Under the pieces are notes generated by a model that was not told where the DNA came from, ran no database searches, and saw only the letters and a list, made by a program, of their open reading frames with translations. This document shows positions 1 to 64,000 of a DNA stretch of 64,000 nucleotides, piece by piece (within the stretch, counting starts at the first letter, position 1; every line of letters begins with the position of its first letter). Source of the stretch: Vicinamibacteria bacterium (lineage in GTDB: Bacteria; Acidobacteriota; Vicinamibacteria; Fen-336); assembly GCA_035570235.1 (NCBI GenBank), contig DATMML010000120.1, positions 1 through 64,000 of the forward strand, written 5' to 3'. The position numbers and the translations under genes were made by a program.

Positions 1-1607
1 GGCAGGCCGTGAGACATGCCGCGAAACAGAGCGATCCGATCCTGGTCGCCGCCCAGTGGAAGCTCCAGCACGGCCGATCTCAACCCTCGCCAGGCATGAA
101 GGTCCGGAGCGTCCAGGGGCAGCGGCTCCAAAGCGAGTCTCGGAAGCCAACCCTCCCAGAGAGCGCCCGCCACGGCCAGGCAGACGAGCAGCCGGCTCCA
201 TCGGGGTCGACGCTCCGCGAAACGGGCCATGGTCAATGCCGCGGCCATGGACAGGCAGAGTGTCATCAGCATGGCGAAGCGCGCGGGCGCCCGCAGCTCG
301 TCGAACCCGGGCACCAACAGAAGCCAGGCGTAGGGAGCTTTGTAGAGCACGGGCATCCCCAGCAGCTTCGGAGACGGGCCCAAGCTGAGCAGCCACATGG
401 CGCCGGCGGCCGCCGCGTAGAAGCCGAAGGGCGAAGTTCGCCGGTAGGCGCCGCCGAAGCCTTCACTCGAGGCCGCGACAAAAAGCAAGGCCGCACATGC
501 GAGTGACAAGGGCTTTTCCATGGCCCGAACCGAGATGAGGATGCCGCCGAGACTCACGCTCCAGGGGCCCAGGGTCACGGCGGTCAGGGCAATCAAAGCA
601 AAGCCGGCCGCGAGTGCGGCCACCGCCAGGCGCAGCCTCCGGCACCCCGGTCTTGCCCCCGTTCGCCGCCGCCAGGCAGCCACGAGACCCCCGAGCACAA
701 TCAAGCTCAAGGTCATGCCCGGACAAATCTGGCTCTCGATCTGCGGCGGCTCGATGCCCAGGCCGGCCAGCAAAGGGGACCCCGCAACCGAGATCACGTC
801 GGCGCTGAAAGCGCTGATCTCTCCCAGTCCACGTTTGAACCCATAGCGGGCGTGGATCTCGGTGTAACCTCGGAGAATCGGCAAGAGCGGGAGGGCCGCA
901 CAAAACCAGGCGGCCGCAATCCTGACCCCGAGTCGGACACTACCGGGGCGGATCACGAACCACGCAAGCCACAGCAGTAGCAATACCGACAAGTAGAGGA
1001 GGTAGTACCCGTTGCACAGTCCTTGCAACGCCCAGGCGGCCCCGAAGAGGGCCAGCCATCGGGAGAGCCTCGTGCGAAGAAACGCGTGGAGGCCGAGCAA
1101 CGCCAGAGGCATCCAATAGGACGAGAGGATCTGCAGGTGGGCGAAGTGCGCGGCGCGATACGGCCCGAAGCCGAAGGTCAGTCCGGCTACGAGAGCAGCG
1201 TCGTGACGTCCCGTCAGCTCTACCCCCAACAGATGGGCAGACAGGGCCGAGAGCGGGAAGGAAAGGAGAAAGGCTAGGTTGTAGGCGAGAGACGGGGAGC
1301 CTCCGAGCCATTGAACGGGCGAGGTAATCGGGGCCAGTCCGAGCAAGTGCTCGGAAAAAGCCATGCATCCCGAGGCCGGATAGAACGAGGGGGCGTTCCA
1401 CCAGGCTTCGGTCAGAGGTAACTGCTGGGCGTTCCACCATAGGATCCACGTGTTGAGGAGCGGGTCACCCAGGTCGTGGGGCAGGCTGGTCGACAACTCG
1501 AAGACAAGGGGGTATGTGAACGCAACCGTCAGCAACGAGTAGAGGGCGAAGGCGACGACGGCCGCCGACCAGCCTCGGGAGTGTGTTGTCCGCGGGCAAG
1601 GGTCCAC
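1..1607 (-). CDS. Polytopic membrane protein, GT-C-like (3' end outside window)
   Basis: The reverse strand is one open frame from about 1607 to base 1, so the C-terminus lies beyond the left edge. The translation is strongly hydrophobic with many membrane segments. Its N-terminal part has the look of a large bacterial GT-C or YfhO-type protein: a loop with LGDPLLNTW and EAWWNAPSFYP, then GFGPYRAAHFAHLQ, and later VPGFDELRAPARF. This suggests a lipid-linked-sugar glycosyltransferase or a related 11-13 TM protein, but no specific family is certain. A GTG at 1605-1607 is the working start. A GGGAGGGG stretch sits only 1-2 nt before it, too close for a good Shine-Dalgarno site, so an in-frame GTG or TTG about 30-40 nt upstream is possible; a stop closes the frame further up. 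Confidence 0.8.
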   Translation of the reverse strand, partial: MDPCPRTTHSRGWSAAVVAFALYSLLTVAFTYPLVFELSTSLPHDLGDPLLNTWILWWNAQQLPLTEAWWNAPSFYPASGCMAFSEHLLGLAPITSPVQWLGGSPSLAYNLAFLLSFPLSALSAHLLGVELTGRHDAALVAGLTFGFGPYRAAHFAHLQILSSYWMPLALLGLHAFLRTRLSRWLALFGAAWALQGLCNGYYLLYLSVLLLLWLAWFVIRPGSVRLGVRIAAAWFCAALPLLPILRGYTEIHARYGFKRGLGEISAFSADVISVAGSPLLAGLGIEPPQIESQICPGMTLSLIVLGGLVAAWRRRTGARPGCRRLRLAVAALAAGFALIALTAVTLGPWSVSLGGILISVRAMEKPLSLACAALLFVAASSEGFGGAYRRTSPFGFYAAAAGAMWLLSLGPSPKLLGMPVLYKAPYAWLLLVPGFDELRAPARFAMLMTLCLSMAAALTMARFAERRPRWSRLLVCLAVAGALWEGWLPRLALEPLPLDAPDLHAWRGLRSAVLELPLGGDQDRIALFRGMSHGL

Positions 1608-2291
1608 GCCCCTCCCACGGCAAGGTCTGGTCCAGAACACCAAGGCAGGGTCGCGCCCGCGTCGATGGCCGCCCCGATCCCTTAGGACGCGCTATGACAA
1701 CGGCTTGGCGCCAGACGGGCTTTGCGCGGAGCCCGCTTGGGTCACCTCGATTGCCGAAGACGGATCACCCTCAGCGTTCGGATTCCGTAGTCCGTTTCGA
1801 TTTTCAGACGCTCCGCAAGAAGCGAACCGCCCCCTCGGCGCGGCATGGTTCGGTCGTCATCTGCACTCGCGCAGAAGAGCACGTTCGCCCCGGCCCTGGC
1901 GCGGACCATCCAAGGCTCAATCCGATGCCCTTGTGCGAATAGGGAGGGTGGGCGCCGCTTGTCGACGCGGAAAGGAAGCCCGGCGATTCAGCTCGTTCGC
2001 CGAATGTCGTGGGCAATACTTCCTTGCGTCGTCCGGGGGCCCCTGTGATCGAGCCAGGACTCCCCCCGAAGGAAGTGAGCGTACTCAACCCGCCTTCTCC
2101 GCTCCTACGGCCTTGACAAGGGAGACTCGGCTGCTCACCATGACCTGCGCCTCCCTCGCGGGATGGCTGCGATCCAGTCCGTGAAGTAGATTGGACCGCG
2201 CGAAGGCGGCTCAATCGTGTCGAACCAGAGGCCAGGAGAGACGTCAACGGCAAGCGGCGCCTAGCCCAGTGGGGTGCCCGGGGAGAGAAGG
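1608..2291. other. Non-coding stretch, no gene seen
   Basis: This lies between the minus-strand membrane protein and the plus-strand PH-domain gene, so it should carry both promoters. Open frames here on both strands have no recognisable domain and no convincing ribosome site. A TTGACA at 2113-2118 has no matching -10 at 16-18 nt. I see no tRNA, repeat or terminator. Confidence 0.5.
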
Positions 2292-2687
2292 GTGGAGCCC
2301 ATCACTATCACGGTCGGCGGCGTGGTCGGCCTCGGGGCCCTAACGTTCGCGATCAACCAGGTCCGCAACCGCTCCTTCACGCATGAGGTCCCAGTCTTCC
2401 GCGCCTCGCGCTGGACGAAGGGCAATTGGGCATGGCCGACGCAGGTGGCGGTGTTCTCCAACCGGGTCGTGCGCTGGACGCCGCGGCTGTTCGGCCATTT
2501 TGAGGAGACCATCGCGACCGACCAAGTCGCCTCGGTGAGCGTGGACGCCGGCATCGTCTTCGGCGACGTGATTATCGAGACGACCGGGGGCTCGCAGCCC
2601 ATACGCTGCCATGGCCACCGTCGGCGCGACGCCGAGGAGATCCGCCGCCGGATCACCGAAGCCCAGGCTGGGCAGAGAAATCGCTAG
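2292..2687 (+). CDS. Small membrane-anchored bacterial PH-domain protein
   Basis: About 131 residues. An N-terminal hydrophobic helix (roughly residues 4-20, VGGVVGLGALTFAINQV) is followed by alternating beta strands, including VAVFSNRVVRWTP and an acidic/aromatic strand pair, and a basic C-terminal helix (RRRDAEEIRRRI). This is the layout of small bacterial PH-like (bPH/YdbS-type) proteins, whose role is generally unknown. The GTG at 2292 is preferred over the frame opening at 2274 because GGAGAG at 2282-2287 sits about 5 nt upstream. The gene stands alone: membrane-protein gene behind it and convergent metal-transport operon ahead. Function cannot be assigned. Confidence 0.7.
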   Translation: MEPITITVGGVVGLGALTFAINQVRNRSFTHEVPVFRASRWTKGNWAWPTQVAVFSNRVVRWTPRLFGHFEETIATDQVASVSVDAGIVFGDVIIETTGGSQPIRCHGHRRRDAEEIRRRITEAQAGQRNR

Positions 2688-2887
2688 CGCTCCCCCAGCG
2701 CTCCCTTCCCGCGACCTTACCGCCTCGCTGCCGAGGGGCTCGCCGTCGCTGCCGAGACCGCTGGGCTGCGGGGTTGGCCAGGAGGCTCAGAGGGCGATTC
2801 CGGAACGGCGGCTGGGTGGACCCCGATGGGGACGGCCCACCTCACATGCCGGTCGGCAACGAGCCTCCCCCCTCTAGTCTCGGACCG

Positions 2888-3778
2888 TTAGTCCCGGGCC
2901 TTCTGCACCGATGGGGCCGCGGCGATGCCTGGTTCCCGCCGGGGGAGACGCCCCTGAACAAGGGGGCGCACGAGAGCCATGAGGATCAGTACGAGACCGA
3001 AGGTACAGACCATCGTGGCGCCCGTGGGCAGGTCCAGCTTGACCGAGAGGTAGATTCCGAGGGCCGAGACCACGGTTCCCATGGTCCAGCCAATGGCAAG
3101 GCGCCGTCCGATCCGGTCCGCGTAGAGCATCGCCGCCACCGAAGGGACAATGAGATAGCAGAAGACCAGGAGAACCCCTGCGATGGCCACTGAAGACGTC
3201 ACCACGAATCCAAACGAAGCGTAGAAGAGAAAGTCCCAGAACCGGATGTTCAGCCCCTCGGCTTCGGCTTTCTCGTTGTCGGTCGAGATCGTGAGGAACT
3301 GCCGGCGGAAGACGTAGTGGAAGGCCCCGACGGCTCCGTAAAGGAGCGCGGTCTTACCCACCTCGGGCCAGGACACGGCCAAGATGTTTCCAACCAGCAT
3401 GTCTTTTAAGTGCTCGCTCTCAGAGGTGGCCTTGCTCATGGCCAAGATCGCCGCCGCCGAGGCCACCGCATAGGAGATGCCGATGATGGCTTCTTGAGGG
3501 ATCCGGGCCCGGCGGACACGGATGGTGGCGAACACCGCGGCCCCGATGAAGGTGAAACCCAAGCTGAGCCAGTAGGTCGCGGCGCCGTGGGGATCGTGTC
3601 CCGTGAAGGGCAAGAGGAGCGCGATGGTGGCGCCCAATGCCGCAATCTGGGCGAGGGACAGGTCCACAAAGATCACCCCCCGCTCTACCACGTGGACTCC
3701 CAGATAGGCGTGAATCCCGGTGAGGATCAGACTGATGGCGAAGGGGGCGGCCAGAAATTGCAGGATCTCGAAGTCCAT
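2888..3778 (-). CDS. Metal ABC transporter permease (ZnuB/MntB family)
   Basis: This 296-residue inner-membrane protein has about eight hydrophobic segments and is full length for the ABC-3 permease family, which moves Zn2+, Mn2+ or Fe2+ inward. It includes the family-typical segment DLSLAQIAALGA near residues 38-49 and LLVFCYLIVPSVAA around residue 205. The start is 2 nt after the stop of the binding-protein gene 3781-4713, so the two are co-translated. No ATP-binding partner is encoded next to them, which is unusual for this family. Zinc or manganese is the likely substrate; sequence alone does not decide. Confidence 0.9.
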   Translation of the reverse strand: MDFEILQFLAAPFAISLILTGIHAYLGVHVVERGVIFVDLSLAQIAALGATIALLLPFTGHDPHGAATYWLSLGFTFIGAAVFATIRVRRARIPQEAIIGISYAVASAAAILAMSKATSESEHLKDMLVGNILAVSWPEVGKTALLYGAVGAFHYVFRRQFLTISTDNEKAEAEGLNIRFWDFLFYASFGFVVTSSVAIAGVLLVFCYLIVPSVAAMLYADRIGRRLAIGWTMGTVVSALGIYLSVKLDLPTGATMVCTFGLVLILMALVRPLVQGRLPRREPGIAAAPSVQKARD

Positions 3779-3780
3779 GG

Positions 3781-4713
3781 TTACCTACTTGCCCCCGTTG
3801 CCTTGATTGCCGAAACCAAGAGGTCGAGGTCGTAGTCGAAGAGCTTGATGTAATCGGTGACTTCCTTCACTCCCCCGACCGAGGGCGTCATGACCAGGAC
3901 CTTCGCCCCCGTCTCCCGCCCTATGGATTCCGGGGTCTTGAGATCGAAGTAGGGCTCCACGAGAAGGATCTTGACGCCGAGTCGTTTCATTTCTTGGATC
4001 AGCTCCAAGGTATGGCTCGGCGACGGGGGTATGCCCGGACGCGGTTCCACGTAGCCCATTACCTCGAACCCAAACCGTTCGGCGAAGTTGGGCCAGGAAC
4101 GGTGATAGGTCACGATCTTGAGCCCATGGTAGGGGGCCACCGTCGCATCCCACCGCCTCTCGGCCTCCGCCAGCCGCTTGTCGAAGTCCGCGTAACGCTC
4201 GGCGAAGTAGGGGGCGTCGGCAGGGCTGATCCGCGCAAGCTTGACCTGGATGGCCTGGGCTATCCTCCGACCATTGTCGGGGTCGAGCCAGTAGTGGGGA
4301 TTGCCGAGGGGGTGTACGTCCCCCATGGCGCGCGTGATCTGGCCCGTGGGCATCTCGAGGATTCGCGCGGTCAGGGACGCGTCAAGATAGTACTCGGCAC
4401 CGGGCCGGATGCGAGCGTTGCGGCTCTGATCGATGAGAGGAGGCAGCCAGCCGATCTCCAGCTCCCGACCGACGACCACGAGCAGATCGGCCTTGTTGAG
4501 CTTGAGGATGAAGCTCGGCTTGGCTTCAACGAAGTGCGGATCTTGATACCCCCTGCCGAGAGCATCGACCTTGACCTTGTCGCCGCCCACCTCCCGCGTG
4601 AGGGAGGCAAGGTCTTCCGTGCTGGCCACGACGTTGACGGTGGCTTCCAAACGGGCGCCGGCCAGGACCAGCAAGCCGAGAGGTACGAGTCCTACCAAGG
4701 AGTGACTGCGCAT
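3781..4713 (-). CDS. Metal ABC transporter substrate-binding protein (ZnuA/MntC family)
   Basis: This 310-residue periplasmic cluster A-I binding protein begins with a cleavable signal peptide (hydrophobic core VGLVPLGLLVLAG). Likely metal ligands are the histidines in QDPHFVEAKP, NPHYWLDPDN and IVTYHRSWPNF, plus an acidic residue near VEPYFD. Three histidines favour Zn2+ in this family, but the usual His-rich loop of ZnuA is absent, so Mn2+ is not excluded. It lies between the porin gene (10 nt upstream) and the permease gene (2 nt downstream), making a three-gene uptake operon. Confidence 0.9.
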   Translation of the reverse strand: MRSHSLVGLVPLGLLVLAGARLEATVNVVASTEDLASLTREVGGDKVKVDALGRGYQDPHFVEAKPSFILKLNKADLLVVVGRELEIGWLPPLIDQSRNARIRPGAEYYLDASLTARILEMPTGQITRAMGDVHPLGNPHYWLDPDNGRRIAQAIQVKLARISPADAPYFAERYADFDKRLAEAERRWDATVAPYHGLKIVTYHRSWPNFAERFGFEVMGYVEPRPGIPPSPSHTLELIQEMKRLGVKILLVEPYFDLKTPESIGRETGAKVLVMTPSVGGVKEVTDYIKLFDYDLDLLVSAIKATGASR

Positions 4714-4723
4714 CGAGGCCTCG

Positions 4724-6052
4724 CTAAAAGGGATGGGCGCCGTGGGCGCCTATGGAGAACTGGAACTGGAAAAGGAGCTCGTTTGCGGTGCGTCCCTCGC
4801 CGAATTGCGTGTGCCGGAGTTGACCCCGGACTTGACTGAATTCACTGGGCCAATAGGTGATCAGGAAGGAACCACCCTTATCGGTGAGGGTGGGATCAGC
4901 AGCCCGATCGGAGTAGTCGTAGCGCGCTCCCGCGAACCACCTCCGCCCGAACTGGTACTCCAGGTAACCGTAGCCGCCGACTGCCCTCTGGACGGATCCC
5001 ACGCTTTCCCGGCGGCTCCACACGAACTCCCCCCGGGCCAGGACGTGAGTATAGATGGCACGGCGAAGGGGCTTGTAGCGGAAGGTGGCGTCAACTCCGA
5101 AGAGCCGGGTGGTGGTGTCCGGGCCCACGCCGTTGTTCCCGCGGGCCACCGATCCCCCGAGGTCGATGTTGGAGGACTCGCTGAGGTCCTGATAGAGGCG
5201 GACGTGACCCAGGTAGGCCAAGTCACCGCGCTTGGGTGCTCGGAAGATATTCGACTCGCCCCGGTAGACCTGGCCCGTGGCCTCGAGGAAAACCCAGGGG
5301 TTCGGGATCAGCCTCGAGATCGAGATGCCGGCGTCGGCGAGACCGTCTTCGCCGCCCGCGAGGTTCTGAGTGACGAGGGGACGGTCCGTCCAGGGCAGCA
5401 CGTGATTGTGCATGCCGTTCACCTTCCCGAATATGTCCCGCATCTTACCGACCTTCATCAGGAGCCCTCCGGGTAGGCTGGGGAACGTGAGGTAGGCCTC
5501 CTCGACCCCCACCGAATCCGGGCTGAAGGTCAGGAAGAAGTCCGCGCGGGCATAGGGGTCGACCACCGCTTGGAAGCCCAGTTCCGCCTCATGCATCTGG
5601 AGGGAGGGTTCGCCCCCGCCCGGGCTCTTTCCCACCGCGCCCAGGAAATCCCCGATCGCCGAGATGTCCGGATTGAAGACCTTCGAAGCGGCGGCGAGCC
5701 CGCCGTAGACGGGAAGGGCCCCCCCCTCGGAGCCGCCGGCCGCGCCGGCGGGAACCGCGGCTTGAGGCGGCGCCGCCGCTGTCGGGGCGGGCACGCCGGC
5801 GCCAGCCCCCGCCTCAGAAGCAGCGGGGGGTTGGGCCGCGGGGGCGACGGCCTGAAGTGCGTTCAGTCGGGCCTCGAGAGACGCGATCCGCTCCGAGTAG
5901 TCGCGGCGGAGGGCCTGGATCTCGCTCGTGAGGCGGTCCAGCTCTTCCCGGCTTGGCGGCGAAGGGGGAGGTGACTGGCAGCAGGCGGGATTCGGAGACA
6001 AGCCGACCAGAATCAGGGCCAGGAAGACTGGAAGAGCAACCGCATGCCGCAT
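4724..6052 (-). CDS. Outer-membrane beta-barrel porin of the metal-uptake operon
   Basis: About 442 residues: signal peptide (LPVFLALILVGLSPNPACC), a coiled-coil stretch (SREELDRLTSEIQALRRDYSERI), an Ala/Pro-rich linker, then a barrel with many alternating aromatic/polar strands. The coiled coil before a barrel is typical of OprP/phosphate-selective-like and zinc-regulated porins in several phyla. I chose the ATG at 6052 because a strong GGAGGGG lies just upstream; a frame from 6070 would place that site inside the gene. Being first in an operon with a metal-binding protein and permease, it probably provides outer-membrane entry for the same metal. Specificity is inferred from position only. 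Confidence 0.8.
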   Translation of the reverse strand: MRHAVALPVFLALILVGLSPNPACCQSPPPSPPSREELDRLTSEIQALRRDYSERIASLEARLNALQAVAPAAQPPAASEAGAGAGVPAPTAAAPPQAAVPAGAAGGSEGGALPVYGGLAAASKVFNPDISAIGDFLGAVGKSPGGGEPSLQMHEAELGFQAVVDPYARADFFLTFSPDSVGVEEAYLTFPSLPGGLLMKVGKMRDIFGKVNGMHNHVLPWTDRPLVTQNLAGGEDGLADAGISISRLIPNPWVFLEATGQVYRGESNIFRAPKRGDLAYLGHVRLYQDLSESSNIDLGGSVARGNNGVGPDTTTRLFGVDATFRYKPLRRAIYTHVLARGEFVWSRRESVGSVQRAVGGYGYLEYQFGRRWFAGARYDYSDRAADPTLTDKGGSFLITYWPSEFSQVRGQLRHTQFGEGRTANELLFQFQFSIGAHGAHPF

Positions 6053-6554
6053 ACACCCCTCCTCATTCATCGCCAGTCATCGCCGGGCGGCGCTCCCGCC
6101 CGCGGACGAGCCGCGACCCCCGGGGAACCGCGTATACGGCGCCCTCGCGAGACGCCTGCCGCAGGGGAGGACCATGGGACAAGTGCTCGCGCCCTCTCTC
6201 GAGGCCTCTTGTCGACAAGAGCGCCTTCCTCGGCGGTGCGCGGCGCCGCCCGCAACCCTGATCCCCAACAGGGCTGCCGGTGTGGCCGTGGCCAAGAAAC
6301 AAAGGGTTCCCGGGAGCAGTCAGTGATTGCCTGAATGAAGGGCCCCTCGCGGACGGTCCTCTCGTGAACTCCCCGGGCTGCCGGTCCTCCGAAAGGAGGC
6401 GCTTCTGCCCGAGGAAACCGAACCCAACATCGCAGGATAGGCGACTCTGATCGAACCCGTCAAACAGGGGGGCTCGGGTCAGCCATACGAAACCCAACCC
6501 CCCGCCGGCGCGGCTGGCAAAGGGACGCCCGGCAATCGCTACGGAGCTCTGCCC
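6053..6554. other. Intergenic region between peptide-transport and metal-uptake operons
   Basis: Both flanking operons run on the minus strand, so this should hold the end of the peptide operon and the promoter of the porin-metal operon. Open frames here look like chance frames of GC-rich DNA. A short direct repeat (TCATCGCC twice, about 6066-6083) lies just upstream of the porin start. I could not recognise a Zur or Fur box. Confidence 0.45.
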
Positions 6555-7604
6555 TCAGGCCGGCGCCGTCGTCTCTGTACGCCCCTGGGGGAAATGGCAG
6601 GCCACGAGGTGGCCGGGCGAGACCTCAGTGAGTTTTGGCTCCGTCTCCGCGTCGCTGCAGATGGCGGGCTCGCCCTTGGCGTGATAGACCGGGCAGCGGT
6701 CTCGGAACCGGCAGCCGGCCTTGGGCCGATCACCCTCGGAGATCTCCCACCGTCCGGACGCCGGCGCCTGTGCCATCCGGAGGCCGGTGTAGGGGTCCAC
6801 CGCTGCCCAGAGGAGCCGCGAGTAGGGATGCGCGGCTCCGTCGGCCAGCAAGCGAGCGGGCGCCATTTCCACCACCCGGCCCAAGTACATGACCATGACC
6901 CGGTGCGCGATGAGCTCCACCATCCTCAGGTCGTGGGAGATGAAAAGGTAGGTGAGCCTCAGGCTCTCCTGGAGGTCGCGCATGAGGTTAGCGACCTGGG
7001 CCGCGATGGACACGTCCAGGGCCGAGAGTGGCTCGTCGGCGACGATCAGCCGTGGCTCCACGGCAAGGACCCGGGCGATAGAGACCCGTCGTTTCTCCCC
7101 TCCCGAAAGCTCGGGCGGGAAGGCAGAGAGCTTTGCCGGTTTGAGCTTCACCAGGCCAAGGAGCTCCTCGGAGTGTCGGCGGACCTCGGGAGAGGACAGC
7201 TTCTTGTGGAGGGTCAGGGCCTCGGCCAAAAGGTCCCCCACCCGCATCTTGGGGTTTAGGGCGGCATCGAGGTCTTGGAAGATCATCTGCATGTCGCGTC
7301 GCTTCGCCCGGAGGGCGGCGCCGCCGAGGCCGAGGATCTCCTCTCCGCGGTAGCGGACGGAACCCGAAGTCGCCGGAATCACGCGCAGCACGGTCCGGCC
7401 TAGCGTGGTCTTGCCGCAACCGCTCTCCCCCACGATTCCCAGCGACTCACCCTCCGGGACGCTGAAGCTCACGCCGTCCACGGCGGCCACGTAGTCGTCG
7501 GGGCGGACCACGCCGAAGCGCCCGCGGCGATAGAAGAAGGTCCGGAGGTCGCGGACCTCGAGCAGGGCCTCCCCCACCCCTTCCCGACCGGGCGCGGAGC
7601 TCAT
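6555..7604 (-). CDS. Peptide ABC transporter ATP-binding protein (OppF/DppF type)
   Basis: This 349-residue cytoplasmic ATPase powers peptide import. It has Walker A GESGCGKT, the signature LSGGEKRR, Walker B LIVADEP, and the C-terminal oligo/dipeptide extension with a cysteine-bearing CRFRDRCPVYHAKG segment. Length is normal for OppF/DppF. Its ATG overlaps the stop of the OppD-type gene by 4 nt (ATGA). It is the last gene of the ten-gene minus-strand operon. The transported peptide is not predictable from the ATPase. Confidence 0.95.
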   Translation of the reverse strand: MSSAPGREGVGEALLEVRDLRTFFYRRGRFGVVRPDDYVAAVDGVSFSVPEGESLGIVGESGCGKTTLGRTVLRVIPATSGSVRYRGEEILGLGGAALRAKRRDMQMIFQDLDAALNPKMRVGDLLAEALTLHKKLSSPEVRRHSEELLGLVKLKPAKLSAFPPELSGGEKRRVSIARVLAVEPRLIVADEPLSALDVSIAAQVANLMRDLQESLRLTYLFISHDLRMVELIAHRVMVMYLGRVVEMAPARLLADGAAHPYSRLLWAAVDPYTGLRMAQAPASGRWEISEGDRPKAGCRFRDRCPVYHAKGEPAICSDAETEPKLTEVSPGHLVACHFPQGRTETTAPA

Positions 7605-8770
7605 GGCGCTGCCCCTCCCTCAGACGGATGACGTAGGTGGCGCCAGCACCGTACCCGGTGTCCGGGGACGGGCGCGTCCAGACCCGGCTCCTCAGCGTCG
7701 CAGAGATGCTCGCGCCCCGGAGGCTTCATCCCGCAGCGATCGGCGAACTGGCAACCCGCGGGAAGGCGGGAGAGGTCCGGCACGTCACCTTCGATGGTCC
7801 CCAGTCTCCTCTTCTCCCGAATATCCCCCGCGCTCGGGATGGCATAGAGGAGGCCATGCGTGTAGGGATGCTTGATCTCGTAGCGGCCGTTGAGGACGTC
7901 CGGGGCCGGTCCCTCCTCCACCACTCGCCCGGCGTACATCACCGCCACCCGGTCGGCGAGGCGGCGGGCCACCCCCATGTCGTGGGTAATGACGATCGTG
8001 GTGGTCTTGAGCGTGGCTTTCATCTCCTCCATCAGGTCCAAGACGCGGCTCTGGATCGTGGCGTCGAGGCCGGTGGTGGGCTCGTCGGCGATGAGGACGG
8101 CGGGGCGGGCGGCCAGGGCCATGGCGATCATGACCCGCTGACACATCCCTCCCGAGAGGTTGTGTGGGTAGTCCCCGAGGCGTTTGGCGGGGGCGTCGAG
8201 GTGGACCTTGGCCAGCCACGCCCGCGCCTCTGCGACGGCCTCCCCCGCCGAGAGCTCGGGCGATCGGCGCCGGATCACCTCGCTCACCTGCTGGCCGACC
8301 GTGAAGTAGGGGTGCAGAGCGTTGCGCGGGTTCTGGAAGATCATGGCGAAATCGCGCCCCCGCCGCTCGCGCATCCCGGCCTCGTGCCACTTCAGCCAGC
8401 GTCGGTTGTCCTTTTCCACGCCCACCGGTGGTCCCGGCGTAAAACGGGCGAAACGCTCCAGTCCCTCCAGAAGGTTGACCGGGTCTTCGTGGCCGGGCGG
8501 GCGGTACCAGATCCGCCCTGACACCACCCCCGGCGCGGCGGTCACGAGGCCCATGACGGAGAGCACGGTGACGCTCTTTCCCGATCCCGATTCCCCCACC
8601 AGGACGAGGGTCTCGCCTTCCTTGACCGCGAGCCTCACCCCGTCGACGGCGCGCAGGAAGCGGCCCCGGGTGGGGAGATAGAAGTACGTCCGAAGGTCCC
8701 GCACGAAGAGGACCGCCCCCTCTCCCTCTCGGCGGGCGGGACGAGGGCGGGCTGGAGTCGCTTCTGCCAT
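7601..8770 (-). CDS. Peptide ABC transporter ATP-binding protein (OppD/DppD type)
   Basis: This 389-residue ATPase has Walker A GESGSGKS, signature LSGGMCQR, Walker B VLIADEP, a switch histidine in VITHDMG, and a C-terminal oligopeptide domain with CQFADRC. About 50 residues between Walker A and the Q-loop region (RPPGHEDP to RRWLKWHEAGMRERR) are longer than in E. coli OppD, as seen in some OppD relatives. Its start directly follows the stop of the OppC-type permease, and its end overlaps the OppF-type gene, so the two ATPases are co-translated. Confidence 0.95.
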   Translation of the reverse strand: MAEATPARPRPARREGEGAVLFVRDLRTYFYLPTRGRFLRAVDGVRLAVKEGETLVLVGESGSGKSVTVLSVMGLVTAAPGVVSGRIWYRPPGHEDPVNLLEGLERFARFTPGPPVGVEKDNRRWLKWHEAGMRERRGRDFAMIFQNPRNALHPYFTVGQQVSEVIRRRSPELSAGEAVAEARAWLAKVHLDAPAKRLGDYPHNLSGGMCQRVMIAMALAARPAVLIADEPTTGLDATIQSRVLDLMEEMKATLKTTTIVITHDMGVARRLADRVAVMYAGRVVEEGPAPDVLNGRYEIKHPYTHGLLYAIPSAGDIREKRRLGTIEGDVPDLSRLPAGCQFADRCGMKPPGREHLCDAEEPGLDAPVPGHRVRCWRHLRHPSEGGAAP

Positions 8771-9667
8771 CTACGCTCCGCTGGCCTCCAGGCGTTCCAG
8801 CAGGGCGTCGCCCAGCAGATGAAAGCCCAAAACGGTGAGGAGAATAGCTCCGGCGGGAACCGTGGAGAGCCAGAGCTCCCCCCGGAAGAAATAGTCCTTG
8901 CCCAGAGCGACCATGTTGCCCCATGAGGGAGTCGGCTCTTGCACCCCAAAGCCCAGGTAGGAGAGCGAGGTTTCAATGAGAATGGCTTCTCCCATCCCGA
9001 TCGTGGCCTGGATGAGGACCAGACCCCTTCCATGGAGCCAGAGAACGTGTTTGAGGATGACCCGGGAGGGGGGCAAGCCCAGGGCAATGGCCGCCTCGAT
9101 GTAGCTCTTCCGCCGGAGGACCGCGATCCGGGCCCGGAGCAACTCCGCGGCGGCGGGGATGTTCGTAATTCCCACCACGAGAAGAATCAAGTAGATGTCG
9201 GCACGGAAAAGGGCGACGACGAGAAGGATGAGCACGAGCTTGGGAAGGGACTCCAGGAGCTGCAACAGCAAACCCACGACCGTATCGAAGCGCGCCGGCC
9301 AGAAGCCGGCCAGCACCCCGAGGAGCGATCCGAAGAGGAGGCTCACGGAGACGGAGAGAAGCCCGGGCAAGAAGAAAGCCTGGGTCCCCACCATGATGCG
9401 CGACAGGAGGTCGCGGCCCACAAAGTCCGTCCCGAGCAGGTGGGCGGCGCTGGGGAGGGCATTCACCGCCCCCAGATCCATCGCGTCGGGATCGTGGGGC
9501 AGGACCTTCAGGACTGAAGCAACGTAGACGCCCACGACCAGGGTCGCCATGCCCGTCCCGAACACGGTGGCCACGGTTCGATGAAGGGGCCAGGATCGGA
9601 CCCGTTGCCAGGCCGAGGGCTCCAGGGCGAGCTCCAGGAAGCGGCTCATGCCCTCCGCACCCCCCAC
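8771..9667 (-). CDS. Peptide ABC transporter permease (OppC/DppC type)
   Basis: This 298-residue inner-membrane permease has one N-terminal helix (TVATVFGTGMATLVVGVYVASV), a periplasmic segment with LGTDFVGRDLLSRIM typical of OppC/DppC, five more helices, and the cytoplasmic EAA loop IEAAIALGLPPSRVILKH that docks the ATPase. The frame can start at a GTG at 9667 or an ATG at 9649; the latter has GGAGGG only 2-3 nt upstream, so the choice is open. It lies 28 nt after the OppB-type gene. Confidence 0.93.
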   Translation of the reverse strand: MGGAEGMSRFLELALEPSAWQRVRSWPLHRTVATVFGTGMATLVVGVYVASVLKVLPHDPDAMDLGAVNALPSAAHLLGTDFVGRDLLSRIMVGTQAFFLPGLLSVSVSLLFGSLLGVLAGFWPARFDTVVGLLLQLLESLPKLVLILLVVALFRADIYLILLVVGITNIPAAAELLRARIAVLRRKSYIEAAIALGLPPSRVILKHVLWLHGRGLVLIQATIGMGEAILIETSLSYLGFGVQEPTPSWGNMVALGKDYFFRGELWLSTVPAGAILLTVLGFHLLGDALLERLEASGA

Positions 9668-9695
9668 CCCCCCAGTACTTGGCTCACATTGCCCC

Positions 9696-10640
9696 TTAGT
9701 CCGCGAGCTGGGGGTTGACCGCTACCTGCACCGCCTCCTTGATGATGTGGCCGGTCCGCACGATCAGGGCGGCCAGAAGCGTCACCCCGAGGAGGGTCGG
9801 GTAGTCGCGGTCGGACGCCGCCTGCCACGTGAGGCGTCCCATGCCCGGCCAGTTGAAGACCTGCTCCACCACGATGGCCCCCCCGAGCACATAGGGGATC
9901 TTGTTGGCCAGAAGGGAGGAGAGGGGCATGACGAAACCGTCTTTGTAAAGATGACGCCAGAGGCTAGCGCCCTTGGCGCGTGCCGTCCGGATGTAGTCCT
10001 CTCCCAGCACGCCTTGGAGATGGGTCCGGAGGTGCCGCGTCACCTCGGAGACGGTGCCGTTTCCGAGCCCCAGCACGACCACGGGGACAAGAAAAAACGC
10101 CCAGTTCCCGGGGGGGGCCCCCGCCCCCATCATCAGGGGCAGCACGTGGAAGCGGGTGGTGGCGAGATAGATCGCGAGGTACCCCAGCCAGAACACGGGC
10201 AGCCCGGACAGGACATAGCCGAGGGCGGTGAGACCGGAAGCCCACAGGGGGTGGCGCCCCATGGCGACGAGGTAGGCGGTGACGGCCGCGAAGAGGAGGG
10301 TCAGGGTCATGGCGCTCCCCGCGAGGAGGAGGGTGCGCCAGCCCGTCCGCCACAGCTCGAGCGTGACCGGGCGTCCGCTGCGCAGGGAGTGTCCCAGATC
10401 CCCCTGGACCAAGCGGCTGAGCCAGACTCCGTAGCGCACGGGCAGGCTCCGATCGAGGCCCAACTCGTGGCGTACGGCTTCGACCTCCGGCGGGGAGAGG
10501 TTCTGGACGTTGACGTAGAGCGCCACCGGGTCCCCGGGAGCCAGGTTCAAGAGGACGAACATGGCCATGGTCACGAGCAGGAAGAGGACCGCCGTCCGCG
10601 TCCCCTCGCGCAGCAACGCCCGTCTGATCCGCTTCAGCAC
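9696..10640 (-). CDS. Peptide ABC transporter permease (OppB/DppB type)
   Basis: This 314-residue inner-membrane permease shows the N-terminal helix and LAPGDPVALYVN motif characteristic of OppB/DppB, then five helices. The EAA loop is EDYIRTARAKGAS, followed by the typical VEQVFNWPGMGRL segment. It pairs with the OppC-type permease downstream to form the pore. Gene order A-B-C-D-F matches classical opp/dpp operons. Confidence 0.95.
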   Translation of the reverse strand: MLKRIRRALLREGTRTAVLFLLVTMAMFVLLNLAPGDPVALYVNVQNLSPPEVEAVRHELGLDRSLPVRYGVWLSRLVQGDLGHSLRSGRPVTLELWRTGWRTLLLAGSAMTLTLLFAAVTAYLVAMGRHPLWASGLTALGYVLSGLPVFWLGYLAIYLATTRFHVLPLMMGAGAPPGNWAFFLVPVVVLGLGNGTVSEVTRHLRTHLQGVLGEDYIRTARAKGASLWRHLYKDGFVMPLSSLLANKIPYVLGGAIVVEQVFNWPGMGRLTWQAASDRDYPTLLGVTLLAALIVRTGHIIKEAVQVAVNPQLAD

Positions 10641-10683
10641 CCGAGTCCTCCGCTCGGAGGGGGCCCCTCCCGAGCGTGGCGCC

Positions 10684-12297
10684 TCATTGCTCCTTTTTCG
10701 CTATGTACCAGGTGTCTGCGAAGGTGAACAGCTTGAAGGGATGCAGCTCCACGTGGCGGACCTTCTTGTGGATGGCCGCGTAGTTGGTCAGGGTCCAGAG
10801 GAACGTGTAGGGCTGCTCGTCGGACAGGAGGGCGTGCAGCCGCTGGTTGATGGTGCGCTGCTTCTCCCGGTCCAGCGTGGTCTTGGCCTCCACGATCATC
10901 GCATCGATCTCCGGGTTCGAGTAGCCCACGAAGTTGTTCCGCCAAGCTCCCGTCTCCCCCGAGTGGAAGAGGGTCGAGATGTCCGCGGAGTCATCGAAGG
11001 CCCAGTTGGCGATGACCATGTCGAAGTCGTGGTCCACGAAGACGTCTTGCTTCCAGGCCTGCCACTCCCGGAACTCAAGGTTGATCTTGATCCCCACCTG
11101 CTTCAAGTAGTTCTGGAAGGCCAGGGCCACGCGCTTGACGGTCTCGTTCTCCTTCTCGATGGGGATCTTGAGGGTGAACTGGAGCGGCTTTCCCTCATCG
11201 GTCTGGAGGTAGCCGTCGGAGCCCGTCTTGGAGTACCCGGCCTGGGCGAGAAGCTCCTTGGCCCGGGCGGGATTGAAGGGGACGGGCTTGACGTCCAGGT
11301 TGTAGGCCCAGCTTCCGGGCGCGAAGGGACCCGAGATCAGGGCTCCGCGTCCAGAGTAGAACGAATCGAGCATTTCTTGGCGGTTGGTTGCGAAGGTGAT
11401 GGCCTGGCGCACCTCCTTCTTCGCCAGGTGCGGGTTTCGGTAGTTGTGACCGAAAAAGGCGTAGGAGAGGGCGTTGTAAGGATAGAGGTTGAATCGTTTG
11501 TCTCCCTGAATCTGGGCGATATCCCGCGAGTTCACCTCGACTACCATGTCCGCGGAGTTGAAGAGCAGGGCCTGGGTGAGAACGTTCTTGTCCGCGAAGG
11601 GCTTCAGGATGACGCGGTCGAGGTGGGGGCGGCCCTTGTAGTAGGAGGGGTTGGCCTCCATCACCACATCGCCCTCGTCCGTGAGCTGGCTGAGCTGGAA
11701 GGGGCCGGTTCCCACGGGGTTCTGGACGAAGGGATCGTCGCGGGACAGGAAATCGGGGTTCTTGAGGGCGAAGGTCGGCACCACCTTGAAGGAGAGCCGA
11801 CCCAGCGCGTTCACGATCGGCCGCTTCAGCGTTATCTCCACCGTCTGGGCATCGAGCTTGCGGGCCTCGGCCACGAGCTCGTACGCGGCCTTCAGGGGCG
11901 TGAGGGTCTTCGGTTGGCGGATCACCTCCAGGCTCCCGACCACATCATCCGCGGTCACGGTCCGGTCCCCCACCCCCGCCTTCGAGTGCCACTTCACGTC
12001 GCTCCGCAGCGTGAAGGTGTAGACCCGGTTGTCCGGGGACACGCTCCACTTCTCCGCCAGATCGGGCACCACCTCGTTCTTGGGGGAGAAGCTCACGAGG
12101 CCGTTGAACAGCAGCTCGGTGAGACGAAGCCCGACCATGTCATTGGTCGTGATGGGGTCCAGAGTGGCCGGACGCCCGTACTCCCCGTAGACGAGCTTTC
12201 CCCCATCGGGGAAGCCGTCGTCGCGGCCGCCCGCGATCCCGGAGGCGGAAAGAGCAAGGAGTCCAGCCACGACGCCGGCGACCATTGCGCACTTCAT
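10684..12297 (-). CDS. Peptide ABC transporter substrate-binding protein (SBP family 5)
   Basis: About 537 residues, normal for OppA/DppA/NikA-type binding proteins. A signal peptide (MVAGVVAGLLALSASGIAGG) is followed by the domain start GKLVYGEYGRPATLDP and the family motif YTFTLRSDVKWHSKAG. The ATG at 12297 is supported by GGAGGTG about 4 nt upstream and by the signal peptide; the frame can be read further upstream but that stretch looks non-coding and overlaps the TPR gene. It captures peptides or similar amphiphilic ligands in the periplasm for the B-C-D-F transporter. Confidence 0.93.
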   Translation of the reverse strand: MKCAMVAGVVAGLLALSASGIAGGRDDGFPDGGKLVYGEYGRPATLDPITTNDMVGLRLTELLFNGLVSFSPKNEVVPDLAEKWSVSPDNRVYTFTLRSDVKWHSKAGVGDRTVTADDVVGSLEVIRQPKTLTPLKAAYELVAEARKLDAQTVEITLKRPIVNALGRLSFKVVPTFALKNPDFLSRDDPFVQNPVGTGPFQLSQLTDEGDVVMEANPSYYKGRPHLDRVILKPFADKNVLTQALLFNSADMVVEVNSRDIAQIQGDKRFNLYPYNALSYAFFGHNYRNPHLAKKEVRQAITFATNRQEMLDSFYSGRGALISGPFAPGSWAYNLDVKPVPFNPARAKELLAQAGYSKTGSDGYLQTDEGKPLQFTLKIPIEKENETVKRVALAFQNYLKQVGIKINLEFREWQAWKQDVFVDHDFDMVIANWAFDDSADISTLFHSGETGAWRNNFVGYSNPEIDAMIVEAKTTLDREKQRTINQRLHALLSDEQPYTFLWTLTNYAAIHKKVRHVELHPFKLFTFADTWYIAKKEQ

Positions 12298-12319
12298 AGA
12301 CACCTCCACGTACCAGTGC

Positions 12320-13762
12320 TCACTGGCTGATTCGGGCCTCGCCGCCGGCCCTTTGCCGCGCGGCATAGATCCCCTGCAAATTCCACTGGAGCGGCCGCAG
12401 CCCGGGGAACGTCTTTGAAAGCTCGAACAGGGTCTCCAGTGACTGGGGGTACTCGTGATCGCGATAGCTCGTGGCGGCGAGGGCCACGAGCAGGAGGGGG
12501 TCGTTCCATTCCAGCTTGTTCTTGTTGGACTTGTCGCGGTGCTCGGAGAGGGCGGCCAGGAGGACCGCCGGATCGTCGCCTTGGCGCAAGCGGGCCAGAC
12601 CCCACTTCCCCACCAGGGAGCCGGGCGGGCGTTCGGGGGAGGCGGCCAGCAGGTCCCGCAGCCGCGCCTCGAGCTTGGAAGCGAAGGGCTCGACCTTCGA
12701 CACATCCCCGCGCTTGAGCTCGGCCCACAGCAGAACCGCCTCCGGCTCGGAACGGGTGTTTTCCCAGAGGGGCGCCAGCTCGGTGGCGGGCGGAGGGTGG
12801 CCGCTCCAGGCCAGCGCGGCGAGCAGGACGTGCGCGGCCGCCTCCAGATCGGGGCTCGGCGAAGACCCGCTCGCCTCTTTCAGGAACGTCGCCGCCTCGC
12901 CAAGGGCACCGAGATGAAAAAGACTCAACCCCGCGTAGTAGGCGGCCAGGCCTCTTTCGATACCGGCTCCCCCCACGGCCAGGGGCTTCAACGCCACCAC
13001 CGCCCGTTCCCAGCAAACGCGCTCCCAGGCGACGGCGAGCAGCGGATCATGAAAACGCAGGACCTTTTTCGGATCGGCGTTCTCCTCCACGTCGGGGGAA
13101 TCGAGGATGAGCCCGGAGAGAAGTGCCTCCGCCTCCGTCGCCCGGCCGGCCCGGTAGAGGACGGCGGCCAGCAGGAGCTTGTCCTTGCGACCCTCCCGGG
13201 GGGGGCCCGACTGCGGCTCGGCCACACCGCTCGAGAGCAGTCGGCAGAATCGGCTCTCCGGAGCCTGGTCCTGGAGCGCGGCCGCGGCCTCCGGGGCGCG
13301 ACCCAGGCGATGGAGGGCGAGGGCCCGCCGGAAGCGGGCGGTGGCCTTCCATTCCGGAGGAAGGGGGGACTGGGCGGCGGCCAGTAGCTGCCGCTCGGCC
13401 TCGCCGTTTCGCTCGACTTCGATCTGATACAGCCCCTTGAAAAGCGGGATCCAAACTACGCTCCGATTCGCCTTGGCCGCCTCGAGCTCCTCCAGGTAGG
13501 CCAGCCCCACCTCGCTTCCGAAGCGGCGCAGGCCGCGGTAGAACTCGGCCTCCCGCACGTAGGACCGCCCGATGAGGAAGGTCGCTGCGGGACGGTCCTT
13601 CTCGGGGATCACGCCCCACTGGGAGCGGAGTTGACCCCGGGCCTCCTCCCAGTGGTTCTGCCGGAAGAGCTCCTGCGCCCCTTCGAGGCCCGGCTTGGCC
13701 GCGGCCTCCGCCACCACGGGCGAGACCGCCAAGAGGAGGACGCCGAAATGCCGTTTCCTCAA
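12320..13762 (-). CDS. Secreted TPR-repeat protein of the peptide-transport operon
   Basis: This 480-residue protein has a signal peptide (GVLLLAVSPVVAEAAA) and then helical repeats of TPR character from about residue 25 onward (for example GLEGAQELFRQNHWEEARGQL and AEAFYRGLRRF-like pairs) to the C-terminus (YPQSLETLFELSKTFPGLRPL). It starts with a 4-nt ATGA overlap with the TolB-like gene and ends 22 nt before the binding-protein gene. That coupling suggests a periplasmic scaffold or accessory of the same system. No enzymatic motif is visible and the family is not recognised by name. Confidence 0.8.
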   Translation of the reverse strand: MRKRHFGVLLLAVSPVVAEAAAKPGLEGAQELFRQNHWEEARGQLRSQWGVIPEKDRPAATFLIGRSYVREAEFYRGLRRFGSEVGLAYLEELEAAKANRSVVWIPLFKGLYQIEVERNGEAERQLLAAAQSPLPPEWKATARFRRALALHRLGRAPEAAAALQDQAPESRFCRLLSSGVAEPQSGPPREGRKDKLLLAAVLYRAGRATEAEALLSGLILDSPDVEENADPKKVLRFHDPLLAVAWERVCWERAVVALKPLAVGGAGIERGLAAYYAGLSLFHLGALGEAATFLKEASGSSPSPDLEAAAHVLLAALAWSGHPPPATELAPLWENTRSEPEAVLLWAELKRGDVSKVEPFASKLEARLRDLLAASPERPPGSLVGKWGLARLRQGDDPAVLLAALSEHRDKSNKNKLEWNDPLLLVALAATSYRDHEYPQSLETLFELSKTFPGLRPLQWNLQGIYAARQRAGGEARISQ

Positions 13763-14985
13763 GGCGTTCGCACCAGCGAGGCTACGAAGATGTCATCCCA
13801 GCTCGCGACTTGGGCCCGAAACGCCAGCAGGCCGGTACGGGAGCAGGTCAGGTCGTGGTTCATGCGCGTCTGGGTCTCGAGCCGCAGCTCCTCGCGGGTC
13901 TCCGTATCCACGATGTAGATCGGATTCCATTCCGCCTTGAGGTTTCGGGCGTAGACGATGGTTCGCCCCCAGGGGAGCCAGGCCGGGCCCACCTCGAGAT
14001 CGGTCACCACGTTGACCGCAACCACGAGCTTGGCCAGGGCCGCGCCCTTGGTAGGACCGGTGCCGTCCGCGGGGACGGCCACGATCGACCACTCCTTCTC
14101 CTCGCCGATGGGGCTGTAGTTCGAGTAGAAGGCCACCAGGCCTCCGTCCGGCGAGAAGGTAGGGCGCAGGTCGTCGTACTTCCAAGCGCTGAGTTGCCGC
14201 GCCGTCGCGGAGGATGCGAGCGCATCAATGATGAAGACGTCGTGGTTGTCGTTGTCTCCGGAGGTGTAGGCAACGAACCGCGAGTCCGGTGACCAGGTGG
14301 GATAAAGGTCCACCTTGTCCCCCGTGGTCAGCTGCCGCTCGGCGCCGGTGGTAAGGTCCCGGAGGAACAGCTTGCCGATGCCCGCGCGGGCAGAGACGTA
14401 GACCAGCCAACGCCCGTCCGGCGAGACCGCGGGGTGACCGTCCTCCTTCGACTGGGCGGTCAGGGCCTTCGGAGGCGCTCCCCCCAGCGCCCCCTCATAG
14501 AGCCGGTAGATCCCGGTTCCGGCGTTTCCTGTGAACACGAAGCTCTTGGCGTCGGGGTAGAAGGAGATCTGGGCGTTGAAGGAGTCATCGGACCGGCTCC
14601 CGCCGAGAAGCGCCTCCTCCGCGGTAGCCGCCGCCCTCGCCGGTTGCGAACTGATGCGCTCCACCGCCCCTCCGGGGGCCAGGGTGTCCACCACAAAGAT
14701 GGCCTGGGCGGAGCCGTTCCTGCGCTCGAAGCTCAGGTAGCGCCCGTTGGGGGAGAACCGGGGGTTCCACTCGTTCTGATCCGGGGTGGCGGTTACGTTC
14801 CGGGGCAAAACCTGACGCGGGATGGTGGTCAGGGTCCGGGAGAGAACCCCGAGGCCGGGCGTGCCCCCCGCGTCGTCGGGGCGCGGCCCCGCTGGGCGGC
14901 CCCCCCAGACGGCGGACGCCGCGGAAATGCCGCCCAGCCACAGCCCGAGTCCGACCAGCGCCGGAAGGAACCGGGACCGGTTCAC
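13759..14985 (-). CDS. TolB-like PD40 beta-propeller protein, exported
   Basis: About 408 residues, with a signal peptide (FLPALVGLGLWLGGISAASA) and repeated WD40-like/PD40 blades: NPRFSPNGRYLSFERR, HPAVSPDGRWLVYVSAR, YPTWSPDSRFVAYTSG and RPTFSPDGGLVAFYS. This is the propeller of TolB-type proteins, which mediate protein-protein contacts in the periplasm. The start is a GTG at 14985 with AAGGAGGT immediately upstream; it overlaps the stop of the preceding lipoprotein gene (GTGA). The downstream TPR gene starts on the stop (ATGA). Partners are presumably the other exported proteins of this operon. Confidence 0.85.
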   Translation of the reverse strand: MNRSRFLPALVGLGLWLGGISAASAVWGGRPAGPRPDDAGGTPGLGVLSRTLTTIPRQVLPRNVTATPDQNEWNPRFSPNGRYLSFERRNGSAQAIFVVDTLAPGGAVERISSQPARAAATAEEALLGGSRSDDSFNAQISFYPDAKSFVFTGNAGTGIYRLYEGALGGAPPKALTAQSKEDGHPAVSPDGRWLVYVSARAGIGKLFLRDLTTGAERQLTTGDKVDLYPTWSPDSRFVAYTSGDNDNHDVFIIDALASSATARQLSAWKYDDLRPTFSPDGGLVAFYSNYSPIGEEKEWSIVAVPADGTGPTKGAALAKLVVAVNVVTDLEVGPAWLPWGRTIVYARNLKAEWNPIYIVDTETREELRLETQTRMNHDLTCSRTGLLAFRAQVASWDDIFVASLVRTP

Positions 14986-17459
14986 TCCACCTCCTTGAGC
15001 TTCCTTCGGACCTCCTCGTAGTAGTGCTCCGCGCCCGCACGGGCCTGCTTGACGTCCTCGTGGCTCTGGAGCGAGGCGGGGAAGAAGTCGAAGTACTCTT
15101 TCCACCGCGCCGACGTCTCCTGAAGCAGGCCCTCCTCCCCGCGGGCGTGGTAGAGCTTGTGGGAGGCCAAGGCGAGAAAGTACAGGGTGTCGTGGGTGGC
15201 TTGATCGTGCTTGTCCTGGGGGAAGAACCGCTTGTTGCTGCGGGCGATGAGCAACTCATCGATGGCTTTCTGGTAACCCTCCGGTGTCCCCAGCAGGTAG
15301 TAGGCCCGGCCCAGGTTAAGGAACGTCACTGCGAAGCGCTTGTTGACCAGCTCCCGGTTCTCGGGGAGATCCAGGACCTTCTGGTACTCGGCGATGGCCT
15401 TGGTGGGGTCCTGCTTTTCGTCCAGGTAGATGCCGGCCAGCCGGTGATGCGCGGCCGAGTAATCCGGGTGCCCGGGCTGCACCTGGGCGAGGAGCGCGAT
15501 GGCCCCCTCGACGTCCCCCTTCTGGATGAGGGCATCGCTCTGCGACAGCACGTTCTTCTGGAGGGTGATGCGGCGGGAGCCCGTGTAGTCCTCCTCGAGG
15601 CCTTTGAACTCCATGACCTTGTCGTACGTGCGCCACTCCTCCCCCGCCACCTCCAGCTTGACCCGATGGAAGCCCAGGAGAACGTCGGTCTCCAGGGGGG
15701 TCATGCCAACCTCGGCGTCGTCCACCAGAACGCGCGCCCCGGAGGGTTGGGATTCCATCTTCAAGCGCGCCAAGGTCTGGGGCAGCAGGACCGTCTTCTC
15801 CTCCGGGGCGGGGCCCACCTTAATCTCCTCCTGATAGGGTTTGATCCCTCCTCGGACAAAGAGGAACACGTGCTTCTCCCCCGACCCGACCGGAACCCGG
15901 ATTTCCCCCGTGGCCGACGTCACGCCGACCCAGGTACCGTCCCGGTACACGCTGACATCAGCAAAGGGCCGCTCCGAGCCCTCCCTCCCGGCCTTGACCG
16001 TGAGCGCCACCGCGGAGTCGAAGGCCGCCTCCGCCGCGCGGGGAAGCAGGATTGCGGTGTCCCCCACCACCGGCGGCTGCGCACCCTTCTGCAGCTCCAC
16101 GCGGGAGAACTCCGGGTCCACCCGCCGCACCACCGCACGTCCGAGGGGAGCGAGCTTGGGCGGTAGGCTGCCGTCCCAGTGATAGAGGGCCACGGCATGG
16201 CCTTTGTTCACGCGACGGTCCTTCCCTGAGCCCAGGCTGGTGATGACGCGCCCTTCCTCGAAGCCCACGACGTGGCCTTCGAAGGGAAAGACTTCCAGAA
16301 TCTTGGAGGAGACGGCCTCCGCCAGGGCCTTGATGCGCGAGGGCTTGCCCACCTCCGCGAAGCCCCCGATTGGGCGGCCCTTGACCCAGGCCATCTTCAC
16401 CGAGAGCAGGAGACCCGCCTCGGAGCGGGTCACGAGGACGGAGACCACGGCGTCGGCCGTCTTCTCGCTCTCCGCCTTCTCGAAGCAAGCGTGCGAGAAC
16501 AGCTGGTCCGAAAGCTTGTCTCCAATCTCCGGCAGGGAGGCATCGATCTCGGCGTCCCCCGGACTCCCGCTCTTGGGCGGAAGAAGCGCGATACGGTACA
16601 CGGGCGCCTCGCGGGGAACCAGGGCAACGACAATCTGGGCCGCCTTTCGAGGGGGAACTTTAGCCGTGGCGGGCTGGGGCAGGAAGCCGTCCTTCTTCAC
16701 CTCCAGATCCCCCTCCTTGTCGGGGGCCTGGTATTTCAGGGTACCGGCCGCATCCGTCTTGCCGATGGGCTTCCCTCCCAGGACCACGTCGGCCCCCGGT
16801 ACGGGAACCGGGCGTTCCATGGCCTCGTACGCCACCAGGATCTTTCCGTAGACGGCCCCGATCTTCACCAGGGGGACGACAAACGTCTCCCCCGCGCGGA
16901 GGGAGGCCGTCTGCTCAAAGGGCTGGAAATCCTTCAGTCTCACGGAGACCTTCGCCGAGCGAGACATGCTCGTCCCCAAGTCCACGCTCACGTGACCACT
17001 GGGGTCCAGCTTCGCCGGCTTTCCGTCGATCCGGATGTCCGCCCCCGTCGCGGGTGCACCCCCCGACTGGAGGTCGATCGTGGCCGCGAGGGCCGCGGGC
17101 TCGAGCTTCGCCTCGATCGAATATTCTCGCGTCTCCGGCCGGTCATCCTCCCACTTGCGCACCACTACCGTCTGTCGCCAGGGCTTGAATTGCATCCCCG
17201 GACGGTCGAGGGCGGCGGAGAGGGCGACCTCCTCTCCGACCTCCTTGGTAAACGTGAAGGAGAGCCTCCCCTCCGCGTCGGTCTGGCCCTGGACCTTCCC
17301 CAGGGCCTCCACGGAGACCCCGGGCAGGGCATCGCCCTGCGGCGTGACGGCCTTGAACTTGAGGGTGAGAGTCGGAGGCTCCTTCCGACACCCCGACCCG
17401 GCCAGGCCGAGAGCCAAGACCAACGCCGCCGCACCGGCCACGCGCATCCAATTCTTCAT
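14982..17459 (-). CDS. Large multidomain lipoprotein with carboxypeptidase-regulatory, PEGA, FlgT-C-like and TPR regions
   Basis: This 825-residue protein has a lipobox ending at Cys24 (LAGSGC). Several Ig/carboxypeptidase-regulatory-like segments follow: ALPGVSVEALGKVQGQTDAEG, then a PVPGADVVLGGKPIGKTDAAG block near residues 215-265. Around 290-450 is a CsgG/TolB-N-like region (YRIALLPPKSG) leading into a stretch resembling the FlgT C-terminal domain (EGRVITSLGSGKDRRVNKG). A PEGA-like repeat (ESQPSGARVLVDDAEVGMTPL, near 575-625) and C-terminal TPRs complete it. It is likely anchored in a membrane, facing the periplasm or surface. It lies 118 nt after the small lipoprotein gene and overlaps the TolB-like gene. 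The overall architecture is not one I can name. Confidence 0.82.
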   Translation of the reverse strand: MKNWMRVAGAAALVLALGLAGSGCRKEPPTLTLKFKAVTPQGDALPGVSVEALGKVQGQTDAEGRLSFTFTKEVGEEVALSAALDRPGMQFKPWRQTVVVRKWEDDRPETREYSIEAKLEPAALAATIDLQSGGAPATGADIRIDGKPAKLDPSGHVSVDLGTSMSRSAKVSVRLKDFQPFEQTASLRAGETFVVPLVKIGAVYGKILVAYEAMERPVPVPGADVVLGGKPIGKTDAAGTLKYQAPDKEGDLEVKKDGFLPQPATAKVPPRKAAQIVVALVPREAPVYRIALLPPKSGSPGDAEIDASLPEIGDKLSDQLFSHACFEKAESEKTADAVVSVLVTRSEAGLLLSVKMAWVKGRPIGGFAEVGKPSRIKALAEAVSSKILEVFPFEGHVVGFEEGRVITSLGSGKDRRVNKGHAVALYHWDGSLPPKLAPLGRAVVRRVDPEFSRVELQKGAQPPVVGDTAILLPRAAEAAFDSAVALTVKAGREGSERPFADVSVYRDGTWVGVTSATGEIRVPVGSGEKHVFLFVRGGIKPYQEEIKVGPAPEEKTVLLPQTLARLKMESQPSGARVLVDDAEVGMTPLETDVLLGFHRVKLEVAGEEWRTYDKVMEFKGLEEDYTGSRRITLQKNVLSQSDALIQKGDVEGAIALLAQVQPGHPDYSAAHHRLAGIYLDEKQDPTKAIAEYQKVLDLPENRELVNKRFAVTFLNLGRAYYLLGTPEGYQKAIDELLIARSNKRFFPQDKHDQATHDTLYFLALASHKLYHARGEEGLLQETSARWKEYFDFFPASLQSHEDVKQARAGAEHYYEEVRRKLKEVE

Positions 17460-17577
17460 GGAGTGACCCCTCTCTTCGGGACCATAGGACCGTCAGCGAC
17501 CTCCTACCCGGGGTCGAGAACGACTCGGCCTCACGGGGCGAGATCAACCACCTCTTTCCGGGGCTTGTTCCTCGGAC

Positions 17578-18015
17578 TCACAGGGGCGGCTTGATCTTCA
17601 CCTCTCCAGGGGTAGGGATGTTCTCCTCCTGACTCTCCTTGACCGACTTACCCTTGGACTCGCGGATCTTCTTTAGAACGAAGGGCGCTTCCTTAGTCCC
17701 ATGCTTTCCAAGCAAGACCGTTGTCCTCCCGATCACGAATCCGGGGAGAACAGCCTCCACCGTGTACTTGCCGGGCGGGAGCTCCGGCGAACGATACTTC
17801 CCCTGGACGTCGGTCTGGACGGAGACCACCGACTCCTCGATCTTCCCGCCGAGGTTGATGAAGTTGAGGGTGACCCCCGGGACAGGGGGGGGTGGAAGAG
17901 GGGCGCCGCTTTCATCAACGAGGGTCGCCTTGCCCAGGATGCGTGGCGCCGCACAACCCCCGCTTCCCATGAGGATCGTGAGAACGCAGCCCGCGTGCAG
18001 GAGCCTATGCCTCAT
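17578..18015 (-). CDS. Small lipoprotein with carboxypeptidase-regulatory-like domain
   Basis: This 145-residue protein has a signal peptide with lipobox MGSGGC (Cys21). The mature part is a single beta-sandwich of the carboxypeptidase-regulatory type: GKATLVDESGAPLPPPPVPGV, then SVQTDVQGKYRSPELPPGKYTVEA. The C-terminus is Lys/Glu-rich. It starts with an ATGA overlap on the stop of the beta-propeller gene 18012-20294, so its expression is coupled to it. Probably a surface or periplasmic accessory; function unknown. Confidence 0.82.
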   Translation of the reverse strand: MRHRLLHAGCVLTILMGSGGCAAPRILGKATLVDESGAPLPPPPVPGVTLNFINLGGKIEESVVSVQTDVQGKYRSPELPPGKYTVEAVLPGFVIGRTTVLLGKHGTKEAPFVLKKIRESKGKSVKESQEENIPTPGEVKIKPPL

Positions 18016-20294
18016 TGTCCTTCTCCTCTCTTGACACCAGCTTGCCCTCCGCCCTGAGGGGGGCTCGACGCGCCGTCCCCTATGTCCACTAGCCCCAACT
18101 CACCCGCGGTCGTGGTCACGAGGAACCCGCTCCCCGCCCGCGTGGCCGAGGCCAGGGGCTCGCCGAGGTCCGCGCTCTCCAAGAGACGGCCCTCTAGAAG
18201 ATCGGCCCGGTGGGCTCCTCCGGAGCGGTCGACCCACAGGAGAGACTTCCCCCTGATGTCCGCTCCCAAGGCCGGCGATTCGACCTTCCCCTGGAACTTC
18301 ATCTCCCCCGAGACCCAATCGTGGACTCGGACGTCTGTGGCGCCCATGATCACGAGGTACGCCGACTGCGGAATGACCTCGTAGCGATCCTCGCCGGAAA
18401 CGTGCAGCCGCCACGACTCGTGGCCGTATTCGTCCAAGCCCACCAAGTAACCGGCTTCGGAGCGCACCACCATGCGCCCCCGCGCGACCTGGATCTCCGT
18501 CAGGCGCTCGTCCAAGCTCTTTTCCCAGGTCTTGACGAGGCGACCCTCGGAGGGGCGGGACCCCACCGGCGGGGGCTCCCAGGCAACTTCGAACACGCTT
18601 CCCTGCCGGGTCGCCGCCACCCAGGAGCGGGCCGATGCGGACCGCACGGGAAGAAGGTCTCCCCCTGCCGACAACGGCTCACCCCCGAGGATCCCCGAGG
18701 GCCACACCGCCCGCAGGCTCCCCTCCCCATCGTCCACTAGCCAGGGGGCCGCTTTGGGGTCCCCGCCCACCGCGGGCGGGGCCACCGACCGAAAGCGACC
18801 GCGAAGACTCCACTGGAGGACGCCGTCCACGGGATTCAAGGCGTGAACGCGTCCGCCCGCCACCACCCCCAGGGTCCCTTCTCCCGTCACAGGACCGGCG
18901 TCGCCGCCGAGGATTCTCCTCCAGACCACGCGACCCGTAGACGGGTCGAGCCCGAAAATCTCCTCCCCGGCCACGGCCAGGACGCGTCCGGACGCCAGAA
19001 CAGGAAGGCCCGAGGACCCTTGCCCGGCTCGATACCGCCCACGGGGGCGGAGCGTCGCGGCGTCGAAGACGTACGCCCAGCCGTCTTCGGTGCCGAAAGC
19101 CACATTCGGTCCGAACAGACGAGCGGGCCCGAAGAGGGGACCGGAGATATCGAACGCCTCCTGCGCCATCAGAGCCTGTTTCTCCCCCTCCGAGTAGGTT
19201 TTCTCGCCTTCAAGCATGGCGTCGGCGAACCGCCGCTTGAGTTGCTCCGCCGCCGCCTTGGGATAGTCCGCGAGCCTGGTGCCCGTGCCGAGGTCCAGGC
19301 CTACCAGCACCTTGGAGACCGCCAAGAGCCTCGGCGCCACGCCGCCGGGCGACTGCAGCAGGAGCGCCGCCGGGCCCTCGGAGGAGCCGGGCTGAGTCCA
19401 GCGCGGTTGCCCGGATGGAGAATAGGCAAGGACCGTCCCCTCCGCGGTGACGGCCGCCACAGACTCCGGGCCCACAAACGGAGCACTCGCGAGCTTCCCG
19501 GGCAGGGCCGAGGACCAGTGAACTCGGCCCGTAGCCGTGTCGTAGGCGATCAGCTGACCGTCCCCGGTCCCGCAAAGCGCCAGCCGCGGCTTTTCCCCGA
19601 AGAGCACCGGGGGATGCACGGCGAGGTCGGGCAGGCCCACCTTCCAGCGGACGCGGCCGGTGGCGGCGTCGATGCGAAGGAAGGCCTTGGCCCTCGTGAC
19701 CACGAAGACATCTCCCCCCTCCACGATCGCGGGAGCCTCCGCCCGGCCCCCGATGTCGACCGCCCACAGCAGGCGACCATCCGCGGCCCCCAACCCCAGA
19801 AGCCGGTTCCGCCAGGTGGCCACGAAGACCGCATCGCCGCCGTCCCACCCCACGGAACTGGCTCGCTCGCCGAGCTCCCGGCGCCACCGAAGGGAGAGCT
19901 CCGCACGCGGAGAGAGGGTCCAGAGGCCGATCGAGCCCTCTTTGCTCGCCAGAGCCAGGCCCGAGTCCGTGAAGGCGACCCCGTAGGGAGCCGATGCGTC
20001 GACGGCGAGCCGCTTCTGTCTCTGCAGCGATCCGTCGGGGCCCAGGGTAAAGATGTAGGCCGCACCCGGGACCGAGACCTCTATAGGCCGCCCACTCGTC
20101 CCCGCCGCGGCGGGCGAGGCCCGGAGAGACTCGGCTCCCAGGTCCACCAACCAGGCCAGCCGCGGCCTCCGACCCGTGTCGACAACCGGGGCTGGGGACA
20201 CGGCGGCCCCCGGAGCCCCCTGCGGGCCCAGGGGCAGCGCATCGGCGCTAGGGATTTGCGCCAGAACCGAGAAGAGGAAATAGGCCAAGCCCAT
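18012..20294 (-). CDS. PQQ-like beta-propeller protein, first gene of the peptide-transport operon
   Basis: This 760-residue protein has an N-terminal hydrophobic signal/anchor (LAYFLFSVLAQIPSADA) and successive PQQ-type propeller motifs: DAATGRVRWKVGLP, DTATGRVHWSSALPG, DPSTGRVVWRRILGG and NPVDGVLQWSLRGR. The protein is BamB-like in fold but about twice its length, so one large or two propellers are likely. No PQQ-dehydrogenase catalytic residues are obvious. It is the promoter-proximal gene of the ten-gene operon. A structural or sensing role in the envelope is the best guess. Confidence 0.85.
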   Translation of the reverse strand: MGLAYFLFSVLAQIPSADALPLGPQGAPGAAVSPAPVVDTGRRPRLAWLVDLGAESLRASPAAAGTSGRPIEVSVPGAAYIFTLGPDGSLQRQKRLAVDASAPYGVAFTDSGLALASKEGSIGLWTLSPRAELSLRWRRELGERASSVGWDGGDAVFVATWRNRLLGLGAADGRLLWAVDIGGRAEAPAIVEGGDVFVVTRAKAFLRIDAATGRVRWKVGLPDLAVHPPVLFGEKPRLALCGTGDGQLIAYDTATGRVHWSSALPGKLASAPFVGPESVAAVTAEGTVLAYSPSGQPRWTQPGSSEGPAALLLQSPGGVAPRLLAVSKVLVGLDLGTGTRLADYPKAAAEQLKRRFADAMLEGEKTYSEGEKQALMAQEAFDISGPLFGPARLFGPNVAFGTEDGWAYVFDAATLRPRGRYRAGQGSSGLPVLASGRVLAVAGEEIFGLDPSTGRVVWRRILGGDAGPVTGEGTLGVVAGGRVHALNPVDGVLQWSLRGRFRSVAPPAVGGDPKAAPWLVDDGEGSLRAVWPSGILGGEPLSAGGDLLPVRSASARSWVAATRQGSVFEVAWEPPPVGSRPSEGRLVKTWEKSLDERLTEIQVARGRMVVRSEAGYLVGLDEYGHESWRLHVSGEDRYEVIPQSAYLVIMGATDVRVHDWVSGEMKFQGKVESPALGADIRGKSLLWVDRSGGAHRADLLEGRLLESADLGEPLASATRAGSGFLVTTTAGELGLVDIGDGASSPPQGGGQAGVKRGEGQ

Positions 20295-20600
20295 GCCGAC
20301 GACCCTTCGAAGCCGGGTTGAGGGGCGTCCGGGTGGCTGCCGCGATGCCCGGCCCGAGGCGGCGAGGGGCGGGGCGCACCGGCAGGTCGCCGCGACCGCG
20401 GCACTCGGACTCAGGCCGCCCCTTTCTGCAAACTGTTCACGGAATGACCATTAGGATCCTACCAATAAGCGTTCTGCCCTGCAAGGGACACTCGGCTTGT
20501 CTCCGGAGGGTCCGTTGGGGGTTCAGGCGCGTGGCCTGCTCAGCAACAAGAACCTCAATCAAAAGGGTAAAAGCCCACGCTGTGCACCCCGGAAGGAAGT
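20295..20600. promoter_or_regulatory. Divergent promoter region for the peptide operon and the kinase gene
   Basis: The two neighbouring genes diverge here. For the minus-strand operon a weak sigma-70-like pair can be seen: TTGCAG (reverse of 20479-20484) and TAGGAT (reverse of 20456-20461) with 17 nt between, leaving a leader of about 150 nt. For the plus-strand kinase no clear -35/-10 pair is visible. No other structure stands out. Confidence 0.35.
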
Positions 20601-22652
20601 GTGGGGCGGGTGGGGGTACACTTAGCACCCGTCGGCGACCCGCCGCCACTCCGACGGCGGGTGGTCCAGCCAGTATTGACCAACGTGGGGCAGGCGCCAG
20701 TGTCGAGTCCCAATGAGGGCGACCGCGAACCCGCGCCGAAGCCGATCGGGCCCGGTTTGGGAATGGCCGAGAGCCATCTGCCGACTAACTTCGGGCGCTA
20801 CCAGGTCAAGGGCCTTGTAGGCGAAGGGTCCATGGGCCGGGTCTATCGGGCCTTCGACCCCAGGGCCCAGCGCATCGTCGCCATCAAGACCCTGAAGAGC
20901 GAGCACCTGTCGAGCTCCCGGGGCCACGATTATCTGAACCGCTTTCGAAGGGAAGCCCAAGCCGCCGGCAACCTGGCCCATCCCCACATCATCACCATCT
21001 TCGACGTGGGCGAAGACTACTTCGTCATGGAGCTGCTGGAAGGCCAAACCCTGGCCTCCCTTCTCCGGCCGACGGGGACGTTCGAGCTTCCGGAAGCGCT
21101 CCGCATCCTGGGCCTAGTGGCCGAGGGTCTCGACCACGCCCACAGCAAGGGCATCATCCACCGGGACATTAAGCCATCAAACATCATGCTCCTCCCCGAT
21201 GGGCGCCCAAAGATCATGGATTTTGGCGTCGCGCACCTCTCCTCCACGGTGATCACGACCGCGGGGGAGTTCGTGGGTTCGCCGTCTTACATGGCCCCCG
21301 AGCAGGTTACGAGCAGCAAGGCCTCGCCCCGCACCGACCTCTTCTCTTTCGCCGTCGTGGCCTACGAGATGCTGACGGGGAGAAGACCGTTCGAGGGAGA
21401 GTCCATCGCCCAGACCGTTTATGCCATCGTCAACGCGGAAGCGGTCTGTCCCTCCTCCTGGAACCCCGCTCTGCCCCGGCACTACGACGTCGTGTTTCGA
21501 CGAGCCCTCGCCAAGGACCCGAGCGTGCGCTACGCGAATGCCACCGCCTTCATGGCCGCTTTGGGCCGGCGGAGTGCGGACAACGTCGTCTCCGCGATGG
21601 CGGCGGCCGAGTCCTCTCTCCCGGAAGGGGACGTGCCTCCCGTGGGCGATGTCACCACTCATGACCTCAAGGCGCCCCCGGGAGCGCCGGAGAGTGCGCC
21701 CGGGACGCCGGCCGTCCGCTTTGCCGCGTGGTCACACCGCCTTCCGCCCCTCCTTCTGGCAGCCCTGGCTCTGTCCGCGACCGTCGCTTTGATCGCGCTC
21801 CGCGCCCCGCGTCCGGCCGGACGGTCCACGGAGTCGCCCTCTTCTCTCCTGACCGGAGCCATTGAGATCACGACCGACCCCGTGGGCGCCCAGGTCTGGG
21901 TGGACAATACGAAGAGGGGACTATCGCCACTGACTCTCTCGGGGGTACTCCCCGGCCGACACGCGGTCCGGGTCGCCCTCCCCGGGTTCTCCTCCGGGGA
22001 GTTGGCCTTGGACGTGCCCGCGGGAGCGTTCGCCGTGCCTCTGCGCTTCAATCTGCAGCCGGCGAATGCCATCCTCCAAATCCGTTCGGCGCCCGATGGA
22101 GCCCTCGTGTTCGTTGATGGCCACCCCCGGGGAACAACGCCCATCACCACCCTCTCCGTGTCCCCGGGCAAGCATGGGGTGGAGCTCACGCTCAAGGGTT
22201 TCGCGCCCTGGTTTGAGGCCGTCCAGGCGAGTGCTGGCGACCGGATGCCCCTTCTCGGCAGGCTCCAGCCCGAACCAGGCAACGCGCCGCCGAGCGCGCA
22301 CTTGAGGAGCTTGGGGTGGGTCCACGAGGGGGACTTCTTGGAACCGGGGCCGGACGTGACGCCTCCGCGGAAGATCTCGGGGGAGAGCGCCCCCTACCCC
22401 GAGCCCGCCCGAAAGCTCAAGCTGCGGGGCACGGTTGCGGTCGAGATGACGATCACCACTCGGGGAGAGCCCACCGACCTTCGAGTCGTGGAGTCGGCGG
22501 GAGCGGCCCTGGATGATGCCGTCCTCGCCGCCGTCCGCACGTGGCGCTACGCTACGGCGGAAAAGAACGGGGTCAAGGTCCAAACCCGCGTCCGCGTCCA
22601 ACAGGACTTCGAGGGCGGACGCCAGACCCGCGCGGAGACTACCTTCCCGTAA
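20601..22652 (+). CDS. Membrane Ser/Thr protein kinase with two PEGA repeats and a TonB C-terminal domain
   Basis: Up to 683 residues. The kinase domain begins near residue 65 (FGRYQVKGLVGEGSMGRVY) with catalytic loop HRDIKPSN, DFG (IMDFGVAHL) and an intact lysine VAIKTL. A TM helix near residues 385-405 (LLLAALALSATVALIAL) is followed by two PEGA repeats (DPVGAQVWVDNTKRG; APDGALVFVDGHPRG) and a TonB-C-type domain (YPEPARKLKLRGTVAVEM to VRTWRY). The kinase should be cytoplasmic and the rest periplasmic. The start is unsure: GTG 20601 has GGAAGGAA just upstream, GTG 20700 and ATG 20763 also fit; the kinase domain is complete in all three. Confidence 0.88.
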   Translation: MGRVGVHLAPVGDPPPLRRRVVQPVLTNVGQAPVSSPNEGDREPAPKPIGPGLGMAESHLPTNFGRYQVKGLVGEGSMGRVYRAFDPRAQRIVAIKTLKSEHLSSSRGHDYLNRFRREAQAAGNLAHPHIITIFDVGEDYFVMELLEGQTLASLLRPTGTFELPEALRILGLVAEGLDHAHSKGIIHRDIKPSNIMLLPDGRPKIMDFGVAHLSSTVITTAGEFVGSPSYMAPEQVTSSKASPRTDLFSFAVVAYEMLTGRRPFEGESIAQTVYAIVNAEAVCPSSWNPALPRHYDVVFRRALAKDPSVRYANATAFMAALGRRSADNVVSAMAAAESSLPEGDVPPVGDVTTHDLKAPPGAPESAPGTPAVRFAAWSHRLPPLLLAALALSATVALIALRAPRPAGRSTESPSSLLTGAIEITTDPVGAQVWVDNTKRGLSPLTLSGVLPGRHAVRVALPGFSSGELALDVPAGAFAVPLRFNLQPANAILQIRSAPDGALVFVDGHPRGTTPITTLSVSPGKHGVELTLKGFAPWFEAVQASAGDRMPLLGRLQPEPGNAPPSAHLRSLGWVHEGDFLEPGPDVTPPRKISGESAPYPEPARKLKLRGTVAVEMTITTRGEPTDLRVVESAGAALDDAVLAAVRTWRYATAEKNGVKVQTRVRVQQDFEGGRQTRAETTFP

Positions 22653-22993
22653 CCAGTCGCCCTGACGGGCGGGCCTACGCCGGATCCAGGATCGGAACCG
22701 ATCGGCCCCTCCCCCATTTCCCTCCGTGGGTCCCAGTGAAGTCCAGGGAACTCAAGATCAAGCTTCGCGTTCCGGCCCGCCACGGACAGGCGTGAGCCGG
22801 TTGGTCCGGAGCCGGACGTGGCCTTTCCGGTTTCCGGACATGTGCAGGAGGGGTCTGGAAGGCGAAGTGCTTTCCCACGAACGAGATGGCTTCTTGCTGG
22901 GGTCCGGCATGGCCTGTGCAACTGCCCAGTAGTGAGAAGGGCTGCTCTCCGGGTCGGCCGGGGAGAGAGCCGCGGACGCATTGGAGACTAACG
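22653..22993. other. Intergenic region upstream of the zinc-ribbon response regulator
   Basis: A short GC hairpin without a T-tract (CGCCC TGAC GGGCG, 22658-22671) follows the kinase stop and might act as a weak terminator or mRNA end. The open frame of the downstream gene runs upstream to 22886 but that part lacks any domain. No promoter pair is convincing. Confidence 0.35.
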
Positions 22994-23677
22994 ATGCCAG
23001 GATTTCCCACGGCGGGCGGACCAACAAGAACATACTCGGTCTCCTGTCACAATTGCCACGCTCCTTTTGACGCCTTCGACACGCACTGGTGCTCCTGCGC
23101 CGCCGTGGGGCGCACCCTCGTCTGCCCGAGCTGCCGGACGTGCTTCTGCGCGGCCCCGCCCGCATACAAGCGGAGCTTCTGGATCGACGCCCCCGGAGGC
23201 CTGTGGGATCTGCCGCTCGCGGAGCAGACGCCCGAAGGGGCCCCCGAGAGGAACCCGCACCCGAGCCAGCTCATGCGGCCGCTCGTGTTGCTCGTGGACA
23301 ACGAACCGCAGATCCGGAGGGTGGTGAGCCGGGCGATCCAGAGCCTGGGCTTCGGGATGATCCGGGGCACTAACGGCGAGGAAGCCCTGCTCCTCGCCAA
23401 GGAGTACCAGCCGGACCTGATCCTCACCGACGCCCTCATCCCCGGGCTGGACGGGCGGGAGATGTGCGGTCATATCAAGGCCGACCCCGAGACCGCGCGC
23501 ATCCGCGTCGTGGTCATGACCGTCCTCTACCCGAACGTCATGTACGCGATGGAAGCCTACAAGAAGTTCAAGGTCGACGAGTACGTGACCAAGCCCCTGG
23601 AATTCGAGGCGCTGCGAGCCCTCCTCCGAAGGCACCTGGGTGAGCCGCCGGAATGGGCCCAGTGCTCGACCGGGTAG
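22994..23677 (+). CDS. Response regulator receiver protein with an N-terminal zinc-ribbon-like domain
   Basis: About 227 residues. The first 60 hold a dense cysteine cluster (SCHNCHAPF, HWCSCAA, CPSCRTCFCAA), probably one or two zinc-binding knuckles. From about residue 93 there is a complete receiver domain: LLVDNEPQIRR, phosphoacceptor Asp in LILTDALIPGLDG, conserved switch Thr in VVMTVLY, and Lys in YVTKPLEFE. There is no output domain after it. The ATG at 22994 has GGAG 7 nt upstream and starts just before the cysteine module. It lies beside an HD-GYP regulator and a histidine kinase, a natural phosphodonor. DNA, RNA or protein binding by the Cys module is possible but not shown. Confidence 0.85.
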   Translation: MPGFPTAGGPTRTYSVSCHNCHAPFDAFDTHWCSCAAVGRTLVCPSCRTCFCAAPPAYKRSFWIDAPGGLWDLPLAEQTPEGAPERNPHPSQLMRPLVLLVDNEPQIRRVVSRAIQSLGFGMIRGTNGEEALLLAKEYQPDLILTDALIPGLDGREMCGHIKADPETARIRVVVMTVLYPNVMYAMEAYKKFKVDEYVTKPLEFEALRALLRRHLGEPPEWAQCSTG

Positions 23678-23755
23678 GGACGCTGGTGGGTCGGGCGGGA
23701 CCGGCGCCACCGGCCAAGGCCACGGGCTGACGACAAGGTGCCAGAGGCCGCGGGC

Positions 23756-25258
23756 TTAGCCGCGGGAGGTGATCTCCTCCCCGTGGACCCGGTACTCCGC
23801 CACGAAGACCCGCGCGATCTTGGGATCGAACTGCGTCCCCGCGAAGGCTTGGATCTCGTTGAGGGCATCCTCCGACGATCGCTTCCGGCCGTAGGGCGTG
23901 CCCCGCGTCATCGCGTCGAAGGCCTCCGCCACCGCCACCACCCGCGCGCCCAAGGGGATCTCCTCGCCGCTCAGGCTCCGGGGGTAGCCTTTGCCGTTCC
24001 ACCACTCGTGGTGGCCGTGGATCATGGGCAGGATGTCCGCCCAGACCGTGATCGGCTTCAGGAGCTCGGCGCCCAGGGCGGGATGTTGCTGGATGTGGCG
24101 GCGGACCTCCGGAGAAGCATAGTTCGGCGACTTCAGGATGGCGGGGTCGAGACGGATCTTCCCTATGTCGTGGAGCAGGCCCGCGAAATGCACGCTGCGC
24201 CGCTCCGCGTCCGTCATGCCCAGGCGCCGGGTCACCATGTCGGAGAGGGCGGCCACCCCCCGCGAGTGTCCAGGGGGAAAGATGTCCATCCCCTCCATGA
24301 CCGAGACCAGAATCTCCGAGGTGTGGGTGAAGAAGTTGATGGCCCGCTCCTGGGCGAGCGCGTTCTCGATGGCGACCGCGGCCTGGCGGGCCAGACTCGC
24401 GAGCAGATCCCGCTCCTCGGGTCCGAAGGCGCCGCTCTTCGCCCCCGCGATGGTCAGGGCGCCGCGGATCCCTCCGTGGTGAAGGCCCGCGCAAACGAAT
24501 CCCGGCCGGTCCAAGGGCATCTCATCACAGCGAACGGAGTAGCGGGGGTGGTCCTGGGCACGCGCCAGAAGCACCGTCTCCCCCGTTCCCGCGACCAGGG
24601 TGGCGATTCCCTCCTGCTCACCCAGCCGCGCCGCAGGCAGGGAGTCGCTCCCCTCCCCCACCGCCAGCTGCACCCTCATCCCCCCTTCCGCCATGGGCTC
24701 GAAGAGCAGGGCCCGCCCCGCCGCCGCCCCGCACAGCTCCTTGGCGGAGGCCACCAGCCCGGCCAGGAGCCGATCGAGATGGGGCTCACCCGTGAGAACG
24801 ACACCCACGTCGAGGAGGGCCCGCAGGTGCCGGTTGGAGCGACTCAGCCGCTCCAGGAGCTCGCGGTTCTCGCGCAACAGGCGCCATCGCTCCACGGCTT
24901 GACGGACCGAGCGCTCCAGCCGGGCCACCTGCAGGTTGGCCTTGCCGATGTAGTCGAACACGCCATGGCGGATTCCCTCGATCGCGGAATCCATGTCCCC
25001 GTGCCCGGTCAGGATCAGGATCTGGGTGTCGGGGCTCACGCCACGGATCCCGTCCGCCAGCTCGAGGCCGCCCATCTTGGGCATGATGAGGTCGAGGACC
25101 GCGGCCGCAAACGACCCGTCGCGCGCTCTCTCCAGGGCCTCGAGAGGATCGGTGAGAGAGACCGTTTCGAAGCCCCTCTCCGTCAAGACCTCGGCCACCA
25201 GGCCGCCAAAGGACGGCTCGTCATCCACCACGAGGATTCGAGAAGGAGGCAGGCCCAT
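23756..25258 (-). CDS. Response regulator with GAF and HD-GYP domains (c-di-GMP phosphodiesterase type)
   Basis: This 500-residue cytoplasmic protein has a receiver domain at 7-120 (ILVVDDEPSF, Asp in AVLDLIMPKMGG, Lys in YIGKANLQ), a helical linker, a GAF-like domain (about 155-305) and an HD-GYP domain (320-500). Metal and catalytic motifs are present: HFAGLLHDIGKI, HPALGAELL, GHHEWWNGKGYP. The usual HHExxDGxGYP is here GHHEWWNGKGYP, so the family's Asp in that motif is Asn. Family knowledge predicts hydrolysis of cyclic di-GMP on receiver phosphorylation. It diverges from the histidine kinase 25347-26726 with an 88-nt gap. Confidence 0.9.
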   Translation of the reverse strand: MGLPPSRILVVDDEPSFGGLVAEVLTERGFETVSLTDPLEALERARDGSFAAAVLDLIMPKMGGLELADGIRGVSPDTQILILTGHGDMDSAIEGIRHGVFDYIGKANLQVARLERSVRQAVERWRLLRENRELLERLSRSNRHLRALLDVGVVLTGEPHLDRLLAGLVASAKELCGAAAGRALLFEPMAEGGMRVQLAVGEGSDSLPAARLGEQEGIATLVAGTGETVLLARAQDHPRYSVRCDEMPLDRPGFVCAGLHHGGIRGALTIAGAKSGAFGPEERDLLASLARQAAVAIENALAQERAINFFTHTSEILVSVMEGMDIFPPGHSRGVAALSDMVTRRLGMTDAERRSVHFAGLLHDIGKIRLDPAILKSPNYASPEVRRHIQQHPALGAELLKPITVWADILPMIHGHHEWWNGKGYPRSLSGEEIPLGARVVAVAEAFDAMTRGTPYGRKRSSEDALNEIQAFAGTQFDPKIARVFVAEYRVHGEEITSRG

Positions 25259-25346
25259 GGACGCTTGATACCTGCTCCGGATCCTAGGCGCCTTTCCCCA
25301 GGAGTGTCAACAACGAGGCCGGAGAAGCGTGTGCTAGACTCTCGCC

Positions 25347-26726
25347 GTGGCCGCCGCGGCGAAGCCCGAGGGCCTTGTAGTAGCGATCGTGGGCGAGGGG
25401 ACCGACTCCCGCAGCTGGGCCTCTGTCTTGGGAGCGCGCGGCTTCCGAGTTGTCCACGGCGAGGAACTCTCCGCCCTGCTCCCCGAGCACCCGGTTCTGA
25501 CCCTCATCTTTAGCGAGCCCAAGGATGCCCCCAAGACCGTGACCGAGGTGGCTGGTCTGCCCTCCCCGCCGCCCGTCACCCTCTTCATGGGCCCCCTTGA
25601 CGAAGAGCATCCCCACACCCGGTTCGTGCACACCCTGATCGAGGCCAAGCGCGAGTGGGAGGGGACATTCGACGCCATCGTGGATCCGGTGGCGCTGGTG
25701 GACGGCGGGGGCTTGCTGGTGCGGGCCAACCTGGGCCTGGCCCGCGTCCTCGGCTGCTCGATCCGCGAGATCATCTCCTCCCCCTACCGCGAGGTCCTGG
25801 GCGAGCCTCGGCCCGGTTTCCCCGACCCTATCGCCTTGAGCCTCGCCGACGGTCGGCCCCGCACCGAGGAGACGCGCTTCATGAAGCTCGAGGGCACCCT
25901 GCAGGTGACGACCTCTCCCCTGCTCGGCGAGGCGGACGGCCGCCGGGGGCTGGTCGTGATCCTCAAGGACGTGAGCGAGTTCAAGGAGAACCAGGAGCGC
26001 CTCCTCCAGGCCGTCCGGCTGGCCGATGTCGGCCAACTCGCCGCGGGCGTCGCCCACGAGATCAACACCCCACTCGCCTCCATGGCCCTGCGGGCGGAGA
26101 GTCTCCTCCAGAACGCCCAGGACCCCCGCCTGCTCGCCATTGACACCTTCAAGAACTTTCCGCGCTACCTGAAGACGATCGACGAGGAGATCTTCCGCTG
26201 CAAGAAGATCATCGGCGCCCTTCTGGATTTCAGCCGCAGCCGCAAGCCGGAGGTGCGCATCACGGACCTGAACGCCCTCGCGGAGAGGGCGACCGAGCTC
26301 GTGGATCACCAGATGCGGCTCAAGCAGGTGACGCTCTCCCTCCGGCTCGACCCCGACCTGCGGCATATCGAGGCCGACGACGGCCAGATCCGGCAGGTTC
26401 TCATCGCCCTGCTCATGAACGCCCTGGACGCGACCTCGGCCGGGGGCCACGTGGTGGTCGAGACGCGGCAGGACGGCGATCACGGCGTCTCCCTCTCCGT
26501 GACCGACGACGGGGTGGGGATCCCGACCGAGAATCTGCCCAAGATTTTCAGCCCCTTCTTCACCACCAAGCCGCTCGGGCAGGGGACGGGCTTGGGCCTG
26601 GCCGTCTGCCACGGTATCGTGGCCGGCCATGGAGGCGAGATCCGCGTGGAGAGCGAGGTCGGGAGGGGCACGCGGTTCGCCATGGTCCTGCCCACGGCCA
26701 GAAAAGCGCCGGGCAATCAGGGGTAA
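25347..26726 (+). CDS. Soluble PAS-containing sensor histidine kinase (NtrB-like)
   Basis: This 459-residue protein lacks TM helices. The first 95 residues resemble a receiver fold without its Asp/Lys set (LVVAIVGEGTDSRSWASVLG), a possible pseudo-receiver. A PAS domain follows (FDAIVDPVALVDGGGLLVRAN), then HisKA with phospho-accepting His in VAHEINTPLASM, and an ATPase domain with N box LLMNALDATS and G boxes DDGVGIP and GTGLGL. It is encoded 42 nt before the NtrC-type gene, its most likely partner. The GTG start has no Shine-Dalgarno but a TAGACT 6 nt upstream, hinting at a leaderless mRNA. Confidence 0.92.
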   Translation: MAAAAKPEGLVVAIVGEGTDSRSWASVLGARGFRVVHGEELSALLPEHPVLTLIFSEPKDAPKTVTEVAGLPSPPPVTLFMGPLDEEHPHTRFVHTLIEAKREWEGTFDAIVDPVALVDGGGLLVRANLGLARVLGCSIREIISSPYREVLGEPRPGFPDPIALSLADGRPRTEETRFMKLEGTLQVTTSPLLGEADGRRGLVVILKDVSEFKENQERLLQAVRLADVGQLAAGVAHEINTPLASMALRAESLLQNAQDPRLLAIDTFKNFPRYLKTIDEEIFRCKKIIGALLDFSRSRKPEVRITDLNALAERATELVDHQMRLKQVTLSLRLDPDLRHIEADDGQIRQVLIALLMNALDATSAGGHVVVETRQDGDHGVSLSVTDDGVGIPTENLPKIFSPFFTTKPLGQGTGLGLAVCHGIVAGHGGEIRVESEVGRGTRFAMVLPTARKAPGNQG

Positions 26727-26768
26727 GATCCCCACCGGGAAGCAGCGCGTTCCGATGCGAGGGTAGCG

Positions 26769-28133
26769 ATGGCGGAGATGCAGTCGGCGCGGGTGCTGGT
26801 CCTGGAGGACGACAAGGCCCTCTCGGAAGTCGTCTGCGAGGAGCTGCGCGCCCGGGGTTGCCACACCGTGCCCGCCCACACCGTCGCGGACGGCTTCGAG
26901 CAGCTCAAGCAGTGGGAGTTCGACGTTGCCCTCGTGGACCTCATCCTCCCCGACGGCAGCGGGATCGAGCTCCTCAAGCACATCGCGGAGGAGGAGCTGC
27001 CCACGGAATCCATCGTCCTCACCGGGTACGCCGCGGTCTCGACCGCCATCGAGGCCATGAAACTGGGGGCCTACGACTACCTCACCAAGCCGGCGCGGAT
27101 GGAGGAGTTGGAGGTTCGGGTGGCCAAGGCCGCGGAGAAAGCCCGTCTGCGGCGGGAAAACCTCTCCCTGCGGGAGCGGCTCAAGCGCCAGGACCCCGCC
27201 CAGGGCCTGGTCACCGAGGATCCCGCCATGAAGGAGGTCCTGGCCACGGTGGGCCGGGTGGCGCCCTCCGACATCCCCGTGCTCATCCAAGGAGAGAGCG
27301 GGACGGGCAAGGAGCTCATCGCCCGCGCCATCCACGAAAGGAGCCCCCGGGCGGGGCTCCCGTTCTTGGCCATCAATTGCGCGGCCGTGCCGGAGAGCCT
27401 CCTGGAGAGCGAGCTCTTCGGGCACGAGAAAGGATCCTTCACGGGCGCGATCGCGCGCAAGCCCGGCCTCTTCGAGCTCGCGGACCGGGGCGTGCTCCTG
27501 CTGGATGAGGTCGGGGAGGCGCCGCTGTCGGTCCAGGTCAAGCTCCTCCGGGTCCTGGAGACCAAGGAGTTCCTGCGCGTGGGGGGGACACGTCCGGTGC
27601 GCTCCGACGTCCGGATCGTCTCCGCCACGAATCGGAACCTCAAGGAGGAGATGCACGAGGGACGGTTCCGCGAGGACCTCTACTACCGCCTGAACGGCGT
27701 CAGCCTCCAGCTTCCCGCCCTGCGCGACCGCCGCGAGGACATCCCGCTCCTGGCCCGTCACTTCGTGGACCGCTTCGCGGGCAAGAAGAAGCTCAGCGCG
27801 AAAACCCTTGAGCTGCTGAAGGCCTATTCCTGGCCGGGGAACATCCGCGAGCTGTCGATGGCGATCCAACGGGCGGTGGTGCTTTGTGCCAAAGACACCA
27901 TAGAACCCGACGACCTCCCGCTGGACGTTCGGACGCCGGACTGGAAGGCTCCCGCGGTGCGCACCGAACTCACGCTGGCGGAGATGGAACGCGAGTACAT
28001 TGCGACCGTGCTCGAGCAGCACCAGGGGCACCGTGGGAAGACGGCCCGGGCTCTCGGCATCGATCCAAAGACTCTCTACAACAAGCTGAGCCAAGACCAG
28101 GTGCGCAAGAAGGGCGACGACCAGGAGGGCTAG
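26769..28133 (+). CDS. NtrC-family sigma-54-dependent response regulator
   Basis: This 454-residue activator has a receiver (VLVLEDDKAL, Asp in VALVDLILPDGSG, Lys in YLTKPARME), a central AAA+ domain with Walker A GESGTGKE, sigma-54 contact loop GSFTGA (consensus GAFTGA; Ser for Ala), Walker B LLLDEVGE, and a C-terminal Fis-type helix-turn-helix (GKTARALGIDPKTLYNKL). It is co-directional with the histidine kinase. A near-consensus sigma-54 promoter lies 117 nt after its stop, before 28317-28939, making that operon its obvious candidate target. Confidence 0.93.
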   Translation: MAEMQSARVLVLEDDKALSEVVCEELRARGCHTVPAHTVADGFEQLKQWEFDVALVDLILPDGSGIELLKHIAEEELPTESIVLTGYAAVSTAIEAMKLGAYDYLTKPARMEELEVRVAKAAEKARLRRENLSLRERLKRQDPAQGLVTEDPAMKEVLATVGRVAPSDIPVLIQGESGTGKELIARAIHERSPRAGLPFLAINCAAVPESLLESELFGHEKGSFTGAIARKPGLFELADRGVLLLDEVGEAPLSVQVKLLRVLETKEFLRVGGTRPVRSDVRIVSATNRNLKEEMHEGRFREDLYYRLNGVSLQLPALRDRREDIPLLARHFVDRFAGKKKLSAKTLELLKAYSWPGNIRELSMAIQRAVVLCAKDTIEPDDLPLDVRTPDWKAPAVRTELTLAEMEREYIATVLEQHQGHRGKTARALGIDPKTLYNKLSQDQVRKKGDDQEG

Positions 28134-28172
28134 GCTCTCAGGAATCCTTCCCGAGCCAAGGGAGGAATGCCC

Positions 28173-28186
28173 GGGTCCCCGGACCC
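28173..28186. promoter_or_regulatory. Inverted repeat, candidate activator site
   Basis: GGGTCC-CC-GGACCC is a perfect 6-bp inverted repeat with a 2-bp spacer. It sits about 65 bp upstream of the -24 element of the sigma-54 promoter, a usual distance for NtrC-type activator sites. GC-rich inverted repeats are common in this DNA, so the role is only a suggestion. Confidence 0.3.
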
Positions 28187-28249
28187 CAGGCCGCCCCCCA
28201 ACGTACGCCAACTCACACATTTTAAGGTTCTTCCCACCCCCTCCCCCAC

Positions 28250-28265
28250 TGGCACCGGTGTTGCC
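28250..28265 (+). promoter_or_regulatory. Sigma-54 promoter (-24/-12)
   Basis: The sequence is TGGCAC-CGGTG-TTGCC, with the invariant GG (28251-28252) and GC (28263-28264) exactly 10 bp apart. It matches the family consensus TGGCAC-N5-TTGC perfectly. Predicted transcription start is near 28276. It faces the short ORF at 28317 and the ATPase-like gene at 28367 and lies just after an NtrC-type gene. It is the only such match I found in an intergenic region of the window. Confidence 0.85.
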
Positions 28266-28316
28266 CTTCAAGGAAGGCGTCGGGGCAATCTCAGCCCCCA
28301 GAAGGAGGGTTCCACA

Positions 28317-28370
28317 ATGTTGGAAAGCGCCGGTGACCGTCGGTCTCACAGCCTCGGGTGGGCCAAATGA
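28317..28370 (+). CDS. 17-residue leader ORF coupled to the next gene
   Basis: The ATG at 28317 has an excellent AAGGAGG (28302-28308) 8 nt upstream, while the following gene has no ribosome site of its own. The peptide is MLESAGDRRSHSLGWAK, ending at TGA 28368-28370, which overlaps the ATG of the next gene (ATGA at 28367-28370). This is a typical arrangement for translational coupling. The peptide may be only a ribosome-loading device, or a small protein; no family is known to me. Confidence 0.6.
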   Translation: MLESAGDRRSHSLGWAK

Positions 28371-28939
28371 CCTCCTCCCTAGCACTTGCCCAGCCTCAGG
28401 CGGGCGTGGAGCCGTCGCCTCCCGCTGAGGAGTCGTACAAGGCCGAGAGCCGGCCTTCAAGCGCTCGGCAGTTCCCTGAATACCTCCGGGGGCTCCCGAG
28501 CGTCATCCAGGCCCCAACCGAGACAGCCGAGATCGGCGCCCTCATCCGGGAATCCCTGAAACCGCTGACCGAGCTGGCTCGGCATGGGATCCGCGTAGAG
28601 CTGAGCCTCCCCCCGTCTGCCGTCCGGGTGCACGCGGGCTGGCTGACTGCGAATGAGGTCCTGCGCATCCTGGCCCGTCGGGTGCTGGAGAACGTGTACG
28701 AGGGTGGCGTCCTCAGCATCGACGCTCGTCCTGTCGGGGACCGGATCATCGTCGAGATGGCCCACAGAGAGGGCACGGTGACGGCGACGTCCCCCGACGT
28801 CTACCCCAGTCCGGCCGAGGACCCGCGCTTCCGCCGCGTGAGGGCGCTCCTGGCGGGAATCGGCGGCGCCTTCATGTTGGAGCGTCAGGAATCCGGGGGG
28901 CTGTCGGTCTGGATCGCGCTGGCAGTGGCCCAGGCTTAG
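28367..28939 (+). CDS. Degenerate histidine-kinase-like ATPase-domain protein under sigma-54 control
   Basis: 190 residues from the ATG at 28367. The first 45 residues are Ala/Pro/Ser-rich and probably disordered. The rest follows the GHKL ATPase pattern (IRVELSLPPSAVRVHAGWLTANEVLRILARRV, then strands GGVLSIDARPVGDRIIVEMAH, later FMLERQESGGLSVWIALAV), as in the C-terminal half of sensor kinases. The N-box Asn and the DxGxG and GxGxG loops are not recognisable, so ATP binding is doubtful. There is no HisKA domain. Context (sigma-54 promoter, NtrC-type neighbour) suggests a stress or nutrient-response partner protein, perhaps modulating the kinase 25347-26726. Confidence 0.75.
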   Translation: MTSSLALAQPQAGVEPSPPAEESYKAESRPSSARQFPEYLRGLPSVIQAPTETAEIGALIRESLKPLTELARHGIRVELSLPPSAVRVHAGWLTANEVLRILARRVLENVYEGGVLSIDARPVGDRIIVEMAHREGTVTATSPDVYPSPAEDPRFRRVRALLAGIGGAFMLERQESGGLSVWIALAVAQA

Positions 28940-29177
28940 CCGCATCCCTCCCGGAGCGGGCTCCCCTTGCGGGGGGGGAAAATCCGTGACCGGCTCCCCC
29001 TTCCGGTGGGCAGTGATCCGGCAGGCCCAGGCGTACTCTTCCCGGGCTGCGGGGAGCGCGGCCTTCAAGGGTGGGGAAAGACACGGGAACCCGACGGCCA
29101 AGGATCGCCGCCGGCCGTATAGGAAGGGGGTCGGGCGCCGGCCGACCGCAGGCACGTCTCGGTGCGACGCGAGTGGG

Positions 29178-29471
29178 TCAGTTCCGCTGGCGCATCGGCA
29201 CCGCGTCCGCGCTGCCTTCCTGAAGCACACGCACGGCCTTGATGTAGCGCTTGTTCAAGGCCACGAAGGGCTCGACGATCTGGGAATCATTGATCGTGAC
29301 CTCCGTCATATTGAGAAACGGCCGATCATCGCAGAGCACGTCGCTCAGCCGTTTCTTGTTCTCCGGCACGAACACCTGCCCAACGTACACGCCGTCCTCG
29401 GCCTCGATCCGTACCCTCGCCCATTTCGCACGCGCGTTGTAGCTGGCGAGGCCCACTCCCTGCGTTGCCAT
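29178..29471 (-). CDS. Conserved small protein, unknown function
   Basis: 97 residues. The ATG at 29471 has GGAGG 5 nt upstream and is preferred over the frame opening 12 nt earlier. The sequence is mainly beta (ARVRIEAEDGVYVGQVFVPE, then KRLSDVLCDDRPFLNMTEVTI and VALNKRYIKAV), without signal peptide or TM helix. It reads like a small barrel of a conserved uncharacterised family; I cannot name it. A 127-nt AT-richer region and a 7-bp inverted repeat (29539-29555) lie upstream. Confidence 0.75.
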   Translation of the reverse strand: MATQGVGLASYNARAKWARVRIEAEDGVYVGQVFVPENKKRLSDVLCDDRPFLNMTEVTINDSQIVEPFVALNKRYIKAVRVLQEGSADAVPMRQRN

Positions 29472-29538
29472 GTCCGCCTCCAAACCTGTTCGAGCCCGGA
29501 CCCCTTGTGGCCGTGCTCGCAGGATTGAATTGCAGGAG

Positions 29539-29555
29539 GCGGGCCAGCGGCCCGC
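29539..29555. promoter_or_regulatory. Inverted repeat in the leader of the small conserved gene
   Basis: GCGGGCC-AGC-GGCCCGC is a perfect 7-bp inverted repeat with a 3-nt loop. It lies between the AT-rich block at 29570-29590 (probable promoter) and the start at 29471. It could be an operator, or end the transcript of the upstream transporter gene, but there is no T-tract. Confidence 0.3.
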
Positions 29556-29598
29556 GGACCAACAACAACCATAATATCAATTAGTTATGGTGATGGAC

Positions 29599-30498
29599 CT
29601 AAGGGCTAAGCTCCTGATTCGGCAAGGGCGCCCGGGCGGCTCGGGAGGAATTCCACCGCACGACGGCGACGGCCACGAGCATGAGCGCCGTGTGGGTCAA
29701 GAAGAAGACGGTCGCGAAGAGAAGGAATTCGGGGCGTTTCAAGAGCGTGACCGCCACCACGATCGCGACGGCAACGCTGCGGGAGGCGAAGACGAAAGCC
29801 ACGGCCAGGCGCGCCCCCCTCCCCACGCCGCAAATCCGCGCAACCGCCCACCCGCTCAGGAGGGCGAGCCCGGTGAAGAGACCGGCCGCCGCGGCGGTGT
29901 CCCAGAACGCGCCGGCCAGGAAACGAACCTGGCTCCAGAGGAAGCCCCCGACGAGGGCGATGAGCCCCCCCAGGCTCACGCCCTGCAAGAAGGGTCGATG
30001 CCTTTTAACCGCCTCCGGGAATCGCCGCCTCCAGAGCATGCCCACCCCCGTCGGCAGAAGCAGGAGAAAGAGCAGCTGGCCCATCATTATCAATATGGGG
30101 GGCCGGATCCCAGAGGGGTGGATGGCCTGCCAGGAGAGACCGCCGGCGAGCACAAGGGGTAGCGATACGACCGATAGGACGTCGAAGACCGCGGTCAGCG
30201 TCACCCCGAGCGCGGTGTCCGCTCCGGCGAGAGAGATGTAGACGCTGGACAGGATGGCGGGGGGACAGGCGGCCATGAGAATCATCCCCGCCGCGATCGC
30301 GGGCGGCGGGCCCATGGCCACGATGAGGCCCGAGACCAAGAGGGGCAGCACGAGAACCTGCCCCAGGGTGGCGGCCACCACGGTACCCGGATAGAGAGCG
30401 ACCCGACGGAAATCGGCGGCGGTCAGCTCCAGCCCCACGAGCGTCATCAAGAGGAAGGTGGCCGCGGGAACCCCGACCTCCACGAGCACCTTGAGCAC
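29599..30498 (-). CDS. BASS-family transporter (bile acid:Na+ symporter-like)
   Basis: About 299 residues from the GTG at 30498, with nine to ten hydrophobic helices (VPAATFLLMTLVGLELT, GMILMAACPPAILSSVYIS, AFVFASRSVAVAIVVAV). The crossover-type ACPP motif and overall plan fit the BASS superfamily of Na+-coupled organic anion symporters. The frame extends to 30609, but an ATG at 30561 would collide with the divergent gene's start codon. A TATACT hexamer lies 9 nt before the GTG, compatible with a leaderless transcript. Substrate unknown. Confidence 0.8.
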   Translation of the reverse strand: MLKVLVEVGVPAATFLLMTLVGLELTAADFRRVALYPGTVVAATLGQVLVLPLLVSGLIVAMGPPPAIAAGMILMAACPPAILSSVYISLAGADTALGVTLTAVFDVLSVVSLPLVLAGGLSWQAIHPSGIRPPILIMMGQLLFLLLLPTGVGMLWRRRFPEAVKRHRPFLQGVSLGGLIALVGGFLWSQVRFLAGAFWDTAAAAGLFTGLALLSGWAVARICGVGRGARLAVAFVFASRSVAVAIVVAVTLLKRPEFLLFATVFFLTHTALMLVAVAVVRWNSSRAARAPLPNQELSP

Positions 30499-30559
30499 AG
30501 GAGCCGGAGTATAACCCCCGCCGTCTCCACCCGCGGGCGATGGGTTACACTCAGGACTC

Positions 30560-31315
30560 ATGTCCTCCTCCTGGACGCGCGCGATCGTCGTGGGGGCCTC
30601 CTCGGGCATAGGCGCGGCCCTCGCGCGACGGCTCTCCCGCCAAGGGTGCCGATTGGCCCTCGTGGCCCGGCGGGAGGATGCGCTTCTGGCCCTGGTCGCC
30701 GAGATCGGGTCGGCCGCAGGTGATCCCGGGCGCGCCCGCGCCTATGCCCACGACGTCACGAGCGCCCCGGACATCCCGGCGCTGTTCCAACGGATCTGCC
30801 GGGACCTCGGCGGCCTGGACCTGATCATCTACTCGGCGGGGGTCATGCCCCCGGTGGCGGAGGACGAGTACGCCTTCGAGAAGGACCGCCAGATCATCGA
30901 GGTGAACGTGCTGGGGGCCATGGCCTGGCTGAATGAAGCCGCCCAGCGCTTTGCCCGCGCGGGCGAGGGCACGATCGTGGGCATCTCTTCCGTCTCCGGC
31001 GACCGCGGGCGCAGGGGCCAGCCGGCCTATTGCGCTTCCAAGGCGGCGCTCGACACCTACCTGGAGGCGCTGCGCAACCGTCTCCGCCGCCGGGGCGTTA
31101 CGGTGGTGACGGTCAAGCCGGGGCCCGTCGACACCCCCATGAGTCAGGGTGTGGAACGGCGGCCCCTCCTGATCTCTGCCGACCGCGCCGCGGAACTGAT
31201 CCTGGCGGCCGCGCGGCGCCGCGCGGTCATGGCCTACGTGCCCCCCGCCTGGCGCCCGATCATGTTCGCGCTGCGCCGGATCCCCTCCCTCGTCTTCAGC
31301 CGCCTCGACGTGTGA
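30560..31315 (+). CDS. dprE2: Short-chain dehydrogenase, DprE2-like
   Basis: This 251-residue SDR has the NAD(P)-binding motif VVGASSGIGAALARRL, catalytic Ser in GISSVSGDRGRRGQ, and YxxxK as YCASKAALD. The C-terminal tail (VPPAWRPIMFALRRIPSLVF) resembles that of mycobacterial DprE2. It overlaps the next gene, a DprE1-like oxidase, by GTGA. In mycobacteria the two epimerise decaprenylphosphoryl-ribose to arabinose; DprE2 reduces the keto intermediate. Here the lipid-sugar substrate is inferred by analogy. The start shares a CATG with the opposite strand; a TACACT 8 nt upstream may be its -10. Confidence 0.8.
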   Translation: MSSSWTRAIVVGASSGIGAALARRLSRQGCRLALVARREDALLALVAEIGSAAGDPGRARAYAHDVTSAPDIPALFQRICRDLGGLDLIIYSAGVMPPVAEDEYAFEKDRQIIEVNVLGAMAWLNEAAQRFARAGEGTIVGISSVSGDRGRRGQPAYCASKAALDTYLEALRNRLRRRGVTVVTVKPGPVDTPMSQGVERRPLLISADRAAELILAAARRRAVMAYVPPAWRPIMFALRRIPSLVFSRLDV

Positions 31316-32775
31316 GCGCACGCGTCCCTCTCCCCCCCCTCTCCCTCCGGGCGGCCACCCCCGCTGCCCTGCCCGCAGAGCGCCTGGAGCGGCTCTGGGC
31401 GTGGGGCCTGTCCTCGAGCGCGATGGGCTACGTCTATCGCCCCCGCACCCAGGATGGGCTGCGGGAGGTTCTGGAGACCGCCCGCGCGAGCGGCGTCTCC
31501 TTGGGCCTGCGGGGGGCGGGGTGCAGCTACGGCGATGCGTCCCTTAACGCGGAACGGATCGTCTTGGACCTGACCGGGATGGACCACATCCTCGAGTGGA
31601 ACCCCGCCACCGGGGTGGCGCGCGTGGAGCCGGGGGTCACGATCGGCCAGCTCTGGCGGCACGCCATCGAGGATGGCTGGTGGCCGGCGGTGGTGCCGGG
31701 AACGATGTTCCCCACCTTGGGTGGCTGCGCGGCCATGAACATCCACGGCAAGAACAACTGGGCGGTGGGGCCCATCGGCGACCACATCTTGGATTTTGAG
31801 CTCCTGCTCCCCAGGGGCGAGATCCGGCGCTGTAGCCGCGAGCGCGAAGCCGAGCTCTTCCACGCCGCCATCGGCGGCTTTGGGATGCTGGGCTGCTTCC
31901 TGAGCCTCACCCTGCAGCTGAAGCGGGTCCACTCGGGTCTCCTCTCCGTGGAGCCGATCTCGGTTCGAAACCTGGGAGAGATGATCGCGGTCTTCGAGGA
32001 GCGCAAGGACCGGGCCGACTACCTCGTGGGCTGGGTGGACGCCTTCGTAGCGGGACGGCAGCGCGGCCGCGGGCTCGTCCATCAGGCCAACCAACTCGCC
32101 CCCGGCGAGGACCCCGAGCCCGGCCGCACCCTGCGCGCCTCCCACCAAGAGCTGCCCGCGACGCTGTTCGGAGTCTTCCCCAAGGCGGCCCTCTGGCGCC
32201 TGATGCGGCCCCTCGTCAACCACCCCGGCTTACGGCTCGTCAATGCCGTGAAGCACCACTCCAGCCGGATCTCCTCCCGCCGCTCCTACCGCCAGTCCCA
32301 CGCGGCCTTCGCCTTCCTCCTCGACTACGTGCCGGACTGGCGGCTCGCCTACGCCCCCGGTGGCCTTATCCAGTACCAGAGCTTCATCCCCGCGGAGCGG
32401 GCGGCCGCGGTCTTCGGGGCCCAGCTCGACCTGTGCCAGAAGCGGGGCCACGTGCCGTACCTGGCCGTCCTCAAGCGCCACCGGCCCGACGCGTTCCTCA
32501 TGACCCACGCCCTCGACGGTTTCTCCCTCGCTCTCGACTTTCCGGTCACGGCCGCGGGGGCGAAGAGCCTGTGGGCCCTGACCGCCGACCTGGACCGGGC
32601 GGTGGTGGAAGCGGGGGGGCGCTTCTACTTCGCCAAGGACTCTACGCTCAGCCACGCCGGTCTGCGGCCGTACCTGGAGGAGGAGCGGGTCCGGAGGTTC
32701 CTGGCCCTCAAGAGGGAGTGCGACCCGGAGGGGCTTCTGGAGACGGACCTCTACCGGCGCATCTTTCCGGTCTGA
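31312..32775 (+). CDS. dprE1: FAD-dependent oxidase, DprE1-like
   Basis: 487 residues from the GTG at 31312, which overlaps the SDR stop. It belongs to the vanillyl-alcohol-oxidase flavoprotein fold, with FAD-binding RGAGCSYGDASLN, VVPGTMFPTLGGCAAMNIHGKNNWAVGP and GGFGMLGC, and a C-terminal substrate domain (FLLDYVPDWRLAY). The HGKN segment matches mycobacterial DprE1 closely in plan. Family role: oxidation of C2 of a polyprenyl-phospho-ribose in partnership with DprE2. The frame can be read upstream to 31030, but that overlaps the SDR coding sequence. Confidence 0.85.
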   Translation: MSARVPLPPLSLRAATPAALPAERLERLWAWGLSSSAMGYVYRPRTQDGLREVLETARASGVSLGLRGAGCSYGDASLNAERIVLDLTGMDHILEWNPATGVARVEPGVTIGQLWRHAIEDGWWPAVVPGTMFPTLGGCAAMNIHGKNNWAVGPIGDHILDFELLLPRGEIRRCSREREAELFHAAIGGFGMLGCFLSLTLQLKRVHSGLLSVEPISVRNLGEMIAVFEERKDRADYLVGWVDAFVAGRQRGRGLVHQANQLAPGEDPEPGRTLRASHQELPATLFGVFPKAALWRLMRPLVNHPGLRLVNAVKHHSSRISSRRSYRQSHAAFAFLLDYVPDWRLAYAPGGLIQYQSFIPAERAAAVFGAQLDLCQKRGHVPYLAVLKRHRPDAFLMTHALDGFSLALDFPVTAAGAKSLWALTADLDRAVVEAGGRFYFAKDSTLSHAGLRPYLEEERVRRFLALKRECDPEGLLETDLYRRIFPV

Positions 32776-32992
32776 TCCTCGCCGGCGGCGACCCCGCCGG
32801 CGGTGGCCGGAAAAAGCGCGACCCGCCTCGCCCCGTGGCCCTCGCGGGAGAGAGCGCGGAGCGGGAAGTCGTATAGTCGACCGCGCCACCCTGGGTGCCG
32901 GGCTCTCCCCGCGGGGAGGACCCCCGAGGCCATCCGGCGACCCGAGCGAGCCGCGGGCGTCGAAGTGCTAACATGCGCGCGGAGGGATAGCC

Positions 32993-33655
32993 ATGCCGCA
33001 TCCGCCCCCCGAGGTGACGCCGGAGATTGTGCGCGGCGACCTCACGGAGGACCTGCTCCAGGCTTACTCGCAGAGCCCGGCCCTGGCCGTGGACACGGAG
33101 ACCATGGGTTTGAACCCTCTCCGCGACCGCCTGTGCCTGGTCCAGCTCTGCGATCGCGCGGGGCGGGCCGCCCTGGTGCAGATTCCACGCGAGGCCCTCT
33201 CCCCCGCCCGCCCCCTGGAGGCCCGCGCCCCCCGCCTGAAGCGACTCCTCGAGGACCCCCGCGTCCTGAAGGTCTTCCACTTCGCCCGCTTCGACGTGGC
33301 GACCCTTCGCCACCACCTGGGCATCGACGTGTTCCCCCTTTACTGCACGCGCACGGTGAGCAAGCTCGTCCGGACCTACACCGATCGCCACGGCCTAAAG
33401 GACAATCTTCTGGAGCTGCTGGACGTCGAGCTGGACAAGACGGCTCGCCACACCGACTGGTCGACCCCCGCCCTCGCCCCCGAGCAGGTGCGCTACGCGA
33501 TCTCCGACGTCACCCTCCTCCTGCCCCTCATGGACCGCCTGGAGGCGATGCTCGAGCGCGAGGGGCGAGGCGAGCTGGCCCGGGACTGCTTCCGGGTGAT
33601 TCCCGTCTTGGCCCGGCTGGATCTGATGGGGTACTTGGAGGTCTTCGAGCACTGA
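32993..33655 (+). CDS. nrnC: 3'-5' exoribonuclease, NrnC-like (DEDDy family)
   Basis: This 220-residue enzyme is the size of a single DEDD exonuclease domain without the HRDC of RNase D, as in NrnC. Motifs: ExoI AVDTETMGL, ExoII KVFHFARFDVATL, ExoIII with Tyr in QVRYAISDVTLL, and the NrnC-like segments YTDRHGLKDN and LDLMGYLEVFEH. NrnC enzymes degrade dinucleotides and short RNA. The ATG has GGAGGG 6 nt upstream. It converges with the DHH phosphoesterase gene, with only 4 nt between the stops. Confidence 0.9.
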   Translation: MPHPPPEVTPEIVRGDLTEDLLQAYSQSPALAVDTETMGLNPLRDRLCLVQLCDRAGRAALVQIPREALSPARPLEARAPRLKRLLEDPRVLKVFHFARFDVATLRHHLGIDVFPLYCTRTVSKLVRTYTDRHGLKDNLLELLDVELDKTARHTDWSTPALAPEQVRYAISDVTLLLPLMDRLEAMLEREGRGELARDCFRVIPVLARLDLMGYLEVFEH

Positions 33656-33659
33656 CCGG

Positions 33660-34952
33660 CTAGAGCAGCCCCTCGACCTCCTCCGGCCGCAGCTCCTTCA
33701 GGTCCCGGAGGGCGGCGATCAGGGCACGGGTGAAGAACCGGCAGTGCTCCAGCCAGGGGCCCTCCTCGCCGATGGCCGGCAACGTCGGGGCGTGAAGGAG
33801 CGCCTCCTGCTCGGGGGTGAGGGGCACGGCCGCCCCCCCCTCAACCCGATGAGGGGGCCGACGGTCGTGACGGAAGCCGGAGACACCCGGGAAAGCAGCC
33901 TCCAGTAAATGATCGATCACGCGCACAATGCGCGACTGGTCCTGGCCGAGGAGGCGGCTGTCGGCCCGGACCGAGACCTCGGTGCCCCGCCGCGTGACCG
34001 CCACCGCGATCGCGATGGAGGTTCCTTCCACCCGCAAGAGCTCGTTCGCGATCTCCGCGATCACGTCCCGGTGCTCCTCCCGCACAAAGCCGATGGGGGC
34101 CAGCCGGACCGCCTCCGTCACCTCCTGGTTGCGGAACGCGGCCGCGCGGTAGACGTGCCACTCCGGGGGGACCCGGTAGTCGCGTAGATCGTCGAGCAGA
34201 TCCTGGGTCTCCTCGTCTCGGGTGAGGAGCTCGAACATCTTGAAGTCCACGGGCGTGGCCCCGTGCAGGAGGGCGCTGGTATCGGTGTAGATCCCGAGGG
34301 CGGCCGCGGCCCGCCCCGCCGGCCCGAGCTCGTCCAGGACCCCGAAGGCGGCCCCGATGACGGCCATGAAGGCGGACGTGGACCCGACGGGGATGCCCAC
34401 GAAAGCCAGCTTGACCCGACGCACGCCCCGCGCCCGGCAGTTCTCCTCCACCTCGGCTGGGTCGGCGTGGTGGTCGGCCACGAAGAAAACGTCGCGCACG
34501 GGGTCGACCCCACCCGTGTTGGACATGCCCAGGGGAGGCGAGGTGTCGACCAGGCAGTGCAGCCCGCGGGGCAGCCGCCCTTGGTTGGGGTCATGCAGAG
34601 TAATGCCGCAGCGCTCCACCAGGTTGCGGTTCTGGGGATGGCCCAGGCTGCCGGTGAGGATCCGAACCTGGGTGGCGCCGAGGTGCTCGAGGATGGCCTT
34701 CAGCAGGACCGCGCTCCCCAGCGCGTCGGGGTCCCCCACCCACTGGGTGAAGATGTTGGCACCCCGCCCGCGGATCGCGGCCGCGCTGCGGCGCAGGCCC
34801 ACGTAGGCGCTCTGGGCGGAGGTGAGGATGGGCAGGTTCTCCTGAGCCCTCCTCTTCCCCAGGATGGGCTGGAAGCGCGAGATCACGGCGTGGGGACCAG
34901 GCACCCGTGCCGGGCGCTGCAGGATCGGACCGTTGCGTCCGTTCTTCATCAC
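33660..34952 (-). CDS. DHH/DHHA1-family phosphoesterase
   Basis: This 430-residue protein is longer than NrnA (about 320). Motif I is GDPDALGSAVLL, motif III gives FFVADHHADP (the DHH signature), and the C-terminal DHHA1 domain begins near residue 300 (IAIAVAVTRRGTEVSVRADS) and contains HRVEGGAAV. The first 60 residues (ISRFQPILGKRRAQENLPILTS) look like an added region. Family members cleave nanoRNA, pAp or cyclic dinucleotides. It stands next to the NrnC-like gene, so two short-nucleotide-degrading enzymes are neighbours. It is 28 nt after the FadB-like gene on the same strand. Confidence 0.88.
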   Translation of the reverse strand: MMKNGRNGPILQRPARVPGPHAVISRFQPILGKRRAQENLPILTSAQSAYVGLRRSAAAIRGRGANIFTQWVGDPDALGSAVLLKAILEHLGATQVRILTGSLGHPQNRNLVERCGITLHDPNQGRLPRGLHCLVDTSPPLGMSNTGGVDPVRDVFFVADHHADPAEVEENCRARGVRRVKLAFVGIPVGSTSAFMAVIGAAFGVLDELGPAGRAAAALGIYTDTSALLHGATPVDFKMFELLTRDEETQDLLDDLRDYRVPPEWHVYRAAAFRNQEVTEAVRLAPIGFVREEHRDVIAEIANELLRVEGTSIAIAVAVTRRGTEVSVRADSRLLGQDQSRIVRVIDHLLEAAFPGVSGFRHDRRPPHRVEGGAAVPLTPEQEALLHAPTLPAIGEEGPWLEHCRFFTRALIAALRDLKELRPEEVEGLL

Positions 34953-34979
34953 TCTCCGGCCCCCTGCGGCGGCGCGGGC

Positions 34980-37103
34980 TCAGCGGGCGGCATGGAATCC
35001 CCTCCCCTCCTTGGCCAAGTTGCTGAGCATCACCGCCGGGCGGAAGCGCTCACCGTGTGCGTTCGCCAGCCTCTCCAGCACCTCCGCCGCGAAACGGGCC
35101 CCCAGGTGGTCCAGGTACCGGAAGGGGCCGCCCAGGAAGGGAGGAAAGCCCAGGCCGAAGATGGCCCCCACGTCGCCGTCGCGGGGGGAGCGCAGGATCC
35201 CCTCCTGGAGGCAGAGCACGGCCTCGTTCAGGAAGGCAAAGACCAAACGATCCTGGATCTCCCGGACGTCGAAGGGCCGCCGACTGGCGCCCCCCGGCAG
35301 GAGGAGGGCGTACACGGAGGCGTCCACGCGCTTCCTCTTCCCGTCGTAGGTGTAGAAGCCCCTCTGGTTCTTGCGGCCCTGGCGGCCGTCGGACAGGACC
35401 TCCCCCATCAAAGGGGGTGGAGCCATCCTCTCCCCGAACTGGCGGTGCATGATTTTCGCCACCTTGGCGGCAACGTCGATCCCCACCTCATCGAGGAGCG
35501 CCAGGGGACCGACGGGAAAGCCGAAGGCGAGCAGGGCGCGGTCCACGTCCTCGATGGCGGCCCCCTCCTCCAAGAGGCGCGCCGCCTCGTTCAAGTAGGG
35601 GGCGAGCGCGCGGCTGGTATAGAAGCCGGGGCCGTCCCGCACCACGATCACGTGCTTGCCCAGCCGGCGGCCGAAGGTCACGGCCACGGCGGTGGCCCAA
35701 GCGTCCGTCTCAGGGGTAACGATCACTTCCAGGAGCGGCATCTTGTGGACGGGCGAGAAGAAGTGCATGCCCAGAACGCGGGCCGGGCGGCGGGCGCCCG
35801 CCGCGATCCGCCCGATGGGCAGGGAGGACGTGTTGCTCGCGAACACGCACTCCGCGCCCACCACCCCCTCCGTCTCCGCCAGGACGGCGCGCTTCAGGTC
35901 CAGGTCCTCGAAGACGGCCTCTATCACGAGGTCGGCTCGCCGCAGACCCGAGTCGTCGAGGGTCGGGGAGAGCCGGTCCATCCGCTTCCCCATTTCCAGG
36001 CGGGAGAGGCCCCCCCGGACCCGCCGCTCTTCGAGGATCCCCCGCACATAGCGCAGGCCCTTGCCCAGGGCCTCGGGAGAGGCGTCCTTTAGCCGAACCG
36101 GCACTCCCGCTTCGGCGGCAGCTCCCGCGATCCCCGCCCCCATCAGACCCGCACCCAGCACGCCGAGCTTCTTGACCTCGCGGGCCTTTGTGTCTGGGGG
36201 ATAGCCCGCATCTTTCTTGATCTCCTGGGTGGCGAAGAAGACGGACACCAGGGCCCGAGAGACATCGGAGACGGCCAGGGCACCAAAGCCCTTAGCCTCG
36301 ATCTTCAGCCCTTCGGCCAGCGACGTGGCGGTGCCTTGTTCGATGACCTCCAAAGCCTTCACGGGGGCCGGATAGTGTCCGCCGGTCTTTTCCTGCACCG
36401 TGGCCCGCGCCCGCCAGAAAATGTAGGGCCGGAGCAAGCGTTCGTGGAAGCGGAGACCAGAGGATCGAGGCTTTAGGCTGCCGTCGGCCAGGGCAAGGGC
36501 CGCCTTCGTGGCCACGGGCACGAGCAGCGGCAACGGCACCACCTCGTCCACCAGGCCCGCATCGAGGGCTCGCTTGGCTTTGAGGCTCCGGCCGGTGAGG
36601 ATGAGATCTAGGCTGCGGGAAAGGCCGATCAGGCGGGGCAAGCGCTGCGACCCCCCCGCACCCGGCAGGAGTCCCAGCGTCACTTCGGGAAGGCCGATCG
36701 CGGTCTTGGGATCGTCAGAGGCCACGCGGTAGCGGCAGGCGAGCGCGGTTTCCAGGCCTCCGCCCAGACAGGAACCGTGGATAGCCGCCACCACCGGCAC
36801 GGGAACGCCCTCCAGCCGATCCAGGATCGCCTGGCCCGTGCGGGAGAGCGTCTCCCCCTCGAGCGCGCTGCGGATCTCCAGGAAGTCCTTGATGTCCGCG
36901 CCCGCGATGAAGTTATCGGGCTTGCCGCTCCGGATCACGACCGCCCGTATGGCCCGGTCCCCCTCCAGTTCGGTGAGCAGGGTCTGGAACTCCTCCAGCA
37001 TGCCCTTGGAGAGGGTGTTGACCTTCTCCCCGGGAACGTCGATCGTGACCAGGAGGACGCCGCTCGCGTCCTGCTCCCGGGTAAGGGTTCGGGCCCCGCT
37101 CAC
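34980..37103 (-). CDS. Multifunctional fatty-acid oxidation alpha subunit (FadB/FadJ-like)
   Basis: This 707-residue protein compares with about 715-730 in E. coli. The enoyl-CoA hydratase domain covers 1-190 ([11 protein letters not shown]; oxyanion region [16 protein letters not shown]). The 3-hydroxyacyl-CoA dehydrogenase part has Rossmann motif [14 protein letters not shown] near 315, catalytic His in [13 protein letters not shown], and the C-terminal HAD domains. It catalyses hydration and NAD-dependent oxidation in beta-oxidation. The start is a GTG that overlaps the stop of the CaiB remnant (GTGA). It is co-transcribed with the thiolase. Confidence 0.95.
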
Positions 37104-37270
37104 GCCATCACGCCCCCCGCGCGCGTGGGGTCGCCTCGGGGCGGCTCCTCGACCTTCACCACCTCTGCACCCAGGTCGCCCAGGAGCATGGTGCAGTAGG
37201 GTCCGGGAATGTAGCGGGTCAGGTCCAGGACCCTGACGCCCTCCAGGACAGCGACTCCGGTATCTCTCAC
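37100..37270 (-). pseudogene. 5' remnant of a CaiB/BaiF-family CoA-transferase
   Basis: A 56-residue ORF matches only the N-terminus of class III CoA-transferases ([20 protein letters not shown], then [15 protein letters not shown]), which are normally about 380-420 residues. It starts on a GTG overlapping the thiolase stop (GTGA) and ends at a TGA overlapping the FadB-like start (GTGA). The missing 85% was thus removed without breaking the coupling of the operon. It cannot have CoA-transferase activity, since the catalytic Asp (near residue 170) is absent. It may be a deletion relic kept as a translational bridge, or an assembly error. Confidence 0.75.
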
Positions 37271-38538
37271 CTTTCTAGGACCATCGCGAAGCCCATTCCT
37301 CCTTGTGCGCAGACCGACAGCAGGCCGAATTTCCCGTGGCGCCGCGCGAGCTCGTTGGCAAGCGTGGTCGTGATTCGCGCCCCGGTGGCGCCGAAGGGGT
37401 GGCCGAGGGCAATCGAGCTCCCGCACACGTTGAGCCGCTCGCGGTCTACCCGTCCCACCGGAGCCGACCGTCCCAGCTTGTCACGGGCCCAGGTCTCCGA
37501 CTCGAGGGCCTGGATGTTGGAAGCCACTTGGGCCGCGAAGGCCTCGTGCATCTCAATGAGGTCCATGTCGGAGAGTTGCAGGCCCGCTCGCTCCAAGGCC
37601 TTGGGAATGGCTAGGGCGGGGCCCATCAGGAGCTGGCCACCCGGATCCACCGCCGCCACCGCCCAGGAGCGGATGAAGGCCAAGGGCGTGTAGCCCTCCG
37701 CCTTGGCCTTGGCCTCCAACATAAGGAGGACGACCGCTGCCCCGTCCGTCAGGGGCGAGGAGTTCCCGGCCGTGACCGTCCCGTACTTACGGTCGAAGAC
37801 GGGGGGAAGCGCGGCCAGGGCGTCGAGCGAGGTGTCGGGTCGCAGGAGGTTATCGGCGGTTACGACCACGTCGTAACGCGGGGGGACGAACACCGCGCAA
37901 GTCTCGGCCGGAAGCCGCCCGTCCGTGGTGGCGGCGGCGGCGTTCTTGTGGCTCAGGTAGGCGATGAGATCCTGCTCCTGGCGGCTGATCCCGTTCTCAC
38001 GTGCCATCTTCTCGGCGGACTGGCCCATGGTCAGGCCAGTGGAGGGCTCGGCGATGGCCGGGGTCTCGGGCCGGAGGTCGCGGGGGCGGACCTTGGCGAA
38101 GACCCGGAGCTTGGCGGCCAAACCCCGCGCGCGCGAGGCCTCGATCAGGGCCTTGCTATGGAGGATGGGAACATCCGAGAGACTCTCGGCCCCCCCCGCG
38201 ATGCCGGCCTCGGCATGCCCAGCCAGGATCGCGCTCGTGACGTCCACTATGGCTTGGTTGGCGGAGGCGCAGGCGCGGTTCACGCTGTGGGCGGGCACCC
38301 CTGGCGGCAAGCCCGTTCCAAGCGCCACCTCGCGCCCAAGGTTGGGGGCTTTAACCGAGGGGATCACCTGACCCATGACGACGGTGTCGATCCACGCCGG
38401 ATCAACCTCCGTCCGCTCCAAGAGCTCGCGCAGGCAGGCCTTGCCCAGGTCTACCGCCGTGAGCTCGCGGTAGGCGGTGCCGGCCTTGGCAAACGGCGTT
38501 CGGCAGCCGGCCACAACGGCTACGCGACCGTCATTCAT
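37267..38538 (-). CDS. Acetyl-CoA acyltransferase (thiolase, FadA/FadI-like)
   Basis: This 423-residue thiolase has active-site Cys in [13 protein letters not shown], the His-bearing [11 protein letters not shown], and the second Cys in [12 protein letters not shown]. Length fits FadI-type enzymes (436) better than FadA (387). It catalyses the last step of beta-oxidation, releasing acetyl-CoA. It is the first gene of a three-ORF operon with the CaiB remnant and FadB/FadJ-like subunit; a start-stop overlap follows its stop. Confidence 0.95.
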
Positions 38539-38912
38539 GGTTCATGCTGGAGCACGGTCGGAGTCGGCGTCCTGAATGTGCCGTTCACGCTTCCCGCGGC
38601 GTCCGCCAAACTTCGGCGGGGGTCTCGACGCTCCACGTGCCTTACTTCCGGCCCTCCTGGCCGTAGCGCCCGTCATGTGGGCGAGTCAGGATGCCACGGT
38701 ACCACGAACCGACGCCGAGGCAGGTCCGATAGCCTTGGGTAGCCTCTGCTGGTCCCAACCGGCTGCCGGGGGTCGCGCTCGGTCAAGCGCTCCAAGGGTC
38801 CCCTCGACTCCTCGGGCGACCGGGCCGGGAGTGGGCCCCGGGGGCCGCGACGCGAGGGGGGATCTTAGCGCACCAAGCCCTCTCCCACCACAGAGCCGGG
38901 GTCCGGATGGGG
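38539..38912. other. Non-coding stretch upstream of the beta-oxidation operon
   Basis: This lies between the divergent thiolase gene (minus) and the polycysteine transcription unit (plus). Open frames here have no domain or ribosome site. I could not recognise a FadR or PsrA operator. Confidence 0.45.
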
Positions 38913-38941
38913 TTGACAAGGGGCCCCTTGAGGAATACTGT
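38913..38941 (+). promoter_or_regulatory. Sigma-70 promoter of the polycysteine mini-gene
   Basis: -35 TTGACA (38913-38918), 17-nt spacer, -10 TACTGT (38936-38941): a perfect -35 and a good -10. Predicted start is near 38948-38950, only 3-5 nt before the first ATG at 38953, so the mRNA has almost no leader. Confidence 0.8.
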
Positions 38942-38952
38942 ACTCTTTAGTC

Positions 38953-39051
38953 ATGATGATCGCATCCCACTCCGGTTGGCTCGGCGCCCGCGACTGTTGT
39001 TGTCGCCTGTGGCTCAGGGCCATCGGTGTGACCGGGGAACGGCGCAACTAG
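38953..39051 (+). CDS. 32-residue polycysteine leader-type peptide
   Basis: The ORF begins MMIASHSGWLGARD, then three consecutive Cys (TGT TGT TGT, residues 15-17, 38995-39003), then RLWLRAIG and a charged end. There is no Shine-Dalgarno and the predicted 5' end is only a few nt before the ATG, so translation is probably leaderless. A stem (39022-39037 with 39061-39072; arms ATCGGT and CCGGGG with a 4-nt bulge) and a rho-independent terminator follow. This is the build of cysteine-responsive attenuator peptides described in mycobacteria. Unlike those, no cysteine or sulfur gene follows, only a tRNA gene. Confidence 0.6.
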   Translation: MMIASHSGWLGARDCCCRLWLRAIGVTGERRN

Positions 39052-39078
39052 CTCATAACACCCCGGACCGATCCGCAG

Positions 39079-39108
39079 GCCCTTCGAGTCAGCCTCGAAG
39101 GGCTTTTT
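39079..39108 (+). terminator. Rho-independent terminator
   Basis: A perfect 10-bp stem (GCCCTTCGAG / CTCGAAGGGC) with a 5-nt loop is followed by TTTTT (39104-39108). It ends a transcript of about 160 nt started at the 38913-38941 promoter. It is the clearest intrinsic terminator in the window. Confidence 0.9.
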
Positions 39109-39264
39109 CATTCTGGGCCGTTTGGCGAGGCCCGAGGAGGTGCGCCAGGGAAGAGACAAGTGGACAGAGCATTCAAGGAGGCCGATCCGTGCGGCGGACG
39201 GCCTCCATTTTCCTTCCCGTTCGGCTTCCTTCCGCCGTTGGGCTGCGTGCTACTATTCCGATAC

Positions 39265-39341
39265 GCGCCCGTAGCTCAATCGGATAGAGCGCTTGGCTTC
39301 GAACCAAGAGGTACCGTGTTCGAATCACGGCGGGCGCGCCA
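39265..39341 (+). tRNA. tRNA-Arg (anticodon TCG)
   Basis: 77 nt with encoded CCA (39339-39341). The acceptor stem GCGCCCG pairs with CGGGCGC; the D arm contains GCTC/GAGC, and the anticodon stem CTTGG/CCAAG carries loop CTTCGAA with anticodon TCG (reads CGA). The T arm is CCGTG TTCGAAT CACGG. A TACTAT hexamer about 10 nt upstream is a probable -10. No integrase or att repeat is seen beside it. Confidence 0.96.
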
Positions 39342-39429
39342 CGAACCCCCCCCTACCCCCTGGTCGACTTCGAAGAGAACAAGGGGCTCACCGCGAACCG
39401 CTTCCGACAGAAGTGCGCAAGCGAGAAGG

Positions 39430-41157
39430 CTAGTTCAGTGGCCGGTTGCAGGCCAAGACCCGGCCACCGGCGCTCATGACCACGTGCACTGGGCTGAGCC
39501 CGAGCCCTGAAAGGCGCTCCTCGGGGGCGAGCACACAGTAGCGCTCCCCGCTCTTCCATCCCCCCTCAAGGTCAGGGAGGGAGAGCAGGAGGCGGGGCGC
39601 ATCCGGGTAGCGGAGCCCGTCCTCCAGCGTTGGCGCCGAGCCTTCAACGATTTGCAGAGGCAGCGGTTGATAGAAGTTCATGGAGTTGGCGGTCTCGTAG
39701 TCTCCGTCTACGACAACGTGATCCCCGAGGCGGCAGATCTTCCCCACCCCTAGCCCGAAACGCTTCGAGGACACCACGTCCTCGCAGATGCCCAGGCTCA
39801 GGTGGGCCAGATATCCGAAAGCGAGCATCCCCCCCGCGAGGGCAAGGATCGATCGGACCCCCTCTCCGCGCGACGCGTACCACCAGGCTCCCATCAGCGC
39901 GAAGCCGAGGAGAGCGGCCGTGGCCGCGGCGGGAGTCAGGAGCTGAGCCACCACCGGTCCCGGCAGGCCGAGGAGAGGCCCGAAGTCCGTGGCCCACGCA
40001 TGCAAGGGAGGGGATCGCGGGGCGCTCACCCCAATGCCCCTCCCTCCGATCCCGAAGGCGAGGGCTGCCCCCACCAGGACGAGAAGCAGACCGAGCACGC
40101 CCAGCGCCCGGAAGACCCAAGCTCGGCGGGCCTCCCCTTCCGGGTCCGACAGGCTGATCGCGATCAGGAGGGCGAGGGGGGGGAGAAGGGGGAAGGCATA
40201 GTGCTCGAGTCTCGCGGACAGGCTGAAGAACGCGAGCGTGACTCCCGTCCAGACGAGGCCAAGCCGGGCGACCGCCCTTCTTCCCGGGTCATCTGTGCTG
40301 CCCGGCCGAGGGCGGAAGGCCAGGGTGGCTAGAAATGGGGTCCAGGGAAAAAGCCAGACCGGTATCAGGGCCAGGAACAAGGGAAGAGACACGGACTCAA
40401 AGTCCAAGGGTTCTCTGCGGTTGAAGAACCGCAGGACCTGCTCGTTTAGGAAGTAGTGGCGGAGGAATCCCGGATTCTCAAGGGAAGCCGCGACATGCCA
40501 GGGGGCGGCGAGGAGGACGAAGAGAGCTCCCCCGCCGAGGGCGGGCCCGATGCGCAAGCGCGGACCCGCGCGGGCGAGAAGCATGTAGGTGAGCGGGATC
40601 GCTGAGGAGATGAAGACGGCAACCAACCCCTTCGAGAGCAGGCCACCCGCGAGGGCCGCGGAGAAGACGAGGACGCGGAAAGTGGGACGCTCTGGATCCA
40701 GATACCACCGCAGGAACGCATCCATCGCCAACACCTGGAAAAAGACCATGGCGCTGTCGTGCAGCGTCTCGCGCGTGAAGAGATAGGTGCCCGTACTGAA
40801 GGCGAAGGCTAGGCCCGCCCCGAGCCCCGCCAACTCGCCGGCCAGGGAGGCTGCCATCCGAGTCAGGAGCCACGTGGTCGCGATCACGAAAAGGGCCGGG
40901 GGAAGGTGGGCCGCGAACTCGGTCGCGCCCAGCACGCGGTAGGTGGAGGCTAGGATCCAATAGAGGAGAGGGGGCTTGTCGAGGAAGCGTACTCCGTTGA
41001 CGTAAGGGGCGACCCAGTCATGGCGTGCCAGCATGCCCTGGGCCGCGTGGACGTAGAGCGCCTCGTCGACGTCCAGGACCGCGCGCCCTCCGGCGCAAGG
41101 CAGATAGAGCACGGCCGCGAGCAGAACGGGGGCCAGGAGCATGAGTCGGCTCTTCAC
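39430..41157 (-). CDS. GT39/PMT-type membrane glycosyltransferase (ArnT-like)
   Basis: This 575-residue protein has about 11-12 TM helices. The first periplasmic loop carries the GT-C acidic motif in RAVLDVDEALYVHAAQGML and later GVRFLDKPPLLYW, both typical of ArnT and related dolichyl/undecaprenyl-phosphate-sugar transferases. The C-terminal third is a periplasmic domain. It would move a sugar from a polyprenyl carrier to lipid A, protein or polysaccharide; the acceptor is unknown. Stands alone, downstream of no other gene on this strand. Confidence 0.88.
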   Translation of the reverse strand: MKSRLMLLAPVLLAAVLYLPCAGGRAVLDVDEALYVHAAQGMLARHDWVAPYVNGVRFLDKPPLLYWILASTYRVLGATEFAAHLPPALFVIATTWLLTRMAASLAGELAGLGAGLAFAFSTGTYLFTRETLHDSAMVFFQVLAMDAFLRWYLDPERPTFRVLVFSAALAGGLLSKGLVAVFISSAIPLTYMLLARAGPRLRIGPALGGGALFVLLAAPWHVAASLENPGFLRHYFLNEQVLRFFNRREPLDFESVSLPLFLALIPVWLFPWTPFLATLAFRPRPGSTDDPGRRAVARLGLVWTGVTLAFFSLSARLEHYAFPLLPPLALLIAISLSDPEGEARRAWVFRALGVLGLLLVLVGAALAFGIGGRGIGVSAPRSPPLHAWATDFGPLLGLPGPVVAQLLTPAAATAALLGFALMGAWWYASRGEGVRSILALAGGMLAFGYLAHLSLGICEDVVSSKRFGLGVGKICRLGDHVVVDGDYETANSMNFYQPLPLQIVEGSAPTLEDGLRYPDAPRLLLSLPDLEGGWKSGERYCVLAPEERLSGLGLSPVHVVMSAGGRVLACNRPLN

Positions 41158-41752
41158 GACGACGTATTGTCCGGTAGGAAGCCGGAGTGCTCAAGCGCGA
41201 GCCGCGTGCCGCCGGATGGCGTCGATGGGAGCGTCAAGGAGGCGCCTGTGGAGATCGATGCCCAGCACCTAGCAATGCCACCACCCGGTTAATCGCGGGT
41301 GCATCCGCCAAACGGAGGGTCCCGGACGCGGACAACTGGCGGATCGCCGGGCGCGGTCCGGTCGGATCCACGGAGGGCGCTTGCAACCTAGAGCACCCAT
41401 TGCGCCTCGCTCGAAGACCCGGCACGGCGCCCGAACCGGCCGCAGCGGGGGCGGGAGCGCTCGACCGAGAGGACTCGTTTCACTAGTATGAAAGGATGGG
41501 GGCGTAAGCCGCGGCCCGCATGGGTGACTCCGATGGATGGCCGGACAATGAGCTCTTGATGACGGTCGCGGACGAGCCCTCCGCCTTTCCCCCGGACCAG
41601 GTCTCTTCCAGGACTCGTCTCCGAGGCAGGCCACGCCCGCATCCCTCACACCGCTCACCCGTCAGCGACCTCGACCCGTCGGGGCGACCGGGAATAAAGA
41701 GCGAACCGGGGCCCGGGGAGACTGGGCTCGGACGACCGCCCATGGATTCTTG
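41158..41752. other. Intergenic region upstream of the zinc-ribbon kinase
   Basis: This separates the divergent GT39-type and kinase genes. A weak promoter-like pair exists (TCGACC about 41461, 17 nt, TAGTAT about 41484), facing the kinase. A 77-codon frame (41520-41753) ends in a TGATG overlap with the kinase ATG; it has no domain, low complexity and no ribosome site, but translational coupling through it would explain why the kinase lacks a Shine-Dalgarno. Confidence 0.35.
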
Positions 41753-43345
41753 ATGCTGCTCTGCCCCTCTTGCCAGGCGGAGAATGACGACGTAGCCCAG
41801 GTCTGCTTCACCTGCCGCACGATCCTCTCCGCCGTCACCCGGGGCACGGTTATCGGAAGCCGCTACGAGATCCTGAGCCCCCTCGGCAAGGGGGGGATGG
41901 GGGCCGTGTACAAAGCTCGCGACCGCGTCCTCGATGAGGTGGTCGCCCTTAAGCTCCTGCGCGCTGACGTCGCCGGTTCTTCCGAGATGGCCGAACGCTT
42001 CCGATCGGAGATCCGGCTCGCTCGTCGGGTGAGCCACTGGAACGTTTGCCGAATCCATGAGTACGGCGCGGACGGTCCCCTCCAATACATCTCGATGGAG
42101 CTCGTGGAGGGGACCCACCTCAAGGCGTTGTTGGAGGGAGGCCCGCTGCCCACGGCGCAAGCCTTCGACGTCGCGCTTCAGATAGCCGACGGACTCCAAG
42201 CGATCCATAAGTCCGGCATCGTCCACCGGGACCTGAAGCCCCTGAACATCATGGTCGATGCCCACGGTGTTGTTCGCATCATGGACTTCGGTATCGCCAA
42301 ACGGCTGTTCCGTGAGGGCGCCTCGGAGCCGCGGGCCTCGAGCTACGTGATGGGGACGCCCGAGTACATGAGCCCCGAGCAGGCCCGCGGTCAGAAGGTC
42401 GACTTCCGCAGCGACGTCTACGCCCTGGGGGTCGTGGTATACGAAACTTTCACCGGGCGCGTCCCGTTCCGCAGCGACGCACCCGTGGGAACCCTGCTCA
42501 TGCACCTCGAGAGCGTGCCTCCCCTCGAGGGAACCGAGGCCGCTGCGATCCCAGGGCCGCTGGTCCCCGTGCTTCGCAAGGCCCTCTCCAAAGAACCCTC
42601 GGAGCGGTACGCCTCTGCGGCCGAGCTTGCGGGGGCCCTGAATTCCGCACGCGACGCGATCGTCGGCCCCCCCGCCGCGGCCGCGACGGCGCGCCCTGCT
42701 CACCGGCCGCGGCGGATACGGCTCCCCATGCTCCTGGGCGGGCTCGCCTTCCTGGGAATAGGGGCGATCGTCGTGGCGTTGCGCACCCATCCGCCCGGGG
42801 AGCCGGGTCCGCTCGAAACGCCGCTACCCGCGACTCCGCCACCGACGCGCGCCGCACCCGCCTCGACGCCACCGATGCCCACGGAGCGGACGAAGCCATC
42901 GACCGAAGCAGGGCTCCGCCGCTCTGGACCCCCGCCCTCGCCGTCGCCCCCCGCCGCACCAGCGGGTGAGGGACCGTCGCCCGTCCCGGCAACGCCCACC
43001 CCCCAGCCACCGGCGACGTCCGGGCCGGAGACGTCATCCCCACCTTCCGCGACGCCGGCTCCGGCATCCGCCCCATCCGAGGCGCCCGATCCGTCCCCGG
43101 CCCCTGTCGCTGATGTGCGAGGTGGGCTGCTTGTCGTCGTGAGCCCTTGGGCGTCGGTCAGCGTCGACGGGCGTGCGCTGGGGGACACCCCGCTGGGCCG
43201 GATCCAGCTCGATGCTGGTCGCCATGACGTCCTTCTCGTGCACCCCCACTTCGAGCCCTTCCATCGCCGGGTCACGGTCCGTCCCCGCGAGACCCTCCGC
43301 CTGGTCGTGGATCTCGACATCGAGGGCGTCCGTCGCCCGCGCTAG
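41753..43345 (+). CDS. Membrane Ser/Thr protein kinase with N-terminal zinc ribbon and C-terminal PEGA domain
   Basis: About 530 residues. A zinc ribbon (LLCPSCQAENDD, VCFTCRTIL) precedes the kinase domain (residues 35-300): glycine loop LGKGGMGAVYKARD, Lys in VVALKLL, catalytic HRDLKPLN, IMDFGIAKR. A TM helix near 325-345 is followed by about 120 residues of Pro/Ala/Thr-rich linker and a single PEGA domain (SPWASVSVDGRALGDTPLG). The kinase should be cytoplasmic and the PEGA part periplasmic. The ATG at 41753 has no Shine-Dalgarno. Confidence 0.9.
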   Translation: MLLCPSCQAENDDVAQVCFTCRTILSAVTRGTVIGSRYEILSPLGKGGMGAVYKARDRVLDEVVALKLLRADVAGSSEMAERFRSEIRLARRVSHWNVCRIHEYGADGPLQYISMELVEGTHLKALLEGGPLPTAQAFDVALQIADGLQAIHKSGIVHRDLKPLNIMVDAHGVVRIMDFGIAKRLFREGASEPRASSYVMGTPEYMSPEQARGQKVDFRSDVYALGVVVYETFTGRVPFRSDAPVGTLLMHLESVPPLEGTEAAAIPGPLVPVLRKALSKEPSERYASAAELAGALNSARDAIVGPPAAAATARPAHRPRRIRLPMLLGGLAFLGIGAIVVALRTHPPGEPGPLETPLPATPPPTRAAPASTPPMPTERTKPSTEAGLRRSGPPPSPSPPAAPAGEGPSPVPATPTPQPPATSGPETSSPPSATPAPASAPSEAPDPSPAPVADVRGGLLVVVSPWASVSVDGRALGDTPLGRIQLDAGRHDVLLVHPHFEPFHRRVTVRPRETLRLVVDLDIEGVRRPR

Positions 43346-43501
43346 CCCCGCTGCCAAGGTCACGACGCCGCCGTTGCATCGTGACGGTTGTCTTCCGTAA
43401 GGACGAACCTCAGAGTCTCTCGCCGGCTCACCGCTAGAGGCAGCCCCCGCCTTGTCTTGGGGGCCACATTCAGGGTAGCTTTCCCGGTCGGAGAGCGACC
43501 G

Positions 43502-44398
43502 TTGCCCGCGATATCATCATCAAGACGGCTCGGTATCTTCGCCCTCGTGGTGCTCGTCGCGTCGACGCCGTCGGCCGCGCCCTCCTCGGCTCCGGACGCT
43601 GAGCTCCTGGCCGGGATCCGCCAAGTCCAGGAGGGCGATTTTGAAGGCGCGGCTCTGACCCTAGATGGGGTCGCCCGGCGCCTCGGCGAGGATCCGGGCC
43701 GCACCCACGATCTCGCCCAGGCAAACCTGTACCTCGGCATCGCGTACGTGGGCCTCGATCAGCGCCCCGCCGCCAAGGACCGGTTCCGCCAAGCGATCGA
43801 AGCAGACCGGGATTTGCGCTTGAGCCTCGATCGCTTCTCTCCGAAGGTTCTCACCCTCTTCGAGGAGGCGCGACGGGAGGCGGAAGCCCACCGCCAGACG
43901 CCGGGCAAGGGCGGCGCGAAGACGGGCTGGCTCATCCTGGGCATAACGGGCGCGGCCGCCGCGACGGCCCTGGTCGTCAAGGGAACGAGCTCGAGCTCGG
44001 GTACGGCCCAGTTCACCCGAGCCCGCTTCGGAACGCCGGTCATCGTTTGCCCGGATGGCTCTCATGGCCAGCCCATCTCCTTCACGATCCTTGTCGACGC
44101 CAACAATGGCACGTCCGAGCAGGTGACCGTCAACTCCGTGACCTCTACGATCGTCATCGTGTCATCGGATATCCCCTCCGAGATCGGCCAGGCCAGCAGC
44201 TTCCCCAGCACCGTCACTCCCGATACGGTGGGTGCACAGAGTCAGGCGACCCTGACCATCGCGAGCACGCTCCTCTGCTTCAACGACATCGGCGACGCGC
44301 CGCGCTTCAACGAGTGGTCGGGCCACGCGACCCTGACGACATCGGCCGGTGTTTTCGTCCTCGACGCCGCGGACCGACTTCGCATCAACATCCCCTAG
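43502..44398 (+). CDS. Exported TPR-like protein with TM/beta domain, kinase-linked
   Basis: About 298 residues from a TTG at 43502 (GGAGAG 5-9 nt upstream), which puts a signal peptide (LGIFALVVLVASTPSAA) at the N-terminus; the frame is open to 43388 but the added residues are not signal-like. Next comes a TPR-type helical region (LLAGIRQVQEGDFEGAALTLDG, YLGIAYVGLDQRPAAKDRFRQAI), a hydrophobic segment (WLILGITGAAAATALVV), and a beta-rich C-terminal domain. It lies 156 nt downstream of the kinase; the two probably work together. Confidence 0.78.
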   Translation: MPAISSSRRLGIFALVVLVASTPSAAPSSAPDAELLAGIRQVQEGDFEGAALTLDGVARRLGEDPGRTHDLAQANLYLGIAYVGLDQRPAAKDRFRQAIEADRDLRLSLDRFSPKVLTLFEEARREAEAHRQTPGKGGAKTGWLILGITGAAAATALVVKGTSSSSGTAQFTRARFGTPVIVCPDGSHGQPISFTILVDANNGTSEQVTVNSVTSTIVIVSSDIPSEIGQASSFPSTVTPDTVGAQSQATLTIASTLLCFNDIGDAPRFNEWSGHATLTTSAGVFVLDAADRLRINIP

Positions 44399-44453
44399 CC
44401 AGATTCGAGACGGGGGGAATCGACCACCGCCTCCGCAGCGACGCCGCCCCCCA

Positions 44454-44960
44454 TCAATTGTTCCGGGAGGCGGAGACGATGTAGTCCATCTGCTGGGGGC
44501 CTTCGCCGGGTCCGGGGCAGTCGAGCATGACGGTACCGCGGGCCGACAACTCGAGGTAATTCACCTTCTGCGAGACCACACCCGCGTACTCGACCACTGG
44601 CGCCGCCGGGCATTGGCCCTCGGGCGGCTTGGGCCCCCCGCTCCTGAAATGCAGCGATCCGTCGGCTTGTACGGTGCCGGTGAGATCGAAGCTTTGCGCG
44701 GGACAGGGCTGAGCCACAACCATGAACCCCGTCAGCGACGCAATGCCCCCCATGCTTTCCGATTGTGAGAGCGTCACCGTGCCGTAGCACGTAAAGGAGC
44801 CGATCACGCCGTCGCGGCTCCGGTTCCATTGGACCAGCCAGGCCGGGTAGCCGTTGTACTTGCCGGCGATCTGCGGCACGGGAGGGCTGGGAGAGGTGGG
44901 ACTGTCGCTGCCGCACGCGGCCAGGGCCAAGAGCGCGAACATGCTCGTTGCCTTCTTCAT
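44454..44960 (-). CDS. Small lipoprotein, unknown function
   Basis: 168 residues with lipobox LALAAC (Cys16), a Ser/Pro-rich spacer (SDSPTSPSPPVP), then a beta-rich domain with paired cysteines (GSFTCYGTVTLSQ, VAQPCPAQSFDL, GQCPAAP, VMLDCPGPG). The ATG is preceded by CGGAGGAAGAC, a good ribosome site. Lipoproteins of this kind (IAGKYNGY- start, repeated short strands) are frequent in related genomes without known role. It converges with the TPR-like gene. Confidence 0.8.
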   Translation of the reverse strand: MKKATSMFALLALAACGSDSPTSPSPPVPQIAGKYNGYPAWLVQWNRSRDGVIGSFTCYGTVTLSQSESMGGIASLTGFMVVAQPCPAQSFDLTGTVQADGSLHFRSGGPKPPEGQCPAAPVVEYAGVVSQKVNYLELSARGTVMLDCPGPGEGPQQMDYIVSASRNN

Positions 44961-45135
44961 GTCTTCCTCCGTTCTCGGTATCCGGACCCAAGCGTCCGGC
45001 CACGGCCCAAGGGAGCAAGGGAAGGGCCAGGTCCGGGAACGGTGTCCATGCGGTAAGTTATTGAGCCCTCTGGACAGAGGCTCTCAAGAGGTCTACGGGG
45101 TTCGAACGGTGTTCGGGGATCGAAACGGAGGGGGG

Positions 45136-46740
45136 CTACGAGTTTTCGGTGCTCTTCTTGTGGAGGCCCAGCTCCTCGAGGCGCCGGTAGAAGGTCTCGG
45201 GCGAAATCTGTAGCAGCTCGATCGCTCGTCGCCGGTTGCCCTTGGTGTAGTCGAGCGCCCGCAGGATGTGGCTCCGCGCGGCCTCGTCCACGACGCGGCG
45301 CAACGGAACGGGCGGGCCCTGCTGGTCGGGGGGCGGAGCCGATGTCGGGGAGGCCCGCGCCTCCCGCAGAATGTATTCAGGAAGGTCGCCCGCGGCAACA
45401 ACCTGGTGATCGACCAGGCAAACCGCACGCTCGACCACCTGCTGCAGCTCCCGGACGTTGAAGGGCCACCCGTGGCGCTTCAAGATCTCCAGAGTCTCTT
45501 CGGCAAAGACCTTCCGCCCCGCCCCGCGGTCGTGGAGGCCAAGGAAGTGCGCGACCAGCAGCGGGATGTCCTCGGGCCGCTCGCGCAGCGGGGGGATCAC
45601 GATTTCGTGGCCGAGCCGGGCTAGGAGGTCCGCACGAAACCGGCCCCCCTCCACGTCCTTTTCGAGCGGCCGATTGGTGGCGGATACGAGGCGGACGTCG
45701 ATCCGCCGCGCGACCGTGTCGCCCACCCGATACACCTCGCCCGAATCGAGAAAGCGCAGGAGCTTGGTCTGGATCCCGGGGTCGATGTCGCCGACTTCGT
45801 CGAGGAACAAGACGCCGCCGTGGGCCAGTTCGAGCCGGCCTTTCTTGTCTCGGGTGGCCTCGGTGAAGGCCCCGCGCACGTGGCCGAAGAGCTCCGACTC
45901 CACGAGGCTCGGGGCGAGGGCGGGAATCGTGACCGGGACGTAGGGCCCCCGCGTGCGGTCGCTGTGGGCGGCGTAGGCGCGGGCGAATAACTCCTTGCCC
46001 GTGCCCGTCTCCCCCCGGAGCATGACCCGGGCTCCCGACCGGGCAAAGCGCCGAAGGTCGTCGTAGATCTTGAGTAAGGCCGGGGCCCGGCCGACGATCC
46101 GGTGCCGTAGCAGCTCGCCCTCGAGGGCCTCCAGACGCTCGCCCGTCGACTCCAGGGCCTCGGACGTTCGGAGGTGCTCCTCCGTTCTCGCTAACACCAG
46201 GGAGGCGTAGAGCGAAGCCGCGGTCAGGAACTCCAGATCCTCGCGGGTGAAGGGATGCACGTCGCTGCGGTTGTCGAGGTAGACGACGCCGCGCACGGGG
46301 TCCCGGCCGAGGGGCACGCAGAGAACGGAGCGGATCCGGAAGCGCTGGATGCTCTCCGCCTCCCCAAATTGCGTGTCCTGCCGGACGTCGGAGGCGAGGA
46401 GCGCCAACCCACCCTCGAGGACGTGACGGAGGACGGTGTGGCTCAAGGGCCACCGGTCGGAGGGCGGCGTGAGGTCGAGGTTGTGCGTGGAGAGGGGAAG
46501 CAACGCGCCGTCGGCCGCCAGAACGAGGACGCAGGCCCGATCCGGTCGCAGATGCTCGACAAGGAGGTCGAGGATGCGCTTCAGGACGGCCGGGGGTTGG
46601 CGCTGCTCAAGAAGCTCGCGCCCGATCTCATAAAGGGCGAGGAGCCGTCCGGAAGCGAGGGCCGCCGAGGCCAGCGGCCGGTGCGGGTCCAGGGTGGCCT
46701 CGGTTCGCACCGCGCTCCCTTGGGGATCTTGTGGGGCCAC
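45136..46740 (-). CDS. GAF-domain sigma-54-family activator with altered GAFTGA loop
   Basis: This 534-residue protein has an N-terminal GAF domain (about 30-185: LLALYEIGRELLEQ, VLCVPLGRDPVRGVVYLDNRS), a coiled linker, AAA+ domain with GETGTGKE Walker A and FLDEVGD Walker B, and a C-terminal Fis-type HTH (TKGNRRRAIELLQISPETFYRRL). The sigma-54 contact loop reads GAFTEA instead of GAFTGA. No receiver domain, so it should sense a ligand or redox state through GAF. It starts at GTG 46740, 8 nt after a consensus-like -10, so translation is likely leaderless. Confidence 0.9.
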   Translation of the reverse strand: MAPQDPQGSAVRTEATLDPHRPLASAALASGRLLALYEIGRELLEQRQPPAVLKRILDLLVEHLRPDRACVLVLAADGALLPLSTHNLDLTPPSDRWPLSHTVLRHVLEGGLALLASDVRQDTQFGEAESIQRFRIRSVLCVPLGRDPVRGVVYLDNRSDVHPFTREDLEFLTAASLYASLVLARTEEHLRTSEALESTGERLEALEGELLRHRIVGRAPALLKIYDDLRRFARSGARVMLRGETGTGKELFARAYAAHSDRTRGPYVPVTIPALAPSLVESELFGHVRGAFTEATRDKKGRLELAHGGVLFLDEVGDIDPGIQTKLLRFLDSGEVYRVGDTVARRIDVRLVSATNRPLEKDVEGGRFRADLLARLGHEIVIPPLRERPEDIPLLVAHFLGLHDRGAGRKVFAEETLEILKRHGWPFNVRELQQVVERAVCLVDHQVVAAGDLPEYILREARASPTSAPPPDQQGPPVPLRRVVDEAARSHILRALDYTKGNRRRAIELLQISPETFYRRLEELGLHKKSTENS

Positions 46741-46748
46741 GCTCAGAG

Positions 46749-46777
46749 ACTATCAAACCGGCGGCCTGCCCTGTCAA
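46749..46777 (-). promoter_or_regulatory. Sigma-70 promoter of the GAF-type activator
   Basis: On the minus strand: -35 TTGACA (reverse of 46772-46777), 17-nt spacer, -10 GATAGT (reverse of 46749-46754). The GTG start codon begins 8 nt after the -10, so transcription would start at or next to the start codon. Confidence 0.75.
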
Positions 46778-47125
46778 TGGATGCATCACCCTCAGGGGCC
46801 GGTCCCGGCGTGAGCCGCCAGAGACTACGGGCCTCACGGGTTCCGGGCTGCCCCCGACCTCACCCCGGATTCAGGCGGACCCCTACGCCCGTTTCCGGCG
46901 TCTCCCACTGGTTTTGCCCCTCCTCCCACACTACCTTTGATTCTTGAGGCTGGAGATCGAAAGGAGAGATGTGGCCCTAAGGAAAACCCTGGTGCCGGCC
47001 CCGAGGGCGGTGGCCCCGACGATGTGGGAGACCACCCCCGGGCTCCCCCGCCCGGCGGGCGCCGCTCGCCGAACCGAACGAGCAACCGGTCTCGTTCCCG
47101 ATCCTCGCGGCTGGGAGGAACTCGG
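46778..47125. other. Intergenic region upstream of the small membrane protein
   Basis: No domain-bearing frame on either strand. It must hold the promoter of the plus-strand mini-gene at 47126, but no -35/-10 pair stands out. Nothing else recognised. Confidence 0.4.
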
Positions 47126-47281
47126 TTGAGCCCTCGAACCCTGAAATTCCTCGCCCTCGGCTACTCGCTCAAGATCATCCTGCTCGGCTTGGTCTGCCTG
47201 ATGATCCCCGACCTCCCGGCGCGAGCCATGAGCAAGGCCCGGCGGCTGTGGACGGCAGTCGGAGGGCCCGCCACCCGCTAG
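47126..47281 (+). CDS. 51-residue single-pass membrane protein
   Basis: The TTG at 47126 has GGGAGGAA about 6-7 nt upstream. The product has a basic N-terminus (LSPRTLKF), one hydrophobic helix (about residues 8-28: LALGYSLKIILLGLVCLMIP) and a basic, amphipathic tail (ARAMSKARRLW). It is a typical small membrane protein. The open frame reaches upstream to 46937, but that part is low-complexity and not protein-like. It sits between the GAF-type activator and the kinase-TPR gene and converges with the latter. Confidence 0.65.
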   Translation: MSPRTLKFLALGYSLKIILLGLVCLMIPDLPARAMSKARRLWTAVGGPATR

Positions 47282-47317
47282 CCGCGATCCCGGGTCCCGC
47301 TCCTTCTGATCAGCTGA

Positions 47318-50300
47318 TCAGCGTCCCGCGGTCCGTGGATGGGCGGCCAGCCAGGCCTCGACCTCGTGCGCGGCAGAAACGGAGGCGAGGGACGAGCGCA
47401 GCTCCGGTCCCAAGCCTTCGCTTAGCACCAAAAGGGAGCGAGCACTCTCGCGATAGGCGGCCATGGCCCCGGCCGCGTTGCCCTTCTTCTCTTGCAGGCG
47501 GCCGACGAGGGCGTGGAGTCTGTAGAGCCCCGCCCCCCACCCGGATCGTTCCGCCACCTTCAGCGCCCGACGCGCGGCGTCCTCAGCCTGGGGCAGCCGC
47601 CCCCGGGCCAACTCGGCCCTGGCCAGGGACTCCAAACCACGAATGAGCAGGATCACATCGCCCACGGTCTCGGCATCGCGCACGGACGAAGCGAGTTCCG
47701 AAGCCGCCCCCGCGACGTCACCCAGCGCCAGGAGGCCCCCCCCCTTGGCGATCCGGGCCCGGAGGATGGCCACCCGGCTCCCGCTCGCGGTGGCCAGCTT
47801 CACCGCCTCCGTGAAGGCCTTCCCGGCCTCTGCCACCTCGCCCCGGGCAAGCTGCAACTCCCCGACCGCGGTCTGGAAGTCCGCCGACTGCTCGCGGTTT
47901 CCGGTCTCCTGCACCCAGGCCGACGCCGCGTCGAGCTTGGCCTGAGCATCGCCTAAGCGACCCAGCTCGATCAGGGCCATGGCCTCCTTGATCGTGAACT
48001 CGGCCAGGCCGCGCTTGTCGTCCAGCCGCTTGAGGATCTTGAGGGCCTCCGCGTAGGCCGACGAAGCGGCGGTGTAGCGGCCCTCATACTGGTGGAGCAG
48101 CCCGATGTTTCCGTGGGAGACGGCGAGGGCTTTGGCGAAGTCGATCTCGCGGGCCCGATCCAGGGCCTCCAGAAACGACTTCATGGCCTCCGGCCAGTGG
48201 CCCTGGGCGATCTGGAGGAAACCCATGTTCTGGGTGGAGACGACGATGCCGGCCTTGTCGCCGATCTTTCGACGCAGGTCGAGGGCTTGCTGCCAGTAGA
48301 CAAACGCGTTGTCTCGCTCCCCTTCCAGGAAGAAGATATACCCGACATTGTCGTAGCTCTGGGCCAGCTTCTGGTCGTCCCCGAGCTCGCGGCGGAGCCG
48401 CAGGGCCTCCTGATACGCCTTTTGCGCCTCGCGGTACTCCCCGCGTCCCTCGTAGAGGCTGCCGAAATCGTTCCAGACGTCGGCGAGCCCTTTCCGGTCG
48501 CCGATCTTGACGTAAACCTCGCGGGCGCCGAGCAAGTCGGGCTCCGCCTCCGCGAAGCGGCCCATGGCCAAGTGGACGCTCGCGCGGTTCTTGAGGCTCA
48601 CGGCCGCTCCCCGCTTGTCGCCCACCTTCTTCCGGACGGCGGCCGCCTCCGCGTACCTCGCCAGGGCCTGGGGGTATTCGCCGAGGCGCTGGTGAGCCAC
48701 GCCCATGGCATTGAGCACATCGCCCTGGCCCTGTCCGTTTTCGAGCTGGGTCATGAGGGCGAGGGCTCGAACCAGAGGGTCGGTCACGGCCTTGCGCGCG
48801 TCCCCGGCGAGGATCATGTTCTTGCCCAGGAGGAACCAGCCGCGGGGGTCACTCCGATCGAGCTCGGTGACTCGCTTCAAGGTCAGGACGGCCTTGGCGA
48901 TCGCGCCTTGGCTGGCCTGGGCCGCGGCTAGGTCGAGGAGGGCTTCGGTGTCGTTCGGGTACCGCGTGACCAGCTCCGCGTAGGCCTTCTCCGCCTCCGA
49001 CAAGTCGCCCCGGAGGAGGGCGAGCCGCGCGCGCACACGCCAGGCGAGGCGCGTCTCCGCAGAGCCGACGGTTCCGGCGGCCTTTTCTGAGGCGGCCAAG
49101 GCCTTCTCGTGGTAGCCGAGAGCCTGGTAGGCCTCGCTGAGGCCCAAGAGGGCAGCGGCAAAGCCGGGATCCGCCCGCAAGGCCCGCTCGAAGCTCGGCG
49201 CCGCCCCTACCGAGTCGCCCACGGTGAGCCGTTCCCGCCCTTCCCGATAGGCCTTCGCCGCCTCCAGAGAAGCCGTCTGCGGCTCGGGCAGAGGCCGGCT
49301 GGACGGCCGGGGCGCGCCCAGCTCGCCGCGCAGCCGCTCCCCCAGCTCCCCCACCAGCCGGAAGAGGCCTGCCGCGTCCGTGGTCTCGGCGCTGATCGTC
49401 CGCGACGCGACCGCCTCGGCGCCGCTCGGCGACACAAGACTCAGATCCACCCGCAACGTGGTCCCGGCGCGACGGACAGTACCGGTCACCAGACGATTGA
49501 CCTCGAGCAGCTCGGCCACACGCTTCAAGGAGGCCTCGTCCTTGGTAGCGGAGGCCAAGGCCAGATCCTGCAGGGTCCGCGCCACACGCCCCGAGTCGAG
49601 GACGCGAAGCTGGGGGGTCTCCGCCAAGTGGCCCGCGAGCATCTCGGCCACCCCCGAGGCCGTCCAGGCGAGGGCGGGGTCGCCGGTCTCGTCGGCCAGG
49701 GGCAGGACGGCCACGCTCACGGGAGCCGCTTCCGTAGTGGGCGCGCGGGCCGCGCCCAGGGAGCCCGCCCTCTGCCCGCCAATCCAGGGGCGGTAGACGG
49801 CTGCGATTGCCACCGCCAGCAGGACCAGCCCCAGGGCCACCGCGGTCCGGGGGAGACGGATGCGGCCAGAGGCACGCTTTGCGTCCAGGTCCGCGACCAG
49901 CTCTCGCACGCTGGAGTATCGCCGCCCCCGGTTGCGCTCCAGGCAGCGCCGGATGATGTTGCCCACGTAACCGGGCACCTGAACACCGGTCTCGTCGATG
50001 TCGCGCGGCCGCCCCGTGAGCCGCTGGGCGAGGGCCTCGGCTTGCGAGCCCGCATTGAAGGGAAGCTGGTTGGTGATCATCTCGAAGAGGACAATGCCCA
50101 GGGCGTAGATATCACTGCGGGCGTCTAGGGGGCCGCCCGCCACCTGCTCCGGGGAGAGGTAATCCAGCGTGCCCACGATGGACCCGGAGCGGGTCAGGGC
50201 GTCGTGCTCCAAGGAACGCGCGACGCCGAAGTCCGTGATGTAGGCGACGTCGTTGGGGCCGAGGAGGATGTTTCCCGGCTTCATGTCGCGGTGAACGATG

Positions 50301-50767
50301 CCCGCGTCGTGGGCCTGCTGCAGGGCCTCCGCCACCTGTCGGAAGATGTTCAAGGCGCGATCGACGGGGAGCGGTCCGCTCTCCCCGAGGACATCGAGGA
50401 GGGAGCGCCCCTCCACCAAGCTCATGGTCAGGAAGCGCAGCCCCTCGCTCTCCCCGATGTCATGGATGCGTACGACGTTCTTGTGGGTGACCTCGCGGGC
50501 CAGGACCAGCTCTCGGCGGAAGCGGCTAATCCACTCCGGATTCGTGCCCAGGTCGGGTCGGAGCACCTTGATGGCGATGTCCGTGCCCAGCTCCTCGTCT
50601 CGGGCCTTGTAGACCACGCCCATGCCGCCCACGCCGAGCTGGCCGGAGATTCGGTAGCGGGCCCCTACCAGCGTACCGGGGGCGAGGCGCCGGGCGAGGT
50701 CTACGTTGGTTTGGGTTTCCACAGGGGTTGGCCGGTGCAGGGCGGAGACCTCTTCCAAGGCGGGCAT
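47318..50767 (-). CDS. Membrane Ser/Thr protein kinase with FlgO/TolB-like and TPR domains
   Basis: This 1149-residue protein has a kinase domain at 37-295 (LGVGGMGVVYKARDEE, catalytic HRDMKPGN, TDFGVARSL), a TM helix near 308-325 (VALGLVLLAVAIAAVY), then a TolB-N/FlgO-like module at about 350-500 (VSVAVLPLADETGDPALAW), and an array of TPRs to the end (for example AYREGRERLTVGDSVGAAPSF, YAEAAAVRKKVGDKRGAAV, YEGRGEYREAQKAYQEALRL). The TPR part is on the far side of the membrane. Its ATG shares one base with the stop of the FHA-GAF gene (TGATG), so they are coupled. Confidence 0.92.
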   Translation of the reverse strand: MPALEEVSALHRPTPVETQTNVDLARRLAPGTLVGARYRISGQLGVGGMGVVYKARDEELGTDIAIKVLRPDLGTNPEWISRFRRELVLAREVTHKNVVRIHDIGESEGLRFLTMSLVEGRSLLDVLGESGPLPVDRALNIFRQVAEALQQAHDAGIVHRDMKPGNILLGPNDVAYITDFGVARSLEHDALTRSGSIVGTLDYLSPEQVAGGPLDARSDIYALGIVLFEMITNQLPFNAGSQAEALAQRLTGRPRDIDETGVQVPGYVGNIIRRCLERNRGRRYSSVRELVADLDAKRASGRIRLPRTAVALGLVLLAVAIAAVYRPWIGGQRAGSLGAARAPTTEAAPVSVAVLPLADETGDPALAWTASGVAEMLAGHLAETPQLRVLDSGRVARTLQDLALASATKDEASLKRVAELLEVNRLVTGTVRRAGTTLRVDLSLVSPSGAEAVASRTISAETTDAAGLFRLVGELGERLRGELGAPRPSSRPLPEPQTASLEAAKAYREGRERLTVGDSVGAAPSFERALRADPGFAAALLGLSEAYQALGYHEKALAASEKAAGTVGSAETRLAWRVRARLALLRGDLSEAEKAYAELVTRYPNDTEALLDLAAAQASQGAIAKAVLTLKRVTELDRSDPRGWFLLGKNMILAGDARKAVTDPLVRALALMTQLENGQGQGDVLNAMGVAHQRLGEYPQALARYAEAAAVRKKVGDKRGAAVSLKNRASVHLAMGRFAEAEPDLLGAREVYVKIGDRKGLADVWNDFGSLYEGRGEYREAQKAYQEALRLRRELGDDQKLAQSYDNVGYIFFLEGERDNAFVYWQQALDLRRKIGDKAGIVVSTQNMGFLQIAQGHWPEAMKSFLEALDRAREIDFAKALAVSHGNIGLLHQYEGRYTAASSAYAEALKILKRLDDKRGLAEFTIKEAMALIELGRLGDAQAKLDAASAWVQETGNREQSADFQTAVGELQLARGEVAEAGKAFTEAVKLATASGSRVAILRARIAKGGGLLALGDVAGAASELASSVRDAETVGDVILLIRGLESLARAELARGRLPQAEDAARRALKVAERSGWGAGLYRLHALVGRLQEKKGNAAGAMAAYRESARSLLVLSEGLGPELRSSLASVSAAHEVEAWLAAHPRTAGR

Positions 50768-51669
50768 CAGACCGCGGGAAGAAGCTCGTCAATCCGCTGC
50801 TGGAGCTCGGCGACCAGCCGTTGAGCCGGTGGGGGGTTGGGGGGGGTGTTTCTTCGGTGGAGGAGGGCTTCCGCCAACACGCTGGCCGTGTAGTCGGCCA
50901 GCGCCTCCAGGATCTGAATATCCATGGCGGTGAAGGCCGGGCCCAGCTTTCGGCTGTCCACGTAGATCACGCCGATGATGTTCTCCTCGTGACGAAGGGG
51001 GACGCAGGCCAGGCAGCCGATGCCCTGGGCCACCACGCTCGGCCGCTTCCCCAAACGGGGATCCGCATGGGCGTCGGAGACGACCACGGGCCCCCGGACC
51101 TCGAGCGCCTGCTTCACCGCTCCCACGCTGCCCCGGAAGCGCTCCTCCCACAGATCACCCACCGAGAAGCCGGCCGCCACCTCAGGCCGAAGCCGCCCCC
51201 CGGGACCGGCCACCAGGACGAAGCCGCGCTCGGTCTGGGTCACCTCCATGGCCGATTCCAGGAAGCGCAGGAGAAGGTCAATCGGCTCGAGGTCGCCGCT
51301 GAGCCGGCGCCGCATTTCGGCGGAGGTCTGGAGCCGCGCGAGCCGCTGTGAATCGAGAGTGGCGGCCTGGGCCGCGGTCAGGCGTTCGAAGCGCGCCATC
51401 AGTCCCCCCAGGCTGATCCAATCGCCGTCCTGGAGCGCGGCCCCGGCGGGGTCCTTGCCGTTCACCAAGGTACCGTTCTTGCTTCCCACATCCTCGAGGG
51501 CCCAGCCCCCACCCGTCCAGCGCAAGCGCGCCTGACGCTTTGAGACCCGCGCATCCTCGAGCACGAGGTCGCAGGTGGTATCGCGCCCGATCTCCAGGGA
51601 CTCTTCGTCCCGGAGGATCAGAAACCGGGACGCCCGCTGGGGAGGATAGAGAGTCAGCTTTCCGGGCAT
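50767..51669 (-). CDS. FHA-GAF signalling protein coupled to the kinase
   Basis: 300 residues. An FHA domain at about 8-95 has the phospho-Thr-binding signature LEIGRDTTCDLVLEDARVSK, then GSKNGTLVNG. A GAF domain at about 130-275 follows (RGFVLVAGPGGRL, CLACVPLRHEENIIGVIYVDS). FHA domains bind phosphothreonine, so it may dock on the kinase encoded immediately downstream, while GAF senses a small ligand. Both are in one operon (1-nt overlap). Confidence 0.92.
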   Translation of the reverse strand: MPGKLTLYPPQRASRFLILRDEESLEIGRDTTCDLVLEDARVSKRQARLRWTGGGWALEDVGSKNGTLVNGKDPAGAALQDGDWISLGGLMARFERLTAAQAATLDSQRLARLQTSAEMRRRLSGDLEPIDLLLRFLESAMEVTQTERGFVLVAGPGGRLRPEVAAGFSVGDLWEERFRGSVGAVKQALEVRGPVVVSDAHADPRLGKRPSVVAQGIGCLACVPLRHEENIIGVIYVDSRKLGPAFTAMDIQILEALADYTASVLAEALLHRRNTPPNPPPAQRLVAELQQRIDELLPAV

Positions 51670-51682
51670 GGCCTGGGCGGTC

Positions 51683-52576
51683 TTAAGGAATACACAGACC
51701 CTGCGCGTTCGTCTTCCGGTCGAGGCTGAAGCTCAGCGTGCCCGCTCCGACCCGCAGGAGGCCGGCGACGTCGACCCGCGAGGGGTCTTGGGCCCGCCAG
51801 ATGTCGGGGATGTCGTCGCCGCTGTGCGCCCTCACGTAGTCCGAGAAGGCGTTGGTCTGGCTGATCGCCTGCGTAATCAACCCTCCCTGGTACGAGGCGA
51901 GCGCCTGCGAGAGCTGGCCCTGCAGCGTGGTGAGCACGGCGCTCGGCATCGAGCCCCCGTAGGTGTTGAGGAGGCCCTGCAGGTAGTTGAACTTGTCCGC
52001 GATGACGGTGTCAATCGGCCGGACATCGATCACGATCAGGAACTCCGAAAAGTCCCCCCCGCCCCCGTCAACCCGATAGCTGCCCCTCCCCTCGTACAGG
52101 GTAACGTCCCGGAAGGGGCCACCGTCCGGCGCCTTGACGAGGGCCAGCGGCACCGCGGCGTCGAGCTGGAGGTTGTGGGTGTGCAGAGATACCTTATAAA
52201 GACCCTCGAAGGTCAGGCCGCTCGAGGCGTTGGGGTTGATCTGCAGAAGCACCGGGAAGGCACCGGGCACACTCACCTGGAAAAGGCCCGGAAGTCGGGC
52301 GAGCAGCGCCGGATCCAAGGGGTTCACCACCATCGCCGAGACGCTGAGGGCGCTCGGCGTCAGTCCGACGACGTTCTCGAAGGTAATCGTGAGGTCAACC
52401 TCGAACCCCCCCCCCAGATCGATGTCCGCTTGGGCTTGGTTCCCGGAGACCGTCAGCACGATCGGGATGGGGGTCGTAAGGATCGGGGGCGGAGTTGGGA
52501 TTGGGAGTGGGAGCTGGGCGAAGGCGCCCGGCGCGCCCAGCATGAGAAATAGCCCCGTTGTCAGAATCTTCCGCAT
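51683..52576 (-). CDS. Exported beta-rich protein, unknown function
   Basis: About 297 residues from the ATG at 52576 (GAGAGG upstream). A signal peptide (ILTTGLFLMLGAPGAFAQ) and a Pro-rich start of the mature chain (LPLPIPTPPPI) are followed by beta strands (VLTVSGNQAQADIDLGGGFEVDL) and a helical C-terminal third (GLLNTYGGSMPSAVLTTLQG). No known domain. It lies 13 nt before the FHA-GAF gene on the same strand and could be part of that operon. Confidence 0.75.
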   Translation of the reverse strand: MRKILTTGLFLMLGAPGAFAQLPLPIPTPPPILTTPIPIVLTVSGNQAQADIDLGGGFEVDLTITFENVVGLTPSALSVSAMVVNPLDPALLARLPGLFQVSVPGAFPVLLQINPNASSGLTFEGLYKVSLHTHNLQLDAAVPLALVKAPDGGPFRDVTLYEGRGSYRVDGGGGDFSEFLIVIDVRPIDTVIADKFNYLQGLLNTYGGSMPSAVLTTLQGQLSQALASYQGGLITQAISQTNAFSDYVRAHSGDDIPDIWRAQDPSRVDVAGLLRVGAGTLSFSLDRKTNAQGLCIP

Positions 52577-53372
52577 GCATCCTCTCCTCAAGGTCTGCTT
52601 TGGGGTGTCCTTTTAAGAGCCCTGCATCCTGCCCTGGCGTCCAACCCCGCCAATTTCCGCTCAGATGGGTTGCAAAGCGCGGGCCGGGGGTCTGGAGGGA
52701 TCGGCCTTGCGCCCACGTGGCTGGAAGAGCCTGGTTCCAAAAGCTATGCGACCCGGGCCCGCTGGATCAGGGAAGTGAGGTGGTCTTGAGGTGGGCTCGT
52801 GGGTACCCAAGAGTGGAAGCGAAATGCCACTCCTCGGGAAGGGGGGCCCGCCGCCCCTCAGCCCTCAACGCCCTCCAGGAGCCAGATGTTCCCGCCTTGG
52901 GGCCGGAAGCGGTCGAAGAGGACCCAAAGGCGACGATTTGGCAGCTGCAGAGCCGTGATCCCGCGGCGAGAGTCATCGAGGAGATGACTCTATAGGTGAG
53001 CGCGCCGCCAGGATCGGGCGTCAGCGCCCGCGGGCCGCAGCGAGCCCGGCAACTCGGCGCCGAACGAGGCGATCCCACCGCCGGGAGCGAACAGGATCCG
53101 TCGAAGATTGCCCCGGCCCCGTGGAACCTCCTCACGCAGCGCCCGCCTCGTCCTCACCCCTCTGGCTTGTCCCCCGGGGAAGATCGGAACTGCTTGTCCC
53201 CTGAGGACTTCACCCCCTCGAGACGAGGGAGCACAGATCGGCGGGGTATGAGACAATCCGCACGCAGATCCTGGGAAGGTCCCGGCCTGCACGCAGGCGG
53301 ACCGTGCCGAGCCGTCTCGGAGCGGTGCCGGGAGCTTCGGCGGGACTCGCTCCTGCCGGGTGAGGGGGACCC
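52577..53372. other. Long intergenic region upstream of the NtrC-type regulator
   Basis: Nearly 800 nt. Frames on both strands lack domains and good ribosome sites. It contains a strong stem-loop at 52969-52991 and a weaker one near 52812-52835 (GAGTGG / CCACTC). No convincing promoter pair. Candidate for a long leader, regulatory RNA or a decayed gene. Confidence 0.4.
52969..52991. promoter_or_regulatory. 9-bp inverted repeat / stem-loop
   Basis: AGAGTCATC-GAGGA-GATGACTCT is a perfect 9-bp stem with a 5-nt loop, followed by TATAGG on the plus strand. There is no T-tract, so an operator or RNA element is more likely than a terminator. It lies about 380 bp upstream of the NtrC-type gene. Confidence 0.45.
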
Positions 53373-54800
53373 CTGGAGAAGCCGACTGTCCTTTTGGTTG
53401 ACGACGACGACAGCACCCGCGGCCACCTCTCCGTGCTCCTTTCGGGGCTAGGCTACGGGGTGGCCGTGAGCCCGTCCGGGGACGAGGCGATCTCCCGGCT
53501 GGCCTCCGGCCACCTCCCCGCGGCCGTCATGCTCGACCTAGTCATGCCCGGAATGGGCGGCCTCGACGTCCTCGACCACATCAAGTCAACCTATCCGCAG
53601 ATCCCCGTGGTGATTCTCTCCTCTCTGGGTCAGATCAAGACGGTAGTGGACGCCATGAACCGTGGGGCTTCCGACTACTTGGTCAAGCCGGTTCAAGAGG
53701 CCGAGCTCACGATCGCTCTCGAGAGCGCCCTGGAAAAGCAGCGTCTGCGGGATGAGGTTCGGGTGCTCCGGCGTCGGCTCGACCAGTACGACCCCGCCGA
53801 GTTCCTCTCCTCGAGCCCAAGAATGTTGAAGCTCAAGGAGATCGCCCGGCAGGTGGCGGATACCGACGCCCCTGTGCTCGTGCTCGGGGAGACGGGCGTG
53901 GGCAAGGAGCTTCTTGTCCGGTACATCCACGAGCAGTCCCCCCGTCACGACAAGCCCTTTATCAAGGTGAACTGCGCGGCCCTCCCCCATGACCTGCTGG
54001 AGTCCGAGCTCTTCGGCTACGAGCGGGGAGCCTTCTCGGGGGCCGTGCGCGACAAGCCCGGGAAGTTCGAGCTGGCCCACAAGGGCTCGATCCTGCTCGA
54101 CGAGATCGCGGAGATGAGCCCGCACGTGCAGGCCAAACTTCTGCACGTCCTCCAGGACGGGGAGTACAGCCGTCTAGGCGCTCGGCACTCCAGCCGGGTC
54201 GACTCCCGGGTCTTCGCTTCGACGAATATTCCCTTGGAGAGGGCGGTCGCGGAAGGGAAATTCCGCCAGGATCTGTATTTCCGGGTGAACGTCATCCGTA
54301 TGGAAGTTCCTCCTCTGCGCGAGAGGCCGGAGGACATCCCCCTCCTGGCCAATGCGTTTCTTCGCCGCTACCTCGAGCGCTACTCGAGCCCGGCGCGGGA
54401 GATCCCGCCCGAGCTGGCGGAGGCGTTCCGGCGCCACACCTGGCCGGGCAACGTGCGCGAACTCGACAACGCAGTGCGGCGCTTCGCCATCTTGCCGGAC
54501 GTGAACCTGGCGCTGGACGAGCTCTCCAAGATGCGGCCGGAAGTCCGAGAGGCGCCGTCCGCAGAGGACCTCTCCCTGAAGACGATCGCGTCCCAGGCCG
54601 CGGAGAGGGCGGAACAGGAGGTCGTGCGTCGCGCCCTGGCTGAGACCCGGTGGAACCGCCGGGAGGCGGCGCGCCGGCTCCGGATCTCCTACAAGGCGCT
54701 ACTCAACAAGATCAAGAAGTGGCAGCTCGAGGCGGAGGCGCCCACGCTGGCCTCCCCACCCGACACGGCACCGGCCAAGGGGACGCGCGGCGCCGAGTGA
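53373..54800 (+). CDS. NtrC-family sigma-54-dependent response regulator (probable CTG start)
   Basis: About 475 residues. Receiver: PTVLLVDDDDSTRG, Asp in AVMLDLVMPGMGG, Lys in YLVKPVQEAE. AAA+: Walker A GETGVGKE, sigma-54 loop GAFSGA (Ser for Thr), Walker B ILLDEIAEM. HTH at the C-terminus (NRREAARRLRISYKALLNKI). A TTG at 53394 would cut off the first beta strand (PTVLL) of the receiver. The only codon able to give the whole strand after the in-frame stop is CTG at 53373, with GAGGGGG 5 nt upstream. It converges with the OMP gene at the end of the polysaccharide operon and may control it. Confidence 0.88.
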   Translation: MEKPTVLLVDDDDSTRGHLSVLLSGLGYGVAVSPSGDEAISRLASGHLPAAVMLDLVMPGMGGLDVLDHIKSTYPQIPVVILSSLGQIKTVVDAMNRGASDYLVKPVQEAELTIALESALEKQRLRDEVRVLRRRLDQYDPAEFLSSSPRMLKLKEIARQVADTDAPVLVLGETGVGKELLVRYIHEQSPRHDKPFIKVNCAALPHDLLESELFGYERGAFSGAVRDKPGKFELAHKGSILLDEIAEMSPHVQAKLLHVLQDGEYSRLGARHSSRVDSRVFASTNIPLERAVAEGKFRQDLYFRVNVIRMEVPPLRERPEDIPLLANAFLRRYLERYSSPAREIPPELAEAFRRHTWPGNVRELDNAVRRFAILPDVNLALDELSKMRPEVREAPSAEDLSLKTIASQAAERAEQEVVRRALAETRWNRREAARRLRISYKALLNKIKKWQLEAEAPTLASPPDTAPAKGTRGAE

Positions 54801-54870
54801 CCGCACCCAGTAGTTCCACTCCGGAGCGTTCATGGCCGGGAATGCTGGCGGATTTGAGGCGAGGCTTGGG

Positions 54871-56166
54871 TTAGAGGCCGAGAGCGGGAGAGATGGCTCT
54901 CCAGGAGGGGCTGATCAGCGTCAAGTACAGGCCGGCCTGGAGGGCCTCGATCGTCGGGATCGTGCCCAGGGGCCCGCGGCGACGATAGCGAGCCGCCCCC
55001 GACAGCTGAAGGCGCCTGCCCAGGCGCCGGTCCAGGGCCACGAAGGCATCGTCGCTGATGGCATCCACCTGGGTTGCTACCGGCGACGCGTCCGGTTGGA
55101 CGTGGCTCGCGGCCAGGCGGAGTTCCCAGGCCCTTCCCATAGGGACGGTCGCGCTCACCCCCGCCCGGACCTCCAGGCGGCTGACGCCAATGCCGAACGC
55201 GGGGGCCACCTCACGCCGGACGAAGAGCATGAGACTCGATCCCCTCACCATTCGGTTGAAGGTGGCCCCGCCGAAGAAGGTCTCCTTCTGCTGGAGGCCG
55301 GCGCGGGCGGCATCGGGCGTGTAGCTGGCCCCTCCCTCCAGGAGGAGGGCGCTTTGAGGCGAGAGGACGCGCGTCCACCGGAGAGAGCCGAAGTGGGTGA
55401 GGTACGACCGGCCCGCTTGGTCGGCACGTGTGTACTCGAACGAATACTCGATCGCGGCCGTGCTCCGAGTGCTGAGCTCACGTGCCAGCCCGAGGGTGCC
55501 GCGCGCGCTCTCTCCATTGATAAAGCCCGGCGAGTCGAACTCGGTGCGGTAAAAGCGCCCTTCGACTTGCAGAGAAGTCTGGGGACCCATTTTCTCGGAT
55601 AAGCCGAGGACGCCGGTGAACGAGCGGGTTTTCACCACCGGCAGCAAGACCCCCTGCTCCACCAGGATCCGCGCAGAGTCGCTGTAGCCGAAGTCGTAGG
55701 CAGCGTTGACCCGCCAGCTGGTGCTCGGGGACGAGCGGTAGGCGCCGTCGAGGCCGAAGTCGCCGTAGTAGCGGTTGAGGTTCTGGTCGGAATAGCTCGT
55801 CCAGCGGCCGGCGGCGGTGGCCCGCAACTCACCGCGGGGACCCGAGAAGACGCGCGCCAAGCCAGCCCGGGGAGACAGCGCTACCCCGCCCGGGCCGTTG
55901 GGAACCAGAAAGTCGATGTTGCTGTCCCAACCGCCGCCCATCCCCAGCTCATATTCCCAGGGCCGGGCGGGCCGGGGTCCGCCCGTTTCGAGCTCCTCGG
56001 CCCGGGGGTTTGCTCCCGGCTCGGGCAGGCCCGCGGGGGCCGTCGGATCGGGCACCGGAGGGGGCTCCGGGGGCAGGACGGGCATGGGAAGAGTCTGGGC
56101 GGTCAGCGTTGTCGCGACAATCAGGGGGCCCATCGCCGCGCAAAGAATCCGCAGCCCATCCCGCAT
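54871..56166 (-). CDS. Outer-membrane beta-barrel protein at the end of the polysaccharide operon
   Basis: About 431 residues from the ATG at 56166, followed by a signal peptide (ILCAAMGPLIVATTLTAQ). A Pro-rich linker precedes a barrel of many amphipathic strands with aromatic girdles (WEYELGMGGGWDSNIDFLV, SWRVNAAYDFGYSDSAR, AAIEYSFEYTRAD). Outer-membrane barrels of this sort close many exopolysaccharide loci and are thought to export or anchor polymer. The frame opens at 56244 but the extra residues are not signal-like. No Shine-Dalgarno is obvious for either start. Confidence 0.8.
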   Translation of the reverse strand: MRDGLRILCAAMGPLIVATTLTAQTLPMPVLPPEPPPVPDPTAPAGLPEPGANPRAEELETGGPRPARPWEYELGMGGGWDSNIDFLVPNGPGGVALSPRAGLARVFSGPRGELRATAAGRWTSYSDQNLNRYYGDFGLDGAYRSSPSTSWRVNAAYDFGYSDSARILVEQGVLLPVVKTRSFTGVLGLSEKMGPQTSLQVEGRFYRTEFDSPGFINGESARGTLGLARELSTRSTAAIEYSFEYTRADQAGRSYLTHFGSLRWTRVLSPQSALLLEGGASYTPDAARAGLQQKETFFGGATFNRMVRGSSLMLFVRREVAPAFGIGVSRLEVRAGVSATVPMGRAWELRLAASHVQPDASPVATQVDAISDDAFVALDRRLGRRLQLSGAARYRRRGPLGTIPTIEALQAGLYLTLISPSWRAISPALGL

Positions 56167-56256
56167 GCGAAGCGCGTCCGTCCTTGGGGAGACCAAGGAT
56201 TGCCCTCCCTTCTGTGCCTCGCGGCCGCCTGCAGGCATTTCCAAGTCCGTCCCCGG

Positions 56257-56910
56257 TCAGGAAATCGGATGAAGCAGGATGTCCAGGAGCAACTTCTCCA
56301 GCTCTACGACCTCGGTACGGGTCCCGCCCCGTGTTTCCCACCATCGGTTGGGATCGAATGGCGAGTAGCGCGCGGGGTGAACCGTGACCCTGGTCTCGTG
56401 GCCATTCATGGAACGACGAAGCACCCGGCGCAGCCGCCGCGAGTGATCCGAAGTAGTGACCACCACGACGGAACGAAAGTGGTTCTGGTCGCACCATTCG
56501 GGGAAGACACGGCCCTCATCCTCGGTTCCGGTCAAGGCTCTCGGGATTTTCCGGACGTTATCCACGCCCAGGGCCTTGAGCTGTCGAATGGCCCGCGCGG
56601 CCGCGTCTTCGTAGGGGATCCCGCGGCGGATGAACTCGCGGTCGACCGAGGGGTCCGGAGGGTCGGCAAAGACGGCTACCTGCGCGGCCACGCCGCCATG
56701 AACGAGGTCCGCCGCGGCCAGCACCCCGGCACCGTCGGCACCCGTCCCCACCACCACGATGTCGGCCGGCCCGAGGTCATCCGCGACCACGAGCGCCCCC
56801 CCCACGGCCCGCAGCATCGGGCTTCTAAGAGCGGGTATGGCCGCCGAAGCCATGGCCAGAACGACGATCACCAAGAGCGCGCGGAACCATGGGGGCCGGC
56901 GAACACTCAT
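56257..56910 (-). CDS. DUF218/YdcF-like membrane-anchored protein
   Basis: About 217 residues from the ATG at 56910. One N-terminal TM helix (ALLVIVVLAMASAAIPAL) is followed by a single alpha/beta domain: ADIVVVGTGADGAGV, IPYEDAAARAIRQLKALG, and HFRSVVVVTTSDHSRRLRRVLRRS. The last segment is the DUF218 hallmark. SanA/YdcF/ElyC family members act on envelope and polysaccharide assembly, but their reaction is unclear. The frame can open at 57192, but that overlaps the PIG-L gene. Confidence 0.85.
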   Translation of the reverse strand: MSVRRPPWFRALLVIVVLAMASAAIPALRSPMLRAVGGALVVADDLGPADIVVVGTGADGAGVLAAADLVHGGVAAQVAVFADPPDPSVDREFIRRGIPYEDAAARAIRQLKALGVDNVRKIPRALTGTEDEGRVFPEWCDQNHFRSVVVVTTSDHSRRLRRVLRRSMNGHETRVTVHPARYSPFDPNRWWETRGGTRTEVVELEKLLLDILLHPIS

Positions 56911-56959
56911 GTCCTCATGGCAGGGTGGCGCGGATGAATCAAGGAGCACTTTCAGCGCT

Positions 56960-57607
56960 TCAGAAAAGAGCCTTCCGGCCGTAGAACCCCTCGGCGTGCC
57001 CCCCGGCTGCGGCTGCCTCCATGCCCCGGATGCGGGCCACCGCCCGAAACAAGTCGGCCGTGAACCAGGGTTTGCCCCTTTGGGAAGCGAAGTGCTCGTG
57101 AAGCAGGTCGATCTTACGATCGAGAGTCCGCGCGGGGAGGGAGGCGAAGAAATTGGGCGACCCAAAATCGCCGTCGTACTTCGGTATCTCATACTCCAGG
57201 ATCAAGTGGTCACGCCAGGTGTTCCAGGTCAGCTCCGAGATCAAGCGGTGATCCTGGTGCCGATCATCCCGGTAGTGGGTAAGGACGAGGTCGGGGGAGC
57301 ATTCGCGCTTCAGAGCCTCGAACTCGTCCTTCACCGCGGGGCCGCTGTAGGGGAGAAAGCCATCCCGATAGTCCCGGATGATCACCTTTTTCGTCGACAC
57401 TCCCTCCAGGAAGGCCGCCGCCGATGAACGCCCCTCCGCCGCCCGTTCCGGCGTCGAGGTGAAGACAACCCATGTCACCTCCAGGCTGCGCTGCTCCGCC
57501 ACCAGGCGAAGGATGGTCCCTCCGCAGCCGATCTCGATATCGTCCGGGTGAGCGCCGAGGGCAAGAATTTGCTTCGGCCCGTCGCCGAATAGCCGGACCC
57601 TATCCAT
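56960..57607 (-). CDS. PIG-L/LmbE-family N-deacetylase
   Basis: 215 residues from the ATG at 57607. Zinc motif AHPDDIEIGCGG, then THYRDDRHQDHRLI and the conserved C-terminal FADLFRAV-type helix region. Such enzymes remove N-acyl groups from GlcNAc or similar sugars. Position in the polysaccharide operon (35 nt after the RfbF gene) suggests it deacetylates an N-acetylated sugar of this polymer or its precursor. The frame extends to 57778 but that part overlaps the upstream gene. Confidence 0.9.
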   Translation of the reverse strand: MDRVRLFGDGPKQILALGAHPDDIEIGCGGTILRLVAEQRSLEVTWVVFTSTPERAAEGRSSAAAFLEGVSTKKVIIRDYRDGFLPYSGPAVKDEFEALKRECSPDLVLTHYRDDRHQDHRLISELTWNTWRDHLILEYEIPKYDGDFGSPNFFASLPARTLDRKIDLLHEHFASQRGKPWFTADLFRAVARIRGMEAAAAGGHAEGFYGRKALF

Positions 57608-57642
57608 GACCGCAGGCGCTCCCCCGGCCCTTGGCGTCCGGG

Positions 57643-58473
57643 CTACCTCGTCGCCATTTCTGGATGGGAATGGGCCTGGAGACGCGCCTCGGGACGAGCC
57701 TTCCAGACCTCCCACGGCACCTGGCCGCGCGAATACATGTCCTCCAGCAACTGCTTTTCCCGGAAGGTGTCCATACAAGCCCAGAATCCGTCGTACGGGT
57801 AGGCCAGAAGCCTGCCCTCGGCGGCCAAGCGCTGGAACGGCTCCTCCACGAGCTCCTCGCCGTCACCCATGTAGTCGAAGATCTGGTTCCGAAGGACCAG
57901 AAAGCCCCCGTTGATGCGCATCCCGCAGTCCCTGATGTGCCGGATGCTCTGGACGCGTCCCCCGTCCGCCACCTGCACCAGATGGAAGCTGCTCTTCGGA
58001 CACACCCCCACGAAGCACGCCACCGCCTCCGGCTTCCTCTGGAAGTAGTTGATCATGTCTGGCAGCGGGAGGTCCGAGAGGCCGTCGCTATAGTTGGCGA
58101 GGAACACCTCCTCGTTGGCGAGGAAGCGCTGAACGAGCCGGAGACGCTGACCGATGTTCGAGCTCATCCCCGTGTCCACAAAGGTGATCTTCCAGTCCTG
58201 GATATCGCTGGCCAGGAGCTCCACCTTCTTGCCGCCCTCGCTGATCACGAAGTCGTTGGACACCGTCTCGTCGTAGTCCATGAAGTACTTCTTGATGCTG
58301 TCGGCCTTGTAGCCGAGGCAGAGAATGAACTCTCGGTGTCCGAAGTGCGCGTAGTACCTCATCAGGTGCCAGAGGATTGGACGGTAGCCCACCGGCACCA
58401 TGGGCTTGGGGATCGACTCCGAGTACTCGCGGAGGCGCATGCCCAGGCCGCCGCAGAAGATGACTACTTTCAT
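57643..58473 (-). CDS. rfbF: Glucose-1-phosphate cytidylyltransferase
   Basis: 276 residues, slightly longer than the usual 257. Nucleotide-binding start FCGGLGMRLREYSESIPKPMV, then the family motifs KYFMDYDETVSNDFVI, FLANYSDGLSDLP and INGGFLVLRNQIFDYM. It makes CDP-glucose for CDP-sugar pathways. It starts on the stop of the SAF-oxidoreductase gene (ATGA). Curiously, no CDP-glucose 4,6-dehydratase (RfbG) is in the visible part of the operon. Confidence 0.93.
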   Translation of the reverse strand: MKVVIFCGGLGMRLREYSESIPKPMVPVGYRPILWHLMRYYAHFGHREFILCLGYKADSIKKYFMDYDETVSNDFVISEGGKKVELLASDIQDWKITFVDTGMSSNIGQRLRLVQRFLANEEVFLANYSDGLSDLPLPDMINYFQRKPEAVACFVGVCPKSSFHLVQVADGGRVQSIRHIRDCGMRINGGFLVLRNQIFDYMGDGEELVEEPFQRLAAEGRLLAYPYDGFWACMDTFREKQLLEDMYSRGQVPWEVWKARPEARLQAHSHPEMATR

Positions 58474-59879
58474 CTCGTCGCCTCCCGCGGGCGATCATGG
58501 CCGCCCCCTGTTGGCGCGACTACAAGCGGGTCCGTGGCGCCCAGAGGAAGGGACACCCCCGGTCCGGCCAGGAGGTCCTCCAGCCAGGTCTCGCCGCGGA
58601 AGCGTCGGTACTGCTCGGCGCGGAGCCTGTCCGCGATCCGGCCCGCCGGCAGTTCGACGTCGTCGTAGGTGAGCGCTTGGTCGATGCGGACGCCCCGCCG
58701 CAGCTTGCAGCCTTCCACGAGCCCCTCGGGCAGATACCGCAGGGCGCTCATCTCATCCGCGTTCACCGCCTCGCCGTATGTCATGTACATCCCGTATTCA
58801 TCCAGGACCTCGCCCGCCCTTAGGTCGCGTTTCGCCACCGCGCACACCTCGACCACCGGTCCGTCCAGCGGGGGGGCCACCTCGTCCCTGAAGAGCGTCA
58901 CCCGGGCGATGGCGTTGGGCGCTTCGAAGTGCACAAGATGGTAGGGGATCCAGAATGGATAGAGCGGGCCCTCCCCCATTTTGTAAAGGCTCAGGTAGTG
59001 CCGCTGCTTGGGGTCCGGGTGCTCCGCCAGACAGAACACCTTGATGAGGGGAGGACCCACCGTGTAGTCAACGATTCCGCCCAGCTCGCGCAGCTCTTCG
59101 ATGTCGTAGAGCTTCTGGATGTCCATGATCGAGCCTTCGTACTTGACGCCTCTCGACATCCCGCGGGACCTGACTTTGAAGCCGGTCGCGTTGGCCACGA
59201 TGGATTGCTCGAAACTGATCTTCGATCCGTCGGCGAAGGAGGTGACCATCGCGGCATTCTGGCCCCAGCGCTCGGCCCAGCCCTGCTGGGTGGTGGGGTT
59301 GCGGTAGGGGTCCTGCAAGCCCTTGACATTGCCGATCACGCGCGGGATCAGGCCCAACCCCTTCACCCAGCGGTAGAGGTTCATCTGCACGCCCGGCTCG
59401 TCGCCGTCGCAGGCGGATAGGATGACGCCGTGCTGGCGGGCATAGACGCGCAGGATGGGACCGATGGTGGCGTCGACTTCGGCGTTCATGAGCACGACCG
59501 ACTTGCCGTGTCGGAAGGCCTCGAGCACCACCTGGGCCCCGAACTCGACCGAACCCGTCACATCGATCAGCACATCGATCTCGGGGGAGCGGCTGATCGT
59601 GAACGCATCCTCGGTAGCGACCGGCACTCCGCGACGAATTGCCTCGTCCAGGGCCGCTTGAGTCTCCGCCACCTCCACGTTCTCGCAGCCGGCATAGCGG
59701 AAAACACCCAGGGCCCGCTCCAACTTCCGGTTGTAGACGGCGGCCATCCGCATGCCGGGGACGCTGTTGACGATCTGGTTGGTGAGCCCCTGGCCCATGA
59801 AGCCGGCGCCGATCATGCCGACCCGAATCGGCCTTCCCCGCTCTTCCCGGGCCTGCAGCGCGGTGTCTACAAGGATCAT
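58470..59879 (-). CDS. NAD(P)-dependent oxidoreductase with C-terminal SAF domain
   Basis: About 469 residues from the ATG at 59879 (GGGAGG 5 nt upstream). A Rossmann domain (RVGMIGAGFMGQGLTNQI; then IDVLIDVTGSVEFGAQV, KSVVLMNAEVDATIGP) resembles homoserine-dehydrogenase-like oxidoreductases. The last 120 residues contain an SAF-type domain (CAVAKRDLRAGEVLDEYG). It is embedded between sugar genes with ATGA overlaps on both sides. It probably acts on an activated sugar or sugar acid, but its reaction is not known to me. Confidence 0.85.
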   Translation of the reverse strand: MILVDTALQAREERGRPIRVGMIGAGFMGQGLTNQIVNSVPGMRMAAVYNRKLERALGVFRYAGCENVEVAETQAALDEAIRRGVPVATEDAFTISRSPEIDVLIDVTGSVEFGAQVVLEAFRHGKSVVLMNAEVDATIGPILRVYARQHGVILSACDGDEPGVQMNLYRWVKGLGLIPRVIGNVKGLQDPYRNPTTQQGWAERWGQNAAMVTSFADGSKISFEQSIVANATGFKVRSRGMSRGVKYEGSIMDIQKLYDIEELRELGGIVDYTVGPPLIKVFCLAEHPDPKQRHYLSLYKMGEGPLYPFWIPYHLVHFEAPNAIARVTLFRDEVAPPLDGPVVEVCAVAKRDLRAGEVLDEYGMYMTYGEAVNADEMSALRYLPEGLVEGCKLRRGVRIDQALTYDDVELPAGRIADRLRAEQYRRFRGETWLEDLLAGPGVSLPLGATDPLVVAPTGGGHDRPREATR

Positions 59880-60517
59880 GAGACCCTCCCTGCCATCCCC
59901 CCCGTCAGGGAGCCGGTCCGCGGGCGACCCTCCCTCTCCGTGTTCACCGTCGGTCCCACCGTCATCCTTCGCCTGAGCTCCGGCTCCACCTCGGACAGGA
60001 GGTTCCAGGCGGCGTCCTTTGGCGAGATCTCCTCGACGGGCAGGGGCCACTGCAGGGCCAGCCGGGGGTCGCGGTAGTGGAGGCCTCCTTCGACTCCAGG
60101 CAAATAAAACTCGCCCACCTGGTAGCTCGTCTCCGTCCGATTCTCCAGGACCTGGTAGCCGTGGGCGAACCTCTCCGGCACGTAAAGCGACCGATGGTCA
60201 TCCGCCGTGAGCTCCACCGCGACGTGTTCGAGGTAGGTGGGGCTCTCCGGACGCAGGTCCACGATGATGTCCAAAATGGCCCCCCGGGTCGCCCTCACCA
60301 GCTTCGTCTCCGCGGCGGGCGGATACTGGAAATGCATGCCCCGCAGCGTCCCCTTCCGGCTGTTGAACGCGATGTTGGCCTGGGCGATGAGCGGTTTCAG
60401 GCCGTGGTCGGTGAATTCACGCTGGCAGAAGGCGCGGGCGAAAAATCCACGGCTGTCCTCGCGCCGCTCGATGTCGATGATGAACGCGCCCCTGAGCTTC
60501 GTTTCTACGAAAATCAT
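59876..60517 (-). CDS. dTDP-4-dehydrorhamnose 3,5-epimerase-like protein (RfbC family)
   Basis: About 213 residues from the ATG at 60517. Cupin core with [29 protein letters not shown], and [12 protein letters not shown]; the catalytic His in RGMHFQ is present. RfbC enzymes epimerise C3/C5 of 4-keto-6-deoxy sugars. Without RfbA/B/D neighbours the substrate is likely a CDP-linked 4-keto sugar rather than dTDP. ATGA overlaps link it to both neighbours. Confidence 0.9.
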
Positions 60518-61617
60518 GTCCGTCTCCCCGCGAAAAACTCGAGATTCGGCACCGCCCCCATGGCGGGCGCCGCCCACTCGAGCGGAGGGGGGTCGCTCAA
60601 CCAAAGCAGATCCGGGCTGAGGCGGCCCGAGGTCATCAGCCCCTTGAGCTGGTCGATGCGCCGGTAGCGGGGGCCCTCAAAGTCTTCGACTTTGAGCCCA
60701 ATGCGCTTGTAGACCTGGTAGAGCTGCTCGGCACCCTTGCGTGCATCCCATTCCGGCCGAAAGGCGGGCAGAACCCTGGCGATCTTGCTGAAGTCGACGC
60801 GGTAGTTGCGCTTGTCCGGGCCCGCCCCCTCGCCGAACGCGATCTCGCAGCCGGGCACCGTCTCCTTCACGATCTCCGCTATCTCCCGGACCCGGTAGTT
60901 TTGGTCGTTGCGGCCCACGTTGAGGGCCTGGGCGTGGACGGCCTCGCGGGGTGCGGCAAGCACGGCGAGGAACGCGCGCGTGATGTCCTCGATGTGCACG
61001 ATCGGCCGCCAGGCCGTGCCGTCGCTCTTCAGGAGCACCTTGCCCACGGTGAAGGCCCAGGCGACGAGGTTATTGAGGACGATGTCGAACCGGAGCCGCG
61101 GCGAGGCGCCGTAAGCCGTCGCGCAGCGCAAGAAGGTCGGCGTGAACGAGCCGTTGGCTAGCTCGGCCACGTCGCGCTCGGTCCGCACCTTCGACTCGCC
61201 ATAGGGCGTGACCGGGTTCAGCTCCGAGTCCTCGTTCACGGGAGCGTCACCGGCGGCTCCGTAGTTGCTGCACGACGAGGCCAAGACGAAGCGGCCGACG
61301 CCCGCCTCCTTGGCGAGGGTGGCGAGACGCACGGACGCGAGGTGGTTGATGTCGTAGGTCAGCTGAGGATTGAGGTCCCCCAGCGGGTCATTGGAAAGGG
61401 CGGCCAGGTGAGCGACGGCATCGAAGCCCCTCAGGTCGTAAGCCTCGACGGAGCGCACATCCTTCTCAATCGTGTGGATGCACTCCCGCCACGGCCCGAA
61501 GGTGGAGCGCCGGTAGAGGTCGGTGTCCAGCCCCACCACGTCGTGCCCGGCCTCGACCATCATCGGAGCCATGACCGTCCCGATGTAGCCTCGGCTCCCC
61601 GTCAACAGGATCTTCAT
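60514..61617 (-). CDS. NAD-dependent sugar epimerase/dehydratase (extended SDR)
   Basis: 367 residues from the ATG at 61617 (GGAGGG upstream). Rossmann motif [15 protein letters not shown], Ser/Tyr/Lys triad in [13 protein letters not shown] and [14 protein letters not shown], and a C-terminal segment with [17 protein letters not shown]. Extended SDR of the GalE/RfbB/RfbG kind; it could supply the missing 4,6-dehydratase or act as reductase. The C-terminal extension ([17 protein letters not shown]) is a little longer than usual. Its stop overlaps the RfbC-like start. Confidence 0.9.
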
Positions 61618-61772
61618 GGTCCCTCCGTCCGACGCGTTTGGTTGCCCATCGGGGAATGCCCCCGGCCCTCGGAGGCCGGAGCCGAAATCCCTTTCATCGC
61701 GGCAAGCCCGGGTCCGCTCGCAGCTGAGACCGCACACCCCTTCCCAAAGCCGATCCCCGCAGGTCCAAGCCC

Positions 61773-64000
61773 CTAACCCCCCGTCAGGCTTGCAAATAGC
61801 CTCCCCACCACGCCGGGTGAAGTCGTTGCGGAGCCGGGGGCCATGCCGTACCTGCGATAGCCGTAGTTTTTGTAGGAACTCCGATACTCGCGGTGCCCGT
61901 TGAACACCACGGCCAGGACTCGATCGGCGCGAAGCTTGGTCAAGGTCTCGTGGATAGCGTCGCGCGGTGTCTGTCGCGAGCGCACGACGAGTTGAAACCC
62001 GTCCACCAGGTCCTGCATGAGGACGGTGTCGGCGACGGGCAGCACCGGGACCGCATCGAGGAGCACGAGGTCGAACAGCCGCCGAGCCACCTTCAGAACG
62101 GCGTCCATCCGCGGTGATCCCAAGAGCTCTGGCCGCCTGAGGTCGGTTTGACCCGCCGCCACCAGGAAGAAACCCCCCGGCTCGACCAACCGTACGGGCA
62201 CGTAATCGAGGGTGCCATTCAGCCACTCGCTCAACCCGTGGGCCGGGGGCAGGCCGAGTGTCTTGCTCAGGGATGGCCGGCGGAGGTCCGCCTCGATCAG
62301 GAGGACCCGGCGTCCGGGCTCCCTTCCCAATGCGGTGGACAGACCGGCGCTGAGCGTGCTCTTCCCCTCACCGGGCAGCGCGCTCGTCAGGGCCAAGCAT
62401 TTCACGCTGCGACGTCGGCAGAGATCGAGCAGGTTCGCCGCGAAGAACCTCAGCTCTTCTCCCACGATCGATGAGGGGTCCATCAGACTCTCGACGATGG
62501 GAACGACTTTGGCCGGGGTGACGGTCCCCCCGTCAGAGAGCGGCGCCTCGCCGGGCAAACAGGGCCCCCAAGCCTTCTTCGCGGATAGCCGCTGGCCCTC
62601 AGCCTCTCTTGCCGGCCTATGATTCCTCGCTGGACGTAGCCCGGAAGAAGCGAGGTCAGGAAGATGAGGAATGCTCGCCAGAACGGGATAGCCCTGGACA
62701 GCCTGCAGAACCTCGCTGTCCTTGACGGTCGGATCGAAGTACTCGGCCACCAGAGCCGCTCCCAGCCCGACGAGAAGGCCAAGAACGGCCCCTAGCCCCA
62801 CGAAGATGGGCGGCTTCGGGAATACCGGCTTCTCCGGAAGGCTCGCCGGATCGAGCATCCGGAACCGCTCGCCCTTCCATCGCTGCTCGAGGCGGCCCGA
62901 CATCTGGGCATCGAGCTGCTTGGTGAGGAGCGCCGTGTAGTTCTCGTCGAGCTTCTTGTAGTCGCGGGTCAGGGTCGCCAGCTCCTGCTCGGTCCGAGGT
63001 GTTTCGGCAACGTTTGCTCGGATGTTGGCAATCTGGCGCTCCAGGGCCTTTTGCCTATCTTCGAGTTTTCTCACCTCGAAGGTGGCCTTGGCGAGCTGGT
63101 CCCGGGTGATGAGGTCGGTGTCGCCCTTGGCGTCGCCGGAAGCCTCGGCCCGGCGCGCCTCCAGCCGGGCTATGCGCGCCTTGAGGTTCTCTACATCGGG
63201 GTGCTCCTCCTTGTATCGACTTCTCAGGGCGGCGAGCTCGCGTCTCAACTCTCCCAGGTCCGCCGTCCCCGCGGCCCCCGGGGGGCCCCCAGTCCGTCCG
63301 GCTCCCCTTGCGAGCGTCTCCTGCCTCTCGCGCGCGAAGAGAAGGCTCTCCTCGACCGTCTGCATTTCCCGCTGGAGCATCTGCATGGTGGTGAGGTTCG
63401 TCTGCAGCTGCTCGGGCAACCGCCCCATGTGCTCTTCCTTGAAGAGTCGCAAGGCGGCATCCTTGTTCTCCAGCTCGCTGCGCCCGTCTTTCACTTGGGC
63501 CACGAGAAAGTCGACCGCCCCTTCGACCTGCTGCTCCCGGGACTTGATCGTCTCCTCGATGAAGAGCCGCGCGAGCCGATCCGTGACTTCCCGCGCCTTG
63601 CGGGGGTTGCTGTGGTAGAACTCGATTGTGAAACCGTCGTTTCCGCTGACGTTGATCGAGATCGCCTGGCGCATCTTTTCCACGGCCCGTGTCCTGGACT
63701 CGATATCCGGGTAGGGCTTGGTTTCCTCGAGCACTTTCTCAAGCCGCGTGCGGCTGAGGATCTCGGGCCTGACCGCCTCCAAGCGCTGGCCGGGGTCCCT
63801 GGTCGCGACTTTCGGGATGAAGGACTCGGGTACCTTCTCCGACTCGACCAGAACCAGGGCCGAGGACACGTATTTCTTCGGAAGGATGAACAAGGCCACG
63901 ATCGAGAGAAGGAAGACCGCGGCCCAAGGCGCGAGTACGAGCAGAGGCCGCCTCAGCGGCGCATGAAGGAAATGGCGGAGCTGCGTCCAGTGGAACGAAT
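61773..64000 (-). CDS. Wzz-type chain-length regulator fused to a BY-family tyrosine kinase (5' end outside window)
   Basis: The frame is open to the right edge, so the true N-terminus is missing; the visible product has at least 741 residues. TM1 ([20 protein letters not shown]) is followed by a long periplasmic coiled-coil region, GNVR-type segment, and TM2 ([20 protein letters not shown]). The cytoplasmic kinase has Walker [10 protein letters not shown], Walker A' [10 protein letters not shown] and Walker [11 protein letters not shown]. The C-terminus has a tyrosine cluster ([17 protein letters not shown]), the usual autophosphorylation tail. It controls polymer length and export. It is the first visible gene of the minus-strand polysaccharide operon. 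Confidence 0.95.

Follow-up and report, generated by a model that had tools for sequence, protein, structure and literature searches.

Ribosome-mediated attenuators are known as cis switches that stand before genes of the amino acid sensed. In mycobacteria, leaderless polycysteine ORFs are described as cysteine-responsive attenuators before operons (Canestrari et al. 2020, as cited in PMC9031893 and PMC9094748). By these accounts, the mycobacterial elements are leaderless short ORFs with consecutive Cys codons and their own promoter, at which ribosomes are proposed to slow when cysteine is low, and in all these respects they resemble the locus reported here. They precede sulfur operons, however, and are described as regulating downstream translation, whereas the ORF of our locus is followed by an intrinsic terminator and by no gene, and belongs to a different phylum. 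Leaderless leader peptides with Rho-independent terminators have been described for leuL and trpL of Streptomyces lividans (PMC8079986). These actinobacterial leaders share with our locus the leaderless leader ORF, the hairpin with a U run and the proposed mode of action, ribosome-mediated transcription attenuation, but they precede amino-acid biosynthesis, transport or aminoacyl-tRNA synthetase genes and are neither cysteine leaders nor orphans. In Sinorhizobium meliloti, the rnTrpL RNA (peptide peTrpL; PMC7298713) has its 5′ end at the ATG of the leader ORF and is released by termination, an arrangement close to the one predicted here; it differs in being still in cis to trpE, in its amino acid (Trp), in a trans function established by experiment, and in having no conserved read-through block of noncoding sequence. 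For Acidobacteria, leaderless genes have been predicted (PMC3160421), but according to a 2010 survey almost none of the attenuators predicted in this group has an assigned function (PMC2965389). Among the titles and abstract openings listed by a literature search of incomplete coverage, there was neither an orphan polycysteine attenuator nor a cysteine attenuator of Acidobacteriota.

The window, that is, the whole stretch of DNA that was analysed (64,000 nt of a Vicinamibacteria genome, phylum Acidobacteriota; G000:C120:1-64000), contains on its plus strand a promoter match at 38913–38941, consisting of TTGACA (38913–38918), a 17-nt spacer and TACTGT (38936–38941). It is followed by a near-leaderless ORF of 32 aa at 38953–39051 (MMIASHSGWLGARDCCCRLWLRAIGVTGERRN, then a stop codon), in which three consecutive cysteine codons, TGT TGT TGT, are read in frame at 38995–39003. 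An intrinsic terminator at 39077–39108 comprises the hairpin AGGCCCTTCGAG-TCAGC-CTCGAAGGGCTT (39077–39105), whose 10-bp core is perfectly paired, and T5 at 39104–39108. Each of these features had been listed in a preliminary description of the locus, and each was found in the sequence as listed there. The ATG sits 11 nt past the −10 and the predicted start site leaves a 5′ UTR of about 3–5 nt, making "leaderless" an approximate term. The promoter was not listed by a simple promoter scan, TACTGT falling below its threshold. The window has a single case of TTGACA combined with a start codon 33–42 nt on and a closed 15–50 aa ORF containing CC, a combination that none of 60 first-order Markov shuffles of the window reproduced; the element is single-copy in its 5.7-Mb genome. 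Two checks that the preliminary description had proposed were run: the RNA from 38945 to 39112 folds more stably than shuffles (z = −2.7), and an Rfam search gave the element itself no match at gathering score, only a tRNA being found and nothing of note at E values up to 10.

Judged by sequence comparison, the fact that two other genera keep the arrangement as a whole is a stronger test than these shuffle odds. The genomes searched included 13 others of the window's family and 16 of its order. Direct DNA and peptide searches for the element found almost nothing, and orthologues were therefore located by synteny with the conserved divergent neighbour, a thiolase (acetyl-CoA acetyltransferase; Pfam PF00108/PF02803; 37267–38538, minus strand) whose orthologues were fetched. 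At the corresponding position, in divergent orientation to the thiolase, the element is present in G002 and G010, which represent other genera, and the comparison rests on these two genomes and G000, the genome of the window. The G010 copy reads TTGACA-17-TAGGCT, 7 nt and GTG (peptide VTSALHCRRASACGCCMCARAAGVPEAIG), and the G002 copy TTGACA-17-GATCAT, 6 nt and GTG (peptide VTGFASAGVVSMCACCMCARATGLPEDVG), so that the start codon lies 6–7 nt from the −10 in these genomes versus 11 nt in the window. The distance from the start codon to CC is exactly 42 nt in all three, which places the TGT TGT pair after codon 14 each time, and every length difference between the ORFs is a whole number of codons. 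The Cys cluster is CCC in the window and CACCMC and CGCCMC in the two orthologues; the window copy lacks their flanking Cys codons and is three codons longer. TGTTGT, AGGGCC and the GGCCCTTCGA terminator are kept in the three orthologues and the N-terminal residues vary; the whole leader can be aligned between genera, beyond the Cys codons alone. The thiolases of the three genera are about 77% identical, and the DNA flanking the element does not align. Relatives whose otherwise intact locus had lost either the ORF or its Cys codons were to count against the preliminary description; the reverse was seen, with both kept in G002 and G010. Upstream of the thiolase the element is absent from seven other relatives in which the region is complete (G005, G008, G011, G013, G014, G015 and G030).

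None of the three loci has a sulfur-metabolism gene immediately behind the element in its orientation. In the window, the first gene in that orientation comes 213 nt past the leader stop codon and is a tRNA-Arg(TCG) at 39265–39341 with a −10 of its own (TGCTACTAT; 39251–39341 with the tRNA, plus strand), which we judged to be outside the element. In G002 a 177-aa ORF with no Pfam match is directly downstream and the tRNA comes after it. The tRNA is absent from the 6.6-kb contig of G010, where the next co-directional gene, presumably murB-like from its sequence, is about 650 nt away behind an opposite-strand gene. Because no downstream gene is common to the three loci and the tRNA-Arg has its own −10 and is not syntenic, the element is, by this comparison, an orphan in each of the three genera, all soil Acidobacteriota, and its orphan status is real and conserved. 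The preliminary description was thus right in calling it an orphan; its suggestion of an attenuator cut off from its operon is weakened by the orphan layout shared among three genera and by the conserved block after the terminator.

A pattern search of the same genome and its relatives, with matches filtered for reading frame, gave a second leaderless leader in G000 (G000:C53, L205/L232). It consists of TTGACA-17-TATCTC, 5 nt, GTG GTG AAG AGC ATG CGC GGC GCG TGT TGT TGT and then a GC terminator, and its peptide begins VVKSMRGACCCRARV. TTGACA promoter, leaderless CCC ORF and GC-rich terminator are all shared with the window element; the difference is that a gene with PAPS reductase, ATP sulfurylase and APS kinase domains by Pfam (cysH-sat-cysC) comes directly after. 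The same polycysteine-leader arrangement precedes cysH in G002, G003, G008 and G010. Since cysH leaders were found in G000, G002 and G010, every orphan-bearing genome also has a regular cysteine attenuator. The window element would work like the known attenuators described above but lacks one of the defining features of the polycysteine class, the sulfur gene in cis. With orthologues that keep the ORF and the Cys codons, and a textbook sulfur-operon version in G000, the comparative evidence is strong that the element is a leaderless polycysteine attenuator, as the preliminary description had proposed, and a conserved orphan.

Conservation extends for about 100 nt past the terminator in the three genera. 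This block (39111–39206, plus strand), proposed to be a read-through RNA, contains a small GC hairpin, an invariant GGAGGTGCGC at 39136–39145, and a second hairpin, B, at 39178–39206, followed by ATTTTCC. The UGCGG loop of hairpin B is invariant and its stem is altered on both sides between genomes; over the whole block structure 6 pairs are changed on both sides, and the covariation score was reached by 4 of 500 shuffles. The T run after hairpin B is short, leaving the 3′ end of the read-through RNA uncertain. A covariance model of the block made convincing matches only in the three orphan genomes. On inspection, the six best other matches proved to be GC hairpins that lie at the ends of genes or within coding sequence, and the block as an independent RNA elsewhere was rejected. 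Reading the frames in the three genomes gave no credible ORF in the block. A candidate second small ORF (GTG/ATG/TTG after a purine run, ...PCGGRP...) was discarded: in the window its frame stays open as far as the tRNA, and in G002 and G010 it runs into unrelated sequence.

What has to be explained, then, is the promoter match, the ORF and the terminator, their conservation in three genera, the conserved block, the lack of a common downstream gene, and the same device on sulfur genes of G000. We lean towards a transcription attenuator that responds to cysteine through the ribosome and forms a short transcription unit by itself, with a read-through product that is most likely a non-coding 3′ extension; translation, stalling, antitermination and a function of the read-through RNA are the steps we infer. 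RNA polymerase would start at about 38948–38950 and a ribosome would initiate at the nearly 5′-terminal ATG. With ample Cys-tRNA, the ribosome would pass TGT TGT TGT and reach the stop codon, AGGGCC (39016–39021) would be held in the leader fold, and the terminator at 39077–39105 would form, ending an RNA of about 160 nt. When Cys-tRNA is scarce, the ribosome would stall on the Cys codons, AGGGCC would pair with GGCCCT of the terminator arm, and the polymerase would read on across the roughly 100 conserved nt up to and including hairpin B. What is regulated would then most likely be this non-coding 3′ extension, a cysteine-starvation small RNA, and not a protein or a tRNA. Translation of a very short peptide rich in cysteine appears to be the means by which the RNA senses this amino acid, and the regulated output of the RNA may be non-coding; a cysteine-controlled small RNA seems the most economical reading of that output because a conserved noncoding block lies behind the terminator. 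More tentatively, with somewhat less than even confidence, we propose a stand-alone switch in which stalling on the Cys codons would decide whether the conserved noncoding 3′ domain is made, giving a starvation-induced RNA with no gene in cis. A conserved attenuator whose only conserved output is noncoding would, if true, mean that translation-sensing can make a regulatory RNA directly.

The switch itself was modelled by folding the transcript up to the 5′ arm of the terminator with the ribosome footprint blocked out. The proposed antiterminator strand is AGGGCC, complementary to GGCCCT of that arm and identical in all three genomes. When the ribosome sat on the Cys codons, the probability of AGGGCC:GGCCCU pairing was 0.97 in G000, 0.74–0.77 in G002 and 0.98–1.0 in G010; with the ribosome at the stop codon it was 0, 0 and 0.71, and with no ribosome 0.06, 0.17 and 1.0, respectively. 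When the ribosome was scanned along the ORF, arm pairing dropped just past the second Cys codon in all three genomes. The 6-bp AGGGCC complementarity is no longer than in shuffles in G000 and G002, and the difference between stalled and stop-codon states was reached by 4.5%, 8% and 13% of shuffles in the three genomes; among 43 leaders of the class, complementarity was only slightly above that of shuffles. In equilibrium folds that include the complete terminator, this hairpin prevails every time in G000 and G002, so that any switch would need to act kinetically. In G010 the antiterminator is predicted to form even without a ribosome. Antitermination in the orphan is likely because of the analogy with the sulfur-gene leaders, and folding supports it modestly.

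Among the alternatives, the strongest places the function in the terminated RNA of about 160 nt or in the leader peptide, which would act in trans like rnTrpL/peTrpL, read-through being incidental. The possibility of aligning the whole leader between genera, beyond the Cys codons, speaks for this reading, as do a promoter and terminator of its own with no gene in cis, and there is the precedent of rnTrpL, which starts at the trpL ATG and acts in trans (PMC7298713). A conserved, covarying block after the terminator is not needed by it, though, and apart from the Cys cluster the N-terminal part of the peptide is not conserved. We regard a product acting in trans as rather unlikely. That the element is a decaying attenuator, left after a sulfur operon was moved or lost, is less probable again, and we consider it doubtful: three genera with thiolases about 77% identical keep the frame, the Cys codons, the terminator and the block between flanks that do not align, and each of the three genomes has, in addition, a cysH attenuator that looks functional. 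To the credit of decay, orphans and cysH leaders have a common layout, in which the terminator is followed by a GC hairpin and a GGAGG-type purine run, and the window copy is the one that lacks flanking Cys codons and has three codons more. A gene for a small cysteine-rich protein, for instance a metal-binding one, translated from a leaderless mRNA would fit CxCCxC in G002 and G010, but the window copy has CCC only, N- and C-terminal residues vary freely, and AGGGCC, the terminator and the block that follows are as conserved as the codons, which makes such a protein very improbable. Read-through control of the tRNA-Arg, another idea of the preliminary description, is hardly credible even though this tRNA is the next co-directional gene in the window and a polycysteine leader directly precedes a tRNA-Cys in G123: the amino acid is Arg, the tRNA has its own −10, stands behind another ORF in G002 and is missing from the G010 contig, the same tRNA is preceded by a similar TGCTAnnnT in relatives that lack the element, and hairpin B stands between leader and tRNA.

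Polycysteine leaders were surveyed in 192 genomes of the class with the pattern TTGAC-N27-40-RTG-N3-33-TGTTGTTGT. Apparent repeats and gene interiors were left out by eye, and 58 listed matches were taken to an in-frame test; 52 passed as in-frame leaderless polycysteine leaders, mostly before sulfur genes. The downstream genes of about 30 loci, including G000 cysH, were scanned with Pfam; for the other loci, the assignment was made only from the similarity of the first residues. The scan gave the PAPS reductase family at 8 loci besides G000, the sulfite exporter TauE at 4, the PALP/cysteine synthase family at 3, CysG-like proteins at 3, PF03601 at 2, redoxin at 2, TonB receptors at 2, porin O/P at 1 and a dicarboxylate-type symporter at 1; at four survey loci the first downstream frame had no Pfam match. 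Cys codons in the polycysteine leaders of the class are TGT in 204 cases and TGC in 66, compared with 2 TGT and 22 TGC in the five genes around the window element. Among the matches listed from the 192 genomes, no other orphan of the window's type was seen. From this survey, leaderless polycysteine attenuators with intrinsic terminators seem to control much of the sulfur assimilation of Vicinamibacteria, apparently shown here for the first time as far as our incomplete literature coverage goes; the strategy is that known from mycobacteria, in a distant phylum.

Several individual loci of the survey deserve mention. One of the four with no Pfam match (L297, G123:C118) has a leader at about 2737–2813 (VTVIVNRACCCC...) and a GC terminator, directly after which comes tRNA-Cys(GCA) (2294–2369, minus strand), an order that suggests that cysteine attenuation acts on the very tRNA by which the sensing codons are read; the related G124 (L299) has the same leader without the tRNA. 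Divergent pairs of polycysteine leaders with promoters back to back occur at G059:C18:40601-40726 (L303/L304) and G147:C102:16244-16412 (L313/L314), one side leading to a PAPS reductase gene (L304; L314 by resemblance) and the other to a TonB receptor or a TauE-family exporter. TonB-dependent receptors stand behind the leaders L303 (G059) and L308 (G137), and an SDF-family symporter behind L300 (G128); these are candidates for uptake of cysteine or sulfur compounds. In L277 (G043) and L293 (G092) the leader is followed by a short, unannotated frame with a helix-turn-helix-like sequence (FGVTRERARQW and FGVSRERARQW); the frames tested had no Pfam match, and their product is possibly a regulator of the cysteine regulon.

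With a covariance model built on the orphan, leaders rich in other amino acids, with terminators, were also matched in other families of the class; the weak matches L217, L220 and L221, genic in appearance, were set aside. These leaders, leaderless or near-leaderless, are a Trp leader with YWWWY (L215, G037:C10:90565-90763), a His leader with RQRHHHTHH (L216, G172:C35) and a Phe leader (L219, G064:C635). Leaderless attenuation seems to be general in the class Vicinamibacteria.
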